Below, piece after piece: positions 1-64,000 of a stretch of DNA of 64,000 bases. The notes under the pieces are model-generated. The model was not told where the DNA came from, ran no database searches, and was given only the letters and a program-made list of their open reading frames with translations. Positions within the stretch are counted from its first letter, which is position 1. Each line of letters starts with the position of its first letter. Origin of the DNA: Chthoniobacterales bacterium (GTDB lineage: Bacteria > Verrucomicrobiota > Verrucomicrobiia > Chthoniobacterales > DYNR01). The stretch lies in NCBI GenBank assembly GCA_026418675.1, contig JAOAAX010000003.1, positions 90,676 to 154,675 on the forward strand. Direction: 5' to 3'. The position numbers and the translations under genes are program-made.

Positions 1-486
1 AAAAATGTCGTAAGAGACGAATTAAGGCGTAGGGGATTAGAAAAAGAATGGATAAGATTACAGGGGATCGTTTATGGCAAGAGAATCATTGAAGCTGAAG
101 TTTTTGAAGGTTTTGAGGAATTTTGTGAAGAGGCTTGCGGTAGAGGACATCGTCTTGTTATTATTAGCCACAAAACGCGATTTCCTTTTATAGGTGATAA
201 AGTTGATTTACATCAATCAGCTCGAAATTGGATATGTGATAAGCTATTTTATAAAAAGGGCTTAATTCAATTATCTGATGTTTATTTTGAGCTTACAAAA
301 GCAGAAAAAATAAATAGAATTTGTAATGTCGGGTGTGAATTTTTTATTGATGATTTACCTGAAATTTTAGAGGATCAAGCTTTTCCGGTGAATATAAAAA
401 AAATCCTTTTCGACTCTGAAAGAAGATTTAAAAAAACATATGCTGTTGTTAACACCTGGAGTGAGGTTCTGCAATATATAAAATAA
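1..486 (+). CDS. HAD-like hydrolase family protein, 3' part (5' end outside window)
   Basis: Frame 1 is open from base 1 to TAA at 484-486: ...RLVIISHKTRFPF...KAEKINRICNVGCEFFIDDLPEILED...; the VIISHKT and FFIDDLPEIL stretches resemble HAD motifs. Confidence 0.6.
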   Translation, partial: KNVVRDELRRRGLEKEWIRLQGIVYGKRIIEAEVFEGFEEFCEEACGRGHRLVIISHKTRFPFIGDKVDLHQSARNWICDKLFYKKGLIQLSDVYFELTKAEKINRICNVGCEFFIDDLPEILEDQAFPVNIKKILFDSERRFKKTYAVVNTWSEVLQYIK

Positions 487-619
487 CAACTAAATAAAAA
501 TTTAAATAATATAGATTTATAATATGCTATGAAAGTTCTATTTTAAATTGTGATGCGTTATAAAGTTAATTTATAAAAATTATTTTTTGAACAAATAACA
601 CTGCGGTATTTAATATAAT

Positions 620-1597
620 TTGAAAAACGAAACCACAGATGATGACGTCAATGAAATTGCCAAATTTTTATTGGGATCAGATAACTATGAAATTTATCCG
701 CTTCATTCCGGAGGAAATAACAGCATATTTATTGCAAAAAGAGAAAAAATAAAGATAGTAATTAAAAAATACTTTCGTGATTTGAGAGATAAACGCGATC
801 GTTATGATACGGAAAAAAAATTTTATCTACTCGAACTAGAAAATACACCAAAAAGTCTTTTTTGGAATGATCAAAAAAAAATTGCTGCATTTGAATACAT
901 TGAAGGAAATATACCTAATGAGGTTACCTCCGATGATATTCAAAACATTGTAAAATGGATATGTTATATTCAAAAAAAACGGGATTCTTTTGTGGCAAAA
1001 GAAATATCATTGGCTTCAGATGCATGTTTGTCAATTCGTGATCACATATTTTCGCTTAAAAGAAGAATTGACAAACTACTGAATGGGAATTTAAAACACA
1101 AAGGTTTCATGGATTTTTTTCAAAATGAGCTTTACCCGAAAGCTCAAAAAATTATTAATTTTGTAGAAAAAAGCTTTTCTAGCAAACTTGATTACAAAAT
1201 AGTCGAAAATTATCAAATTTTGTCTCCTTCAGACTTTGGTTATCACAATATTCTTAAAGGCAAAGATAACAAGTTATGGTTTTTTGATTTTGAATATTCT
1301 GGGTGGGATGATCCCGCTAAGTTAATTTGTGATTTTTTTTGTCAGCCGCAGGTTTCTGTCCCTTTAGGGTTTTCAGAGAATTTTATTAATGCCCTCGTTG
1401 AATTTACTGGGGATAAGGAAATTGCCAACCGTTTTGAAATTTTGTATCCTTTACATCAAGTTAAGTGGGCCTGTATTTTGTTAAACGAATTTTCGCATTC
1501 TGGAGCTGCAAGAAGGAAATTTGCTAAAAAAATTATAAATTTGGATAATCAATTGACTAAAGCAAAAAAATTGCTTTGTCAAATAAAAACATTTTAA
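620..1597 (+). CDS. APH/choline-kinase-like phosphotransferase family protein (TTG start likely)
   Basis: 325 aa; 'LSPSDFGYHNILKGKDNKLWFFDFEYSGWDDPAKLICDF' matches the APH catalytic and Mg-binding loop pattern (H/SDxxxxN...DFE). Confidence 0.75.
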   Translation: MKNETTDDDVNEIAKFLLGSDNYEIYPLHSGGNNSIFIAKREKIKIVIKKYFRDLRDKRDRYDTEKKFYLLELENTPKSLFWNDQKKIAAFEYIEGNIPNEVTSDDIQNIVKWICYIQKKRDSFVAKEISLASDACLSIRDHIFSLKRRIDKLLNGNLKHKGFMDFFQNELYPKAQKIINFVEKSFSSKLDYKIVENYQILSPSDFGYHNILKGKDNKLWFFDFEYSGWDDPAKLICDFFCQPQVSVPLGFSENFINALVEFTGDKEIANRFEILYPLHQVKWACILLNEFSHSGAARRKFAKKIINLDNQLTKAKKLLCQIKTF

Positions 1598-1621
1598 TTT
1601 CTATTTTTATTTTAATTTAAA

Positions 1622-2293
1622 TTGATTATGGGTTGTTTAAAAAATTATATTACAAAATTACATCAATCAACAAAACGGGATTATCTCAAAAGAATGTGCG
1701 ACTCCAAAGTTGAGTGCATGAAAATTGCAAGGCAATATGGATATGACTATTGGGATGGAGATAGAAAATATGGCTATGGCGGATATTCTTATATTCCTGG
1801 TAGGTGGAAAAGTGTTGCTGAAAATCTTATTAAAGATTACCAACTAGCAGATGGAATGAATATATTGGAAATTGGATGTGGTAAAGGTTTCTTATTGTAT
1901 GAAATGCAATTATTAATGCCTTCTTTAAATCTTTATGGATTGGATATATCTGAATATGCCATTAAAAATGCACATCCTAAATTAAAAGCTACTTTTTTCG
2001 TAGGTAACGCTAATGATCTTCATATTTTTAATGATAAAATGTTTAATTTAATAATTTCGATTAATACTTTACATAATTTACCATTACATGAAATTGAGAG
2101 ATCACTTAATGAAATTGATAGGGTAGGGGATAAAGCATACATTGTGGTGGAAAGTTTTCGAAACGAACAGGAATTGTTCAATCTTCAATGTTGGGCTTTA
2201 ACTGCAGAAAGTTTTTTTCGTCCGGAAACGTGGATTTATTTGTTTAATAAAAAAAGCATAAATATAGACTATGAATTTATATTTTTTGAATAA
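1622..2293 (+). CDS. class I SAM-dependent methyltransferase
   Basis: 223 aa; 'MNILEIGCGKGFLLYEM...YGLDISEYAI' is motif I and post-I of class I MTases. Confidence 0.8.
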   Translation: MIMGCLKNYITKLHQSTKRDYLKRMCDSKVECMKIARQYGYDYWDGDRKYGYGGYSYIPGRWKSVAENLIKDYQLADGMNILEIGCGKGFLLYEMQLLMPSLNLYGLDISEYAIKNAHPKLKATFFVGNANDLHIFNDKMFNLIISINTLHNLPLHEIERSLNEIDRVGDKAYIVVESFRNEQELFNLQCWALTAESFFRPETWIYLFNKKSINIDYEFIFFE

Positions 2294-2315
2294 AACTTAA
2301 ATTAATAATTTTTAT

Positions 2316-2900
2316 ATGAAAATTGCATACTTAACAAATCAAAATGCAGATTTTAAATATTTAATACCTAATTTTATATCCTCACATAAAATTGAATGTG
2401 AAATTATTACTGAGAAAGTATCATTGGAAACACTTGTAAATTTGAAAATTGACTATATAATAAGTGATAGATTTAAATTTTTATTGACACCTGAAATTTG
2501 TAGATATTATGACGGGAGAGCTCTTAATTTACATGGTTCAATTTGCCCTAATTGTAGAGGCTATTATCCAATACTTTGGACAGTAATTGAAAAAAAGCCT
2601 ATGGGTGGCACCATTTTTTATATTGATGAAGGGATTGACACTGGTGATATATTACAACAATTTGAAATAGAATATACTGATAATGACACATTGAGAAGTT
2701 GCTGGATTAGAGTTCAGATGGGTATGTATGAGGGATTGTTTAAGTATTGGAATGATTTTCTTAATTTAAAAGCTCCTAGAAAAAGGCAGGTTGGTTTTGG
2801 AACATTGCATTACAAAAAGGAATTTGAGAATGTCAAAGATTTACTAACAAATGGATGGGATACAAAGATAAAAGATATTTATAAATTACTAAACAAATAA
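2316..2900 (+). CDS. formyltransferase family protein (Met-tRNA/sugar formyltransferase fold)
   Basis: 194 aa; 'ALNLHGSICPNCRGYYPILWTVIEKKPMGGTIFYIDEGIDTGDIL' resembles the formyltransferase N/H/D active-site region. Confidence 0.8.
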   Translation: MKIAYLTNQNADFKYLIPNFISSHKIECEIITEKVSLETLVNLKIDYIISDRFKFLLTPEICRYYDGRALNLHGSICPNCRGYYPILWTVIEKKPMGGTIFYIDEGIDTGDILQQFEIEYTDNDTLRSCWIRVQMGMYEGLFKYWNDFLNLKAPRKRQVGFGTLHYKKEFENVKDLLTNGWDTKIKDIYKLLNK

Positions 2901-3487
2901 AAAAGATAACAATCCTTTAAAAAAACTATATTTATAGATAGTTTAATAAATAATATTCGATTTCTTTTGTTTAAATAAAAAATTTAAAGATTTAAAGTGG
3001 TGTGACTTAATTGAATAAATAAATTACTCTGAAAAATCTACAAAAAAATTCACGTTTTTTAATCCATAAAAAATATAACGATGTTATATAACAAAAGATA
3101 ATATGTTTAAGAAATGATTTATTAATTCCCCACACAAGCAAATAGGAATTAGAGAATGATAATTTTAGTTTTCCTTGATACAATGAAAAAATGTTATTAT
3201 AAAGAATTATGTTTCAAAAAAAAGATTTTTTTTTGCGAAATTATTTCATACATCAATATGGCATTTAGCTGATTCTTTATCTATGGACGTAATTTTTTTG
3301 AAACTATTGATTGTCCATATCATCTAAAAAAGTAATTTTTTTGTAACTACTAATAGAATGTTATGATAAACCAAAAAATATGAATTTATCTTGCAAAATT
3401 GGTTTAAAAAAATAGTCAAATTTTTATGTTTTCTATAATAGAATAAAAAGAATAAAAAAATAAAAAAATAAATTTTATAAATTGTGA

Positions 3488-3511
3488 TTTATAAATTTAT
3501 AAATTTATAAA
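3488..3511. repeat. three perfect tandem copies of the palindromic octamer TTTATAAA
   Basis: TTTATAAA at 3488-3495, 3496-3503 and 3504-3511, ending 11 bp before the ATG at 3523. Confidence 0.8.
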
Positions 3512-3522
3512 TTAATTCTTAT

Positions 3523-4536
3523 ATGCATTTAATTGATTATATCAGACATGTTAAAAAAAAAGATGAAATTCTCATTATTAGCCCTACAGCAATAGGTGAA
3601 GCTTTTGTTGTTGTTTTACTCTTGGAAGAAGTTTATAATAAATATAACAGAAATATTCATTTAATTTTACCGCCACATCAAACAGACATTTTAAAACTTA
3701 TAAATGTTCCACGACAATATCTGTTTTGTGGAACATGCCATTATAAACTTATTGCATCTTTTTACAAGGATTATAAAATCTTGAATATCGATAATGGTGA
3801 TAATATAGTAGTTGTATATCCTGATTACTTTTTTAGTTATCCCTTTGATTTATTTAAGTCATTTATAGATAGTAATGGAATTTTTGGTTTAGATTATGTA
3901 AAATCTATTAAAAGAGTCTTGGGTTTAAATTTAAACTGTTTATTGACTAAACCAAAAAATAATTTAAATGATATTAGTTTAAAATATTTAGAAAAATTAA
4001 ATTTAAAAAAAGGACAATATGTACTTTTTCAAGTAGGAAGTAATTCAAGAAAAGCTGTCCCTTATGAGATTTTTTTTAAAATTGCATTATATTTTTTTAA
4101 TAAAGGATATGATATAATAATAAATAGAGCAAATTCTTTATTTCAACCTAAAGAGAGATTTCCAATTGCGAAATATGAGACATCTTTCTCAATATATCAT
4201 GCTAATTTGTTAGCGCTAAATGCAAGTTATGTTATATCTACTGGCTCAGGTATACTATGTTCTTTTATATATTTAAATAATCTTTCAACAATTGATACTA
4301 AATTAGTTCATATTGGAACCAATTATAGAACATTAAGTCATATACCTCCTATTATATTTGAAAAAGTTTCTCCTTTTGTAAATCATAAAAATTGCATGCC
4401 TGAAATTATTACTAATAAAAAAAATCTCTATGAATGGTATTTGCCACTTGAGTTAAATAAAGATGAAAGGGAAAAATTTATTAATGATGTTTTAACTTTT
4501 GATAAAAAATCTTTTTTTTACATGGGACCTGTTTAA
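3523..4536 (+). CDS. putative GT-B fold glycosyltransferase (GT9/heptosyltransferase-like)
   Basis: 337 aa; C-terminal 'YVLFQVGSNSRKAVPYEIFFKIALYFFNKGYDIII...LNASYVISTGSGILC' resembles the nucleotide-binding half of GT9-type enzymes; weak similarity. Confidence 0.4.
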   Translation: MHLIDYIRHVKKKDEILIISPTAIGEAFVVVLLLEEVYNKYNRNIHLILPPHQTDILKLINVPRQYLFCGTCHYKLIASFYKDYKILNIDNGDNIVVVYPDYFFSYPFDLFKSFIDSNGIFGLDYVKSIKRVLGLNLNCLLTKPKNNLNDISLKYLEKLNLKKGQYVLFQVGSNSRKAVPYEIFFKIALYFFNKGYDIIINRANSLFQPKERFPIAKYETSFSIYHANLLALNASYVISTGSGILCSFIYLNNLSTIDTKLVHIGTNYRTLSHIPPIIFEKVSPFVNHKNCMPEIITNKKNLYEWYLPLELNKDEREKFINDVLTFDKKSFFYMGPV

Positions 4537-4561
4537 TACTAAAATAGTATCAATATTGAAT

Positions 4562-5866
4562 ATGATTATGGATATAAACGATAAAATTTTAAGGACTTTT
4601 CCTAATTCTAAAAATGAGTTAATAAGGATAATTTTTGGAAAAAATGAAATGTTATATTTAAATGATAAAAATTATTATATTGACTTAACAGGTGGTGGCA
4701 CAAGTTTCAATACTGTTGGTTATTCAAATCGTAGAATTATAAATAAGATGGTTAATAAAGCCCTACTAATTTCACATGCAGACTTTAAAACTACATTAGA
4801 TGAAGATAGAGAAAAATTAGCTGAATTACTTTTGAAGGATAACAAAATTTCCAATGAATTTGTTTATTTTGCTGGAAACTCTGGTGGCGAAGGTATTGAG
4901 GCAGCTATGAAATTAAGTTATCAAACCCATTTAGAGCTTGGATACTCTAAAAGAAATATTTTTATTTCAAGAATGGAGTCATATCATGGATCATCAACTG
5001 ATGCTATTGCTATTAGTGATAGAAAAAATTTATTAATATATAAAGATTTATTTCCTTGTAATCGCTATAAGATTTCAGATCATTATTTTATTAAGAATAG
5101 GCGAATTGGAGAAACTAAGGAAGAATATACAAAAAGATGTCTTGATGAATTTGAAAAAAAAATATTAGAACTTGGTCCTGAAAAGGTTTGTGCTTTCATA
5201 GGGGAAACAATTATGGGTGGACTACAAGGTTTTATAGAACCCTGTGATGGTTACTGGAAAGGTATTAGAGATATATGTGACAAATATGGCATACACTTAA
5301 TTCTAGATGAAGTTATCTGTGGTTGTGGTGTTACAGGAAATTATTATTGTATTGAGTATGATGGTATTACACCAGACTTTTTAGTTATATCAAAGGGTCT
5401 AACAAGTGGTTATTTTCCTTTAAATGCAGTATTGCTTACAAGGAAGACTTATGAAGCAATAAGTAATGGAAGTGGAAGAACCAATCATTCTACAACTTTT
5501 CAAGGACATTCAATTGGTTGTGCCGTAGCTTTGGAAGTTACAAAAATAGTTAAGAGGCATATTTTTTTAAAAAGGGTTCAAAAATTAGGGGATCTTGTTA
5601 GACAGAAAATAGAAAGTTATCTAAAAGGACACCCTAATTTTATAGCAGTTCATGGAAGGGGTTTAAGGATTTCAATAGAGTATTCTTTTAATAATATGAT
5701 TAGTTTTGCTGATTATTTTAGGAATTTAATGAAACAAAAATATAAAATCCTTTTAGACGTGAAATGGCATAGAATATTATTGAGTCCGCCTTTAACGATT
5801 TCTGAAGATAAACTTTTATCTAGTGTTGAAAAAATTTGTTTAGAGTTTTTAAATTACAAAGAATGA
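4562..5866 (+). CDS. class-III PLP-dependent aminotransferase (GSA-aminomutase-like); ORF track start 4499, ATG at 4562 more likely
   Basis: 'YFAGNSGGEGIEAAMKLS', 'LILDEVICGCGVTGNYYCIEYDGITPDFLVISKGLTSGYFPLNAVLL' (PLP-Lys in SKGL). Confidence 0.85.
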   Translation: MIMDINDKILRTFPNSKNELIRIIFGKNEMLYLNDKNYYIDLTGGGTSFNTVGYSNRRIINKMVNKALLISHADFKTTLDEDREKLAELLLKDNKISNEFVYFAGNSGGEGIEAAMKLSYQTHLELGYSKRNIFISRMESYHGSSTDAIAISDRKNLLIYKDLFPCNRYKISDHYFIKNRRIGETKEEYTKRCLDEFEKKILELGPEKVCAFIGETIMGGLQGFIEPCDGYWKGIRDICDKYGIHLILDEVICGCGVTGNYYCIEYDGITPDFLVISKGLTSGYFPLNAVLLTRKTYEAISNGSGRTNHSTTFQGHSIGCAVALEVTKIVKRHIFLKRVQKLGDLVRQKIESYLKGHPNFIAVHGRGLRISIEYSFNNMISFADYFRNLMKQKYKILLDVKWHRILLSPPLTISEDKLLSSVEKICLEFLNYKE

Positions 5867-6309
5867 AAGTTAGCAACATATTGCACATAGAGATGTTAAA
5901 AAATCAGGCAATAATTAATCTTACAAAAAGGTCAAGAATTTGTTATCATGAATCTTTAGAAGATTCAATTCATGAAATGCTGATATGCTTGAATAAAGAT
6001 ACTTATATAAAACCTCATCAACATATAAATAAAATTGAATCGGGAATTTGTATTGATGGAAATGCTATTTTATATATTTTCGATGATTATGGAAAAGTAA
6101 AAGAAAAATATTATCTAAGTTCTAATTTTGAAGAAAAATCAATATTCTATTATCGACTAGAAGATTCTATTTTTCATACAATTATTGTAGAAACAGATAA
6201 TTTTATTTTTTTTGAAATCACACAAGGTCCTTATAAAAAAGAGGATACAAAATTTGCTTTATGGGCTCCCGATACACTTGAAGAATTAAAAAAACGGCTA
6301 TTATCTTAA
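5863..6309 (+). CDS. WbuC-family cupin-fold metalloprotein; ATGA overlap with upstream gene
   Basis: 'SRICYHESLEDSIHEMLICLNKDTYIKPHQHINKIESGICIDGNAILYIFDDYGKV...' follows the WbuC pattern. Confidence 0.75.
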   Translation: MKVSNILHIEMLKNQAIINLTKRSRICYHESLEDSIHEMLICLNKDTYIKPHQHINKIESGICIDGNAILYIFDDYGKVKEKYYLSSNFEEKSIFYYRLEDSIFHTIIVETDNFIFFEITQGPYKKEDTKFALWAPDTLEELKKRLLS

Positions 6310-6310
6310 T

Positions 6311-9300
6311 ATGTTAGGTGATAATTCTTTAACAATTACCTTACTGACAACAAAGTTTTCTGATTACTTAATTGAATCAATAAAATCAACTATTATTGCA
6401 GCAAAAAATGCTGGTCTGACAAAATTATATTTAATATTAAATGCAGGTGAGGCAAGTAATTATCTATTTAAGAAGATAAATAATGTATTAAAAATAAGTG
6501 ATATCTTTTCTGTTGAAATACCTGATAAAAATAAGATATTAAGAATTTATGAAGCATGGAACTATTGTCGTCAAATATGTAGAACGAAATATTTACATAT
6601 CATGCATGATGATGATATTCTGAGTAAATATTTTTACACCGAGTTAATTTCTTTGTCGGAGAAATATAAAAATTTTGAAATATATGCAACTTCTAGAGCT
6701 GCAATTGGTTCAAAGAATTATGTTGTAATTCACCCTTATGGAAAATGGAATAAAGCCTGGGAAATATTTGCAATGTTTAATCCATTTGCCGCAAGTGAAG
6801 TAATTTTTGATTGTAACGCAATTCCCGATTTTCAAGAGGATTTGAATTATTGTGGAGATTGGAGAGCTTGGCTTACTGCTGCATTGAATGATAAAATTGC
6901 TACTACAAATGAAGTTTTGCATTTCTATAGATTTCATAAATCTAGTACTCGTGAGCAAAATCAAAGGCAATGCCGAGATATAAAAGAAATTTATGATACT
7001 TTAGTTTGGGTTAACAATACTATTCAGAAAGTTAAGGGATATTATTTTGATTTTTCAAGATATACTTCTGCGTTAGAAGAACCTTTTCGTGAAGCCGTAG
7101 CAAAAGCTGAAAAAGAAAAAGATTCATTAATTGCAAATAAGTTATTTAATTTAATTCGATTACCCGGATTCCCTTTTCGGTTACAATTGCTTTGTTATGA
7201 GAAATTAACAAAATTAGCTTTAGAAATTGATTATAAACCTGATGAATTATTTTTAAATACAACTAATACTAAGTATAATCCCCCTGATATAGTAATAAAA
7301 ATTTCTGATGAAACATCTGTGTCGGATTTAGATTGCTTGAGTTTGTTTAAAGAACTTCCGAGTAGTTTAAAAAAGAGAATTTTGTTTTATTCGGATGAAC
7401 CTGGCTACGGAGGGGTAGGACATTATGTAGACAGTTTGCTGAGGGGTGTAATTAAGCGAGGACATGAGGTGTGGAGTGCTCAACCAGAGTGGAAGAGTCC
7501 GATGTTGGATGCTCAGAGAGAATTAGGTGTTAAGCATATATGGACTGGTTTTAATCCTGTTGAAGAGTTCGGGCGCTCTCTTACTGATTTAGAAGATGCA
7601 AGACGGGTGATTAGCGAAGTTCAACCCGATGTAATTTTTTTTGTTGACTGCTGCCCGATTTCCAATTTGGCCGCCAAGGAAGTTGCATTTCAAAGTGGAG
7701 TTCCTTTTGTATCCTCCTGCCATATAGATGCTCCTTATTTGGCTGAAAGGTTTCAAAAATATTTGGCTGATGTTCATCGGCATTTTTTATATGCAACCGA
7801 GGCTATTACTGTTTCAGAAAGTGCATTAATGACTTTGAGGAATCACTTTGGTCTGTCCCAATATAAAGGAAAGGTAATCTATAATGGCCGCCCTGAAAAG
7901 TATTTTGCTGATGTTGATCAGTCGTCCCGAGAAACTGTTTTAAAAGAGTTAAATTTACCGTCTGAGGCGGTTGTTTGTTTTACGGCTGCAAGGATAATAC
8001 ATGAAAAAGGATTTGATTTACAGATTGAAGCGATTTCTGAATTAGCAAGGGGAGGCAATTTGGGTAATTTGCATTTTGTTTGGGCCGGAGAGGGTAATTT
8101 TCTTAAGGAACTGAAGGATATTGTTGTTAGTAAAGGGCTCCAGCAGCGTGTGAAGCTTCTAGGGTATAGGTGGGATTTAGTGAAGTGGTTGGAGGCATGT
8201 GATATTTTTGTTTTGCCTTCACGTTTGGAAGCAATGCCCTTGTGTGTAATGGAAGCGATGGCTAAAGGAAAACCAGTAGTCGCAAGTGCGGTTGCAGGGA
8301 TTCCAGAGGAATTGGGAGAGGCAGGTATTCTCCTTCCTGATCCTAATAAAGACTCAAAAGCAACTGTGAAGGAGTTGGTGCGGGTTTTACCAGTTCTTGC
8401 TAATGATATACAGATGCGGCGGCAGCTAGGGCAAGCGGCCAGGTGTAGAGCATTAAAACTTTTTCGGGAGGAGGAAATGTGGCGGCAGACAATTCCTCTG
8501 ATCGAAGAGGCTGCCAGTGAAGGACCAAATTGGGTAGCTTGTAGGCGCTTTTGTGCATTAGCAAGAGTGGACCACAAGGTGAAGGAGATTCTTGTTGAGT
8601 ATCGGAAAAAACTTGAAGTTGTACAAGAGATTCCGAAGGAATTGGAAATCCCTGAATTTGGAGAGGATGAGATTCAGGAGATTCGTAGTTTGATTGAGAG
8701 TTGGTCAAAAGATCCATCTAACCAAGAAATTGTAAATCAATTACGTGTCCTTAGGCAGAAAGTAGCCTCGTTCTTGGTAAATCAAAAGGATGAAATTGCT
8801 CCATTGTTGTTGCAAAAGAGCTTAGGGCAGATATACCGTCTAATATTGAAATCAGGCTTTGCTGAGGTTCCTGAAACGGAAGAGGAAAAAGGGGTGCGAA
8901 AATATCTAGCTGGTGGTTTCGATGATCAAGGGAATTTCCATTTTCTTCGGCTTGCAGCTGCGATGTTGTTCGATTTGGCGCACCGTTATCCGGTGATGGG
9001 AGCATTAGAACTAATTCCTAATTGGTTCATAAAAGATTATCTGGAGTGGTTATTTACAGGTCCAAGTGTGCTTACTATGGAAAATGAGGCTGATAGGTAT
9101 GTCCGACACCTAGAATCGAGTTTAGAAGAGGTGTTGTGGAGATTAGATAAGCCTGAAAGTCTTTCAATTGACCCTTTAGAGATTGGAAAATGTGTAACTT
9201 CAAAGTTAAACTTATTTTACGCCTACCCAAGTAGGCATTCAAATCGAGAGTTAATGAAGCTTCGTGCTTTATTAATTGAAAAAACTCTTCAACTTGCTGG

Positions 9301-12300
9301 AGCGAAACTTGACGGGCCTCAAATTAGTTTTGAACCTCAAATAAAACCTCGTAAAGGGAATCGCTGGAGGATTGGTGTTTTAAATGCCCACTTTGGGCAC
9401 CAAACTGAAACTTATGTTACTCTTCCTATTCTTCATTTACCTGAAGAACGGTTCGAAGTATTACTTTTTGCAGGGATGGCAAATCCAGATTCTGTAGAGC
9501 AATATTGTAAAAGACTGTCAGATATTTTTGTCGTTTTGCCGGAAGGGATAAGCAACCAAGTAGAGATGATTCGACGAGCGGAATTAGATGCATTAATTAT
9601 AGGAACGAATGTTACAGCAGTTACAAATTTTGTAAGTTTAATCGCGGCGCATCGCATGGCCCCCCTTCAAATTTTGTCACATTGTTCACCAACTACGAGT
9701 GGATTTCGCAACGTGGATGGTTTTCTTACTGGAGTACTGGCATGGGATCCAGACTGGAGTAAGAATGAATTTCATGAACGATTAATTGTTTTGGATGGAC
9801 CTCCGGTTTGTTTAGATTATCAAGTAGAAGTTGGTAAGGGGAGTAATAGCTTATGCCGCAGCGAGTTGGGGCTATCAGATAATAAAATCTTGTTTTTTAA
9901 TGCAGCTAGTTGCTTTAAGATTCCAATGGATTTAATTCGTATATGGGCAAAACTTTTGCGTGAAGTCCCCGAAAGCCAATTAGCATTGATGCCATACAAT
10001 CCAAATTGGTCACATAATTTTCCTGTTTGGAATTTTCAAAATACATTTAATCAAGTTCTTGAAGAGGAAGGTATAGAATCATCACGTGTAAAGTTTCTCA
10101 AGTCTGTTTATTCGAGGCAAGAATTGAAACCATATGTAGCATTAGCTGATATTTATTTGGATACATTTCCTTTTGTTGGTAGCATTTCCACTGTAGATCC
10201 TTTAGAGCTTGGTGTCCCTGTCGTAGCGTGTGACGGTATGACAACTCGCTCTAGATGTTCAGGTGCACAGATGCGAGCCTTGGGTTTGGGAGAATGGGTT
10301 GCTCGAGATGAAGAAGAATATTTTGAAATTGCTTTTGAATTAGCAAGGAATAAAGAACTCCGATTAAATCTATCTCAAAAAATTAAAAGTGCAATGGCAG
10401 CTCGGCCCAAATTTCTTGACCCTGAATATTATGGGCAACAACTTGGTGAACTACTTGAAATACTCTTAACGAAAGGGTGGGATGCTTTGCCGAAACCGAG
10501 AGCTTATGAAGAGAGAAGAAAACCTAGAATTAGGAAAGGGTGGTGGAATTCTTTCAAAAGTGGTGAAGAGATAGAAAACAATGTCAAGAATTTTTGTGAG
10601 ACGGTTGACAAATTTAACGAAATAACAAAAAAAACAATGGCAGTTGAAATCGCTTTTGAGAAGGAAGAGACAAAACCGATTGCAGAAGCAACTGACAAAA
10701 AAGAATCTGAAGTTAAATATACAGAGTTACAGGGAGAATTTGTTGAAGAAAAATCCGTTGAGGAACTTTTGAAATTGGCACATGAAGCCTTGAAAGAATC
10801 ACGTCTTATTCAAGCAGAAGATCTTGCAAGAATTGTTGTCCAGCGGGAGCCAGAAAATGCTGAAGCTTGGGCAATTCTTGGACAACTTGCTCGCGATAGT
10901 GGTGATTTAGAGTTTGCAGCTGATCTTTTTCAACAAGCTCATTTGCTTAAAACTGAAGAATATTCTTTTGCATTGGATTATGCTAAAACATTGCATATGC
11001 AACAAAAGCATAAAGAAGCAGTGGATGCTTTCTCTCGCACTTTAAAGATTCGAAGCACATCTGAAGCTCATCTTGGATTAGCTATTTCTTTAGAGGCACT
11101 ACAAAATTATTCAGAAGCTGAGAAGGAATTTGAATTGGCTATTAAGCTTGCTGAAACAGAAAACGAGAAACACAATGCGAGACTTTTATTTTCTCAATTC
11201 TTGTCGCAGCAGGGGAGAATGGATGAAGCAATTTCATACGCGCACGAAGCCTTAGATTATGAACCAAACTCTCTTGATTCCTATCTTTGCCTTGCAAGAA
11301 TCTATCTAAAAGATCAAAAATTAACTCAAGCTTTGCAAATACTTTCTCGGGCAGAAAAGAAATTTCCAAATTCTTTCGAACCTTTATACGAGCAAGCGAT
11401 AATTTATCTATCACTTTCTCGAGCAGAAGAAGCAGTTGATATTTTACGCAGAGCTACAACAATCGAAACTCAAAATGGCATGCTATGGTTTCAATTGGGT
11501 TATGCGCTACAAGTTTTGGGAAGAAAAACAGAAGCATTAAAAGCTTATAACAAAGCTGAATTGTCAGGCTTAAAAACATTTGAGCTTTTTTTAAATTCTG
11601 GAGCGATTTTGAAAGAGAAGGAAAATTACTTCGAAGCAGCCAGATGCTTTACGAAGGCTATTGAATTGAATCCAAATTCGAGTATCGCGCTTAACAATCT
11701 TGGCACTGTGTGTATTCACATGGGGATGACAACAGAGGCAATAGAATGTTTTAACAAGGCTTTGGAACTCGATCCCAATCTTGAACATGCTCATTCAAAT
11801 CTTGGTCAGTTGTTGCACTTGAGTGGGCGAGCAAAAGAAGCTTTACCTCATTATTATAAAGCTTTGGAAATTAATCCAAATTTGCCCGAAGCAATCCATT
11901 CGTATTTATTATGTACGTTATACCAAGAGGACTGGACTCCTGAAAAAATTTTTGAGGAACATCGAAAATATACTCAAAATCTCGGAGTTAATTCTAAAAA
12001 GCCAACGAATCGAAAACCTATAAAACGTAAGACCCTTGCATCAAATGAACGGGTTCGCATTGCTTATGTTTCGCCTGATTTTTGCGGTCATCCAGTTTCT
12101 TACTTTGTAGAACCATTGTTGGCAAATCATAATAAAAAAACATTCGAAGTTTTTGCACTATCGGATGTTCGAAAAAGTGATGAAATCACGGAGAGGCTCC
12201 GAAAACTTCCTGAGCATTGGCATGCTACTTCTCAGCTTAATGCAAGTGACTTTTTACAACTTTTAGATTCTTTAGAGATTGATATTTTAGTTGAACTTGC

Positions 12301-13135
12301 TGGTCATACAAGTCATAATCGTCTTCGGGATTTGTATTATCAACCAGTTCCAATACAAATTTCTTATCTTGGATATCCAGCAACAACGGCTTGTCCTGGC
12401 ATTCAATTCCGAATAACGGATATGTGGGCAGACCCGCCAGGTGAAACCGAGCACCTTTATACAGAGCGTCTTATAAGACTTTCTCGATGTGCATGGTGTT
12501 ATACACCTCATCCTGCTTCTCCCAGCATAAATCGAACTCCACCACATGTTCGGAATGGATATATTACATTTGGCTGTTTCAATAACCTAGCTAAAATCAA
12601 TCCACCATTGCTAGAGTGTTGGTTAAAAATTCTGCAGGCAGTTCCAGAATCGCATCTTTTTTTGAAGTCAAAGCACTTAGCTGACGAGGGGGTGAAAAAG
12701 TTCTATTTGGACTGGTTTACGTCCAAAGGCATATCTGATAAACGAATAAGGTTACTAAAATTTGAGCAAAAGACTGCTGATCATTTAAATCGTTATAACG
12801 AAGTTGATATAGCTTTAGATACATTTCCATATCAAGGAACAACTACAACTATTGAATCGTTGTGGATGGGTGTTCCTGTGGTGTCTCAATTTGGCTCAGA
12901 ACATCGAAGCAGAGTTTCAGTAAGTCTTTTGAATGCAATTGGCCATACAGAGCTTCTAGCATCCAATCCCGACGAATACATTTCAAAGGTTATTGAGCTT
13001 GCTAATGACCCTTCTCAAATTCAAAATTACCGTTCAACACTTCGTTCATGTCTTATTAATTCTCAGTTGGTTGATCGTCAAAGTTTCATTAATGCATTAG
13101 AAAAGGAATACTTAAATTTACTGGAACAAAATTAA
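6311..13135 (+). CDS. multi-modular glycosyltransferase: GT2-like, GT4, GT41/OGT-like, TPR, GT41/OGT (2274 aa)
   Basis: N-term 'YLHIMHDDDILSKYF' (GT2 DXD-like); GT4 'FTAARIIHEKGFDLQIEAISEL...VLPSRLEAMPLCVMEAMAKGKPVVAS'; first OGT-like 'ILFFNAASCFKIPMDLIRIWAKLLREVPESQLALMPY...YLDTFPFVGSISTVDPLELGVPVV'; TPR repeats; second OGT 'IAYVSPDFCGHPVSYFVEPLL...GHTSHNRL...PIQISYLGYPATT...CFNNLAKINPPLLECWLKILQAVPESHLFLK...LDTFPYQGTTTTIESLWMGVPVV'. Confidence 0.9.
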   Translation: MLGDNSLTITLLTTKFSDYLIESIKSTIIAAKNAGLTKLYLILNAGEASNYLFKKINNVLKISDIFSVEIPDKNKILRIYEAWNYCRQICRTKYLHIMHDDDILSKYFYTELISLSEKYKNFEIYATSRAAIGSKNYVVIHPYGKWNKAWEIFAMFNPFAASEVIFDCNAIPDFQEDLNYCGDWRAWLTAALNDKIATTNEVLHFYRFHKSSTREQNQRQCRDIKEIYDTLVWVNNTIQKVKGYYFDFSRYTSALEEPFREAVAKAEKEKDSLIANKLFNLIRLPGFPFRLQLLCYEKLTKLALEIDYKPDELFLNTTNTKYNPPDIVIKISDETSVSDLDCLSLFKELPSSLKKRILFYSDEPGYGGVGHYVDSLLRGVIKRGHEVWSAQPEWKSPMLDAQRELGVKHIWTGFNPVEEFGRSLTDLEDARRVISEVQPDVIFFVDCCPISNLAAKEVAFQSGVPFVSSCHIDAPYLAERFQKYLADVHRHFLYATEAITVSESALMTLRNHFGLSQYKGKVIYNGRPEKYFADVDQSSRETVLKELNLPSEAVVCFTAARIIHEKGFDLQIEAISELARGGNLGNLHFVWAGEGNFLKELKDIVVSKGLQQRVKLLGYRWDLVKWLEACDIFVLPSRLEAMPLCVMEAMAKGKPVVASAVAGIPEELGEAGILLPDPNKDSKATVKELVRVLPVLANDIQMRRQLGQAARCRALKLFREEEMWRQTIPLIEEAASEGPNWVACRRFCALARVDHKVKEILVEYRKKLEVVQEIPKELEIPEFGEDEIQEIRSLIESWSKDPSNQEIVNQLRVLRQKVASFLVNQKDEIAPLLLQKSLGQIYRLILKSGFAEVPETEEEKGVRKYLAGGFDDQGNFHFLRLAAAMLFDLAHRYPVMGALELIPNWFIKDYLEWLFTGPSVLTMENEADRYVRHLESSLEEVLWRLDKPESLSIDPLEIGKCVTSKLNLFYAYPSRHSNRELMKLRALLIEKTLQLAGAKLDGPQISFEPQIKPRKGNRWRIGVLNAHFGHQTETYVTLPILHLPEERFEVLLFAGMANPDSVEQYCKRLSDIFVVLPEGISNQVEMIRRAELDALIIGTNVTAVTNFVSLIAAHRMAPLQILSHCSPTTSGFRNVDGFLTGVLAWDPDWSKNEFHERLIVLDGPPVCLDYQVEVGKGSNSLCRSELGLSDNKILFFNAASCFKIPMDLIRIWAKLLREVPESQLALMPYNPNWSHNFPVWNFQNTFNQVLEEEGIESSRVKFLKSVYSRQELKPYVALADIYLDTFPFVGSISTVDPLELGVPVVACDGMTTRSRCSGAQMRALGLGEWVARDEEEYFEIAFELARNKELRLNLSQKIKSAMAARPKFLDPEYYGQQLGELLEILLTKGWDALPKPRAYEERRKPRIRKGWWNSFKSGEEIENNVKNFCETVDKFNEITKKTMAVEIAFEKEETKPIAEATDKKESEVKYTELQGEFVEEKSVEELLKLAHEALKESRLIQAEDLARIVVQREPENAEAWAILGQLARDSGDLEFAADLFQQAHLLKTEEYSFALDYAKTLHMQQKHKEAVDAFSRTLKIRSTSEAHLGLAISLEALQNYSEAEKEFELAIKLAETENEKHNARLLFSQFLSQQGRMDEAISYAHEALDYEPNSLDSYLCLARIYLKDQKLTQALQILSRAEKKFPNSFEPLYEQAIIYLSLSRAEEAVDILRRATTIETQNGMLWFQLGYALQVLGRKTEALKAYNKAELSGLKTFELFLNSGAILKEKENYFEAARCFTKAIELNPNSSIALNNLGTVCIHMGMTTEAIECFNKALELDPNLEHAHSNLGQLLHLSGRAKEALPHYYKALEINPNLPEAIHSYLLCTLYQEDWTPEKIFEEHRKYTQNLGVNSKKPTNRKPIKRKTLASNERVRIAYVSPDFCGHPVSYFVEPLLANHNKKTFEVFALSDVRKSDEITERLRKLPEHWHATSQLNASDFLQLLDSLEIDILVELAGHTSHNRLRDLYYQPVPIQISYLGYPATTACPGIQFRITDMWADPPGETEHLYTERLIRLSRCAWCYTPHPASPSINRTPPHVRNGYITFGCFNNLAKINPPLLECWLKILQAVPESHLFLKSKHLADEGVKKFYLDWFTSKGISDKRIRLLKFEQKTADHLNRYNEVDIALDTFPYQGTTTTIESLWMGVPVVSQFGSEHRSRVSVSLLNAIGHTELLASNPDEYISKVIELANDPSQIQNYRSTLRSCLINSQLVDRQSFINALEKEYLNLLEQN

Positions 13136-13188
13136 TGAGATTAAGTAGCTTTTTATTTTTTCTGTTTCCAGAAAATACAATTAAATAA

Positions 13189-15471
13189 TTGAACAGAGAA
13201 GAATCTGAACTGGTTTTTGCAGAGGAGTTATTAGAAAAGGGCAAATTTCAAGAAGCTGAGCAGAAACTAAGCACTTTTCTAAAGAGCAACCCGAATTGTG
13301 CTCACGGTTGGTATTTGTTAGGAAGAATCGCTACAGAAAACGGGCAGTTCGAAGCTGCAACAGATTTTTTAAGCCTTGCTACTCAACTCGAACCATCTAA
13401 TGCAAATTACTACTATGCTCTTGCTCAAAACTTTTTTTGCTATGATCAATATCAACATGCTCTTTTGGCTTTAGATCGTGTTTTTTCATATGAACCATTC
13501 CACGTTGCAGGTAAACTTCTTCAAGCAAAAATATATCATAATCTGAAACAACCTCTGCGCGCTGAAAAAAACTATCAGAATTTACTTAAAATCAACATTA
13601 CTTCCTACGAACAAGTTCGTGCTCTTGAGGAGTATGCTAATTTTTTATGCGCTTTAAATCAGCACCAGAAAGCTATTGATATTCTCAAAAAATATCTAAA
13701 AAATTTAAACTGTAATCAAGGATATTTCAAACTTGTCTTAATCCTTTCACATCTACTAATTACAAATCAACAACTTGAAAAAGCTTATCATTATTGTAAG
13801 CTTGCTATTGAACTTGATCCAAGCAGTGCGATAGCACTTTATAACTATGCTTATGTAATTCACCATCTTGGCCGTTACCAAGAAGCTCTTCCAATATATG
13901 AAAGGGCAGAAAAAGCAGGATATCATCATTCCGAGCTTTATTTAAATTTAGGGGTAATTCATAAGCTCAACAATAATTATCAGACGGCTATTGAATATTT
14001 TTACCGTGCTCTTCAGAAAAACCCGAATTCATTATCGGCAATCAACAACCTTGGTGCAGTTTGCAACGAAATCGGATTTGCTTCTGAAGCAATTGAATGC
14101 TATGAGCAGGCTATCAAAATAAATCCGAATCGAGCTGGCCCATACAATAATCTTGGTTCTATTCTTAAAGACACTGGTCGTGCTACGGAGGCAATACCTT
14201 ATTATAAAAAAGCCCTTGAGCTTGAACCGAACAACGTAGAGTTTATCAATAACTATCTTTTCTCTACTCTCTATTTGAACATTAATTCAGAAAAGATTTT
14301 TGCTGAGCACAAATCTCTTGCACCACGCATATCTAAACAAGTTAAGAAGCTTTCTCCTATTCGAGTTCCTTCAAAGAAGAAGCTACCAATACGGATCGCC
14401 TACCTTTCACCAGATTTCCGTGCTCACCCAGTTGCGGCATTTCTTGAAGCACTGCTTAAGTATCATAACAGATCACAATTTCAGGTCTATGCTTATTGCG
14501 CTGCTCCATGTTCTGATAAAGTTACCAATCATCTTCGTCAATTTCCAGACATCTGGCGGGATGTTTCTCAGTTGAAGGCGATTGAAACGGCTCGGCTAAT
14601 TCATCGGGATCAAATTCATATTTTAATTGAACTTGCTGGCCACACTGCGCATTCTCAGCTACCTGTCCTTGCTCATAGGCCTGCACCAATTCAAATATCT
14701 TACTTAGGCTATCCAGCAACAACGGGACTTCCTGAAACCGACTTCAAGATTACTGACAATCTTACTGATCCCTCTCCAACTGCTGATCAATTCTATACTG
14801 AGCGCCTACTACGACTGCCTTGTCCACAATGGTGTTTTACTCCTCCCTTCGATTCTCCTCTTCCCTTAATTCATCCACCTGCCCTTTCCAAACATTTTAT
14901 AACTTTTGCTTCGTTTAACAACCTCGCAAAAATCAATCTACCTCTTGTCGAAATATGGTCCAAAATTCTTCTTGCTATCCCCAATTCTAAACTTTTTCTG
15001 AAATATCGCACAATTATAGACAAAAATGTCCAGAATTGGTTGCTCAATCAATTCTCGAATTTTAATATTTCTCCGGACCGTTTGATTCTTTCAGGGTTTA
15101 CACCTAGTAAAAAAGATCACCTTGAAACTTACAATCGAGTTGATATAGCTCTTGATACTTTTCCTTACAACGGAACAACAACAACATTGGAAGCTCTTTG
15201 GATGGGAGTTCCTGTTATTACGCTTGCAGGTTCTGACCATCGTTCGCGCGTAGGACTAAGTATGCTTTCTTCGCTTCAACTTAATGACCTTATTGCCTAT
15301 TCTCCAGAGGAATACATTCGAAAAGCTATTAATCTTGCCAGTGATCTTTCTCTCTTAAGTTCTTTCAAATCTTCACTTCGCAACACGCTACTAAAATCTA
15401 CCCTTCTAAACCCGAAGGAATTTATTGTTCATTTCGAAGAACTCCTTCTTTCGTTACTCCCAGAGTCATAA
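13189..15471 (+). CDS. TPR repeat plus GT41 (SPINDLY/OGT-like) glycosyltransferase; TTG start
   Basis: 760 aa; TPRs then 'IAYLSPDFRAHPVAAFLEALL...ILIELAGHTAHSQL...PIQISYLGYPATTGLPETDF...LDTFPYNGTTTTLEALWMGVPVI'; aligns with the C-terminus of the preceding ORF. Confidence 0.9.
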   Translation: MNREESELVFAEELLEKGKFQEAEQKLSTFLKSNPNCAHGWYLLGRIATENGQFEAATDFLSLATQLEPSNANYYYALAQNFFCYDQYQHALLALDRVFSYEPFHVAGKLLQAKIYHNLKQPLRAEKNYQNLLKINITSYEQVRALEEYANFLCALNQHQKAIDILKKYLKNLNCNQGYFKLVLILSHLLITNQQLEKAYHYCKLAIELDPSSAIALYNYAYVIHHLGRYQEALPIYERAEKAGYHHSELYLNLGVIHKLNNNYQTAIEYFYRALQKNPNSLSAINNLGAVCNEIGFASEAIECYEQAIKINPNRAGPYNNLGSILKDTGRATEAIPYYKKALELEPNNVEFINNYLFSTLYLNINSEKIFAEHKSLAPRISKQVKKLSPIRVPSKKKLPIRIAYLSPDFRAHPVAAFLEALLKYHNRSQFQVYAYCAAPCSDKVTNHLRQFPDIWRDVSQLKAIETARLIHRDQIHILIELAGHTAHSQLPVLAHRPAPIQISYLGYPATTGLPETDFKITDNLTDPSPTADQFYTERLLRLPCPQWCFTPPFDSPLPLIHPPALSKHFITFASFNNLAKINLPLVEIWSKILLAIPNSKLFLKYRTIIDKNVQNWLLNQFSNFNISPDRLILSGFTPSKKDHLETYNRVDIALDTFPYNGTTTTLEALWMGVPVITLAGSDHRSRVGLSMLSSLQLNDLIAYSPEEYIRKAINLASDLSLLSSFKSSLRNTLLKSTLLNPKEFIVHFEELLLSLLPES

Positions 15472-15625
15472 ATTAGTTCATCAAAGTTCTTTTTAAAAAT
15501 TTTTAAGCCCGATTTATCTGCTATAACTTTTGCATATGATATAACCCTTATTTCCAATAATTTTTCAACAGACTTATCAGTATTGTTTTTTTACGTTCAT
15601 TAGTTATTTTTTATTGAGTCATTAA

Positions 15626-16783
15626 ATGGCAATGAACTCAAATAACCAGCAAAATTTTCCGCCTACAAATGATACTTCTCTTCTCGGGAAGCGTGCCCTC
15701 GTTGTTGACGATGACCCACAATTCCTTAAATTCCTCGTCAATCTTCTCGATCACAATGGGATTTTCTCCATTGCTGCCTCAAATGGTCATGAAGCATTGA
15801 CTGCCTTATCTTCAAATCCTGTTGATTTTATCCTTAGTGATGTTCAAATGCCGGAAATGGACGGTTATGAATTTCTTTCTGCTGTGCGCTCCAATCCCCG
15901 TTACCAGCTTCTTCCCTTTATCCTTCTCACAGGCAAACCCGCTTACACTGGTCTTCAACTAGGCATCCGTCGTGGTGCAGATGGTTACCTCCCCAAACCA
16001 TTTGATGAGCAGACTCTTCTCGATACAGTTCGAGGTTGTCTTGCAAGAGTTCAAACAATTGCTGCTCAAGCAAATTCAAAACTCAACGAACTACGTGCTA
16101 ACCTCCTTACGATGCTTCCTCACGAGCTTCATACTCCCTTGAATGGCATCTTTGGTGTAGCTGACCTTCTAGAAATGGGCGATGCTACGCCAGAGGAACT
16201 CGCTGATTGCGCACAAATTCTCCGTTCATCCGGCGAGCGCATGCTCCGCCTTTCAACTAATTTTCTACTTTGTGCAGAACTCCAACTACAAGAAAACCAC
16301 CCCGAGAAGACTACCCTCCTATTTGGTTCCCAACCCAACTCTGATACGTCCTCCATCCCTCCGATTCTCGAGAAACGTGCCACTTCCTGGTCCAGATTAA
16401 GCGATCTTACGCATAACATACCCTATGCTCAGCTTGCTATTCCAACTCCAGCCCTAATAAAAATTGTTGACGAGCTGACCGACAATGCGTTTAAATTTTC
16501 AGCACCAGGCCAAAAAGTCGAAGTAATCGGTTCCTTACAAAACAACTACTTTCACCTCCAATTTATTGACCATGGGCATACCGGAACACGCGCTCAGACA
16601 CTTTCAACGCGAGGTATCTTTGTTCAATTTAATCGCAACAAACTCGAGCAGCAAGGTGCAGGACTCGGCATCTATCTCGCTGAAAAGCTCCTTAACCTAT
16701 ACAATGGTGCCATTTCCTTTTCTGATACTCCAAACGGTGGAATCACTGCTAATGTTCTAATACCACTTTCCTATCCAAGTTGA
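15626..16783 (+). CDS. hybrid regulator: N-terminal REC domain and histidine kinase (HisKA-HATPase_c)
   Basis: 'KRALVVDDDPQFLKFL...FILSDVQMPEMDGYEFL...PFILLTGK'; H-box 'LPHELHTPLNGIFG'; N-box 'DELTDNAFKFS'; G-box 'GAGLGIYLAEKLL'. Confidence 0.85.
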   Translation: MAMNSNNQQNFPPTNDTSLLGKRALVVDDDPQFLKFLVNLLDHNGIFSIAASNGHEALTALSSNPVDFILSDVQMPEMDGYEFLSAVRSNPRYQLLPFILLTGKPAYTGLQLGIRRGADGYLPKPFDEQTLLDTVRGCLARVQTIAAQANSKLNELRANLLTMLPHELHTPLNGIFGVADLLEMGDATPEELADCAQILRSSGERMLRLSTNFLLCAELQLQENHPEKTTLLFGSQPNSDTSSIPPILEKRATSWSRLSDLTHNIPYAQLAIPTPALIKIVDELTDNAFKFSAPGQKVEVIGSLQNNYFHLQFIDHGHTGTRAQTLSTRGIFVQFNRNKLEQQGAGLGIYLAEKLLNLYNGAISFSDTPNGGITANVLIPLSYPS

Positions 16784-16792
16784 AATTTAACG

Positions 16793-17596
16793 ATGAATTC
16801 TCTCTCTCTCCCACCAGATCAATTCTGGTTCTACCGTGTCCTCATGGAATGGACTCTTGGGATACTCCACCGTGTTAACAACGAACTAACAGGTGCGCTA
16901 TTTCTTATCGAACAAATTCAAGAAAATTTTACATCTTCTGAATTGACTCCTCTTGATTCCCAAAACCTTTTGTCCTCTTTATCAACTTCAATACAAAAAA
17001 TTCACCACCTCATTTCTGAGGCTGCTGCTCTCCACACACCTCCTTCCCAGCAAATCTCAGACCCCATAACTCCCCATCTTGCCGTCCGAGAAGCTTCTTC
17101 CATTGCTCGCCTCCTCTTACCAAAATCTATTAAAATTCTCGAGCCAACATCCCTACCAGAATCAAATTCCTGTCTTTTTACTTCAATTGGCGAATTCCGA
17201 TTACTTGCCGCCGCTGCAGCTCTGATTCTTCACCCTATTTCATTCCGTTCTAAAGGTTCTTTTTCCATCCACTTCTCAACTCACCCCAATACTACAAATT
17301 TCCTACCCCAAAACTTCCAAAAACCCCTTTTCAACTATCAACATATCAACAATTGGCTTATCTCATTTCAGCTTCAGCTTGAACCAACTACAAATTCCCC
17401 TATTAAGGAAAACCCTTCAAGTGCAAGTGACCAATTCTCTCTTCCCTCCAATTCTCCCAATGCTGCTTTCCAGGCTATCCACTCTCGAATATCATCGATT
17501 GGTGGCGCTGCCGAATTCCACCCTCCTTATTTTATTTCCTATCGCCTTCCTTCATACAGCTCATACAACATCCCTACTTCCAAAGCTTCCACCTAA
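16793..17596 (+). CDS. HK-like protein with DHp-type motif and degenerate ATPase half
   Basis: 267 aa; 'LGILHRVNNELTGALFLIEQI' resembles DHp motifs of the HxxNNxL type; no recognisable N or G boxes. Confidence 0.45.
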   Translation: MNSLSLPPDQFWFYRVLMEWTLGILHRVNNELTGALFLIEQIQENFTSSELTPLDSQNLLSSLSTSIQKIHHLISEAAALHTPPSQQISDPITPHLAVREASSIARLLLPKSIKILEPTSLPESNSCLFTSIGEFRLLAAAAALILHPISFRSKGSFSIHFSTHPNTTNFLPQNFQKPLFNYQHINNWLISFQLQLEPTTNSPIKENPSSASDQFSLPSNSPNAAFQAIHSRISSIGGAAEFHPPYFISYRLPSYSSYNIPTSKAST

Positions 17597-17601
17597 TCAT
17601 C

Positions 17602-18876
17602 ATGAGCCATACTTCTCACTTCGTTCTTGTTGTTGATGATGAACCTGTAATTCTCAATGTCCTCCGTGATCTCGTTTCTAGGGCAGGTTCCTCTCCACTT
17701 CTCGCTCAAACTTCCTTGGAAGCTCTCCAACTTGCTCAAAACCACCCTCTTGCTGCAGTTGTTGTGGATTATCTCATGCCCGAAACTCCTGCTCCAGACC
17801 TCCTTCGTCAAATCGCAACCATTCATCCTGATGCTTCCCGAATTGTCATGACGGGCATGCCAAGCCTTGACTACGTGCTCCGTGCCGTTAATGAAGGTGA
17901 AATTTACCGCTTTGTTACCAAGCCTTGGGTCAGCTCTGAAATGCTCGCCATTCTTAAAAGTGCTATCCAGCGTTTCGAGCTTATTCAGGCTAACCGTCAA
18001 CTTCGTGAGGAGAGCATAGCTCTCAACAGCCGCCTTGCTGCAGCTAATACTCTACTCGACAAAAAAGTTCGTGAACTGGAAATTAAAAGCCGTCAACTTG
18101 ACGAATCCCGCGCTGCTCTCGAAAACAGTTACCATCGCACACTTGAGCTTTGCCGCCGCATTCTCAATACTTTTAACCCTCTTCTAGCAGCTCAGGCACG
18201 ACTTGCGCACGAAATCTGCGAATCCCTTGTTGCTCAAGGCCAATTCACCCAAGAAGAGCGCAAAGCCCTTTTCGTAAGTTCACGCATTTATGACATAGGT
18301 CTTACGGGAATTCCACCTTCCACTCTTCTCGCCCTCCAATCCGAGAATTCCAACACCGACGAATCATCCAAAAAAATCTATAGAGAGCATACTATTTACG
18401 GACAAGAACTCGCTTACTTTATTGACGCCTCCCCTCTCGTTGCTGCGGCTATACGCTCCCACCACGAACGTCCCGACGGAACTGGTTTCCCAGATGGGTT
18501 ACGCTCAAATGAGATCCCGTGGATTGCTCGCTGCCTTGCTGTTGTGGCAACTTACGTAACCAAAGCCTCAACAGGACTTCCTCACGAGCAGATCCTCGAA
18601 CAGCTTCTACTGGGTTCTGGTTCTGCTTTCGACCCCAAAGCCCTTCAGCTCTTCATTGCCTGCGTCCAGAAATTGCCTGAAGTAGAAAAAACCTCGGTCC
18701 GGCAGGTCCGTATCGAAGACCTCCAGCCCGGAATGCTTCTCGCGTCAGACCTTACTACCCCATCCGGCCTAGTCCTTTATTCCAAAGGGCAGCGTCTTGA
18801 TGAGCAGATTATCTCCCGCCTACGCAAAGAATTCCGCTCCCAGCTCTTCAATGGCAAGCTCGAAGTTGTTGCTTGA
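17602..18876 (+). CDS. response regulator with HD-GYP-like output domain
   Basis: 424 aa; 'FVLVVDDEPVILNVL...AVVVDYLMPE...RIVMTGM...FVTKPW'; C-term 'REHTIYGQELAYFID...AIRSHHERPDGTGFPDGL'. Confidence 0.85.
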   Translation: MSHTSHFVLVVDDEPVILNVLRDLVSRAGSSPLLAQTSLEALQLAQNHPLAAVVVDYLMPETPAPDLLRQIATIHPDASRIVMTGMPSLDYVLRAVNEGEIYRFVTKPWVSSEMLAILKSAIQRFELIQANRQLREESIALNSRLAAANTLLDKKVRELEIKSRQLDESRAALENSYHRTLELCRRILNTFNPLLAAQARLAHEICESLVAQGQFTQEERKALFVSSRIYDIGLTGIPPSTLLALQSENSNTDESSKKIYREHTIYGQELAYFIDASPLVAAAIRSHHERPDGTGFPDGLRSNEIPWIARCLAVVATYVTKASTGLPHEQILEQLLLGSGSAFDPKALQLFIACVQKLPEVEKTSVRQVRIEDLQPGMLLASDLTTPSGLVLYSKGQRLDEQIISRLRKEFRSQLFNGKLEVVA

Positions 18877-18967
18877 TACAGTTCACACCCCTCCAATTCC
18901 TCCAACAATTTAATCAACCTCTCTCTCCCTTATTGATTCTCCTCCTTTTTTCGCTTATCCTTATTTC

Positions 18968-21900
18968 TTGATGAAAACTACTGTAATTATTCCCCTCATA
19001 TTATCCCTAACTGCTATCATCTCCCTCTTCTCTGCTAATACCTACTCGCAATCCCCTGCCGCGCGTCAGGCCTACGATGCAGCCAGCGACCTCTACTACT
19101 CTGGCAACTACGATGGTGCCCTCAAGGCCTACGAGCAGATCCTTAAAGATTTCCCAACTGATATTCTTGTCCCTTTCGTTACTGTTCAAACAGGTTTTGC
19201 CAATTTCTTCCTTGGGAATTTCGATAAGTCTATCCAAATTCTTGAAAAAGCCTCAACTGACCCTACCACGCCCAAAGACCTTCTTCCTTCCATTGCAGCA
19301 TTCCTCCCCCAGGTTTATGCATCCAAGGCAGCTGCCCTCCAACCAAACGATCCCAAACGCAAAGAAGCCTTCCTTTTAGCAATCCAAAAATATACCGACT
19401 ATATCCAAAAATATCCCAACGAACCTCAAGTTGAATCCGCTCGCTACGGGCGTGCCCTTTGCAAATACCAAATTCTTGACATCCCTGGTGTCGTCTCTGA
19501 CCTCGAAGAAAACCTTAAACAATTTCCGAACAGCCCAACCATAGCCGACTCCCAAAATCTCCTTGCTATAGCTCTCGCTTCCCTTGCAGGGGAAGAACTC
19601 AACAAAGGAGATTCTGCTGACCGCCAAAAGGTTACTGCTTTTTTGAACCGCGCAAAAGAACTTCTCCGCGAAATCATCGCAAAAAAAACCAATCTCGTCC
19701 TCGTCAACGACGCACGCTTCCAACTAGCTGAGATCCTCTTTGCAGAGGCTACTTTCGCTCCAGATGACCAAAAACCTAAGCTCTACCAGCAAGCAATGGA
19801 AGCTTACCGTTCTGTCGTTCCCGCTTCCGAAATGATTGCCCTCCAAGAAGAAATACTCGCACGCTTCCCTGAGCGTCGCAAAAGGATCCTTACCAACAAA
19901 GTTGCCCTCGCCGCTCTCGACCGCGAAATTGACCGCGAACAACGCCGCCTTGGTGAGCTCAAAGCAAAGCCCGACATCGTTGCCACGGCTCGTATGAAAC
20001 TCGGTGAAATCTACTTCAACATGGGCGACCTTAACCGTGCTCGTGTAATCCTCCGCCACATCATGCCTTTCCTCACAAAGGACGACGATAAGCTTCGCGC
20101 ACAATACTTCCTTACCCTCACCTATATCCTCCAAAACAAAGCTGATGAAGCAGTCCAAAATTACGAAATTTTCCAGAAACAATACAAGGGAGCTCCCATT
20201 GCCCAAAATCTTCCACTCGCCATGGGAAATCTTTTCCTCGCCCATCCAGATCCCAAAATTCGCAATCCGCAAAAAGCTATCCAGTATTTCGATGAGTCAC
20301 TCCAAATTTACCCACAGGGATCCATGGCAAGTCTTACCGTTGTTACAAAAGCTACTGCCCAGCTCTCCCTTGGCCAAATCAAAGAAGCTGAAGCCACCTT
20401 CATGAAATTTCTCGAGGGTAAACCAACTCGCCAGGAGGCACTTATTGCCCTCTCCGGCCTCGGCAACATTTTCGTCCAAACCAAGCAGTGGGACAAAGCT
20501 ATAGAAACTTACAAAAAGATTGCTACTGAATACCCCGATACGCCTCAGGCTACCGAAGCAAATTACTGGATCGCCATTTGCACCCAGCAAAAAGGCGACA
20601 ACCAAAATGCCATCCCTCTACTTAAGGAATTTGCAGAGAAACATAATGATTCTCCTCTACTTCCCAACATCCTCTATTCAATCGCTACCGCTCAGCTTGC
20701 TCTCCAGGACCGCGCTTCCGCTATTCAGACACTCACTCAGCTTGCAGATAAATTCCCAGAAAGCCCACCTGCTCCCGTTACCTATTTCATGCGGGCTCAA
20801 CTCCTTGCGCAAGAGGGCAAGCTCGAAGATGCCAACGCACTCATCCGCCAATTCATGGAAAAATACCCGCGCAGCGAACGCATTTTCGGTGCATACGATT
20901 GGCTTGCCCAGCAAGCTTATCGTTCTGCTCAATGGGAGCAGGCCATCAAGTATTACGAGGACTTTGTCCAAAATTATCCCAAAGACCCAAACGCTCCTAT
21001 CGCACTCCTTCGAGTTGCAGAATACTCCAAACAGTGGGCCGAGTCCCTTGGCCGTTATGCCGCACTTCCGACAAACGAACAATCTATTTGGCAGGAGCGT
21101 ATGAAACGTTCCCTAGAGGCTGCTAGCAAATTCGTTGACACATACCCCGAAAGCGAACTCCTCCCAACGGCTATCCAAGCATTTGTTGCTGCTCACGAAG
21201 CTCTCGTCAACGCAGAGATCCAACCCCAAAGCCAAATGGAAATTGACATCAAAACAAAAGCTGCTGCTACTCAAAACCCCGCTGTCCGCAGCAAAATCCT
21301 CTTCGGTCTTGCTTCTTTCCTTGCTAAACGTGAGCCTCCCCGCGCTCTCAAAACCATGGACGAAGCCTTCGACAAATCCATTTCTTACCTCCCTTCCGAT
21401 TTAGACACTTATGCAACCGCTCTCCTCGAAGCTAATAGAATCTCTGACGCAAAATCCGTCTTCGAAAAAATGGCAGCAGATTATCCAGTCCCTGCCGGAA
21501 CAGATCCCGCTAACGCCCCACCTCTCGTCCAGCACGCGCAAGCCAATTCTCTCTTCGGCCTCGGCCGTATTGCCCAAATCGAGGGCAACTCAGCCGCGGC
21601 AGCAGAAAAATTTGAACAGCTCAAAAAGCTTTATCCATGGTCACCCAAAATCCTCGAAGCTGAGCTCGGTATCGCTCAAGCCCAAGTCGAGGCGGGTAAG
21701 TTTGAAGAACCCCTTGCACGTCTCCCTGCCATCATCCGCGCTCCCAATGCAAACACCGATGTCCGCGCAAAAGCTATGCTCCTCGGCGGCTTAGCAATGG
21801 AGAAAAAAATGGCTGCTGCAACCGATGAAAAAGCTCGCAACGACGCCCTAGGCGCTGCAATTGACTATTACATCAAAATTGACCAATTCTATGCAGGTGT

Positions 21901-22096
21901 TCCCAATACCGCCGCAGAGGGACTCTGGAGAGGTGCTCAGCTCCTCGAAAAACAGGCCGCCGCTGCTGCCGACCCAGAATTCAAAAAACGCCAGCTCAAT
22001 AATGCCCGTCGCGCCTACCAGGACCTAATTAAAAAATACCCAGCTTCCCAGTTTGTTCAACAAGCCCAAGAGCGGCTAAACGCCCTCGGTCAGTAG
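18968..22096 (+). CDS. large exported tetratricopeptide-repeat protein
   Basis: 1042 aa; signal peptide-like N-term 'MMKTTVIIPLILSLTAIISLFSANTYSQS', then many TPR-like units such as 'AYDAASDLYYSGNYDGALKAYEQILKDFP'. Confidence 0.8.
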   Translation: MMKTTVIIPLILSLTAIISLFSANTYSQSPAARQAYDAASDLYYSGNYDGALKAYEQILKDFPTDILVPFVTVQTGFANFFLGNFDKSIQILEKASTDPTTPKDLLPSIAAFLPQVYASKAAALQPNDPKRKEAFLLAIQKYTDYIQKYPNEPQVESARYGRALCKYQILDIPGVVSDLEENLKQFPNSPTIADSQNLLAIALASLAGEELNKGDSADRQKVTAFLNRAKELLREIIAKKTNLVLVNDARFQLAEILFAEATFAPDDQKPKLYQQAMEAYRSVVPASEMIALQEEILARFPERRKRILTNKVALAALDREIDREQRRLGELKAKPDIVATARMKLGEIYFNMGDLNRARVILRHIMPFLTKDDDKLRAQYFLTLTYILQNKADEAVQNYEIFQKQYKGAPIAQNLPLAMGNLFLAHPDPKIRNPQKAIQYFDESLQIYPQGSMASLTVVTKATAQLSLGQIKEAEATFMKFLEGKPTRQEALIALSGLGNIFVQTKQWDKAIETYKKIATEYPDTPQATEANYWIAICTQQKGDNQNAIPLLKEFAEKHNDSPLLPNILYSIATAQLALQDRASAIQTLTQLADKFPESPPAPVTYFMRAQLLAQEGKLEDANALIRQFMEKYPRSERIFGAYDWLAQQAYRSAQWEQAIKYYEDFVQNYPKDPNAPIALLRVAEYSKQWAESLGRYAALPTNEQSIWQERMKRSLEAASKFVDTYPESELLPTAIQAFVAAHEALVNAEIQPQSQMEIDIKTKAAATQNPAVRSKILFGLASFLAKREPPRALKTMDEAFDKSISYLPSDLDTYATALLEANRISDAKSVFEKMAADYPVPAGTDPANAPPLVQHAQANSLFGLGRIAQIEGNSAAAAEKFEQLKKLYPWSPKILEAELGIAQAQVEAGKFEEPLARLPAIIRAPNANTDVRAKAMLLGGLAMEKKMAAATDEKARNDALGAAIDYYIKIDQFYAGVPNTAAEGLWRGAQLLEKQAAAAADPEFKKRQLNNARRAYQDLIKKYPASQFVQQAQERLNALGQ

Positions 22097-22126
22097 CGCC
22101 GCTCACCCCCAACCTGTTCCCTTCAG

Positions 22127-22162
22127 AAAAGCCCCATCTCCTCCCAACATGGGGCTTTTTTG
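22127..22162 (+). terminator. Rho-independent terminator
   Basis: aaaagccccat ... atggggctttttt hairpin followed by a T tract, about 30 bp after the TPR gene stop. Confidence 0.85.
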
Positions 22163-22308
22163 TTTATTTTGAAAATCTTTTTTTTTCTAAACTTTAAAAA
22201 AAGACAAAAATATCAATAATAAAAAATATTTCTTACTCCCAAAGATCACTTTTTTAAATTCACAAAATCAAAAACAGACATAATCTTTCCCATAAAATTT
22301 ATGGTTAT

Positions 22309-23943
22309 TCATTCGCCCTTCTTTTCAGCGAAAGTATTTGCTGGAAAAAGAATGCCGAATGCCGTCTGAATTCCATTGAGCGAGAATCCATGGGTTTTGA
22401 GAAACTCCTCAAATATCATTTTGTTCTGATTAAACAACGGCTCTGCTACAACTACAGCTCCTAAAGATTCATGTGGTTGAAGGTTAGCAAGAGATTCTGC
22501 AAGTTGTGGACCAGGAAATGGGATTTTGTAAAAGTTTGGAAAAGCAATACCTTTCCGATCACAATAGTAGAGCGAGTTTGAATTCCAATCATTCCCGACC
22601 ACTAGTAAAGTTCTTTCTTTGGGCACAAACTTTTGAACAGGCTCTGTCCATACTTCCGCTAGCTGACTCCGCGTAGGCAGTGCGTCCAAGATTGGTTTAT
22701 AAATTGCGTTCCAGTTAACAAACCCAAAACTAACTGCAACAAAACCAATTCCCGCTGCAATCCAATTCCCCCATTCTTCTACCCCCTCTTCGATAGCCGA
22801 AAAAGCCACTCCCATCCCCAACAACAAACACGCTCCATTCGCAATCCAGTAATAACTATGCTGAAAGTAGAGATTTGTAAAAATTAGCGGTCCGGCTAGG
22901 AACGCTATCACAAAGGCTCCCATTTGCAAAGCCCGATAAGGATACAAAGCCCCGGCAAAGATAATAACCAAGGGCAAGAAAAAGGCTCCCAAGAAGGGAA
23001 CTTTCACCAAAACACCTTCTATTGCATGCTGAAAAATAACTTCCCATGTTTTTATATTCAGCTTCTGCTCAAGAGTTCCATAGTTCCATGCCCGCTGATT
23101 TTCAGAATTAAGCGTGATAAGCTCTCGAGCGAACGGATTAGCCTGCTTCACCGCATCCGACCACGCCACCCAATACTTAGCGGCGAAAAAACCTAATGTT
23201 ACTGCCACTATTGCCCCACAAGCCCAATACCAATTTTCTCGACGGTAAACATCAGCTCTTATTAGCAACAAGAGGAAAGTTACTCCAACAGCGAGCCCCC
23301 ATGTTGGAGCCTTACATAGGGCCCCTAATATTCCAACCACACCGGCCGCTATAAGCAGCGAATAACTCCGCTTTTCAAAACCCCAAAGGGCCAACGCAAC
23401 CATCGTTAGTGCTAAAAACACTGCCGTTGTTTCTATTAAAAAGGCTCGTCCCCAGAACAAATATACTGGACTGCTCAACATCAGCGCACCAACCAACATG
23501 CAGGCAGACTGGCTTATACCTAACCACCGTCCAATTGCCCAAGCTGGCACTAGAGAAAATAACCACGCAAAAGCAGAAACTAGCCGCCCTACTTTGTCCA
23601 ACCTGGCTAGATCACTGGCTTCAGCTCCCAAAAGCCGGTGCAGCATTGCTACAACCCATTGATAAATCGGAACTTCCATAGGAATTTCCCACGGCTTCCC
23701 CAAAACCGGCGTTATGTAATTCCAGAACTTGGAGGCATCTTCAGCAAGATACCGAGCGGTTATAGCCGTTTGGGTTTGCCGAAAGGAATGGGGGCCCAAA
23801 AGCGGCTTATCCAGTTGATAAAATAATACCCACGCCCAGCCTACCAAGGCTAGGGCTAGGATTGAAGCACTCAGCCATTTTGTTTTGTCGGAAGAAAATG
23901 GTGCTTTCTTGTCTTCGATTCCTGTAATTTCGCTTTGCTCCAT
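22309..23943 (-). CDS. GT39/ArnT-like membrane glycosyltransferase
   Basis: 544 aa with many TM segments; 'HSFRQTQTAITARYLAEDASKFWNYITPVLGKPWEIPMEVPIYQWVVAMLHRLLG' typical of GT39/GT83-type proteins. Confidence 0.7.
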   Translation of the reverse strand: MEQSEITGIEDKKAPFSSDKTKWLSASILALALVGWAWVLFYQLDKPLLGPHSFRQTQTAITARYLAEDASKFWNYITPVLGKPWEIPMEVPIYQWVVAMLHRLLGAEASDLARLDKVGRLVSAFAWLFSLVPAWAIGRWLGISQSACMLVGALMLSSPVYLFWGRAFLIETTAVFLALTMVALALWGFEKRSYSLLIAAGVVGILGALCKAPTWGLAVGVTFLLLLIRADVYRRENWYWACGAIVAVTLGFFAAKYWVAWSDAVKQANPFARELITLNSENQRAWNYGTLEQKLNIKTWEVIFQHAIEGVLVKVPFLGAFFLPLVIIFAGALYPYRALQMGAFVIAFLAGPLIFTNLYFQHSYYWIANGACLLLGMGVAFSAIEEGVEEWGNWIAAGIGFVAVSFGFVNWNAIYKPILDALPTRSQLAEVWTEPVQKFVPKERTLLVVGNDWNSNSLYYCDRKGIAFPNFYKIPFPGPQLAESLANLQPHESLGAVVVAEPLFNQNKMIFEEFLKTHGFSLNGIQTAFGILFPANTFAEKKGE

Positions 23944-24042
23944 GACTCTTCATAAAAAAACTTTTCTAGAAATTGCGAACCCAAAATTAGTGAAATTAAT
24001 GAATTTATAACATTTGAGGTAATAGATTTTGTTATCTATAAA

Positions 24043-24951
24043 ATGAATTCAACTCAACGAAAGTTTTTTCTTTTCTCCGAGCCCAGCGCGGGAAATTCCT
24101 TTAATAAAAATTCAGAGAAAAACCTGCCTTCTTTTTTTTGGTTATTTGATACTATTATCCTCTTTACATTGGGTTTTCTTTTCCTTGCCTACTACAGTTC
24201 CGGTAGGATTTCTAATTACCTCCATCCTTTTTTCCACATTCCAGTGCTGGTGGGCGGATGCGTATTAGTTTTTTTGGCAGCAAACCGTGCCTTTACGAAA
24301 AACAAGAACTTTTGCAATTGTAACAGTTGTTCCGTTCTTTTCGGCCAGTCTTCAGTTCCTGCTTTAATCACAAGATTTCTTCTCATTGCTTTGCCCATTT
24401 CTGCTTCCTTTTTTTCGAACAGTGAATTCGGTCAAACTGCGCTGCTTAATCGAGGGGTTGCCTTGGATTATCAGGAAATTTTTCCATTTGCTGGGTTTGA
24501 TAATGATCCTGGCAATTTCGCATGGTCAGCGGATCCCGGTATGGACCCAACAACATACCTTGCGAAAACCCCCGAAGGCCGTATCCGTGCCGAAACTATA
24601 GACCTTGTCCTCGCGTCCAATGAACCTGACCTACGCAAAGACTTTGAAGATAAAGAAGTCGAAATTCTTGGCCAATACTTGCCACCCGAAAAAAAACTCG
24701 ATGAAGAAGTCACAAACTCAGACTTTCTCCTTGTCCGGGTTTTTATGCTCTGCTGTGCAGCAGATGCTAGGCCAATAGGCGTATCTGTTCGCGGGAAAAT
24801 ACCTCAATCCGTGCAGCCTTCAGACTGGGTTTTAGTGCGTGGGTTTGCGCGTTTTTTACGGAAAAAACAAACTTTTTCTCCTCTAGTTGAAGCAACTGAA
24901 ATCTTGCCTACTGCACCACCGCAACAGCGAAATCTGTTCCATAATAATTAA
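24043..24951 (+). CDS. TIGR03943/YcgQ-like membrane protein
   Basis: 302 aa; N-term TM segments; C-term 'FLLVRVFMLCCAADARPIGVSVRGKIPQSVQPSDWVLVRGFARF' is characteristic of this family. Confidence 0.65.
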   Translation: MNSTQRKFFLFSEPSAGNSFNKNSEKNLPSFFWLFDTIILFTLGFLFLAYYSSGRISNYLHPFFHIPVLVGGCVLVFLAANRAFTKNKNFCNCNSCSVLFGQSSVPALITRFLLIALPISASFFSNSEFGQTALLNRGVALDYQEIFPFAGFDNDPGNFAWSADPGMDPTTYLAKTPEGRIRAETIDLVLASNEPDLRKDFEDKEVEILGQYLPPEKKLDEEVTNSDFLLVRVFMLCCAADARPIGVSVRGKIPQSVQPSDWVLVRGFARFLRKKQTFSPLVEATEILPTAPPQQRNLFHNN

Positions 24952-25075
24952 TGACATTTGCTTTCCGCTCACCGCTTTTCTGCTGATTTACTCTTGTTTT
25001 CCTTCAAATGCTCCAATTTTCCTTCTTACCTTCTAAAAATGGCTTCTGCGGCCTGAAAATTTTGCACACTTAACC

Positions 25076-25687
25076 TTGAGCCAAATCCTCCCAAAAACTA
25101 ACCCCTCTTCGGTAGCAGAATCTTCCTCCTGGGGACGCGCAGCAATTTTCCTCGCCATTGTCCTTGGCGTTTCATTGGTATGGGCTCAGTTGCAAAGCCT
25201 CTCTCATCCCCAAAGAAAAACCTTACCCAACCTGGGAAAAGCACCGTCTTTTATCCAAACATACCAACATGATGGTTTCCTGCTCGTGGCTTTGCCGTTT
25301 AGCAATGGATCCAACTTGAGCCCTATATCTATTTCCACCCTCCGAACACTTGCCAACGAGTTGGACAAAATTAATGATCCTTATGTCAAAATTTTGATTT
25401 TTTCAGATAATACCCTTACTTCCTATGCACAAACTTTTCTGAACTTAGACCGCTTCCTCCTCTTGGAAGCGGAAAAGGCTTCTTCTTTTTCCCCTCTTAG
25501 CTCAGAGCCAAACTTGAATTCTGATGATGAAATTTTAATTGTGGACAGCGAAGGATGGATTCGCTTCCGAGCTTCTGCCCAAGCGTCCGACATTGTGTCG
25601 CGAACTCTTGCTGCTTTGGGAGCCCTCGTTCGGGAAAAGTCTCTTTCTGCTTCCTCCCTTAAAACCTTTGCTTCTCCAGATAAATGA
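25076..25687 (+). CDS. membrane-anchored hypothetical protein, possible SCO/thioredoxin-fold relative without the Cys pair
   Basis: 203 aa; one N-terminal TM; 'LGKAPSFIQTYQHDGFLLVALPF...DDEILIVDSEGWIRFRAS'; TTG start; ATGA overlap with next gene. Confidence 0.35.
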   Translation: MSQILPKTNPSSVAESSSWGRAAIFLAIVLGVSLVWAQLQSLSHPQRKTLPNLGKAPSFIQTYQHDGFLLVALPFSNGSNLSPISISTLRTLANELDKINDPYVKILIFSDNTLTSYAQTFLNLDRFLLLEAEKASSFSPLSSEPNLNSDDEILIVDSEGWIRFRASAQASDIVSRTLAALGALVREKSLSASSLKTFASPDK

Positions 25688-27516
25688 AGTTCCCCCTTAC
25701 GGCAGTTCCTTTTCGATTTAGACACCGCTGGCTAGAGCTGCTTGTCCGTAAATTTCCAACTCTTCCGGTTGATCTTTTTCCAATCCGTCACGAGTTCCGC
25801 AGCTACAGTTTTTCAGATCTTCGCGCGGATGCAAAAGCTGGCCTGAATGTTGCTCTCCTTGAATTTCCACAAGGCATGGCCTATGCAATGCTGGCCGGCC
25901 TTCCCATCCATTACGGGATTCTTTGCTCAGCGGTTTCTTCCATGGTTGCTCCTTTTTTTTCCCGCTGCCCGGCTCTCGTTCTTGGCCCCACCAACGCGAG
26001 TGCTGTCATGATCCTCAGCGCAATTCTCTCTGCTCCGCATAATCTTAGTCCCCTCCATACAGTTTCTATTTTGGTTTTTATTGTCGGATTTATACTTATC
26101 TTGGGCGCCTTTTTACGTCTTGCGTCACTCTTAAAATTTGTCTCCCGAAGTGTGATTATCGGCTATCTTACTGGGGCTGCTCTGTTAATTATAGCTAATC
26201 AAATCCATTATGTCCTTGGCACATCCATCCAATCCTCAGCAACTCTTTGGGATGTTTTAAAGCGAACCTTTCAGACGATTCCACAGACAAACGCAGCCTC
26301 AATCCTTGTCGCTCTTTCAACCATTCTCGCAATTCTTGCGATCCGTAAACTTTCAAAAGCACTACCCGATGCTGCACTCGGTATCCTTTTTGGATCAATC
26401 ATTGCCGCAATCTTTGCTTCCTTCGGTTGGAAAACCGCGATGTGTGATCCCATCTCTCCATCTGATTTCCGATTCAATTCCCCTCAACTCAATCCGGACA
26501 CTCTTTTTGCGTTAATAGGGCCCGCTTTTGCTCTCGCATTTCTCTGTGCCATGGAAGTTAACGTCATGGCTAAAACTGTTTCCACCGCTTCTTCTCTCGG
26601 AAATCCCTCATTCAACCCAAACCAGGAAATGTTCGCGCTCGGCATTGCCAATCTTGCCTGTTCCTTTTTTCCTGCACAAGCAGCCTCGGGTTCACTCACT
26701 CGCACTATGCTCAATCTCCAAAGTGGCGCGAAAACAAAAATTTCTGGCTTAATTTCCGGATTAATGTGTCTCTTAATTGCTGTTTTTTTTGGTTCAATAA
26801 CCTCTTGCATTCCGAAGGCTTCCGTCGCTGCTCTCATCATTCTTGTTGCTATTTCCCTTGTTGATCGCAGACGCATCCGTATTGCGCTCATGTCAACAAG
26901 GTCGGATGCTTTAGTCGTTTGCGTAACTTTTTTTGCCGCTCTCTTCACTCCCCTTGATTTTACCATTTTCCTTGGCGTTGCAGTTTCCTTGGCAATTTTC
27001 CTTCATCAGGTCAGCTCTCCCCAGTTGGTCGAGTATGGATTCAACGAAGAGGGAAACCTTGCCGAAAATCTGCAAAAAAGAAACGATCCCCACATTGCCA
27101 TCATTCACGTTGAAGGGGAGCTATTCTTTGGGGCTGCTGATTTTTTTCGAGAGGAACTCCGCAAGGTGGCCGCCGAACCCGAACTCCGTGCCATTATCTT
27201 GCGCATGCGCAACGCCCATCATCTCGATGCCACAAGCCTGCTTGCGCTAGAAGAACTCATCCTCGAAATGCGAAAATTAGATAAATATCTCCTTATAAGC
27301 GGAGCTTCGAGGGAAGTTTATCGCATCCTTCGTGATACAGGTGTCCTTGATACGCTGGGACGCGACAATTTCTTTATGCGTTCTCCCAGTAATCCAAACC
27401 TGGCAACTCGCAAGGCCCTTATCCGTGCTCAAACCTTAATCGGCGAGGAAAAATTAGAAATCCGCATTTATCACGATCCCAATTTTGGTAAGAGGAAAAG
27501 CGTTAAAGGAAATTAA
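25684..27516 (+). CDS. SulP family inorganic anion transporter with C-terminal STAS domain
   Basis: 610 aa; 'DLRADAKAGLNVALLEFPQGMAYAMLAGLPIHYGILCSAVSSMVAPFF'; STAS 'ELRAIILRMRNAHHLDATSLLALEELILEM'. Confidence 0.9.
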   Translation: MKFPLTAVPFRFRHRWLELLVRKFPTLPVDLFPIRHEFRSYSFSDLRADAKAGLNVALLEFPQGMAYAMLAGLPIHYGILCSAVSSMVAPFFSRCPALVLGPTNASAVMILSAILSAPHNLSPLHTVSILVFIVGFILILGAFLRLASLLKFVSRSVIIGYLTGAALLIIANQIHYVLGTSIQSSATLWDVLKRTFQTIPQTNAASILVALSTILAILAIRKLSKALPDAALGILFGSIIAAIFASFGWKTAMCDPISPSDFRFNSPQLNPDTLFALIGPAFALAFLCAMEVNVMAKTVSTASSLGNPSFNPNQEMFALGIANLACSFFPAQAASGSLTRTMLNLQSGAKTKISGLISGLMCLLIAVFFGSITSCIPKASVAALIILVAISLVDRRRIRIALMSTRSDALVVCVTFFAALFTPLDFTIFLGVAVSLAIFLHQVSSPQLVEYGFNEEGNLAENLQKRNDPHIAIIHVEGELFFGAADFFREELRKVAAEPELRAIILRMRNAHHLDATSLLALEELILEMRKLDKYLLISGASREVYRILRDTGVLDTLGRDNFFMRSPSNPNLATRKALIRAQTLIGEEKLEIRIYHDPNFGKRKSVKGN

Positions 27517-27610
27517 ATATTGTAGATAATTTTATCTTATTTTTAACCTTCTCCTATCAAATTATTATGTCTCTCGACTATAATCACTCTTTTCAAAAAA
27601 AATAACGTCT

Positions 27611-29632
27611 ATGTCTTCAATTGATTCATTACATCCATTGTCTTCTCATCAGCGTCAGGTTCATCTCGATTTTCATACTTCGCCATGGATTCCGGACGTA
27701 GCAGCTGATTTTGACGCTAAAGAATTTGCAGAGATCTTACAAAAGGCACACGTAAATAGCGTAACAATTTTTGCCAAATGCCACCACGGCTATACATATT
27801 TTCCATCCAAAGTTTGCGATCCACATCCTCAGTTAACTCCCTGTGGGCGTGACCTTTTGGGTGAGCAAATCGAAGCTTTGCATCGTGCAGGCATCCGGTG
27901 TCCCATCTACATCACAGTTGGGTGGGATGCCTTGCTTACTCGACGCCATCCGGAATGGCGTGCTATGTTCAAAAATGGTCTCTTTGGAGATTGGAATACT
28001 GGCCATCCTGGGCAATGGAATTTTGTAAATTGGATTCATCCCGATGTCATTGCCCACATCGAGGCTCTAACCAGAGAAATCCTCGATCGCTATAAAGAGG
28101 ACGTAGATGGCTTTTTCTATGATATCGTCTTCTTTGCCAAGGGTGCTTGCTGGTCTCCGGAGTCGTGCAAATTTCGTGAGAAATTTAACCTGTGGGATGA
28201 CTCGCCGGCGGGTTTTGAAAAATTCCAGGTTACCGCCCAGATGTTTTTTGCAGAGCATTTCACAAGAATAATTCACTCTATCCGCCCGCAAGCCACCGTT
28301 TTTTACAACACTCCAAATGATTCTTTTTTCCTGAAGGGATATGGCTCAAGGCCACGCCTAGAATTTATGACCCACATGGAAATTGAGTCGCTTCCCTCCG
28401 GCTTCTGGGGGTATTGGCATTTTCCGCGTCTTGCTCGTTCCTGTAGCCACTGGGGGAAACCGTGGCTAGGAATGACTGGCCGCTTCCAGACCCTTTGGGG
28501 AGATTTTGGCGGAATTAAGCCTCAGCCTGCACTCGAATATGAATGTTTCCGCGCTCAAGCGATGGGAGGGGCTAATTCTATCGGCGACCAGCTTCCGCCG
28601 AGGGGTAAGCTCGATCCTGCAGCCTACCATCTCATTGGTGAAGTTTATGCCCAGATAGAAGCAGCCGAGCCTTTCTACAAAGGTTCTGTTCCAATTCCTC
28701 AGGTTGGAATTACTACAAGCGGTCGTCCGGGCCTTGATGCCGATGAAACTGCGAAAAGTGACGAAGGAGCGATTCAAATGTGTGAAGAAGCCCACTACGA
28801 CTGTGCATTGCTTGACGAAACCGACGACCTTTCCCCCTATGACCTAATCATTCTCGGTGATACCACAACACCAACTCCTTATTTTATAGAGAAACTTCGC
28901 GAGTATTATGAACAAGGTGGAAAGTTATTGATCTCCTACAAAGGCGGGTGCGATGCCGATGGCAACTGGATCCTCGATTTCCTCCCTATTCGTGTAGTCG
29001 GAGAGTTAAAAGAATTTCCAGCTTATTGGCGAACACGGCCGGAATTCTCCGCCGATCTTGCCAGAGGCGATCGGGTCTTTTATCAGCAGGGGCTAAAGGT
29101 CGAAGCCGAGGGGTGTGAAATCCTTGTTGAACGCGTCCTTCCCTATTTCAAACGCGATGCAGTCCGCTACTGCTCCCATCTCCAAACTCCTCCTCGCCCC
29201 GATTCCAGTGGGCAGCCGGTGGTCGTAAAAGGAGATAGATTTATCTATTTTTCTGATCCGATTTTTCGCGAATATCGCCAAAGCGGTAACATTTGTGCTC
29301 GAGATGCTTGGAGACGTGCGATGGAGCTTCTTATAGGGCCACCTCCTTTTGGGGCGGGTTTGGCTAGCACAATTCAACTTTATCCTCGCAGGCGTGGAGA
29401 GGATTTAATTCTCACTCTTCTCCATTACATTCCCATACGCAAATGCCTAAATATAGACATGATTGAGGAGCGAACATCTTTTGGGGGCCAGCGGTTGCGT
29501 TTACCTGAGAAAGCGGAATTTGTCCGGATATATCAAGGTGAGGAGCTGGAGCGTGCGGCTGACGGTTCCTTTCTCCTTCCTGCAAATGCTGCTGGCCGTC
29601 TCCTCCTCGAGGTGCCGGGATTTTTCTCATAA
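27611..29632 (+). CDS. putative glycoside hydrolase (GHL6 / beta-galactosidase-trimerisation-like)
   Basis: 673 aa; 'QVHLDFHTSPWIPDVAADFDAKEFAEILQKAHVNSVTIFAKCHHGYTYFPSKV...GIRCPIYITVGWD...DVDGFFYDIVF'. Confidence 0.6.
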   Translation: MSSIDSLHPLSSHQRQVHLDFHTSPWIPDVAADFDAKEFAEILQKAHVNSVTIFAKCHHGYTYFPSKVCDPHPQLTPCGRDLLGEQIEALHRAGIRCPIYITVGWDALLTRRHPEWRAMFKNGLFGDWNTGHPGQWNFVNWIHPDVIAHIEALTREILDRYKEDVDGFFYDIVFFAKGACWSPESCKFREKFNLWDDSPAGFEKFQVTAQMFFAEHFTRIIHSIRPQATVFYNTPNDSFFLKGYGSRPRLEFMTHMEIESLPSGFWGYWHFPRLARSCSHWGKPWLGMTGRFQTLWGDFGGIKPQPALEYECFRAQAMGGANSIGDQLPPRGKLDPAAYHLIGEVYAQIEAAEPFYKGSVPIPQVGITTSGRPGLDADETAKSDEGAIQMCEEAHYDCALLDETDDLSPYDLIILGDTTTPTPYFIEKLREYYEQGGKLLISYKGGCDADGNWILDFLPIRVVGELKEFPAYWRTRPEFSADLARGDRVFYQQGLKVEAEGCEILVERVLPYFKRDAVRYCSHLQTPPRPDSSGQPVVVKGDRFIYFSDPIFREYRQSGNICARDAWRRAMELLIGPPPFGAGLASTIQLYPRRRGEDLILTLLHYIPIRKCLNIDMIEERTSFGGQRLRLPEKAEFVRIYQGEELERAADGSFLLPANAAGRLLLEVPGFFS

Positions 29633-29644
29633 TTTGGCATTTCA

Positions 29645-31663
29645 ATGCCGATTGCGGCCCAGTTATTTCTACCTTACGCTCTTTTTTTATTACTTTTCTT
29701 ATCAAGTTCTCATTCTGTTATGAGCAGTATGGATATACCGAAGATTTCTAAGAAGGAGATAAATGGAGATTTGAGTTCCTGGGTATCCCAAGCGTGGCAA
29801 GCGTTGTGTCTGTTACCTGATACACCGAGACCGCCGGCTGATTCTGGCGCTAGGCTTTTTATTGCATGGGATGAGGTTGGTTTGATTTTCGGTGTGCAGG
29901 TTTTTGATAAAACACCTTCGGAGTCTTTTTTGGCTTCTGGTGCTTATGAAAATGATTCTGTTGAGTTTTTCATTGCTCCGTCTGCAACCCGGGCGGAGTC
30001 CCTCCAGGCTGTTTTGAGTCCTGGTAATGAGCCCGGTCGAAAACCGCGCCTCTATCTCTACGATAATCGCCCAGATGCTCTAAAAAATTTGCCTGCTCGC
30101 TTGGAGTATGCGGTTGTTTTAAATGAGACCGGCTATAATGTTGAAGCGCGTTTTCCTTGGGAATGTCTGGGTATAAACCCAAAGGTTGGCGATGAAGTTG
30201 CGGCGAGGGTTTTCGTTAACGACCACGACGGTGTGGGGCGCAAGATTCGCTTTTCTTTAATCCCACAAAAATCTCCTTTTTATCGTTTGCATTTAACGGA
30301 GAGGCCTAACCGTCCGATTCATGCTTTAGCTTGGGCATCTTTTGATCCGGCTGTAGCTGAATTCACTCTTAACTGTCTTGCTTCACCTTCTCTGAGTGGA
30401 GCGGAAGTAAAATGGCTAGGGAGCTCCTTCCCTTCCCTAACTTTGAATGCAGGTTCCTATGCTGCCTGGTTATCGGTTGGACTTTCTTCAGCCAGCGAGG
30501 TTCCTGATTCCCTTACCTTGCCCGATGGGCTAGAGATTCCTGTTGTTAATAATCTGGAGAAAATTAGGGAGAATCTCTTGCTGGATGGGTTGTTCCCGCA
30601 GCGTTGTCAATTTCAGCGACGCCAGGACGCCAGTTTTGCTGGGTTTGGATTTCCGGTGCATGTTTTTAGTGGGCCGACTCCTCCGGCCCCACAATTTGCT
30701 GAACCTCGAAAAGTGGAGCGTTTGCTGGAAGGACAACCTGAGGTTTCCCTGCAATGGTTTGACAGCGAGGGGAATCCGATTCCATTTCCCCAACAACCTG
30801 GTTTGCTTGGTTGCCTGGCTGAGATCCGCACACCTGCTGGCAAAAGTTATCGTAAGCGGTTTTTGCTCTATCGTTTGCCGAATGGTGCTCAGACTCCTCC
30901 CGGGGGAGACGATGAATACATTGCCCAAGTTTTAGGTTTTAATTTAGCCGGTGCCGATGCAACGAAAAGCCATGCAAACCGCGTGGCCAATCTCTGGTGG
31001 CACAAAGCATTGAAAAAGCTTTTGGCTTTTCAAAGGCAAAATGGAAGCCATGTTGAGAGTCTTGCTACCTATCCCTATGGGGTGCGTTTTCCGAAGAACT
31101 ACAGCCATGATCGCCGCTATCCGCTCCTTCTTTATCTTCATGGTTCTGGATTTTCGACAACATCGGCAGAGAAGGAATTCTTTACGGCATTTTCCGATGC
31201 ACTTGATTATTTCCCTGGGATTGTAGTTTACCCGCGCAGTGCGGGAAGCTGGAGCGCACCTGCCGTGTTGGAATTGCTCGATTTGTTGATAAGCAAGTAT
31301 CCAATTGACGCGGAGCGCGTTTCGATTGTTGGCTTCAGTATGGGCGGTATCGGAGCGTGGGAAGTTCTTCTGACGGCTCCCTCGCGTTTTGCTTGTGCTG
31401 CAATCATTGCTGGGCGCGGTGGCAGTCCTACAGATGCTTGGCGTCTTAAAAATATTCCCATTCTAGTTGTTAACGGAACTGATGATCCCACCACGACGGT
31501 TCAAGAGGCAGAAATCATGGTTCAGGCTATTCAGCAAGCTGGTGGAAATTTGGTTGAGAAAATGTGGATTGAGGGTTCTGCTCACCATGATTCGATGTTC
31601 CGTGCTCTTTCAAATCCTGGTCTCTATCGCTGGATTGCAGAAAAAATTACCTCAAAGAAATAA
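29645..31663 (+). CDS. exported CBM9-like domain plus alpha/beta-hydrolase esterase
   Basis: 672 aa; hydrophobic N-term; 'ARLFIAWDEVGLIFGVQVFDKTPSES...DSVEFFIAPS...YNVEARFPWECLG' (CBM9-like); 'YPLLLYLHGSGF...VSIVGFSMGGIGAWEVL...ILVVNGTDDPTT' (GxSxGG Ser hydrolase). Confidence 0.75.
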   Translation: MPIAAQLFLPYALFLLLFLSSSHSVMSSMDIPKISKKEINGDLSSWVSQAWQALCLLPDTPRPPADSGARLFIAWDEVGLIFGVQVFDKTPSESFLASGAYENDSVEFFIAPSATRAESLQAVLSPGNEPGRKPRLYLYDNRPDALKNLPARLEYAVVLNETGYNVEARFPWECLGINPKVGDEVAARVFVNDHDGVGRKIRFSLIPQKSPFYRLHLTERPNRPIHALAWASFDPAVAEFTLNCLASPSLSGAEVKWLGSSFPSLTLNAGSYAAWLSVGLSSASEVPDSLTLPDGLEIPVVNNLEKIRENLLLDGLFPQRCQFQRRQDASFAGFGFPVHVFSGPTPPAPQFAEPRKVERLLEGQPEVSLQWFDSEGNPIPFPQQPGLLGCLAEIRTPAGKSYRKRFLLYRLPNGAQTPPGGDDEYIAQVLGFNLAGADATKSHANRVANLWWHKALKKLLAFQRQNGSHVESLATYPYGVRFPKNYSHDRRYPLLLYLHGSGFSTTSAEKEFFTAFSDALDYFPGIVVYPRSAGSWSAPAVLELLDLLISKYPIDAERVSIVGFSMGGIGAWEVLLTAPSRFACAAIIAGRGGSPTDAWRLKNIPILVVNGTDDPTTTVQEAEIMVQAIQQAGGNLVEKMWIEGSAHHDSMFRALSNPGLYRWIAEKITSKK

Positions 31664-31691
31664 AAAGAAATAAATAAAGACTAATTTATCG

Positions 31692-33890
31692 TTAATTTTC
31701 GCCAGTGCGTTCCTTAAGAGCAAGCTGGATTTTTTCTATAACGATTTGTTCGGTGAGTAATTCTGGAAAAGTGACGACGGCGGAAGTATTTCCGCGCGGA
31801 TAGAAAACATAAAAAGGCACTCCGGCTCGCCCGAGGCGGGCAAGGGCATCCCTTATTTCTGTATTGGGAAGGGTCCAATCGGCTTTCATTGGAACAATGG
31901 AATGTTCCTGTAGGAGTTTTCGGACGGTCGGCGTTTCCAAAGCAGTTCTCTCATTAAATTTGCACGTGATGCACCATTCTGCTGTGAAATTGACAAACAC
32001 GGAACGGCTCAAGGAGAGCATCTCTTGCAGCTTCGCTTCTGTGTAAGGGACCCAAGGTATTTTCGACCATTCAGTAAGATTTTGTGGCTTACTATCCTGA
32101 ATTAGCTGATGGTTCGAAGTGGAAATTTGACTTTTTGCAAATTTTGCTGTCGAGACCCAATAAATTGCAGCTAAGCAGGCAAGGATAACGGCTAAGGAAA
32201 CCCTTCGGGAAACTAGCGAGGAGGTCGGCGTGAAGAATTTCCCATAAAGCCAGCACGGGACCGCTAATAAGAGAAGCGTGCATAGTGTCCAAATAATTCC
32301 GTTTGTTCCTTTTTGGACACCCAGAACTGAAAGTAACCAAAGGAGAGTTGCAGCCATTGGGAAACCAAGCGTTTGTTTGAGGGTTTCCATCCAGGGGCCT
32401 GGCTTCGGCAGAAGGTTTAGCCATCCGGGGTTAAGGGCAAGGAGGAGGTAAGGGATTGCCATGCCAGCAGCAACGGCTGTAAAGGTGCTAAAGATGACAA
32501 GGGCGGATTGACTAAAGGCAAAGCCAATAGCGATGCCGAGAAGAGGTGCCGTGCATGGAGTTGCAAGTAAGGTTGCAAAAAGCCCATGAAGGAACGAGCC
32601 AGCGAGTCCCTCACTCTGGGCGGCAGAACTCAATTGGCTGCTTGTTCTGGCAGGGAGTGAAAATTCAAAAACCCCAAACAAGTTAAGGGAAAAGATGAAG
32701 ACTACGATGCAAAGGAAGTAAATGAACCAGGGGTTTTGGAACTGGAAGGCCCAAGCAACTTGCGCTCCACCTGCTCGCAAGGCGACTACAACAGCCGCAA
32801 GTCCAACAAACCAGGCAAAAATTCCGGCACAAAATGCGAGACCATGAGCAAAAATCTTTTTGGGACTATCACCTGCTTGTCGAAGAAAAGAAAAAATTTT
32901 TAGGGAGATGACAGGGAGAACGCAGGGCATAAGGTTCAAAAGGAATCCTCCAAGGAATCCCAAGCCAAGCGCTGTTAGAAGATTGATGGAATGGAATACG
33001 GGAACGCTTTTTGAAACTTCTGGATTATCGAGTCCTTTTTTCTGAAAATCTGCTGCCGGCGTTTTTGTTGGGGAGGAAATCTCAACTCCGTAGAAGTTTT
33101 TCGTATCGGTGCTTTGCCACGCAAGCACTCCTGAAATTTTCCCTTCAGCAGGAATAAAGAGAGAGGTTTGCTGATTTTCGACTTTGGCTGGGGAAGGTTG
33201 TTCGACGTTGGGAGGGATGGAATGCTCGTAAGGGAAGAAAGTTACCTCCTGTGCCCACTGCGGGAGACCTTGAATGTGAAGTGTCCAGCCCTTGTCTTTT
33301 TCTTGCCATTGAAGTTGAACATTTGCTGGCAGAGGTTTGGGAAGTGTGGCTTCTACGGATTGGAAAATTTCGGAGTTCAGTTGGGTTGATTTTTCTGCGA
33401 CAGGCAAAGTCAGGTCCAGTTCTGCTTCACCTGGTAGGCAAAGCGCCTCGCAAACCAACCAACGAACTTTTGCTTTTAGGCTTGCCTCTGAGCCCTGGAA
33501 TTGGGAAGCAACTTCGATGCGAAAAGGGAAAAAAACCTGATTTTTGTATCCATAAACGATCAAATTTCCGGGTTCAGCGAGGCGTTTTGGGATTGGCCAC
33601 TGGATTTGGTTTGCTGAGAAGCCCTCTGGTAATTCCCACTCGATGCTCGTAGCAAGGCCAGCATCGCCAGGATTCCGCCAGTAAACATGCCATCCGTCGG
33701 CAATTTCCAACAAGATTCCGATGGTAAAGGGTTGCCCGGGGACTACAGCGTTCTGAGCCGGAACAAGGGATGCGCGCACAAGTTCTCGACCTTCGTAAAC
33801 TTGGCAAAGACTGTTGAATGAGGTAGCCAATAAGATAAGTGCGACGTAGATGAAGCAGTAGATAAAGCTGGGATGTTTGGCATAATTCAT
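31692..33890 (-). CDS. dsbD: thiol:disulfide interchange protein DsbD family
   Basis: 732 aa; N-term 'VCEALCLPGEAEL', TM 'LMPCVLPVISLKIFSF' and 'ATPCTAPLLG', C-term thioredoxin 'FTAEWCITCKFNE'. Confidence 0.85.
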   Translation of the reverse strand: MNYAKHPSFIYCFIYVALILLATSFNSLCQVYEGRELVRASLVPAQNAVVPGQPFTIGILLEIADGWHVYWRNPGDAGLATSIEWELPEGFSANQIQWPIPKRLAEPGNLIVYGYKNQVFFPFRIEVASQFQGSEASLKAKVRWLVCEALCLPGEAELDLTLPVAEKSTQLNSEIFQSVEATLPKPLPANVQLQWQEKDKGWTLHIQGLPQWAQEVTFFPYEHSIPPNVEQPSPAKVENQQTSLFIPAEGKISGVLAWQSTDTKNFYGVEISSPTKTPAADFQKKGLDNPEVSKSVPVFHSINLLTALGLGFLGGFLLNLMPCVLPVISLKIFSFLRQAGDSPKKIFAHGLAFCAGIFAWFVGLAAVVVALRAGGAQVAWAFQFQNPWFIYFLCIVVFIFSLNLFGVFEFSLPARTSSQLSSAAQSEGLAGSFLHGLFATLLATPCTAPLLGIAIGFAFSQSALVIFSTFTAVAAGMAIPYLLLALNPGWLNLLPKPGPWMETLKQTLGFPMAATLLWLLSVLGVQKGTNGIIWTLCTLLLLAVPCWLYGKFFTPTSSLVSRRVSLAVILACLAAIYWVSTAKFAKSQISTSNHQLIQDSKPQNLTEWSKIPWVPYTEAKLQEMLSLSRSVFVNFTAEWCITCKFNERTALETPTVRKLLQEHSIVPMKADWTLPNTEIRDALARLGRAGVPFYVFYPRGNTSAVVTFPELLTEQIVIEKIQLALKERTGEN

Positions 33891-33970
33891 GATTTTTTTG
33901 TCGGATTTTTTGTTTTTGCCCTGAGAATAAACTTACGGAAAGGGTGGGGTATTTCCAATGCAGTTGGGTG

Positions 33971-35047
33971 CTATTTTTTTACGAGACCGCGGATGCGGAT
34001 GTCGTTGCCAAAGAATGCGTATTCGATCTGCTCGAGCTGAATTGCATCTTTGCTGGAGCCAACGCCGATACCGCGGCTAAAAGGGACAGGACCACCAATC
34101 AGAGTAGGGGCAATATAAATGACAAATTCGTCAACTAACTTTGAGTCTATTGCCTGGCCTGCGACGATTGCGCCACCTTCAATTAAAAGACTTACAACAC
34201 CTAAATTTGCGATTTTCTGAAGGAGTGACGGGAAGTTGGGGGCAGTGAGGATGTGAGTTCTGTTGCAAAAGGGGTCGTTGAAAACGTGGCAATCCGAGGG
34301 GAGGTTTTTGGGGTCTTTGGTCCAGATGAGGCGGAGGGGCTGGGGACGTTGTTTTGCGGCAGGTATACCGCGGATGGTGAGGTAGGGGTTGTCTTTTCGG
34401 AGTGTTTCTGCGCCAATCAGGATTGCGTCAACTTCGGCCCGTATGCGCATGGCATCTTTGCGGGAGGCAGCAGAGGAGATGATTTTCTGCGGAGGTTTTG
34501 GAGCAATCCTTCCATCGAGGCTCATTGCTGTTTTGAGGATGACCCAGGGTATTCCTTCCGTGATGAATTTTTTCCATGGTCGGAGAAGTTTTGTAGTTTT
34601 TTCCTCGAGGATACCAGAAGTAGTTTGGATGCCAGCTGCTTCGAGGATTTGTTTGGCACGGCCAGCATGTTTGGGGTTTGGGTCGTCCATGGACCAAACG
34701 ACACGCGCGAAGCCTGCGCGGATGATGGCGTCGGTGCAAGGGGGGGTTCTGCCATGGGTGGAGCAAGGCTCGAGGGTTACGTAGAGGGTCGCGCCTTTCG
34801 CTGAGAGGCTTGGGGGGAGTGCGCGAAGTGCTTCAATTTCTGCATGTGGTTGGCCTGCGGCCTTGTGCCAGCCGGAGGAGAGTTTTTTGTTGTTGCGGAC
34901 AATGACTGCACCGACTGGGGGGTTGGGGCTTGTTGTGCCGATTCCTCGCCGAGCAAGTTCCAAGGCAACTTGCATCCATTTTTCGTCGTTGGTGAGGACG
35001 TTGGGAGTGGGTGTTTGTGGGTGTGGAGGAGTTGAGGGTGTTGCCAT
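33971..35047 (-). CDS. ribD: bifunctional diaminohydroxyphosphoribosylaminopyrimidine deaminase / 5-amino-6-(5-phosphoribosylamino)uracil reductase RibD; ORF track extends to 35155
   Basis: 'WMQVALELARRGIGTTSPNPPVGAVIVRN...PHAEIEALR...LYVTLEPCSTHGRTPPCTDAII...VILKTAMSLDGRIA'. Confidence 0.92.
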   Translation of the reverse strand: MATPSTPPHPQTPTPNVLTNDEKWMQVALELARRGIGTTSPNPPVGAVIVRNNKKLSSGWHKAAGQPHAEIEALRALPPSLSAKGATLYVTLEPCSTHGRTPPCTDAIIRAGFARVVWSMDDPNPKHAGRAKQILEAAGIQTTSGILEEKTTKLLRPWKKFITEGIPWVILKTAMSLDGRIAPKPPQKIISSAASRKDAMRIRAEVDAILIGAETLRKDNPYLTIRGIPAAKQRPQPLRLIWTKDPKNLPSDCHVFNDPFCNRTHILTAPNFPSLLQKIANLGVVSLLIEGGAIVAGQAIDSKLVDEFVIYIAPTLIGGPVPFSRGIGVGSSKDAIQLEQIEYAFFGNDIRIRGLVKK

Positions 35048-35090
35048 GAAATCGTGTGGATGTTTTAAGAATTCTAACGAAGATTGGGAT

Positions 35091-35861
35091 ATGCGGTTTT
35101 GGCTAATTGATGTCGGCAATACGTTTACGAAGATTGCGGAGGTTGCGGAAGTCAATCAAAGGGATAAAGCAAGGAAAGGGGGAATTGGGAAGGTTGAGCG
35201 CATCCCAACGAGTGTTTTTGGGGTTTCAGCTATGGAACGGGTTGTGAGGCGAAAGGCGGGAGACGTGTGCGTGTTCTGTAGCGTTGTTCCTTGGGCAAGA
35301 GAGTGTATTGAGCAATTTTTTGGGAATGTTAGTGAATTGAATTGGAAAGAGGATATAGGAATCGGTTTTGATTATCCGCGGCCGGAGACTTTAGGGGCAG
35401 ACCGTTTAGCGAACGCGATTGCTTGTAAAGTTTTTTACCGAGTGCCGGCAATAATCGTGAGTGTAGGCACGGCTGCGACGTTTGATATATTGGATGCTGA
35501 GGGGAATTTTTGTGGGGGAGCCATTGCTCCGGGGATCGAGTTGCTTGCAGATGCACTTTATGAGCGGACAGCGTTGCTGAAGAGGGTTTCTCCAGTGGAA
35601 GATTGCCGGGTTGTTGGGAAAAGCACGGAAGAAGCGATTCAGGCAGGGGTGACGATTGGTTTTCGGGGGTTAGTCCGGGAAATTGTTAATTCTATAATTG
35701 AGGAGAAGTTTTCCGGAGTGCGGCCTTTTGTGTTGGGCGGAGGCGGGGGAATTCGATACGTTTCGAGAGGGATGGGGATATTCGATGCGATTGAGCAAGA
35801 GCTTGTGCTCCATGGGCTCTACGCGTATGCACGACGCCGATTTGGCTCGCTTTTGGATTAA
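35091..35861 (+). CDS. coaX: type III pantothenate kinase; ORF track start 34863, ATG at 35091 fits MRFWLIDVGNT
   Basis: 'MRFWLIDVGNTFTK...GADRLANAIA...IVSVGTAATFDILDAEGNFCGGAIAPGIELLADALYERTALL'. Confidence 0.88.
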   Translation: MRFWLIDVGNTFTKIAEVAEVNQRDKARKGGIGKVERIPTSVFGVSAMERVVRRKAGDVCVFCSVVPWARECIEQFFGNVSELNWKEDIGIGFDYPRPETLGADRLANAIACKVFYRVPAIIVSVGTAATFDILDAEGNFCGGAIAPGIELLADALYERTALLKRVSPVEDCRVVGKSTEEAIQAGVTIGFRGLVREIVNSIIEEKFSGVRPFVLGGGGGIRYVSRGMGIFDAIEQELVLHGLYAYARRRFGSLLD

Positions 35862-35902
35862 AGAATTTTTACAGTGATGCAAAAAAGAATATACGTTAAG
35901 CA

Positions 35903-36715
35903 GTGGAGGCGACCTCGAATCTGTGGGAGAAGCTGAGTGAAGATTTGAAGGAGGCGAGGCGTAAAGGGCATTTGGAGGAATATGTCAGCCTTGCTGGAAA
36001 TTTTGTGCGCTCAGCATCGGAAATACTTGGCGAATCGAGTCCACAGCTGGCCGATGCGCTGGAGATAGCAGGGGATTTGTGTATGGAAGCAAGCGAATTG
36101 ACGGAGGCCGAGCGCTATTACCTGCGAGCGTATGAACTTGCGCGGGAGAACAAGAACTATGAACAAGGCGGTCGGGTTGCTGGCAAGCTTGGGCAGATCT
36201 TTGAAAGGTTGGATGAGTATGGGAAAGCTGCTGAACAGTGCCGATTGGCTCTGCAGAATTATGAGGAAGCAGGCGTCCATTCCAATCACCCAACTTTGCT
36301 CAATCAGCTCGGAGGGCTTCTGCGGAGAATGGGAGCAAATGAGGAGGCATGCAAGGCCTATCGGGAGGCAGTCGAAAATGCGAGCCAAATCTACGGTCCC
36401 AAACATGAGTCATTGGCGATTCTTTATAACAACCTGGGTGTAGCACTGATGGATATGGGAGAATTTGTGCAGGCAGAAAATAACCATTTGCAGGCTTTGG
36501 CAATTCGGGAGAGTAATTATGGAGCTAGCCATCCGGAGACAGCTCACTCCCTCGCCAACCTTGGTGCCCTCTACTACTCATGGGGGGATAGAGATAAGGC
36601 ACTTCGGCATTTTCAGGCGGCTCTAGAAATTTATCGGAAGTATTACAGTCCGACGAGTAATGAGATTGTTACTCTGCAGGGATGGCTGGATTTCCTTGAA
36701 GGAGGGCCGACTTGA
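35903..36715 (+). CDS. TPR repeat protein (kinesin-light-chain-like repeats), GTG start
   Basis: 270 aa; 'ALAIRESNYGASHPETAHSLANLGALYYSWGDRDKALRHFQAALEIYRKYY'. Confidence 0.8.
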   Translation: MEATSNLWEKLSEDLKEARRKGHLEEYVSLAGNFVRSASEILGESSPQLADALEIAGDLCMEASELTEAERYYLRAYELARENKNYEQGGRVAGKLGQIFERLDEYGKAAEQCRLALQNYEEAGVHSNHPTLLNQLGGLLRRMGANEEACKAYREAVENASQIYGPKHESLAILYNNLGVALMDMGEFVQAENNHLQALAIRESNYGASHPETAHSLANLGALYYSWGDRDKALRHFQAALEIYRKYYSPTSNEIVTLQGWLDFLEGGPT

Positions 36716-36762
36716 CCCTAAGTGGTATTTGTTCCTGATAACTGCGATTTGGGAAGTAGGAG

Positions 36763-37758
36763 ATGGATGAAGAGAAGGGATTCGTTGCGGAGGAGTTAGT
36801 TTTGAAATTGCAAAAGATAGGAGGCTTCGAGCGATTTTTGTATGCCTTACCAATGAGGGATGGGAATACCCGATATGGGTGTCTTTTACTTTTTGATTGG
36901 GGGGAAGGAGCAAAAGTTTGGAGCGAAGCGTCGCCTCTTGAAGGTTGGAGTGTGGATAGCTTGGAGGAAGTTCAGTGCTGGGGAATTGGCAAGAGGATAC
37001 CACCCTCGTTAAGATTTGCGATTGAGGCTGCGTGGCTAATTTATCGCTGTTGGGAGGGGTGGGACCAGCCTTTAGAAAAGATTTCCCTCTGCGGGCTTGT
37101 GGAGGGACATCCGCGAGATTGGGTGCGGCGTGTTTCGCAATTGCAAAAAGAAGGATGTAGTGTGATCAAACTTAAGGTGCGTCCGGAGATAATGCACGCT
37201 TCGGTGGAAGCAGTAAGGAGAATTCGGATGCTTCTCGGAGATAAGGTTGAGCTGCGGTTAGATGCAAACCGGAGCTTTACTAAGGAAGAAGCGATTCGGT
37301 TTGCGGAAGAAATAAAGGACTTTTCTATAAGCTTTATTGAGGAACCTTGTAGGAACGTCGAAGATTTTGATGAGATTTACTACCGAACTGGGGTTAGGAT
37401 TGGTTTGGATGAAACGCTACGCGAAATCACTCCGCATGAAATCAAAGATTTTGCAGGAGTTTCGGCGCTTGTTTTGAAGCCAACTTTGATAGGGGGGGCG
37501 GAAGCTTGTCGGAAGTTTGCTGTTGCAGGAGCGGATTTAGGGATAAGCTCAATTGTAAGCGGGAGCTATGAATCTGGGGTTGGGACGTGGATTCTCGCAC
37601 AAATTGCCGCCAGGCTTCCCATGAGTTGTCCTGCTGGGCTCGATACCTATACGCGCCTAAGGCAAGATGTTTTACTTCAACCCTTAGTTTTTCCGAATTG
37701 GACATTTGATGTAACAACGCCTATGCCAAGGGTGGATGTTTCGCGATTGGATAGATAA
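36763..37758 (+). CDS. menC: o-succinylbenzoate synthase (enolase superfamily)
   Basis: 331 aa; 'VIKLKVRPE', 'LRLDANRSF', 'SFIEEPCRN', 'GLDETLRE', 'VLKPTLIGG'; adjacent to menE. Confidence 0.82.
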   Translation: MDEEKGFVAEELVLKLQKIGGFERFLYALPMRDGNTRYGCLLLFDWGEGAKVWSEASPLEGWSVDSLEEVQCWGIGKRIPPSLRFAIEAAWLIYRCWEGWDQPLEKISLCGLVEGHPRDWVRRVSQLQKEGCSVIKLKVRPEIMHASVEAVRRIRMLLGDKVELRLDANRSFTKEEAIRFAEEIKDFSISFIEEPCRNVEDFDEIYYRTGVRIGLDETLREITPHEIKDFAGVSALVLKPTLIGGAEACRKFAVAGADLGISSIVSGSYESGVGTWILAQIAARLPMSCPAGLDTYTRLRQDVLLQPLVFPNWTFDVTTPMPRVDVSRLDR

Positions 37759-39115
37759 ATTGGCCCGGAACTATGGTGAAGAGGTGGCTTTCGTTGGGGG
37801 ATGGCCTGCTCCGGAAGAAAACCTTCTTCGGATCCGTTTTCGGGAAGTCCCGAAGATTCTTCAGAAATTTGGAGGTGGCTTTCCTCCGAGTGGATTATTT
37901 GCAACGCGTTCTCAAACGACATTAGCCCACGCACTTGCATTAATGAGCGCTGCTTATCGGGGGCTAACTGTTTTTCCGTTAAGCGCACGTGCTTCGAGGC
38001 GTGAAACAGGACAGCTTGCTCTTCTTTATCGGGTGTCAGTTATTTGGGAGGATGGTAGCATGCATCCATTGCATGGTGCAGGTAGGAGGAATGGGGCTAG
38101 TCTTTCGGGGGAGGGGGTTTTGATTTCGACGTCTGGTAGCGCGGGTAAGCCAAAGATAGTTTTTTTGACCTGGGAATCGCTTTTTTGGAATGCACGTGCT
38201 GCAAATGAACGGGTTAGGGTGGGGGTAGGGGATATGTGGTTTGTGGATTTGCCGCTTTGGCATGTAAGCGGCTTATGTGCAATGGTGAGAGCTTTAGAAG
38301 CAGGCGCGACGGTGTGCCTTGCCGGTGGGCCAGAAGAGCAGGCCACGCATCGTTCTTGTGTTCCAACACAACTGCGGCGGTGGCTCGATTCTGGTAGGAC
38401 TCCTGGGATGCTTCGTGAGCTGTTGGTTGGGGGGGCTAGCATGCCTGCAGGAATGAGGATAGAAGCATCCCAAAAAGGCTGGCCGGCACGGGCGACTTAT
38501 GGTTTGACGGAAGCTGGATCACAAGTTTGCACCGGAGAGAAGGTAGGCATGCCAGGGGAAGACCTTGTTAGTTGTGGGAAACCGCTTGAGGGTTGGGAAA
38601 TCCGTTTAATTGACGGGGAGATCTGGATCCGGGGTAAAGGGCTTTTTGCGGGTTATGTCAAACCAGAAGGGGATGTGGTGAGTGAAAAATGCGAAGGGGG
38701 TTGGTTTGCAACAGGAGACGTTGGCGAATGGAATGAACGAGGCGAATTGCGGGTATTAGGGAGGCGCGATCGAATGATTCTCTGCGCTGGCGAAAAAGTT
38801 TACCCAGAACGAATTGAAGCTGAGTTGAAGGCTTTAAAAGGGATTCGACAGGTTTTCGCGCTTGGCGTTGAGGACCGCGAATATGGACAAAGGGTGGTTG
38901 TATTTGTGGATGGGGAAGGGGAAGTAGGAAGATGGAAGGAATATCTTCGGGAGAGAGTGAGCGGCCTTGAAATGCCGGTCCGTTGGTATCGGTGGCCAGT
39001 AGAAAACGTTCTGCAGGATAGCTCAGCAGGGACTATGAAACCGCAAGGAAAATTTTTTGAGGAATTGTTGGCAAGAGGGACTGTGGGGACATATAAGCTG
39101 GAGGAGATAGGATGA
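37736..39115 (+). CDS. menE: o-succinylbenzoate-CoA ligase (AMP-binding)
   Basis: 459 aa; 'VLISTSGSAGKPKIVFLTWESLFWNARA', 'ATYGLTEAGSQV', 'GWFATGDVGEWNERGELRVLGRRDRMILCAGEKVYPERIE'; overlaps menC. Confidence 0.85.
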   Translation: MFRDWIDKLARNYGEEVAFVGGWPAPEENLLRIRFREVPKILQKFGGGFPPSGLFATRSQTTLAHALALMSAAYRGLTVFPLSARASRRETGQLALLYRVSVIWEDGSMHPLHGAGRRNGASLSGEGVLISTSGSAGKPKIVFLTWESLFWNARAANERVRVGVGDMWFVDLPLWHVSGLCAMVRALEAGATVCLAGGPEEQATHRSCVPTQLRRWLDSGRTPGMLRELLVGGASMPAGMRIEASQKGWPARATYGLTEAGSQVCTGEKVGMPGEDLVSCGKPLEGWEIRLIDGEIWIRGKGLFAGYVKPEGDVVSEKCEGGWFATGDVGEWNERGELRVLGRRDRMILCAGEKVYPERIEAELKALKGIRQVFALGVEDREYGQRVVVFVDGEGEVGRWKEYLRERVSGLEMPVRWYRWPVENVLQDSSAGTMKPQGKFFEELLARGTVGTYKLEEIG

Positions 39116-40185
39116 AATGGTCTTTTTCGATTGGTAAAGTAGCGGATATAGATATCCGGATTCACATAACTTTTTTACTTTTGCTTCTGCTTGTTGGCTG
39201 GTCGAGTTATCAAAACGACGGATTGATTGGGGCATGGGCAGGTATTTCGTTTATTTTGCTTCTATTTGGGTGTGTTTTGTTGCACGAACTGGGGCATGCC
39301 TTTGCAGCGCGAGCTTTTGGTATCCGGACGCCTGATATTACCCTTTTGCCGATAGGAGGAGTTGCACGGCTTGAAAAGATGCCGCGCAATCCGATCCAAG
39401 AGCTTGTGATAGCAGCAGCGGGCCCGGTTGTTAATGTTGTAATAGCTATAGGTTTGTATTGGTTAATTGGCAGGAACGCTATGTTTTGGAGTTTGGAAGG
39501 ATTTGAAGTTGTAGGGCCGGGGCAAATTTTGGTAAAGCTTTTGTTGGCAAATGTTTATTTGGTTCTTTTTAATTTGCTGCCGGCTTTTCCAATGGATGGG
39601 GGACGAGTTTTGCGGGCAACTTTGGCGGTTTTTTTGCGATACGACAGGGCTACCGATGTTGCTGCTTTTATTGGTCAGCTTATAGCGATCGTGTTGTTTG
39701 CGCTTTCCGTTCTTTGGGGGCAACTGTTATTGGGATTAATTTCAATTTTTGTTTTTCTCGGAGCACGGCAAGAAGCTGTCTTGGCGAAAATTCACGAGGC
39801 AATGCCTGCGAATATACCTATTCGGCAGGCGATGATTACTCAATTTTCGTGCTTGCCAGCAGAAGCACCACTTTGGCGTGCGCGAGAATATGCTTCGCAG
39901 ACTATGCAAACTCTTTTTCCCGTTGTTCGTGAAGATTTGCGATGTGTGGGGGTCTTAAGTCGTGAGGAATTGATGCAGCCAGCGGATTCTGTGCGTGACT
40001 TGCGACCGATTTCTCAAGAAGCAAAGCCGGTTTTGGAAATTTTTTCTGATGAGCCTTACTTAGAGGCGGTTGAGAAAATGGAAACTGGAGGGCATAGCGT
40101 AGCTGCAGTTGTAAATGAGAACAGGCAATTGGTTGGATTGGTGACACTTGCTGCTTTGCTTGAACGAGGAAATGTCCGCCGCTAA
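39112..40185 (+). CDS. site-2 protease family (M50) with CBS-like C-terminus
   Basis: 357 aa; 'LLHELGHAFAARAFGIRTPDITLLPIGGVARLEKMPRNPIQELVIAAAGPVVNV...LLPAFPMDGGRVLRA'; ATGA overlap with menE. Confidence 0.9.
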   Translation: MKWSFSIGKVADIDIRIHITFLLLLLLVGWSSYQNDGLIGAWAGISFILLLFGCVLLHELGHAFAARAFGIRTPDITLLPIGGVARLEKMPRNPIQELVIAAAGPVVNVVIAIGLYWLIGRNAMFWSLEGFEVVGPGQILVKLLLANVYLVLFNLLPAFPMDGGRVLRATLAVFLRYDRATDVAAFIGQLIAIVLFALSVLWGQLLLGLISIFVFLGARQEAVLAKIHEAMPANIPIRQAMITQFSCLPAEAPLWRAREYASQTMQTLFPVVREDLRCVGVLSREELMQPADSVRDLRPISQEAKPVLEIFSDEPYLEAVEKMETGGHSVAAVVNENRQLVGLVTLAALLERGNVRR

Positions 40186-40232
40186 GACAAGCCTTGGGTG
40201 TTTAAAGGGAAGAAACTGACCTGGTATAAGTT

Positions 40233-41168
40233 GTGGTGTCAGTAGTTTGGCATCTGATCCGAAAAGTTGCGGAGATGTTGTTTGTAATGTTTGTTGTGGT
40301 GAGCATCACGTTCTTTTTGATACGCCTTGCTCCGGGAGGCCCATTTGATTCGGAAAGAAAACTGCCAGCGGAGATTGAACGCGCTCTTTTAAAGAAATAC
40401 AAATTGGACGGGCCTCTTTGGGAGCAGTATCTCTATTACTTGAGGGATGTAGTTCGGGGTGATTTGCGGCTTTCGACGAAGTATCGCAACCGGAGTGTTA
40501 ATGAGTTGTTGGCCCAGACGTTACCGCTGACGATGGGCCTGGGGTTGACAGCTTTTTTGCTTGTGGTGACAGGGGGGGTGACACTTGGGGTAATATCAGC
40601 TTGGAAATATGGTGGGCTTATGGATGCATTAGCGATGTTTTTTGCATTACTTGCAATTTCGCTGCCGTCGTTTGTGCTCGGACCGATATTGATACTTGTT
40701 TTTAGTTTTTGGCTGGGGTGGCTTCCGGTAGGGGGGTGGGGAGAACTCCAGCACTTGGTTTTACCGGCTATTACACTTGCGCTCCCTTATATGGCATACG
40801 TTGCGCGTTTGACTAGGGCAGGCATGCTTGATGCGCTGGAGATGGAATTCGTGCGAACGGGACGAGCTAAAGGGCTTAGTGACGCTGTAATTGTATGGAA
40901 GCATGCAATGCGTGTGGGTTTGTTGCCGGTGGTTAGTTATCTCGGGCCTCTGGCTGCACACTTGTTGACAGGCTCGATTGTTGTTGAAACGCTTTTTAAT
41001 ATCCCTGGGGCGGGCGGCTTTTTTGTTTATTCAGTTCTGAACCGCGACGGTTTTTTGCTGGGGGGAGTGGTGATTGTGTATTGCGGGTTGTTGGTGGTTT
41101 TCAACGCTCTCGTAGATTTGATTTTGCGGATTCTTGATCCGCGGATAAGCAGTGATGAGAGAATTTAG
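40233..41168 (+). CDS. ABC transporter permease, OppB/DppB family (GTG start)
   Basis: 311 aa; 'ITFFLIRLAPGGPFDSERKLPAEIERALLKKYKLDGPLWEQYLYYLRDVVRGDLRLS'. Confidence 0.9.
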   Translation: MVSVVWHLIRKVAEMLFVMFVVVSITFFLIRLAPGGPFDSERKLPAEIERALLKKYKLDGPLWEQYLYYLRDVVRGDLRLSTKYRNRSVNELLAQTLPLTMGLGLTAFLLVVTGGVTLGVISAWKYGGLMDALAMFFALLAISLPSFVLGPILILVFSFWLGWLPVGGWGELQHLVLPAITLALPYMAYVARLTRAGMLDALEMEFVRTGRAKGLSDAVIVWKHAMRVGLLPVVSYLGPLAAHLLTGSIVVETLFNIPGAGGFFVYSVLNRDGFLLGGVVIVYCGLLVVFNALVDLILRILDPRISSDERI

Positions 41169-42072
41169 GAAAAGACTCTGGCGTGACTGGAAATTTCGGG
41201 TTTCGGTGGTTGTTCTTTTGGGATTACTGATTAGTTCTAGTGTGGGTATGGAGTTGATGGACAAAGCAGCAGGGGAGCCTGGTCCGATGCAGCAATCTCC
41301 ACCCACAATGGAACACTGGTTTGGGACGGATTTAAACGGGAGAGATTTGCTATATCGCCTTTTAGTAGGGCTGAGGGTTTCCTTTTTAGTTGGATTGGCT
41401 GGAGCTGGGGTGAGTTTCCTCGTAGGAACTACTTACGGACTCATAGCTGGGTGGTTTGGAGGATGGATAGATAATCTGATGATGAGGATTGTAGATATTT
41501 TGTATTCTGTTCCGCGGTTGGTTTTTCTTTTAATTTTAATTCACAGTTTTTCTGAGCAGGTTGGGGAATTAGGGGCTGCTCTAGGTTGGAGTTGGTTGCA
41601 GCGCTGGGGGAAAGTGATGATTTTGGTTTTGGGGCTGGGTTTGACGGAATGGTTAACGATGGCGAGAATAGTGCGGGGGCAGGTTTTGAGTTTGAAATGG
41701 CGTGCGTTTGTTGAAGCAGCACGTGCGACAGGTGCAGGGGTGGGTTTGATCCTTATTCGCCATATTCTTCCCAACCTAGGTGGGGTTATACTTGCCTCCC
41801 TTTCACTGACCGTACCTTCGGTAATTCTGGATGAGACCTTTTTGAGTTTTCTTGGCCTAGGAGTCGAAGCCCCCCTTGCGAGTTTGGGAACATTGTTAGC
41901 AGATGGCGCAGCAGCAATTAATCCAATTCGTTCCCGCTGGTGGCTTTTGTTTTTTCCTGCAGCTGCGCTCGTGCTCTTGTTGTTCTCACTTTACACGATA
42001 GCCGATTGCTTTCGGGATGCTTTGGCAAAGCCTTTGCTTGCTGAGAAGAAGGTTAATAAGAAGAAATTTTAG
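41152..42072 (+). CDS. ABC transporter permease, OppC/DppC family
   Basis: 306 aa; 'HWFGTDLNGRDLLYRLLVGLRVSFLVGLAGAGVSFLVGTTYGLIAGWFGG...FVEAARATGAGVGLILIRHILPN'. Confidence 0.9.
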   Translation: MMREFRKRLWRDWKFRVSVVVLLGLLISSSVGMELMDKAAGEPGPMQQSPPTMEHWFGTDLNGRDLLYRLLVGLRVSFLVGLAGAGVSFLVGTTYGLIAGWFGGWIDNLMMRIVDILYSVPRLVFLLILIHSFSEQVGELGAALGWSWLQRWGKVMILVLGLGLTEWLTMARIVRGQVLSLKWRAFVEAARATGAGVGLILIRHILPNLGGVILASLSLTVPSVILDETFLSFLGLGVEAPLASLGTLLADGAAAINPIRSRWWLLFFPAAALVLLLFSLYTIADCFRDALAKPLLAEKKVNKKKF

Positions 42073-42452
42073 AATTTGCTTCAGCTGGCTCACTAGAAAC
42101 TTCCTCGGGAGCGTGCGCTCAAAAAAATTGGCTGAATTTGACTTTGTCGTCTTATTCCGCTTATAGCTTGATATAAAAGCGGTCTAAATTCGGGTTGATT
42201 CTTTTATTGATTTTAAATGATACGTTTTTTCTGAACAGCTTACTGTTGTTAGGTTGCTCTAAGCAAAAAAAGTGTAGAGTTTTTTTAAAGTCTCAGTGCG
42301 ACTTCTGAATTTTATAAACGAGTCCGCTTGTTTGGGTATTAAAATTTTAGTTTTAGCTTGGTCTTTAATTCCTTGCTCAGAGCATGGAGTTCGCGGAGGG
42401 GCATTGCCTGCAGTTTCTCGCGCGGTGTGGGCTTCAGCCCCAGCAGCCCTTC

Positions 42453-43436
42453 CTACGTCCGAATCTCCCCAATCAGTTCTCCAACCTTCTGGCCTTCCGC
42501 GCGTCCTTCTGCGCGGCCCTCCATGCGTCCTTTCTCTAAACCTTTGGCAAGTCCTCTCTCCAATCCCTTTTTCTCTGCTTCTGTGCGAATTTCCTTCTTC
42601 GCCTTCTCGTAAGCCTCGGAGAAAGCCTTTTTGTAGGCTTTTTTGTAGGCTTCTTCATAGGCTTTTTCGTAGGCTTCTTCGTAGAGGAGTTCTTCGAGGT
42701 CGCTGAGGATTCTCATGGTGGAGCCATGGAGAGAAGAGAGCAGGAATTCTTTGAAATGCAAGAGGTGGAGTTTTGGGAGGCGCTTCATGGGGCCCATGAC
42801 GCGGAGGAAGTCGGCCAGTTGTTTAGGCTTCCAGCCCAAGGCCTTTGCTTCCGAGAAGAGTTGCTTGGGGGCTTGGAGGAGGAGGGCTGGCTTGCCGCGG
42901 AAGCGGAGTGCAGCCAGTTGGAGACGGACGACCATCGCTGCAAAGGAGGAGGAGTTTTTGCAGCGGTCTTCCAGTTCGAGGAGCTTGCAGATGGGGAAGC
43001 GGAAGGAGAGTTGGCAGTCGAAGATTTGGTAGTGGAACTCTGAAGGTTTCCAGTTTGGGTTGAGGTCGGTGAGGACGGCAGCGGGCAGGAGGTTATCTTT
43101 GTATTGCTGGAGGAGGGAAGAGAAGTAAAGGAACATGCGGAGAGGGAAGGAGTGGTGGGGGTGGGCTTGGATTTCCAGCAGGAGGAGGTGGTGGTGAGGG
43201 TGGCCGTTGCGGAGGTGGACGCGGAGGAGAGCGTCCACGATGCCTTTTGGGTGTGGAGGGGATTCTGCGAGGGAGGAGGGAGGGGGAAGGGTTTCCTGGG
43301 AGAGCCAGGTGATGGGTTTGTCCCAAGCGATTTCGGAGGCGATGGGAGGGAAGAAGAGGTCGAGAAATTCGCGCAGGTAGGTCTGCAGCGCCTCCTTCCA
43401 CCCAAGATCATAATCAGAGCGAAATGTTTTGTTCAT
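42453..43436 (-). CDS. Rpn-family / PD-(D/E)XK nuclease-like protein with charged repeat C-terminus
   Basis: 327 aa; 'DYDLGWKEALQTYLREFLDLFFPPIASEIAWDKP...VDALLRVHLRNGHPHHHLLLLEIQAHPHHSFPLRMFLYFSSL'; C-term EAYEKAYEEAYKKAYKKAF... GLAKGLEKGRMEGRAEGRAEG. Confidence 0.75.
   Translation of the reverse strand: MNKTFRSDYDLGWKEALQTYLREFLDLFFPPIASEIAWDKPITWLSQETLPPPSSLAESPPHPKGIVDALLRVHLRNGHPHHHLLLLEIQAHPHHSFPLRMFLYFSSLLQQYKDNLLPAAVLTDLNPNWKPSEFHYQIFDCQLSFRFPICKLLELEDRCKNSSSFAAMVVRLQLAALRFRGKPALLLQAPKQLFSEAKALGWKPKQLADFLRVMGPMKRLPKLHLLHFKEFLLSSLHGSTMRILSDLEELLYEEAYEKAYEEAYKKAYKKAFSEAYEKAKKEIRTEAEKKGLERGLAKGLEKGRMEGRAEGRAEGQKVGELIGEIRT
42633..42684. repeat. in-frame 12-bp tandem repeat (RTAGGCTTYTTY) inside the Rpn-like gene
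   Basis: GTAGGCTTTTTT-GTAGGCTTCTTC-ATAGGCTTTTTC-GTAGGCTTCTTC-GTAG. Confidence 0.85.
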
Positions 43437-43911
43437 AATTTCATGTAGGGTTAAAAATAAGGAAAGAAAACAAACGAGGAGTTTGAGAAAATTTCTCGTA
43501 AAAGCAAAGGCGAGAGGTTAGGTTTTGTTTTTTCTGTAAGGAGGAGAGAAATGGGACTAACCTATTTGGTAAGCGTCAAACGGCGACAGGAAGGGAAAGT
43601 GTCTGTTGACTTCTTAAATAATTGGGGAAGAATTGCCTTTACAATCAATCGCTGGTTTTTAGAAAAGAACGGCTGGTGTTTTTTTACTTTTCTTGTGTGC
43701 TTGCCGATTTTCGTTTTCCAGCTATAATTTGATGAAAGTTGTTATTGGAAGGACAATTTCTTGGCTTAGTGTGTGGAGTTTTAATTTCACTACTCAAGGG
43801 GGAATTTTGAGTGTAATGATAAGGGATGAGAGAAGATTATGAGTTTAGAGAGCTGGAGTATGAGGTTTGTTGGTAGAAGTTTGGCTCTATTTTGGAGGGA
43901 TTGAAAATTTT

Positions 43912-45381
43912 TTAAAATTTTTTCCAGAGTGTTGGTGCGAAGAGGGCGAGGAGAGCGAAGAGTTCGAGTCTGCCGAGGAGCATCAATGCTGCAAGGAGTA
44001 AAAGGGAAGGGGGGCTGAGGTTGGCGAAGTTTCCCGTAGGGCCAATGGAGCCGAAGCCCGGGCCGACGTTTGCAAATGTTGTGAGGCAGGCTGAAGCAGC
44101 TTCGGCAAGATTAAGATTGGGGTCGAAGATCCCGATTGCAACGGTAGAAGTGAGAAGCAGAAAAAGAGAGATAGCAATGTAAATGATAGCATCAGCAATG
44201 GACTTTTCATCGAGAATTGAGCCGTCGAGGCGGACTCGGAGGACTTGTTGTGGGCGGAAGGAGTGGATTACTTGACGACCTAATGCTTTGCCGAGGATGA
44301 GCCAACGTCGGACTTTAACAGATCCGGCTGTAGAACCGACACAACCACCAACAAACATAAGTGCCAGGAGAACTGCTTGTGCAGCAGGTGGCCACGTATT
44401 GTAGTCGGCAGTGGAGAAACCCGTAGTTGTCATGATAGAAACGCACTGGAAAAGGGCGTCGCGAAGGTTTTTTAGGAGTGAGTTGTTATTATTTTTTGCC
44501 AGGAGGCTTAAAAAAACAATGATAGTAGCAACGAGCGAGAGAAGTAAATAGAGACGGAATTCTTCATCTTTGAAAATCCGTGTTGGGCGGCCATGGAGTA
44601 GCCAAGTGAAGAGGAGGAAATTGGCGCCACCAGCGAACATGAATATAGTTAACCAGATTTCAATAGCAGGATTTGCGAACCATGCGACACTGGCGTTATA
44701 GGGAGCAAATCCTCCGGTGCTTATTGCAGCAAATGTAAAGGTGGCAGCATCGTAAAGCGATGTCCCTAAAAGAAGCAGGCCGAGAATGCAAATTGCACTA
44801 AGGCCTGAGTAGATCTGCCAAAGTCGAAGGGCCATTTCGCGAATTCTGGAGTAAATTCCTTGGCTGAGTTGAATTGTGGATTCGTGCTGAAAAAGCGATT
44901 TACTGGATTGTCTGGCGGATGAGAGAAGGGCTACAAACAAAACAAGAATGCCGATTCCCCCTAGCCATTGGGTGGTTGCTCTCCAGAGGAGAACTTCTTT
45001 AGGGAAAGTTTCAATGTTCTCCATAGCGGAAGAGCCTGTTGTTGTAAACCCACTGGCGGATTCAAACAAAGCCTGAGCAAAGGTAAGGGAAGGAGAAGAA
45101 AAGCAGTAAGGTAAAGCGCCAAGGAGAGTCGCTAATAACCAGCCCAAACCGACGGTGGCAATGGCTTCTTTCCGGAGGATTTCTTGTGATTCTTTGCGAC
45201 CGACAAAAAACAAAATTGCTGCGGCGAGCCCTGAAATGAGGGTAGAAATTTGGAGTGAATAATCAAAAAAAGAGGACCTGCTTGTTGTGCAAAAGAGCCC
45301 ATAAAGGCCACAAAGGGACATTGCAAATGTGAGAATAAATGCCAACCCACCGAGATTGCGACAGATTGCGCGAAAATTCAT
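43912..45381 (-). CDS. trkH: TrkH-family potassium uptake membrane subunit
   Basis: 489 aa; 'ESASGFTTTGSSAMENIETFPKEVLLWRATTQWLGGIGILVLFVALL', 'FMFAGGANFLLF', 'MTTTGFSTADYNTWPPAAQAVLLALMFVGGCVGSTAGSVKVRRWLIL'. Confidence 0.93.
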   Translation of the reverse strand: MNFRAICRNLGGLAFILTFAMSLCGLYGLFCTTSRSSFFDYSLQISTLISGLAAAILFFVGRKESQEILRKEAIATVGLGWLLATLLGALPYCFSSPSLTFAQALFESASGFTTTGSSAMENIETFPKEVLLWRATTQWLGGIGILVLFVALLSSARQSSKSLFQHESTIQLSQGIYSRIREMALRLWQIYSGLSAICILGLLLLGTSLYDAATFTFAAISTGGFAPYNASVAWFANPAIEIWLTIFMFAGGANFLLFTWLLHGRPTRIFKDEEFRLYLLLSLVATIIVFLSLLAKNNNNSLLKNLRDALFQCVSIMTTTGFSTADYNTWPPAAQAVLLALMFVGGCVGSTAGSVKVRRWLILGKALGRQVIHSFRPQQVLRVRLDGSILDEKSIADAIIYIAISLFLLLTSTVAIGIFDPNLNLAEAASACLTTFANVGPGFGSIGPTGNFANLSPPSLLLLAALMLLGRLELFALLALFAPTLWKKF

Positions 45382-46730
45382 GCAATGACTTTTGAGAAAT
45401 CTTTGCGGGTTTGATCTGCGACAAGAGCGATGACGATATCACCTTCCTGCAATTCGTCGTCGGCAGCGGGGACATTGGCGGTTGAGCCTCGGGAAAGGGC
45501 TACGAGTCCGCTGCCTTCTGGCCAAGGGACCTGAGAGACTCGTTTGCCAACCAGTGGGGAGTTTTTGCGGATGTTGAATTCGACGATTTCGACGCCGCCG
45601 GGGAGTTTTGCCAAGGTGTGAAGTTTCTCGCCTGTGATGAAACGGGCGAGGTCGCGTCGGGTAGCGGTTCGAGGGCTTACGGCACCGGCGATGCCGATGC
45701 GTGGGCCGGAGCGACTAATGACTTCAGCGTAATCGGCGCGGTGGATAATGGTGATGCAGCGGGGAACCCCGAGGTCAGCGGCCTGGAGGCAGGTCATGAC
45801 ATTGTCTTCGTCGTCGTGGCTTGTTGCGACGAAGAAGTCTGCTTCGCCGATTTGTTCTTCGCGGAGGATGCGGGTGGAAGTAGCGTCGGCGTGGATAAGG
45901 GTTGTGTTTTTTAAGAGACGCGAGAGGTATTCGCAGCGGGAGTAGCTTTTTTCGATAATTCGAGTGCGGAAGGGGCCGTTTTCGAGCATACGAGCGAGGC
46001 AGAGTCCATATTCCCCGCCGCCGAAGATGACGACTCGTTTTTCTTCTGTTTTTTGAGGGGATTTTGTTCGGAATGCGAGTAGGGCTTCTTGGAGGGCACG
46101 GGGGTTTCCAAAGAGAGTAACGATGTCGCCGCTAATGAGTTCTGTTGTAGCACGGGGAATTTGCAAATTATTTGCGCGCTGGATGCAGCCTATTCGAACG
46201 CGGGGAGGCAGACCGAGGTTGATTAGTTTGCAACCGTCGGCGCGGGAGCGTGGCTCGACTTCGATTTGCTGGAGTTCAATTTTTCCGCCAGCCATTTCCT
46301 CGACAATGAGGGCGTCTGGGTTGCGGAGGAATTTTGCGAGTTCGACAGCAGCGAGGTGTTCGGTGCTGAAGAGGTAATCGAGGCCGAAACGGGCGCGGTA
46401 ATCGAAGAGCCACTGTTCTTGTTGGACGGAGGCGTGGACACGGGCGACGGCCATTTGGGCGCCGAGGGCTTTTGCGAGGGAGCCCGCGACGAGGTTGGTG
46501 TTGTCGCTACTAGAGAGTGCAACGAAGAGTTCGCAACTAGCGATGCCGGCTTCTTCGAGGGTTGTAACTGAGGAACCGTTACCAATGACGACTCGGGCGT
46601 CAAGTTTTTCGCGGGTTTCGGAAGCGATTGCTTCGTTTGATTCGATTAGGCAGACGTCATGTTCACGCCGAGAAAGTTCCTCGGCCAAGTAAAAACCGTT
46701 TTCTCCGGCTCCTAGAATGATGACGTTCAA
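45378..46730 (-). CDS. trkA: TrkA potassium uptake regulatory NAD-binding protein; ATGA overlap with trkH
   Basis: 450 aa; 'MNVIILGAGENGFYLAEELSRREHDVCLIESNEAIA' plus second RCK 'RVVIFGGGEYGLCLARMLE'. Confidence 0.93.
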   Translation of the reverse strand: MNVIILGAGENGFYLAEELSRREHDVCLIESNEAIASETREKLDARVVIGNGSSVTTLEEAGIASCELFVALSSSDNTNLVAGSLAKALGAQMAVARVHASVQQEQWLFDYRARFGLDYLFSTEHLAAVELAKFLRNPDALIVEEMAGGKIELQQIEVEPRSRADGCKLINLGLPPRVRIGCIQRANNLQIPRATTELISGDIVTLFGNPRALQEALLAFRTKSPQKTEEKRVVIFGGGEYGLCLARMLENGPFRTRIIEKSYSRCEYLSRLLKNTTLIHADATSTRILREEQIGEADFFVATSHDDEDNVMTCLQAADLGVPRCITIIHRADYAEVISRSGPRIGIAGAVSPRTATRRDLARFITGEKLHTLAKLPGGVEIVEFNIRKNSPLVGKRVSQVPWPEGSGLVALSRGSTANVPAADDELQEGDIVIALVADQTRKDFSKVIA

Positions 46731-46764
46731 AGAGGGGTTAGGTTATGGGCGAAGAGGAAATTAG

Positions 46765-48198
46765 TTAGGATTTAGTGATTTGGCGGTAAAGGCGTTCGTG
46801 GCGTTCTGCAGAAGCGGCCCACGAGCAATCGAAAGACATACCGCGGAGCATGAGGTTTTGCCACGTAGGGGGTTCGCGCCAAGCGTCTAATGCGCGTCGG
46901 AAGCAATCTACGAGGGCGTCGGCTGTGAAGTCGTAGAATACGAAACCGTTGCCGTGGTTGGTTGATGGGTCGAAGTCTTCGACGATTTGGCGTAGGCCAC
47001 CGGAGGCACGGACGATTGGGACAACTCCGTAGCGGAGGGCTTGCATGACTCGAACGCCGCTGGATTCGAGGCGTGCGGGTGCTAAGAGGATATCGGCCCC
47101 GGCGTAGATTTGGCGGGCGAGGTCTTCGTTGACGTCGCTTTCGTAGTGAAACTTACCGGCGTGCTTCCGAGCAGCGGCTTTAAGGCCGGCCTCGTAGGGT
47201 TCATCTCCCCGCCCTAGGATTACGAGGCGAGTATCGCCGGAGAGCAATCTATCGATTGCTGGCAAGAGAATGTCGAACCCTTTGTCTTGGAGGAGTCGAG
47301 TTACCATTGCGAGGACTGGGCCATTTGGATTTGGAGCGAGCTGGAGTTTTTCCAGTAAATAACTCCGGCATTTTGCTTTACCAGAGAGATTGGAAGGGGA
47401 GTAGTTGGCAGGCAGGAGGGGGTCAGTTGCTGGGTTCCAAGTGGTGCTATCAACGCCTTCTGGGATACCGACGAGTTTATTTCGTTGTTGGCGGAGGAGA
47501 TTTTCGAGCCCGCAGCCGTGACCTGGCTGCTGGATTTCGTTGATAAAAAGGTCGCTGGGGAAAATTACGCGATCGGCAAAGAGGATGCCGGATTTAAGGA
47601 AGTTAAGGCTTCCGTAGAATTCAACACCTGCTGGGGAAAAATACTCGGGAGGGAGATTAGTGAGAGCGAAGTCGCAGCTCCAAAAGTTTCCTTGGAAGCC
47701 GAGATCGTGGACAGTGAGGACATGAGGAAAAGGCAGGTGACGGAATTTGGAGAAAACCGGGATCATACCGCAGGGCCAATCGTGCCCGTGGATGACATCT
47801 GGGATTGGGTCGAGGCGGCGGGCTAACTCGAGGACACATTTAGCAAAGAAAATGAAACGGGCAGAATTGTCCTGATAATCCCTACCGTCGGAACCATAGA
47901 GGCCTGAACGGTCGAAGAATTCGTCTTTGCCGATAAAAATGACCTGTAGGCCGTTTTTGAGGTGTGCCTCAAAGATACGGCACTCGTAAGTTGCTTCGCC
48001 TACGTTGACATTAAAGCGAACATCAGTTGGTTTGGGTTGAATTTCCTTACATTCGCGAGCCGAACGGTAAAGGGGAAGGACGACGCTGACTTTATGGCCG
48101 CGTGCTTGGAGGGCGGAAGGGAGTGCGTGAAGGGTATCAGCCAAGGCCCCACAGCGGGCAAATGGCGCCATTTCGCTTGCTGCCATCAAGATATTCAT
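46765..48198 (-). CDS. glgA: glycogen/starch synthase-like GT5 protein
   Basis: 477 aa; 'MNILMAASEMAPFARCGALADTLHALPSALQARGHKVSVVLPLYR', 'DVIHGHDWPCGMIPVF', 'MVTRLLQDKGFDILLPAIDRLL'. Confidence 0.82.
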   Translation of the reverse strand: MNILMAASEMAPFARCGALADTLHALPSALQARGHKVSVVLPLYRSARECKEIQPKPTDVRFNVNVGEATYECRIFEAHLKNGLQVIFIGKDEFFDRSGLYGSDGRDYQDNSARFIFFAKCVLELARRLDPIPDVIHGHDWPCGMIPVFSKFRHLPFPHVLTVHDLGFQGNFWSCDFALTNLPPEYFSPAGVEFYGSLNFLKSGILFADRVIFPSDLFINEIQQPGHGCGLENLLRQQRNKLVGIPEGVDSTTWNPATDPLLPANYSPSNLSGKAKCRSYLLEKLQLAPNPNGPVLAMVTRLLQDKGFDILLPAIDRLLSGDTRLVILGRGDEPYEAGLKAAARKHAGKFHYESDVNEDLARQIYAGADILLAPARLESSGVRVMQALRYGVVPIVRASGGLRQIVEDFDPSTNHGNGFVFYDFTADALVDCFRRALDAWREPPTWQNLMLRGMSFDCSWAASAERHERLYRQITKS

Positions 48199-48404
48199 AA
48201 TTGCATGGGAGATTAGTCGCTAAACTTTCCGGTAGGAAGCAACAAAAAAAAGGTTCTGCGTGGCTTTTGGTGAGAGGAATTATTTCGATTATTGGTTTGA
48301 TTGCAGATTTATTGGCAAGAGACTTTTTTATCTAATTTTGCAAACTGCAATTTCGATGAGTTTAAAAAGGAATTTAAAAAGAAGTTTCAAACGGAGTTAT
48401 AAGT

Positions 48405-50366
48405 CTAAAAATCTGAGATTTCGTAAGATTCTGGTTTTTGAGGAATTGGAAGCCAAGGTGGAGGTTCTGGTTGGGAGTTTGCCTTGAGAGTTTCGACGAG
48501 AAGTTGGTAACGTTTTGAGGCGAAGTGGTAATTATTGGGCATACCTGCTGCGAGTCTGTAAAATCTTGCTGCGCGAGACCAATCTAAAGCGAATTCTTCG
48601 ACCCAACCTGCGTATTCATAAGCGAGCGGCATTAAAATAGAGTTGCCAATTGCTTCTAGTGCAGCTTGGCGAGCTTCTTCTTTGAGGCCGATACGGGAGA
48701 GGGTGTTTGCTTGGAGGCAGAACAGGAAACGGTCGCGTGGCATATTTTCTAGTGCTAGTTTGCGATGGAGTTTGGCTTTGGGGTAGGCATCGAAATTGAG
48801 GACGAGGAAACTGTTGGCGGCTGCGAGCCAGGCATCTGCGATGGCGGTATGGAGGTTTGCGTTGCGTGAGTCGCTAATTTCTACTCTTTTTGCGAGAGCG
48901 AGGGCGATTTCTGGACGTTTTAGTCTAATTGCGTTATCGATTTGGGTGGCCCGTGTTTCGTCGTGAAAGTTTCTAAAAGTTAGAAGGATTGCTAAACCTG
49001 GGAGGAGGAAAAGGGACGAAGCGGAGAGGGAGGTTGAAAGGATAGGGTTAGCGCGGTCGAGTTCATCCGCGGCTTGTTGAGGGGAGCGAGTTCCTACAGC
49101 AATTCCTAGGATTAAGAAAGCAAGAAGGGAATTAGAGGATAGTTGCATGTTGTAATCAAAGAAGGAATGAATAGCGAAAGCGGCGATAGAGCATAAGGCG
49201 CCGATTCCGAGGGCTGCTTCTGTGCTTTGCGGGATACCGTAATCGGGTTTTGAAATTAGGCGTGAATGGATGCCGTGGAGAGCAATACTTACGGAGAGGG
49301 AAAGAGCGACCAGCAAGAGAACGAGGGCAAAGATTCCACCTTCAGCGGTGAATTCGAGCCAGTCGTTATGGGCGTAGATGGATTCTGTGCCAGCTAATTG
49401 TGGCGAGTGAAGGATGCGCATCCAATGAGCTGTTGAGCCGGGACCAGTGCCCCAGAGGGGGGCGAGCTGAATTTGACGGAGAAGTGGTTTCCAAGCTTCA
49501 GAGCGATAAGCATCTTCACCGACCCGTTCGACTCGCTCTTTGAGAAGGAAGTTATTGGCCAAAAACCAACTACCCGCCCCAACAACTCCAATCAGAAGGA
49601 TAATGGTCATAGCCAGGGCGGCAATACGGAAGCGCCCTTTACTTTTGATTATGATTGAGAGGGAAAGCCCCAAGAAAAGCGAGAAGCCAAGGGCAAGTCC
49701 TAGGATTCCCCCTCGGCTGAGTGTTAGGAAAGAAGTCAAGGCTAGGAGCCCAGAGAACCAGCCACAAAGGAACTTTAGAAAAGCCGGCCAGCGTGCCCAA
49801 ATACAGAGAGCTAGACAAAAGAGGCAAGAGGAGTTAAGTGCCCAAACGGTGTTGTTTCGGCTCATATAAGAGCCACTCAATCGGGGGTTAATCCGTCCCT
49901 CATACCAGGAACGTAAGAGTTCACTGAACCATGGCGTTTCGATTCCAGAGCCGAAAGATCGCCAGAGTGCGATTTGGATTGCTTGTAGGACGCCACCCAG
50001 AACCAATATTAAAACGAGGATAACCCGTGCCGATGTTGATTTAATGCCGGCCAGAACTGCAGAAAAGGCAAGAGCGCCTGCAAGGAGATTGACCACTGGC
50101 AAGAAGCCGCGTGCTGGCTCACTATCAAAGAACCAACGGGATAGCCCATAAATGGACAGGAAAATCAAAATTAGTGCTGGCAACCAACCGTTGGGGACAC
50201 GACCGGCTTTGAACAATTCCGAAGCAGCCAGCATAGCCGCGATGCAAACCGAGAAAAAAAGTGGCCAGCTTAAAGCGACAACGTAAAAGCCGCCATGCAA
50301 CCACTGAGTGAATAAGTAAGCTAGACCGAGTGTAATTGCGATGATGACTTGGTTGGTTATGTTCAC
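48405..50366 (-). CDS. O-antigen ligase (Wzy_C) family membrane protein with C-terminal helical/TPR-like extension
   Basis: 653 aa, multi-TM; 'LWGTGPGSTAHWMRILHSPQLAGTESIYAHNDWLEFTAEGGIFALVLLL'. Confidence 0.8.
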   Translation of the reverse strand: MNITNQVIIAITLGLAYLFTQWLHGGFYVVALSWPLFFSVCIAAMLAASELFKAGRVPNGWLPALILIFLSIYGLSRWFFDSEPARGFLPVVNLLAGALAFSAVLAGIKSTSARVILVLILVLGGVLQAIQIALWRSFGSGIETPWFSELLRSWYEGRINPRLSGSYMSRNNTVWALNSSCLFCLALCIWARWPAFLKFLCGWFSGLLALTSFLTLSRGGILGLALGFSLFLGLSLSIIIKSKGRFRIAALAMTIILLIGVVGAGSWFLANNFLLKERVERVGEDAYRSEAWKPLLRQIQLAPLWGTGPGSTAHWMRILHSPQLAGTESIYAHNDWLEFTAEGGIFALVLLLVALSLSVSIALHGIHSRLISKPDYGIPQSTEAALGIGALCSIAAFAIHSFFDYNMQLSSNSLLAFLILGIAVGTRSPQQAADELDRANPILSTSLSASSLFLLPGLAILLTFRNFHDETRATQIDNAIRLKRPEIALALAKRVEISDSRNANLHTAIADAWLAAANSFLVLNFDAYPKAKLHRKLALENMPRDRFLFCLQANTLSRIGLKEEARQAALEAIGNSILMPLAYEYAGWVEEFALDWSRAARFYRLAAGMPNNYHFASKRYQLLVETLKANSQPEPPPWLPIPQKPESYEISDF

Positions 50367-50390
50367 TAGGGCAAATTTTGCTAGTGGAGT

Positions 50391-51497
50391 TTAGTATATT
50401 TCGACTGGGGAGCGTTTGGCATTCTCTGGGCTTCGAATTTTTGCCATTTCGAAGCCGAGAGTTTCGACGCGAAGGTTCCAGACTTGTTTATCAAGATTTT
50501 GGAATGCTTCCTCGGAAAATTGCAGTGGTGGCTGGAATTTGGAGCGGAGGGTTTCGATTGGTTCTAGTGCTTTGTCTATGGAATCGGTTGGAGATTTCTC
50601 GAGGATTTTTACTGCTTCTTCGGCAAGTTGAATGCGGTGGCAGATCATGAGCAAGTTGCATCCTGCGGCGAGCGCGCCGGTGATTGTTGATTCGAAGTCG
50701 CAGAAATTTAGGATTGCACCCATGTCGAGGTCATCAGTCATTATGAGACCTTGGAATCCGATTTCTTGTCTGAGAATTGTATGAACGATGGTGGGGGAGA
50801 GGGAGGCCGGGCGGGTGGCATTGTCAGGCTCAAGGGAAGGAATAGCGATATGGCCGACCATGATGGTGTCGAGTTCATCTTTGAGGCAACGAAAGGGGGC
50901 GAATTCCAATTCTTCGAGGTCGGGTTTTGCGAGAGCGAGGAGAGGGAGGTGCTCGTGTGGGTCAACGGCGGCTCTGGTATAACCCGGGAAGTGTTTGCCG
51001 CAACTGAGGATGCCGTGATGGCGCATAGCGGAGTTGAAGAGGCGAGCATTTTGGACAACTTCTTCCACTGTTTTACCGTAACAGCGGTTGCGCAGCGAGT
51101 TGTCGGCTTCCTCGTCAAGGCAAAGGTCAAGGACTGGGCAGAGGTTGAGGTTGAAGCCGAATAGGCGGAGGAGACGTCCAGTTAATTCGCCGTGTTTTTG
51201 GATTAAATGGGGGAGAGCTTTTTGAGTGAGCTGCCAAGCACTTGGAGGTTCGTTGCCGATAAGGCGCAAGCGGCTGACTCTTCCTCCTTCTTGGTCAATA
51301 GTTAGTATTGGTTCTTTTTTTGAGAGGTCGCGTAAATCATCCAGAAGTTTGCGCAATTGGGATGGGGATTCGATATTTCTTCCGAAGAGAATGAACCCTC
51401 CGGGCTGGATGCGGCGGAAAACTTTCGCAGTTTCGCTGTCTAAATTCTTTCCGGGGACGCCTAAGAGCAGTAGTTGACCTGTTTGACTGTGAGACAT
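50391..51497 (-). CDS. nagZ: GH3 beta-N-acetylhexosaminidase (NagZ-like)
   Basis: 368 aa; 'LTIDQEGGRVSRLR', 'CGKHFPGYTRAAVDPHEHLPLLA', 'LIMTDDLDMGAI'. Confidence 0.85.
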   Translation of the reverse strand: MSHSQTGQLLLLGVPGKNLDSETAKVFRRIQPGGFILFGRNIESPSQLRKLLDDLRDLSKKEPILTIDQEGGRVSRLRLIGNEPPSAWQLTQKALPHLIQKHGELTGRLLRLFGFNLNLCPVLDLCLDEEADNSLRNRCYGKTVEEVVQNARLFNSAMRHHGILSCGKHFPGYTRAAVDPHEHLPLLALAKPDLEELEFAPFRCLKDELDTIMVGHIAIPSLEPDNATRPASLSPTIVHTILRQEIGFQGLIMTDDLDMGAILNFCDFESTITGALAAGCNLLMICHRIQLAEEAVKILEKSPTDSIDKALEPIETLRSKFQPPLQFSEEAFQNLDKQVWNLRVETLGFEMAKIRSPENAKRSPVEIY

Positions 51498-51570
51498 AAT
51501 AAGAAATCAAAAAAAATCAGAAGCGTGTTGGGTTGTCCAAGCGATAATCCTAGGGAAATATTGGATAGAG

Positions 51571-52221
51571 ATGTCTCATGATGAATTGAAGCAAGAGAGG
51601 CGGCCCCATGGAAGGATTGGTTTGTATGGGGGGTCGTTTGACCCGATTCACAATGGGCATTTGATTCTGGCTCGTGATGCGCTGGAGGAGCTTAATTTGG
51701 ATATTGTTATCTTCATACCTGCATTTCTTTCGCCACACAAGGGGCAACATCCACCTGCACCTGCGGAAGCTCGTTGGGAGATGGTGCTTGCTGCGATTGG
51801 AGATGAGCCCGGTTTCGCAGCTGATGATATTGAGTTGCGACGTGGCGGGGTTTCCTACACGATAACCACGGTTTTTGACTACAAAGTCCGTTTTCCGGAG
51901 GCAGAGCTTTTCTATTTCATAGGGGAGGACAATTTACATGAGATTCATACGTGGTATCGGTTTGAGGAGTTGGTGCGGTTGGTGCGATTTGTATTACTAA
52001 GCAGGGAGGGCAACATGGGTGGTTTACCGAAGGGAGAGGGGAATTTGGAGTTGCTGGGAGAAGTTCCGCGGATTAGCAGGAAAATTTCGATCAGCTCCTC
52101 GGAGATACGCAAACGGATTGCCATGGGGAAGTCTATCCGTTACTTGATGCCAGAAAAAGCTGTTGAAGTGCTTTACCGATATGGGCTTTATGCCGATAGA
52201 GAGGCTTGCCGTTTTTCTTAA
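51571..52221 (+). CDS. nadD: nicotinate-nucleotide adenylyltransferase
   Basis: 216 aa; 'IGLYGGSFDPIHNGHLILARDALEELNLDIVIFIPAFLSPHK', 'ISISSSEIRKRIAMGKSIRYLMP'. Confidence 0.93.
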   Translation: MSHDELKQERRPHGRIGLYGGSFDPIHNGHLILARDALEELNLDIVIFIPAFLSPHKGQHPPAPAEARWEMVLAAIGDEPGFAADDIELRRGGVSYTITTVFDYKVRFPEAELFYFIGEDNLHEIHTWYRFEELVRLVRFVLLSREGNMGGLPKGEGNLELLGEVPRISRKISISSSEIRKRIAMGKSIRYLMPEKAVEVLYRYGLYADREACRFS

Positions 52222-52225
52222 CTAA

Positions 52226-52630
52226 ATGAATTCCATGTCAACACCGACCGTTTCTGAAATTCCTCTGTCTGGGGAGGCTGCTGCAATTCCTGATTCCCAA
52301 ACGTTCGCGATTTTGGCTGCCCGGGCCGTTGACCGGAAGAAGGCCGAAGACATCCTTGTTTTGGATTTGCGGGGGATTTCTTCGTTTACGGACTTCTTCG
52401 TCATTTGTTCCGGTTCCTCAGATCCGCAGTTAAAGGCAATTGTGGAGGCACTGCGAGAGTTAGCGGATGAGAATTGCCGAAGAATTCTTGGGGAAGATGG
52501 TTTTCCGGCCAGTCAATGGGTGGTAGTGGATTTTGGGGATGTAATCGTTCATGTTTTCCACCAATTGAGACGGGGTTTTTATGATTTGGAGTCGCTGTGG
52601 CGTGACGCTCCGCGTGTTGCTTGGAGCTAA
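52226..52630 (+). CDS. rsfS: ribosome silencing factor
   Basis: 134 aa; 'KKAEDILVLDLRGISSFTDFFVICSGSSDPQLKAIVEALRE...WVVVDFGDVIVHVFHQLRRGFYDLESLWRDAP'. Confidence 0.93.
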   Translation: MNSMSTPTVSEIPLSGEAAAIPDSQTFAILAARAVDRKKAEDILVLDLRGISSFTDFFVICSGSSDPQLKAIVEALRELADENCRRILGEDGFPASQWVVVDFGDVIVHVFHQLRRGFYDLESLWRDAPRVAWS

Positions 52631-52807
52631 GGGTCTGGGGAAAAGGTTTAAAAAGAATTGAATAAAAAATTCTTTTTTGAAGCTTAACGAGAGTTATTGA
52701 GGATATTGAGATTATGCGAAAAGGGATATGTTTCTCTCTTTTTTTTTGTTTAATTTCACGAAGAAGTTGGACTTTGATCGTTTAAAATTGGCGCTAGAGA
52801 AGCTTGA

Positions 52808-53658
52808 GTGGATTCTGTAGGAAGGGAAGTTAAAATCATTTTGACAAGTGACGGTGGGGTGGCGACGTCTGACGAACTGGTATGTGAATCCAACTGGGAT
52901 GAGTGCACTTGCAGTTTGGCGGAATTAATGAGCAGGAATTTCAGGAGCAAGGATTTGAGATTTTATTATCTTGTTATGGGGAGGAAGCGGAAACGCCGTC
53001 CTATAATAACTCAATAGCGAAGGAGGTTTTGAGGATTACGGGTTCTTACAATTAACAAGAAAGGGAGTGCGAATTAGCCATTTCGGGCGAATGATTGGGA
53101 TGCGGGGTATATTGCAGCAAAAAAGACAACGGATGGTGGGGATGTATATGCAAGTGTATATGTGATTCATAATCCGTGTGTTTGGAAGAGTAGCGGGTTT
53201 GATTTACCTGCTGGGGTGTGCTGACGCGGGTTGATGTGTGTGAGGTAAAGAAGCGCGAGCAAAGGATGATGATGGTGCCAAGTGGAAAGATGCAGAAGGG
53301 AATTTTCTTTAATGGGAAAGTTGCCCTTTAGGGGATAGAATTTGACTTGAATTCAGCGGAAATTCGCCCGCAATCGGAACCTGCGCTTGCGGAGATTTTG
53401 AAGTTATTGAAGGAGAACGCTGGGCGTAAGGATTTAGTGGTAGGGCATACGGATGCCGTTGGCTGTTTTGAGTATAATCGGGTTCTTTCGAAGCGAGGTG
53501 CTGAGACAGAAGTGAACTCCCTTACGAGCAAGGGGATTTCGCGCGAACGATTATTTGCTGTTGGAATGAGTTTTGCGTCACCTGTTGCGACAAATGCGTC
53601 GGAAGGAGGACGCGCAAAGAATCGGCGGGAGGAGCTTGTGGATATGGCAGGTGCGTAG
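52808..53658 (+). pseudogene. decayed OmpA-domain protein gene with frameshifts and nonsense codons
   Basis: Pieces in shifting frames: TGMSALAVWRN (frame 3), NEQEFQEQGFEILLSCYGEE (frame 1, ending TAA 53053-53055), YIAAKKTTDGGDVYASVYVIHNP (frame 2), RVDVCEVK...GIFFNGKVAL*GIEFDLNSAEIRPQSEPALAEILKLLKENAGRKDLVVGHTDAVG (frame 1 with TAG at 53329-53331). Confidence 0.85.
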
Positions 53659-53783
53659 GTTCGGTAGGAGTGGCGTAGACAAAAGTTACCTGTGTTTGGG
53701 GGACGTCTCGTTGCGAAATAAATTGTAAAAAAGACTAGTGGGAGGTGGAGCTCTAGAGAGAGTATGGAAGTTGGGGAATAGTG

Positions 53784-53856
53784 CGACCCATACGGGATTC
53801 GAACCCGTGTTTTCGCCGTGAAAGGGCGATGTCCTAGGCCTCTAGACGAATGGGTC
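53784..53856 (-). tRNA. tRNA-Glu (anticodon TTC), no encoded CCA
   Basis: Minus strand GACCCATTCGTCTAGAGGCCTAGGACATCGCCCTTTCACGGCGAAAACACGGGTTCGAATCCCGTATGGGTCG; complete cloverleaf, loop CTTTCAC. Confidence 0.95.
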
Positions 53857-54025
53857 AGATTTCGTTGGTCAATGAAAGCTATACTTTTTGGGTAAATTTA
53901 CAAGCGGCAAAAAATAAAAATAAATAAAAATAAAGAGGATGGAGCTTCTATCCGGAAAAATGGGGAAGAGATGAAGAGATGTGAACTCTGGGTGAAGTAT
54001 TAGTCATAGCAGAGGCAGGCTGCGG

Positions 54026-56260
54026 TTAAAGTAGGTTGTAAGGGTCAACATCTACAGTGAGAGAGAAATTGGAAGGGATTGAGAAACTGGATAACAAGCT
54101 CTTTAAGTTGTGCAAGTATATCGGTTTATCTTTCGGGAGGCGGAGGATGAGTTGGAAGCGGTAGGCACCTTTTGCTTTGCTTAGTGGAGCTGGGACGGGC
54201 TCGCTGATGTTGCAATCGGGAGGGAGTTTTGAAGAGAGGTTTCGCCAAAGGGACTTAGCGAGGAATTCGACGTGATTTTCTTTTTCTCCGCTGAGGGTTA
54301 GGAGAATCATTCTGCGGAAGGGGGGGTGTCCGAAACACTCGCGAAATTCTTTTTCTTGTTCCCAGAAGCCGAGGAAGTCGTGGCGGCGGGCGAATTGGAT
54401 AGCTGGGTTTTCAGGCGAATAGGTTTGGATGATGACTTCTCCCTCGGTGTCGCCGCGACCGGCTCTCCCGGCGACCTGAGTTAGCAATTGGAAGGTTCGT
54501 TCACCGGCACGGAAGTCTGGGTGGTAGAGGCTGAGGTCTGCATTGACGATTCCTACGAGGGTTACGTTTGGGAAATCGAGTCCTTTGGCGATCATTTGTG
54601 TTCCGATGAGGATGTCGGCTTGTTGGGAGCGGAATTTGGAAAAGGCTTGGCGGTGGGCGTCTCGGGCGGTCATGGTATCGGAGTCCATGCGAATAATTCT
54701 GGCGGTGGGGAATTCTTTTTGGACAAGATCCTCGAGTTTTTGGGTGCCGAGGCCGGAGAAGAGAATCCCTCTGTTCGAGCATTTTGGGCATTGGGTTGGG
54801 ATGCGTTTGGTCTGTCCGCAGATGTGACAGATGAGTTTTTCGCAAGTTCGATGGTAGGTGAGGGAGATACTGCAGTTGGAACACATTTCGACGTAGCCAC
54901 AGGAGGGGCATTGCAGAAAGGTAGAGTGACCACGGCGGTTAAGAAAAAGGATAACTTGCTCGTTTTTTTGGAGTCGTTTTTGGATTGCCTCAAGGAGGTA
55001 AGGGGCGAAGATGCCGCGGAGGGAGCCTTTTTTTCTATTGTGGACTTTCATATCCAGGATACGGATAATGGGGAGTTTTTTTTCGTCCACTCTTTCAGGG
55101 AGTTCGATGAGTGCATATTTTTCGGATTGAGCATTGTGGTAGCTTTCTACGGAGGGGGTGGCTGAGCCGAGGAGGATAGCGCAGGGTTCGAGGCGTGAGC
55201 GGACGATGGCGAGGTCGCGTGCATTGTAACGAGGAGTTTCCTCTTGCTTGTAGGAGGGGTCGTGTTCTTCGTCTACGATAAGGATGCCGAGGTTATTGAG
55301 TGGAGCGAAGAGTGCGCTTCTTGCACCGATGACAATCCGTGCTTCACCTCGGAGGACTTTGAACCATTCGTCGTGGCGTTGGCCTTCGGAGAGATTGCTA
55401 TGGAGGACAGCGATTTGGTTTTGGATGGGGGAGAAACGGGATTTGAAGCGTTCGACGGTTTGCGGGGCGAGTGAGATTTCGGGTATGAGGATGATGGCGG
55501 ATTTGCCAATGTTAAGGACGTGCTGGACGAGTTGGAGATAGACTTCCGTTTTTCCGCTACCGGTTACACCATGGAGGAGAAGGGGGCGGGAGGAAGCAGG
55601 ATTAGCGATGGCTTCAAGCGCGGAGAGAAAAGCTTTTTGCTGAGCTGGGTTAAGGGTTCGTGGGGTGTCTTGAAGGAAATTTTGGTTTGCGTAAGGGTCA
55701 CGATTTACGGCTTGTTCGAAAATTTCGACGAAACCTGCTGCCGAGAGTCTGCGGAGGTGCTGTCCAGCTTTGCCAATTTCCTCCTCCAATTTTCTGATTT
55801 CGATTTGGCAGTTAGGTTGGTTGGAGAGGATGCGGAGGATTTGGGCTTGGCGTGGAGAACGTTTTGCGAGGACATCAAGTTCGTGGTTTGTGAAACTTCG
55901 ACGGAGTTTTAGGAATTTGGTGGTTTTCTGGCGGATTTTTTCGTTTCGGACGGCGTAAGGGAGGACGGTTCGGATGGCTGCGTCCAGGGAACAGAGGTAG
56001 TAATTTGACATCCACTCGGCTAATTTAAGGAGGATGGGGGGGACGAGGGGGCGTTCCCCGAGGACGGCTTGAATGGGGCGGATGTTTGGGACGTCGGAAT
56101 GATCGGCAAAGCCAGTTACGATTCCGAGGACGGAGCGATTTCTAAGTGGGACGCGGACGCGGCTACCGATTCCGATGGTAGTGGAGAGATGGGAGGGTAT
56201 TTCGTAGTCGAGGGCTTTATCCAAATAGGAGTCAACGATGACTTTAGCGAAACGTGGCAT
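54026..56260 (-). CDS. priA: primosomal protein N' (replication restart helicase)
   Basis: 744 aa; Walker A 'LLHGVTGSGKTEVYLQ', 'LIVDEEHDPSYKQEETPRYNARDLA', Zn cluster 'CPSCGYVEMCSNCSISLTYHRTCEKLICHICG...CPKC'. Confidence 0.95.
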   Translation of the reverse strand: MPRFAKVIVDSYLDKALDYEIPSHLSTTIGIGSRVRVPLRNRSVLGIVTGFADHSDVPNIRPIQAVLGERPLVPPILLKLAEWMSNYYLCSLDAAIRTVLPYAVRNEKIRQKTTKFLKLRRSFTNHELDVLAKRSPRQAQILRILSNQPNCQIEIRKLEEEIGKAGQHLRRLSAAGFVEIFEQAVNRDPYANQNFLQDTPRTLNPAQQKAFLSALEAIANPASSRPLLLHGVTGSGKTEVYLQLVQHVLNIGKSAIILIPEISLAPQTVERFKSRFSPIQNQIAVLHSNLSEGQRHDEWFKVLRGEARIVIGARSALFAPLNNLGILIVDEEHDPSYKQEETPRYNARDLAIVRSRLEPCAILLGSATPSVESYHNAQSEKYALIELPERVDEKKLPIIRILDMKVHNRKKGSLRGIFAPYLLEAIQKRLQKNEQVILFLNRRGHSTFLQCPSCGYVEMCSNCSISLTYHRTCEKLICHICGQTKRIPTQCPKCSNRGILFSGLGTQKLEDLVQKEFPTARIIRMDSDTMTARDAHRQAFSKFRSQQADILIGTQMIAKGLDFPNVTLVGIVNADLSLYHPDFRAGERTFQLLTQVAGRAGRGDTEGEVIIQTYSPENPAIQFARRHDFLGFWEQEKEFRECFGHPPFRRMILLTLSGEKENHVEFLAKSLWRNLSSKLPPDCNISEPVPAPLSKAKGAYRFQLILRLPKDKPIYLHNLKSLLSSFSIPSNFSLTVDVDPYNLL

Positions 56261-56472
56261 AAGAAACTAAAGCGAATAACGGATGAGAAGATGAGATAAG
56301 ATGGAAAGGGAAGTGGAGGTGCGAGTGATCGGGGAGATGTTGGTGATGGTTTGCGGTGGAAGGGGGGAATGGGAGCATAAATTGTGGATTTCTTGACAAG
56401 ATTTTTGAAGAGTTTAAGGGATTAAGACTTAAGAGATGATTGAGTTTGGTGGCCGGGGGAATTTTAGGAAAT

Positions 56473-58758
56473 ATGAATAGCAAACCGAAACTTAGCAAAA
56501 TTAGCATTCTAGGAGATTATCCGCCGCGGCGATGCGGGATAGCGAGCTTTACGAAGGACTTGCACGATGCAATTGCGCAGGCGTTGCCCGGGTGTGTGTG
56601 TTCGGTTTTAGCTGTGACGGATTTTGGACGCAGCTATGAGTATCCGGAGGAGGTGAGGTTTGAGATTTCGGAGGGGGATGTTCAGTCCTATCTTCGTGCG
56701 GCGGATTTTTTGAATTTGTCGCAGTCGGAGGTTTTGTGTGTGCAGCATGAGTTTGGGATTTACGGTGGACCTGCGGGTGGGCACTTGATTGCGTTGCTTC
56801 GGCGGGCGCGAATTCCGACAATCACGACGCTGCACACGATTTTAGCGGAACCGAACAACGACCAGTTGAGGGCATTTCAGCAGTTGATTGAATGCTCGAC
56901 GAAACTTGTAGCGATGACGGAACGTGGGGCACAAATGTTGCGGGAGATTTACAAAGTTCCTGAGGAGAGGATTGCAGTGATACCGCACGGGATTCCGGAC
57001 ATGCCGTTTATTGATCCGAATTTTTACAAGGATCAATTTGCGGTGAGTGGGCGGCCGGTTTTATTGACGTTTGGATTGCTTTCACCTGGCAAGGGGATTG
57101 AGTATGCGATTCGGGCGCTTCCGCTGATTGTGGAGCGGCATCCGGAGGTGGTCTATATAATTTTAGGTGCGACGCATCCGAATTTGGTTCGTGAGCAAGG
57201 GGAGAGCTATCGTCTTTCGCTGGAGCGGTTGGCGCGTGAACTAGGGGTGGAGGAACATGTGATGTTTGTGAATCGGTATGTGGACAATCGAGAGCTTTGC
57301 GAGTTTATTGGAGCAGCGGATATTTACCTTACGCCGTATTTGAATGAGGCACAGATAACTTCTGGGACACTTTCCTATTGTTTTGGGTCAGGGAAAGCGG
57401 TTGTTTCGACGCCTTATTGGCATGCTGCGGAGTTGCTTGCGGATGGACGAGGTAAACTCGTGCCGTTTCGGGATTCTGAGGCGATTGCAGAAGCGGTAAT
57501 TTGGTTGTTGGATCATGAGGCGGAACGGCATGCGATGCGGAAGAATGCTTATTTGCTTGGGCGTGAGATGGTTTGGTCACAAGTAGGTCATGAGTATGCC
57601 CGGGTGTTTGAGGAGGCGATTTCGATTTTTCGTTCGAGTTCTGCTGGGAGGAGGCCGGCGCGGGCTGCTACGTTGGACAGTGCGACGGCTGGGTTACCGC
57701 CTTGGCGGTTCGACCATTTGATTCGGATGACGGATTCGACTGGAACGTTTCAACATGCGAGTTATTCATTGCCATGGTTTGAGCATGGGTATTGCACGGA
57801 CGACAATGCGCGTTCGTTGTTATTGACTGCGTTGATTGAGGATTTGGAGATTGAGGCTGAAGGATTGGATTTTGTGCAATCAGCAGCAGCTTCCTTTCTG
57901 CTGCATGCTTTTAATTCTGAGACTGGGCGGTTTCGGAATTTTCTCTCGTTTGAGCGGCGCTGGTTAGAGGAGTGTGGCTCTGAGGACAGCCACGGGCGAG
58001 CGGTTTGGTCGTTGGGTGCTGTGATTGGGCGGACGCGGAAGCAGAATTTGCGGGCATGGGCGACGCAATTATTTGAGCGGGCGTTACCTGCTGTGGAGGG
58101 TTTTACTTCGCCGCGGGCATGGGCATTTTCGGTATTGGGGATACAGGAATATCTTCGGCAGTTTCATGGGGATCTGCTTGCGAATCGGTTGCGGATTGAG
58201 CTTTCGCGTCGGATTTTTCAGTTATTTGAGGGGAATGCGACGCCGGAGTGGGAATGGGGTGAAGAGGTTGTGAGCTATGATAATGCGCGTTTACCGCAGG
58301 CGTTGATACAAGTAGGGCGTTGGCTTGGAGATTCAGCGATGTTGGAGCGTGGTTTACGGTCGTTGGATTGGCTTATGCGGCATCAGACGGCTGAGAATGG
58401 GTATTTTCGGCCGATTGGGTCGAATGGTTTTTGGAGGCGGGGTTTAGCACCGGCACGTTTTGACCAACAGCCGATTGAGGCCTATTCCGCGTTGAGCGCG
58501 TGTATTGATGCGTATGAGGTTACCGGAGAGAAGAAGTGGAGGGATTGGGCGCGAGCGGCGTTTGAGTGGTTTCTTGGGGCGAATGATCTTGGGTTAGCGG
58601 TTTATGATCCTTCGACTGGGGGGTGTCGGGACGGCCTTCATGAGAGTCGGGTGAATCAAAATCAGGGAGCGGAATCTACGCTTGCTTTTCTTCTCTCATT
58701 GGCGCAGATGCAATCGTTGCGGGATCACGATGCTTCGTTTGGAAATGGGAACTTTTAG
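56473..58758 (+). CDS. GT4 glycosyltransferase with C-terminal (alpha/alpha)-barrel-like domain; ORF track start 56440
   Basis: 'ILGDYPPRRCGIASFTKDLH...VLLTFGLLSPGKGIEYAIRALPLIV...PYLNEAQITSGTLSYCFGSGKAVVSTPYWHA'; C-term 'EHGYCTDDNARSLLLTALIE...FFRPIG'-type helical repeats. Confidence 0.85.
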   Translation: MNSKPKLSKISILGDYPPRRCGIASFTKDLHDAIAQALPGCVCSVLAVTDFGRSYEYPEEVRFEISEGDVQSYLRAADFLNLSQSEVLCVQHEFGIYGGPAGGHLIALLRRARIPTITTLHTILAEPNNDQLRAFQQLIECSTKLVAMTERGAQMLREIYKVPEERIAVIPHGIPDMPFIDPNFYKDQFAVSGRPVLLTFGLLSPGKGIEYAIRALPLIVERHPEVVYIILGATHPNLVREQGESYRLSLERLARELGVEEHVMFVNRYVDNRELCEFIGAADIYLTPYLNEAQITSGTLSYCFGSGKAVVSTPYWHAAELLADGRGKLVPFRDSEAIAEAVIWLLDHEAERHAMRKNAYLLGREMVWSQVGHEYARVFEEAISIFRSSSAGRRPARAATLDSATAGLPPWRFDHLIRMTDSTGTFQHASYSLPWFEHGYCTDDNARSLLLTALIEDLEIEAEGLDFVQSAAASFLLHAFNSETGRFRNFLSFERRWLEECGSEDSHGRAVWSLGAVIGRTRKQNLRAWATQLFERALPAVEGFTSPRAWAFSVLGIQEYLRQFHGDLLANRLRIELSRRIFQLFEGNATPEWEWGEEVVSYDNARLPQALIQVGRWLGDSAMLERGLRSLDWLMRHQTAENGYFRPIGSNGFWRRGLAPARFDQQPIEAYSALSACIDAYEVTGEKKWRDWARAAFEWFLGANDLGLAVYDPSTGGCRDGLHESRVNQNQGAESTLAFLLSLAQMQSLRDHDASFGNGNF

Positions 58759-58795
58759 ATTCTCGGAGTAAATTTGAAAGAAAGAAGAGAAGCCT

Positions 58796-60271
58796 ATGGG
58801 AGTGAGAGTTCGACGTCTTTCGATTTCGCTGGGCCCGAATCCGCGGCGTGTTCTTCTTCGGCCATTTATACCGAGCTTAGTGGTTAAGCCTTTGGCGAAT
58901 CCTGAGCCGAGTCCACGTGTTTCTGCGATTTTTTCGCGGGTTATGATGCTGAGGGATGAGGAGGTTGAGGAAAAGCTCAATGAGGTGATAGCGGAATTTG
59001 ACAGCCGGCATTTGAACATAACCCGGATTTTTGCGGAGCGGTATCGGCAGATTCGGCCAATGTTGCCGACGGATCGGGATTTGCCGGAACCGCGGCAGCT
59101 TTTACTTGGTTCATATTTTATAAACGAGTATTCGCTGGAATCTACGGCGTTATTTAATCCGAGCATAATAGCGGCGCCGGATCAGAGTGGGGCAGGGGAA
59201 GGTGAGCTTCGGTTTATTTTGAGCCTGCGAGCGACAGGGGAGGGGCATGTTTCGTCGGTTACTTTCCGTTCCGGGGTGATTAAATTCGATGGGAATATCG
59301 AAATAGATCCAGTTTCGCCTTATGTTCGGCAACCGCGAGTGCAGCCTGCTGCGCGGTATGATCTTGCAATTTTTCGGAGGAAGCTTCGGGAACTTGGCGT
59401 GGATTATGATTCATCGATTCAAGCGACGGAGGGGCTGGAGGAGAAATTTTTGATGAGCGATTTGACGGCTCGGATTCAGCAGTTGCGGGCATCGGATGCG
59501 CCTCCGGGGATCAAGCAAGCTGCTGAGCGGGCGTTGTTGCTTGCACAGGCGAATTATACGGTTCGGTTTGATGATGGGTTAGACATTTCTGAGAAAGTGT
59601 TGTTTCCGTATGCACCGAGCGAGAGCAATGGGATTGAGGATGCAAGGTTTGTGGCTTTTCAGGAGGAGGATGGGTCGGTGACGTATTATGCGACCTATAC
59701 AGCTTACGATGGGAACGTTGTGATTCCGCAGTTACTTGCCACACGGGATTTTCAAGAGTTTTCGATATGCACATTGAATGGGCCTGCGGTGCGAAACAAG
59801 GGTTTTGCACTTTTCCCGAGAAAGATCAAAGGACGGTATGTGATGTTGGGCCGGCAGGACAGTGAGAACATCCACATTATGTTTTCTGACCATTTGCATT
59901 TCTGGCATGAATCGAAGGTTCTGCTGCGTCCTTCTGAGCCGTGGGAATTTGTTCAACTTGGGAATTGTGGTTCGCCGATTGAGACGTCTGCCGGTTGGTT
60001 GGTGCTTACGCATGGGGTTGGGCCCATGCGGAAATACTGCATTGGGGCGGCGTTGCTTGACTTGGAAAATCCCGATCGGGTTATTGGGCGGTTGCGTCAG
60101 CCGTTGTTGCGGCCGGAATCAGATGAGCGGGAGGGTTATGTTCCAAACGTGGTTTACAGTTGCGGTGGGTTAATCCACAAGGGGAACCTCATCCTGCCAT
60201 ATGCGGTTTCGGATTCGAGCAGCAAGTTTGCTATTATTTCGGTTGAGGAGTTAATTGGGGCGATGGTTTAA
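58796..60271 (+). CDS. GH130 family glycoside phosphorylase/hydrolase
   Basis: 491 aa; 'YSLESTALFNPSIIAAPDQ', 'SNGIEDARFVAFQEEDGSVTYYATYTAYDG', 'GRYVMLGRQDSENIHIMFSDHLHFWHESKVLLRPSEPWEFVQLGNCGSPIETSAGWLVLTHGVG'. Confidence 0.85.
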   Translation: MGVRVRRLSISLGPNPRRVLLRPFIPSLVVKPLANPEPSPRVSAIFSRVMMLRDEEVEEKLNEVIAEFDSRHLNITRIFAERYRQIRPMLPTDRDLPEPRQLLLGSYFINEYSLESTALFNPSIIAAPDQSGAGEGELRFILSLRATGEGHVSSVTFRSGVIKFDGNIEIDPVSPYVRQPRVQPAARYDLAIFRRKLRELGVDYDSSIQATEGLEEKFLMSDLTARIQQLRASDAPPGIKQAAERALLLAQANYTVRFDDGLDISEKVLFPYAPSESNGIEDARFVAFQEEDGSVTYYATYTAYDGNVVIPQLLATRDFQEFSICTLNGPAVRNKGFALFPRKIKGRYVMLGRQDSENIHIMFSDHLHFWHESKVLLRPSEPWEFVQLGNCGSPIETSAGWLVLTHGVGPMRKYCIGAALLDLENPDRVIGRLRQPLLRPESDEREGYVPNVVYSCGGLIHKGNLILPYAVSDSSSKFAIISVEELIGAMV

Positions 60272-60411
60272 TGACAAGTTGTCAATTACTGTTTTTTGAA
60301 TTTTTTATCTTTTGGAAGATGTTAATAGCAGATGTAGTGGACGATTTTTTGTTGTTGACAAGGGAGTGTGTAGTTGACGAGTGAGGAGGGTGAGGTAAGT
60401 TTTGCGCTGCT

Positions 60412-61026
60412 ATGGAGACATTTGAAGCGATTTATGGGCGTCGGGCAGTTAAGGCGTTTGATCCGAACCATCGGATGACGGAGGGGGAAGTGCGGCGGCT
60501 TTTGGAAGCGGCGATGCAATCGCCGACGGCTTTTAATATTCAGCATTGGCGGGCTTTGGTGGTGACGGATCCTGAGCTACGGAAGCAGATACGGGCAGTG
60601 GCTTGGGATCAGCCGCAGGTGACGGATGCTTCGTTGCTTGTGATTTTGACTGGAGATTTGATGGCATGGAAGAAGGACCCTAGCCGGTATTGGCGGAATG
60701 CTCCTAAGGAAACGGCTGATTTTCTTGTGAAGGCGATTTATGATTACTACGCAGGGAAGCCGGACGTTCAACGGGATGAGGTCATGCGGTCGTGTGGGAT
60801 GTTTGGTCAGACGTTGATGCTAGCTGCGCAAGCGATGGGCTATCAGAGTTGCCCGATGGATGGTTTTGATTTTGATGCAGTGGCGCGGCTCATCAATCTT
60901 CCGCCGGATCATGTGATTAGTTTTATGATTGCGATTGGGAAGGGGATCAAGGAGCCGTGGCCAAAGCCAGGGCAGCTTAGTTATGATGAGGTTGTTATCC
61001 AAAATAAATTTCCAAATGAAAGCTAA
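60412..61026 (+). CDS. nitroreductase family protein
   Basis: 204 aa; 'METFEAIYGRRAVKAFDPNHRMTEGEVRRLLEAAMQSPTAFNIQHWRALVVTDPELR'. Confidence 0.88.
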   Translation: METFEAIYGRRAVKAFDPNHRMTEGEVRRLLEAAMQSPTAFNIQHWRALVVTDPELRKQIRAVAWDQPQVTDASLLVILTGDLMAWKKDPSRYWRNAPKETADFLVKAIYDYYAGKPDVQRDEVMRSCGMFGQTLMLAAQAMGYQSCPMDGFDFDAVARLINLPPDHVISFMIAIGKGIKEPWPKPGQLSYDEVVIQNKFPNES

Positions 61027-61104
61027 GCCTTGACATGGAGAGTTAAGTTTGGGAGAATAGCAATTCTTTTCTGAATTACGAACGGCAAAAAATTTGGATG
61101 AGCA

Positions 61105-61386
61105 ATGGCTAATACGAGATCAGCAGAGAAGCGCGCACGGCAGAGTGCGAGGCGGCACTTGCACAATAAATCTGTGAAGTCAGCGATTAAGACAGCGAAG
61201 AAGCGAGTTTTGGAGGCTTTGCAGAAAGGGGATGCGAAGGAGTTGCAAGAGGCGACTTCGGTTTATGTTTCGCGGTTAGACAAGGCAGCGAAGCGTGGGA
61301 TTATTCACCGGAACACTGCGAATCGTAACAAAAGCCGGATTTCGACTTTGATTGCGAAGCGTAGTTCGCAGCCAACGGCTGGCTGA
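61105..61386 (+). CDS. rpsT: 30S ribosomal protein S20
   Basis: 93 aa; 'MANTRSAEKRARQSARRHLHNKSVKSAIKTAKKRVLEAL...AAKRGIIHRNTANRNKSRI'. Confidence 0.95.
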   Translation: MANTRSAEKRARQSARRHLHNKSVKSAIKTAKKRVLEALQKGDAKELQEATSVYVSRLDKAAKRGIIHRNTANRNKSRISTLIAKRSSQPTAG

Positions 61387-61674
61387 GCAACTGCGGTCCG
61401 CTAATTTTGAGACGATTTTGTTCCGCAATTTTGTTCAGAAAAATTGGGGAGTGTTGGGGGAATTGAGTGAAATTCTGTGGCAGCCAGCGGTGATCAAGCG
61501 ATATGTGGAGTGATAGTTGGCGGTCTGCATAAAAAACCGGTGTAATTTGGTGAGAGAGAGGGTGAAAATGGGGCGAAATTTTGTGCCGGATAAGTAAGTG
61601 TTTAATTTTTAGATATAGAATTCTTGTTTTTTGCTTTTGTCTGTGTGGGGATGGGCGAAGTAGGAGTAGGTCGG

Positions 61675-62217
61675 TTATTTGGCGGCTTGGAGGATCATGC
61701 GTTCGAAGTCGGTAAAGAGAGATTCTACTGCGGGGGCTGGGCCGGTCATTTTGACATAGACGTCGCCTTCGTTACCGGAGAGGATGGCAGCGAGTAGGCC
61801 GTAGTTGGGTTTGGGTGTAGGTTGTTGGCCTGGCATACCAGACAGAAATGTCCCTTTTGCGCGAAGCATTGTAATTTTGGTTTTTCCGACGGTTTGGTCA
61901 GCTCGCTGAGCGTTAAGTTTTTCGACCGGTTCCTGGAATTGACTGAGCCAGCGGGAGATGTTGGCTTCGATGGTGCCGCCTTGGTCTGGGCCGAAGTGAA
62001 AGAAAAGGACTTGGACAGGTTCCGGCCAGTCTTGTTTATGGACACGTAGCTCAGCTTTTCTGAGGGATGAAGTTGTGGCGATCCATTGGAAACCTTCGGG
62101 GCGCTGGAATTCGAATCCGCCTACGGAGAAGGCGGTAGGTTGTGGAGGGGAGGCGAGGGAGGTTGCAGGAATGTTGAGCAAGAGGAGGAGTGTGAGGGGG
62201 AAGATTTTGAGACACAC
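61675..62217 (-). CDS. exported hypothetical protein
   Basis: 180 aa; signal peptide-like 'MCLKIFPLTLLLLLNIPATSLASP'; no family recognised. Confidence 0.6.
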   Translation of the reverse strand: MCLKIFPLTLLLLLNIPATSLASPPQPTAFSVGGFEFQRPEGFQWIATTSSLRKAELRVHKQDWPEPVQVLFFHFGPDQGGTIEANISRWLSQFQEPVEKLNAQRADQTVGKTKITMLRAKGTFLSGMPGQQPTPKPNYGLLAAILSGNEGDVYVKMTGPAPAVESLFTDFERMILQAAK

Positions 62218-62232
62218 GGTGGGAAATGGGGA

Positions 62233-62308
62233 TGGTGGAGCCTAGGGGATTCGAACCCCTGACCTCCTCAATGCCATTGAGGCGCTCTACCAACTGAGCT
62301 AAGACCCC
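62233..62308 (-). tRNA. tRNA-Ala (anticodon GGC), CCA encoded
   Basis: Minus strand GGGGTCTTAGCTCAGTTGGTAGAGCGCCTCAATGGCATTGAGGAGGTCAGGGGTTCGAATCCCCTAGGCTCCACCA. Confidence 0.96.
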
Positions 62309-62455
62309 ACGTGGTTGTTTCCTAATTAGGTTACTTTTTTGGGCGAGAAGTAAAGGTTTTTTTACAATACGTGATAGAGGTATCTTTTTTGTGGTGGGAG
62401 TGGTTGGGGTTTAGGTTTGTTTTGTGGGGTGATGGGAGGGGGTTTCGATGGGGGG

Positions 62456-64000
62456 TTATGGGTTGGGGGTTGAATGGGGGAGGGGGGGGGCAAGGTTAAA
62501 TTCGAGCTGGCCGAGGATGGCTGCGGCTCTGCGGCGTGCACCCTGAGCAATGGCGGGTTTGCCGTCGGCGTTAAGTTCGGCGCGTTCGAGGTTGCGAAGG
62601 ATTTCGCGGGCGCGCTGGATGACGTCGTTGGGGAGGCCAGCGAGTTTGGCGACGTGGATGCCATAGCTTTGGTCTGCACGGCCTGGGAGGATTTTGTGGA
62701 GGAAGAGGATTTTGTCTTCCCATTCGCGGACGGCGACGTTGAGGTTGAGGACAGCGTTGCAGGTGCGTTCGAGGTCGGTGAGTTCGTGGTAATGGGTGGC
62801 GAAGAGGGTGCGGCAGCGGATTTGGTCGTGGAGGAATTCTGCGACGCTCCAGGCAATGCTGAGGCCGTCGAAGGTGGAGGTGCCGCGGCCGATTTCGTCG
62901 AGGATGACGAGGCTGCGTTCTGTAGCACAGTTGAGGATGTTGGCTGTTTCAGCCATTTCGACGAGGAAGGTGGAGCGGCCTGAGGCGAGATCGTCGCTAG
63001 CGCCGACGCGAGTGAAGATGCGGTCTGCGATGCCGATGTGAGCGGATTTAGCCGGGATGAAGCTGCCAATTTGTGCCATGAGGACGAGGAGAGCGACTTG
63101 GCGGATGTAAGTGGATTTGCCGGCCATGTTTGGGCCTGTGATGATGGCGATACGTTTATTGGAGCCGTCGAGGTGGGTATCGTTGGGGACGAAGCGTTCC
63201 GTATCTGATCGTGCATCGAGGACAGGGTGGCGGCCCTCGACGATGTGAAGATTTTTGGAGGTATCGACGAGGGGACGGCAGTAGGAGTGGAGGCGAGCGG
63301 TTTCTGCGAGCGAGGCGAGTGCGTCGAGTTGAGCGATTGCGGAAGCGGATTGTTGGATTTGGTTTAGGTAGGAGAGGGTTTTGAGGCGGAGCTGGTGGAA
63401 GAGTTCTGCTTCGAGGGAACGTGCTCGTTCTTCTGCACCGAGGATTTTGTCTTCGATTTGTTTGAGTTCTGGAGTGATGAAGCGTTCGCCGTTGACGGTG
63501 GTTTGTTTGCGGATGTAGTCGGGGGGGACAGCGTGGAGGTTAGCCCGGGTGACTTCGATGAAATAGCCGAAGACGGAGTTGTAACGGACTTTGAGGGATT
63601 TGATGCCTGTGCGTTGGATTTCGCGCTCCTGGAGAGAAGCGAGCCATTGTTTTCCGTTGGCGGCGGCGTTGCGGAGTTCATCGAGATCGGGGTTGAAGCC
63701 TTGGCGGATGATTCCGCCGTCATGGATGGAGAGGGGAGGTGGTTCAGCGAGTGCGGCGCGGAGGTGGGAGGTGAGTTCGGGGAGAGGGTGAAGGGATTCT
63801 TGGATGGAGAGGAGGAGTGGTTGAGTGTGGGGTGTAGAAGTTTGGGAGGTAGAAGTGTGGGGAGTAGAGGTGTGGTGGAAGGATTGGAGGAGTTGTTTGA
63901 GGGTTGGGATGGTTTCGAGGGAGGAGCAGAGGGAGAAGAGATCGCGAGGGTTGCCGGTGCCGAGGTTGAGGCGGGAAAGGGTGCGTTCGATGTCGCGGAT
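62456..64000 (-). CDS. mutS: DNA mismatch repair protein MutS, C-terminal portion (5' end outside window)
   Basis: ORF track lists only 62456-63127, but the stretches I translated upstream stay in frame: RARSLEAELFHQLRLKTLSYLNQIQQ...IVEGRHPVLDARSDTERFVPNDTHLDGSNKRIAIITGPNMAGKSTYIRQVALLVLMAQIGSFIPA. Confidence 0.93.
   Translation of the reverse strand: MRDIERTLSRLNLGTGNPRDLFSLCSSLETIPTLKQLLQSFHHTSTPHTSTSQTSTPHTQPLLLSIQESLHPLPELTSHLRAALAEPPPLSIHDGGIIRQGFNPDLDELRNAAANGKQWLASLQEREIQRTGIKSLKVRYNSVFGYFIEVTRANLHAVPPDYIRKQTTVNGERFITPELKQIEDKILGAEERARSLEAELFHQLRLKTLSYLNQIQQSASAIAQLDALASLAETARLHSYCRPLVDTSKNLHIVEGRHPVLDARSDTERFVPNDTHLDGSNKRIAIITGPNMAGKSTYIRQVALLVLMAQIGSFIPAKSAHIGIADRIFTRVGASDDLASGRSTFLVEMAETANILNCATERSLVILDEIGRGTSTFDGLSIAWSVAEFLHDQIRCRTLFATHYHELTDLERTCNAVLNLNVAVREWEDKILFLHKILPGRADQSYGIHVAKLAGLPNDVIQRAREILRNLERAELNADGKPAIAQGARRRAAAILGQLEFNLAPPLPHSTPNP

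Follow-up and report, generated by a model that had tools for sequence, protein, structure and literature searches.

The window, a 64,000-nucleotide stretch from a Chthoniobacterales bacterium, contains a giant ORF whose modules run in the order GT2, GT4, a helical domain with a divergent GT41 (dGT41), TPR, and a canonical GT41 (cGT41). Judging from sequence and comparative analysis, this chain is probably a soluble, modular, cytoplasmic protein O-glycosyltransferase, with flagellin most likely its main acceptor, whose core is kept while the N-terminal glycosyltransferases are exchanged. In bacteria, most protein glycans are made by several transferases encoded as separate proteins. A chain whose gene reveals which modules it has, and in what order, would tie sequence directly to glycan structure. 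It would also allow a natural test of sequential action by transferases that share a polypeptide, and would offer a soluble scaffold for glyco-engineering. The chain further suggests that flagellins are glycosylated in Verrucomicrobiota, and its dGT41 marks out a widespread GT41 subfamily.

Module architecture

The ORF runs from an ATG at 6311 to 13135 on the plus strand, encodes 2274 amino acids with no internal stop, and lies well inside its 154,675-base contig (G000:C64:96986-103807). The first-pass annotation had described one uninterrupted reading frame and had parsed it into glycosyltransferase and TPR modules; the frame is indeed open, and Pfam, profile, and fold searches agree with the parse for every module.

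The N-terminal module (residues 1 to 345; 6311..7345, plus strand) gave no match in Pfam at E values up to 1, so not to the GT2 models either, and none in NCBIfam. It aligns at 23% identity over about 224 residues with a 304-amino-acid GT2-like protein (4.9e-16), and its profile match is a chondroitin synthase GT2 (1.6e-12). The best PDB matches listed for its predicted structure, a low-confidence model (pLDDT 54), are GT-A enzymes. The module carries HDDD (residues 99 to 102) and DWRAW (183 to 187), and D101, D102, and D183, which would provide the DXD and the distal catalytic Asp, are invariant in alignment A6, which, like A7, was built from window sequences and sequences of related loci. 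By homology, profile, predicted fold, and motifs, it belongs among the GT-A/GT2 enzymes. The GT4 module follows (residues 357 to 740; 7379..8530, plus strand), with the Gly-rich loop GGVGHY and the EX7E motif EAMPLCVME. Its N-lobe matches PF13439 (residues 366 to 526) and its C-lobe PF00534 and PF13692 (the latter at 556 to 692), with scores of 69, 100, and 101 bits, each exceeding its cut-off. The module is 50 to 55% identical to dGT41-fused GT4 modules of three other genomes.

The middle unit (residues 741 to 1395; 8531..10495, plus strand) comprises a helical domain, residues about 741 to 1005, and the divergent GT41 catalytic unit to which this domain belongs. Scanned alone, dGT41 matches PF13844 at 3.6e-25 (88.7 bits against a gathering cut-off of 25). 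Its predicted fold is OGT/SPINDLY-like (pLDDT 89.5), with SPY, XcOGT, and OGT as the best matches (TM by target up to 0.76). The first-pass annotation had named the N-terminal and first GT41-like segments as the ones that structure prediction might show not to be glycosyltransferases; the predicted folds match GT-A enzymes and OGT/SPINDLY, respectively. In alignment, the nucleotide-binding Lys1203 (the equivalent of OGT K842) and Asp1296, as well as Arg1269, are kept in 26 of 26 dGT41 sequences; the key lysine is lost in some paralogues (L094-L096). The equivalent of OGT His498 is absent, replaced by Gln in 25 of the 26, so acceptor chemistry may differ from that of OGT. Scanning with the 14-row alignment A3 revealed no conserved stretch; the narrower alignment A5 did work. 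On score and fold, we rejected the HMW1C/NGT enzymes as the nearest relatives of dGT41: against the NGT equivalog NF049992 (cut-off, 1000 bits), dGT41 scores 27 bits and cGT41 55 bits, and no NGT is among the 50 best dGT41 fold matches listed. We did not find a literature name for the dGT41 subfamily.

The TPR array (residues 1481 to 1880; 10751..11950, plus strand), with Pfam TPR matches at about 1485 to 1875, stands in front of cGT41 (residues 1881 to 2274; 11951..13132, plus strand), a SPINDLY/OGT-type unit with SPDFCGHPVS, CFNNLAKI, and TFPYQGTTTTIESLWMG motifs. CFNNLAKI holds its conserved Lys and TFPYQGTTTT its GTTTT/D donor motif, and the PF13844 score of this C-terminal GT41 is 236 bits in the whole protein (cut-off, 25). 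The chain has both the TPR domain and the GT-B domain of a FlmG-type flagellin glycosyltransferase. Beginning 53 bases downstream, a separate TPR-GT41 protein of 760 amino acids (13189..15471, plus strand; 46% identical) is a probable partner of the giant ORF. This neighboring ORF and the helical domain had both been missed at first reading.

A recurring core with exchangeable N-terminal modules

The first-pass annotation had proposed a search for the same architecture in related genomes. About eight Verrucomicrobiota genomes share the dGT41-TPR-cGT41 core (L106, L107, L108, L109, L113, and L116; split by a frameshift in L115), preceded by GT2-GT4, GT2-GT2, GT4-GT4, or GT2. Despite these differing N-terminal modules, the dGT41 units of the window, L106, L041, L107, and L109 group together in the dGT41 tree with support of 1.0. 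The order of fusion varies among relatives, and elsewhere the modules are separate adjacent genes, with unfused dGT41 genes adjoining separate TPR-GT41 genes. The dGT41 is the most widely conserved module of the chain.

Flagellar neighborhoods

Flagellin genes are present in 11 of 40 named loci, fused and unfused relatives together (P of 1e-10 to 3e-6 in 2.3-Mb chance models that treat related genomes as independent). At L109, a flagellin gene lies 1.5 kb downstream of the chain; at L116, a FlgL-type gene, fliW, and csrA precede the chain, which begins 340 bases farther on, and flgH is upstream. Among the other loci, L132 has seven flagellins followed by dGT41, L087 has three flagellins, TPR-GT41, and dGT41, L135 has fliD, flagellin, dGT41, and GT4, and L094 has fliD and Pse-type sugar genes. 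In the phylum sample, flagellins occur in all 10 genomes with a full dGT41 and in 47 of 388 genomes overall (Fisher, 2.7e-10, relatedness ignored). Since fused and unfused relatives alike lie beside genes of the flagellar filament, flagellin is the probable acceptor. The host genome has two flagellins, fliW, and a flagellar operon. A scan of it for the Maf-type family PF01973 gave no match, with archaeal proteins as the responding controls, so that a bacterial Maf could be missed.

The acceptor could instead be another exported protein or proteins, such as an S-layer protein, pilin, or adhesin, the flagellar neighborhood marking one branch of the family only. In the host itself, the giant ORF is not near the flagellins, which are on different contigs; the linkage is that of relatives. 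The family also has cyanobacterial members (L122, L124, L125, and L143), and an MTase-FkbM-GT4-dGT41 architecture occurs in cyanobacteria. The cyanobacterial hosts have no flagella, and flagellin is thus not the sole acceptor of the dGT41 family. Moreover, HMW1C-type GT41 enzymes modify adhesins, and weak NGT matches occur here. Nevertheless, L109 and L116, which share the core of the window's chain, adjoin flagellar genes, and every full-dGT41 genome of the phylum sample has flagellin, so we regard this alternative as unlikely for the chain.

The upstream sugar cluster and base composition

Directly upstream of the giant ORF lies a low-GC sugar cluster on the plus strand. It includes kinase-like and methyltransferase-like proteins (620..2293), a formyltransferase related to sugar N-formyltransferases (2316..2900), a class-III aminotransferase that likely serves sugar or substituent biosynthesis (4499..5866), and a WbuC-family cupin (5836..6309), with a single base between its end and the giant ORF. 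Beyond the upstream edge of the window, the cluster continues with an HldE-like gene, a dehydratase, two DegT aminotransferases, and split transketolase genes. The HldE-like gene is 54% identical to an L090 gene adjoining dGT41 and GT4.

Against the flagellin reading, these sugar genes could equally serve LPS or capsule. In a polysaccharide pathway (LPS, capsule, or exopolysaccharide), GT2 and GT4 would extend a lipid-linked glycan, with the GT41 parts structural or regulatory. Several upstream genes are O-antigen-like (the WbuC cupin, DegT aminotransferases, dehydratase, and formyltransferase), and the GT2 and GT4 families are mostly glycan builders. We consider this improbable: both GT41 units keep the donor-site lysine, GT41 enzymes with assigned functions act on proteins, and many relatives sit with flagellins within the stretches read.

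The third-position GC content (GC3) of the window's GT2 is 0.18, against 0.25 to 0.35 in the rest of the chain, and steps to 0.35 at the GT2/GT4 boundary (residue about 350). The low value resembles that of the upstream sugar cluster, which suggests that the GT2 was acquired by module exchange. Joining of the GT2 by assembly error or very recent recombination, leaving GT4-dGT41-TPR-cGT41 or something shorter as the working enzyme, is the least probable explanation: GC3 steps at this boundary, the host is a MAG, and GT2s in other genomes' chains are only 19 to 21% identical with no close relative found there, but the frame is open across the join, L086 (GT2-GT4-dGT41) and L107 (GT2-GT4-dGT41-TPR-cGT41) have a GT2 in the same position, and the N-terminal modules of L107 and L109 also show a drop in GC, though a milder one. 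The earlier concern about an assembly chimera is thus weakened by the shared core and module order in L107, L086, L106, L109, and L116; what remains of it is the composition step in a MAG.

Proposed mechanism

For a flagellin glycosyltransferase, we infer acceptor, catalytic activity, reaction order, and sugar identities as follows. The TPR array would bind flagellin in the cytoplasm, and cGT41, like FlmG in Caulobacter, would probably add the initial sugar to Ser/Thr. The dGT41, GT4, and N-terminal GT2 would then add more sugars, supplied by the low-GC cluster. The core would be inherited by descent and the N-terminal modules swapped along with local sugar genes, so the glycan could change structure while acceptor recognition need not be re-invented. 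That TPR-held flagellin receives successive cGT41, dGT41, GT4, and GT2 sugars on one chain, in an assembly line whose N-terminal modules and sugar genes lineages swap, is a tentative proposal that may well prove wrong; it can be likened to module exchange in modular synthases. The first-pass annotation had suggested such priming and extension by a single chain. The idea gains comparative backing from the variable fusions and the separate neighboring genes, both found beside flagellin genes; priming, extension, their order, and hand-over between domains stay conjectural.

Relation to known glycosyltransferases

GT41 enzymes acting on flagellin are already known, and the four-transferase chain adds a variant. 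FlmG, the cytoplasmic flagellin O-glycosyltransferase of Caulobacter crescentus, binds flagellins through an N-terminal TPR domain and has a C-terminal GT-B domain, and so resembles the TPR-cGT41 part of the chain; it is a 596-amino-acid protein with one transferase and a pseudaminic acid donor, and lacks dGT41, GT4, and GT2 modules (PMC7591256). Enterobacterial flagellin glycosylation islands, in the parts of their description available to us, have GT41/SPINDLY-type enzymes alongside sugar biosynthesis genes. Most of these enzymes are fused to methyltransferases, so fusion of a tailoring module to GT41 is already known. In contrast to the mixed chain, the transferases of each strain's island come from one GT family (GT2, GT25, or GT41), and we found no GT2, GT4, and two-GT41 chain in those parts (PMC4875605). 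Our literature search, mainly of papers outside subscription journals, found no match for multi-module GT41 chains and no description of verrucomicrobial flagellin glycosylation.

The dGT1/Fap1 pathway of Streptococcus parasanguinis likewise places transferases for successive steps on one polypeptide and extends the glycan stepwise on a protein. It differs in using GT-D and GT-A domains without GT41 or TPR, on a serine-rich adhesin, and priming is by a separate Gtf1-Gtf2 (PMC5063993, PMC5207161). HMW1C-like N-glycosyltransferase is also a GT41 GT-B enzyme, with weak C-lobe similarity to dGT41. SPINDLY, OGT, and XcOGT resemble dGT41 in fold and cGT41 in sequence, and share the donor-site lysine; each is a single catalytic unit behind TPRs, whereas dGT41 differs in its helical domain and is altered at the His498 and His920 positions.

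A chain of glycosyltransferase modules

The ORF at 6311-13135 (+) is uninterrupted, as the first-pass annotation had it, running open from ATG to TAA through 2274 codons. It begins one base downstream of the end of a cupin gene, well within a 154.7-kb contig of a 2.34-Mb MAG (131 contigs, 94% complete). A Pfam scan found the claimed GT4, TPR array and C-terminal GT41 (cGT41). The N-terminal 345 residues gave no match in the family search. Most of this segment can be aligned to a 304-aa GT2-like protein (4.9e-16), with which it shares the HDDD and DWxxW motifs. A profile search matches it to GT2 structures, and its low-confidence model (pLDDT 54) resembles the fold of GT-A enzymes, among them TarP, CgT of dGT1 and chondroitin polymerase. 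The proposed GT2-like N terminus is thus supported. Residues 1000-1420, scanned separately, matched PF13844 (3.6e-25). A confident model of residues 741-1395 (26 sequences; pLDDT 89.5, pTM 0.90) predicts a domain made up entirely of helices and, after it, a GT-B fold, with SPINDLY, XcOGT and human OGT as the best solved-structure matches, pointing to a divergent middle GT41 (dGT41), also as annotated.

In dGT41, Lys1203, Arg1269 and Asp1296 are invariant in the alignment (26/26), and Gln replaces OGT His498 in 25 of 26 sequences. From HMMER alignments and OGT residue numbering, we take the three invariant residues to lie at K842, K898 and D925 of OGT. Three dGT41 paralogues (L094 10453-12792, L095 5949-8366 and L096 4150-6171) lack the otherwise invariant donor-site Lys; they are possibly partner pseudo-enzymes.

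Conserved core and exchanged front modules

The full helical-dGT41 module scored high in 10 of 388 sampled genomes of the phylum. Scanning 84,980 species genomes yielded 40 loci. Most are from Verrucomicrobiota; the outliers carry labels such as cyanobacteria, Nitrosovibrio, Desulfonema and Myxococcales. Relatives are recorded as Spartobacteria and Opitutaceae, which indicates a verrucomicrobial host. Relatives carry dGT41 alone, dGT41-GT4, GT2-GT4-dGT41 (L086), GT2-GT2-dGT41 (L110, L111), GT2-dGT41-TPR-cGT41 (L116), GT2-GT2-dGT41-TPR-cGT41 (L109) or GT4-like-GT4-dGT41-TPR-cGT41 (L113). The window's own order, GT2-GT4-dGT41-TPR-cGT41, recurs in L107 (5′ end open) with one additional N-terminal domain. 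Between chains, identity is 37-58% for dGT41, 46-50% for cGT41 and only about 20% for GT2; the GT4 modules of the window, L107, L113 and L086 are 50-55% identical.

A dGT41 tree groups the window with L106, L109, L041 and L107 (support 1.0), and their N-terminal modules differ. Window positions 1-7300 form a low-GC island (21-30%, versus 42-57% for the most part beyond about 16 kb), and the composition changes within the giant ORF, where GC3 steps from 0.18 to 0.35 at the GT2/GT4 join. The upstream sugar genes match the GT2 module in GC. They encode an HldE-like kinase/nucleotidyltransferase (54% identical to one adjoining dGT41 and GT4 in L090), a dehydratase, DegT aminotransferases, a split transketolase, a formyltransferase, a class-III aminotransferase and a WbuC cupin. 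Tree, GC3 step and upstream GC together indicate a conserved dGT41-TPR-cGT41 core with exchanged front modules. Since the source is a MAG, there is a small chance that the GT2/GT4 join is chimeric.

An apparent frameshift divides the GT2-GT2-dGT41-TPR-cGT41 chain of L115 (6102-12228) into two ORFs that overlap; this is either a sequencing error or a switch. Further fusions from the same order are TPR-GT41-TPR-GT41 (L045 8896-13305, 1469 aa) and TPR-GT41-GT4 (L048 147-3185, 1012 aa). A second TPR-GT41 gene (13189-15471) directly follows the giant ORF; in Opitutaceae, TPR-GT41 genes resembling it, often paired, adjoin unfused dGT41 genes.

Flagellar context

Flagellin genes, in part Pfam-confirmed, occur at 11 of the 40 named loci (chance models assuming 2.3 Mb and 3 to 8 flagellin sites per genome put P at 1e-10 to 3e-6, kinship ignored). 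One lies 1.5 kb downstream of the L109 chain; an FlgL-type flagellin-family gene, fliW and csrA precede the L116 chain, with flgH upstream; seven flagellins, then dGT41, stand in L132. L094 carries fliD and PseB-, PseC- and PseF-like genes (PseF called by eye). All 10 dGT41 genomes have flagellins, versus 47 of 388 overall (phylum sample; kinship ignored, nine being one family). In the window's genome, two Ser/Thr-rich flagellins (274-280 aa), fliW and a flagellar operon (flgK, flgH and further calls by eye) lie on contigs other than the giant ORF's; a search of that genome for a Maf-type match found none.

Cyanobacterial chains (L122 4227-10199 from Pleurocapsa, L124, L125 and L143) have dGT41 close to the C terminus, preceded in L122 by a methyltransferase, an FkbM methyltransferase and GT4. 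Their hosts are not known to bear flagella, and these members show that the family reaches beyond flagellated bacteria.

Proposed mechanism

FlmG binds flagellins through its TPR domain and glycosylates them with its GT-B domain (PMC7591256), an arrangement like that of TPR-cGT41. By this analogy, TPR-cGT41 is the best candidate for the part that would bind and prime the acceptor. dGT41, which occurs fused to GT4 at either end, would best fit a neighboring step, and GT4 and GT2 are the best candidates for enzymes that would extend the glycan later; this order of steps is our inference. The chain is not without precedent: GT41 enzymes are known from flagellin glycosylation islands of Enterobacteriaceae, most with fused methyltransferase domains (PMC4875605), and the two transferases of the dGT1 chain act successively on a protein glycan (PMC5063993). 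What is new is that the chain is longer and more modular than FlmG, dGT1 and the island enzymes.
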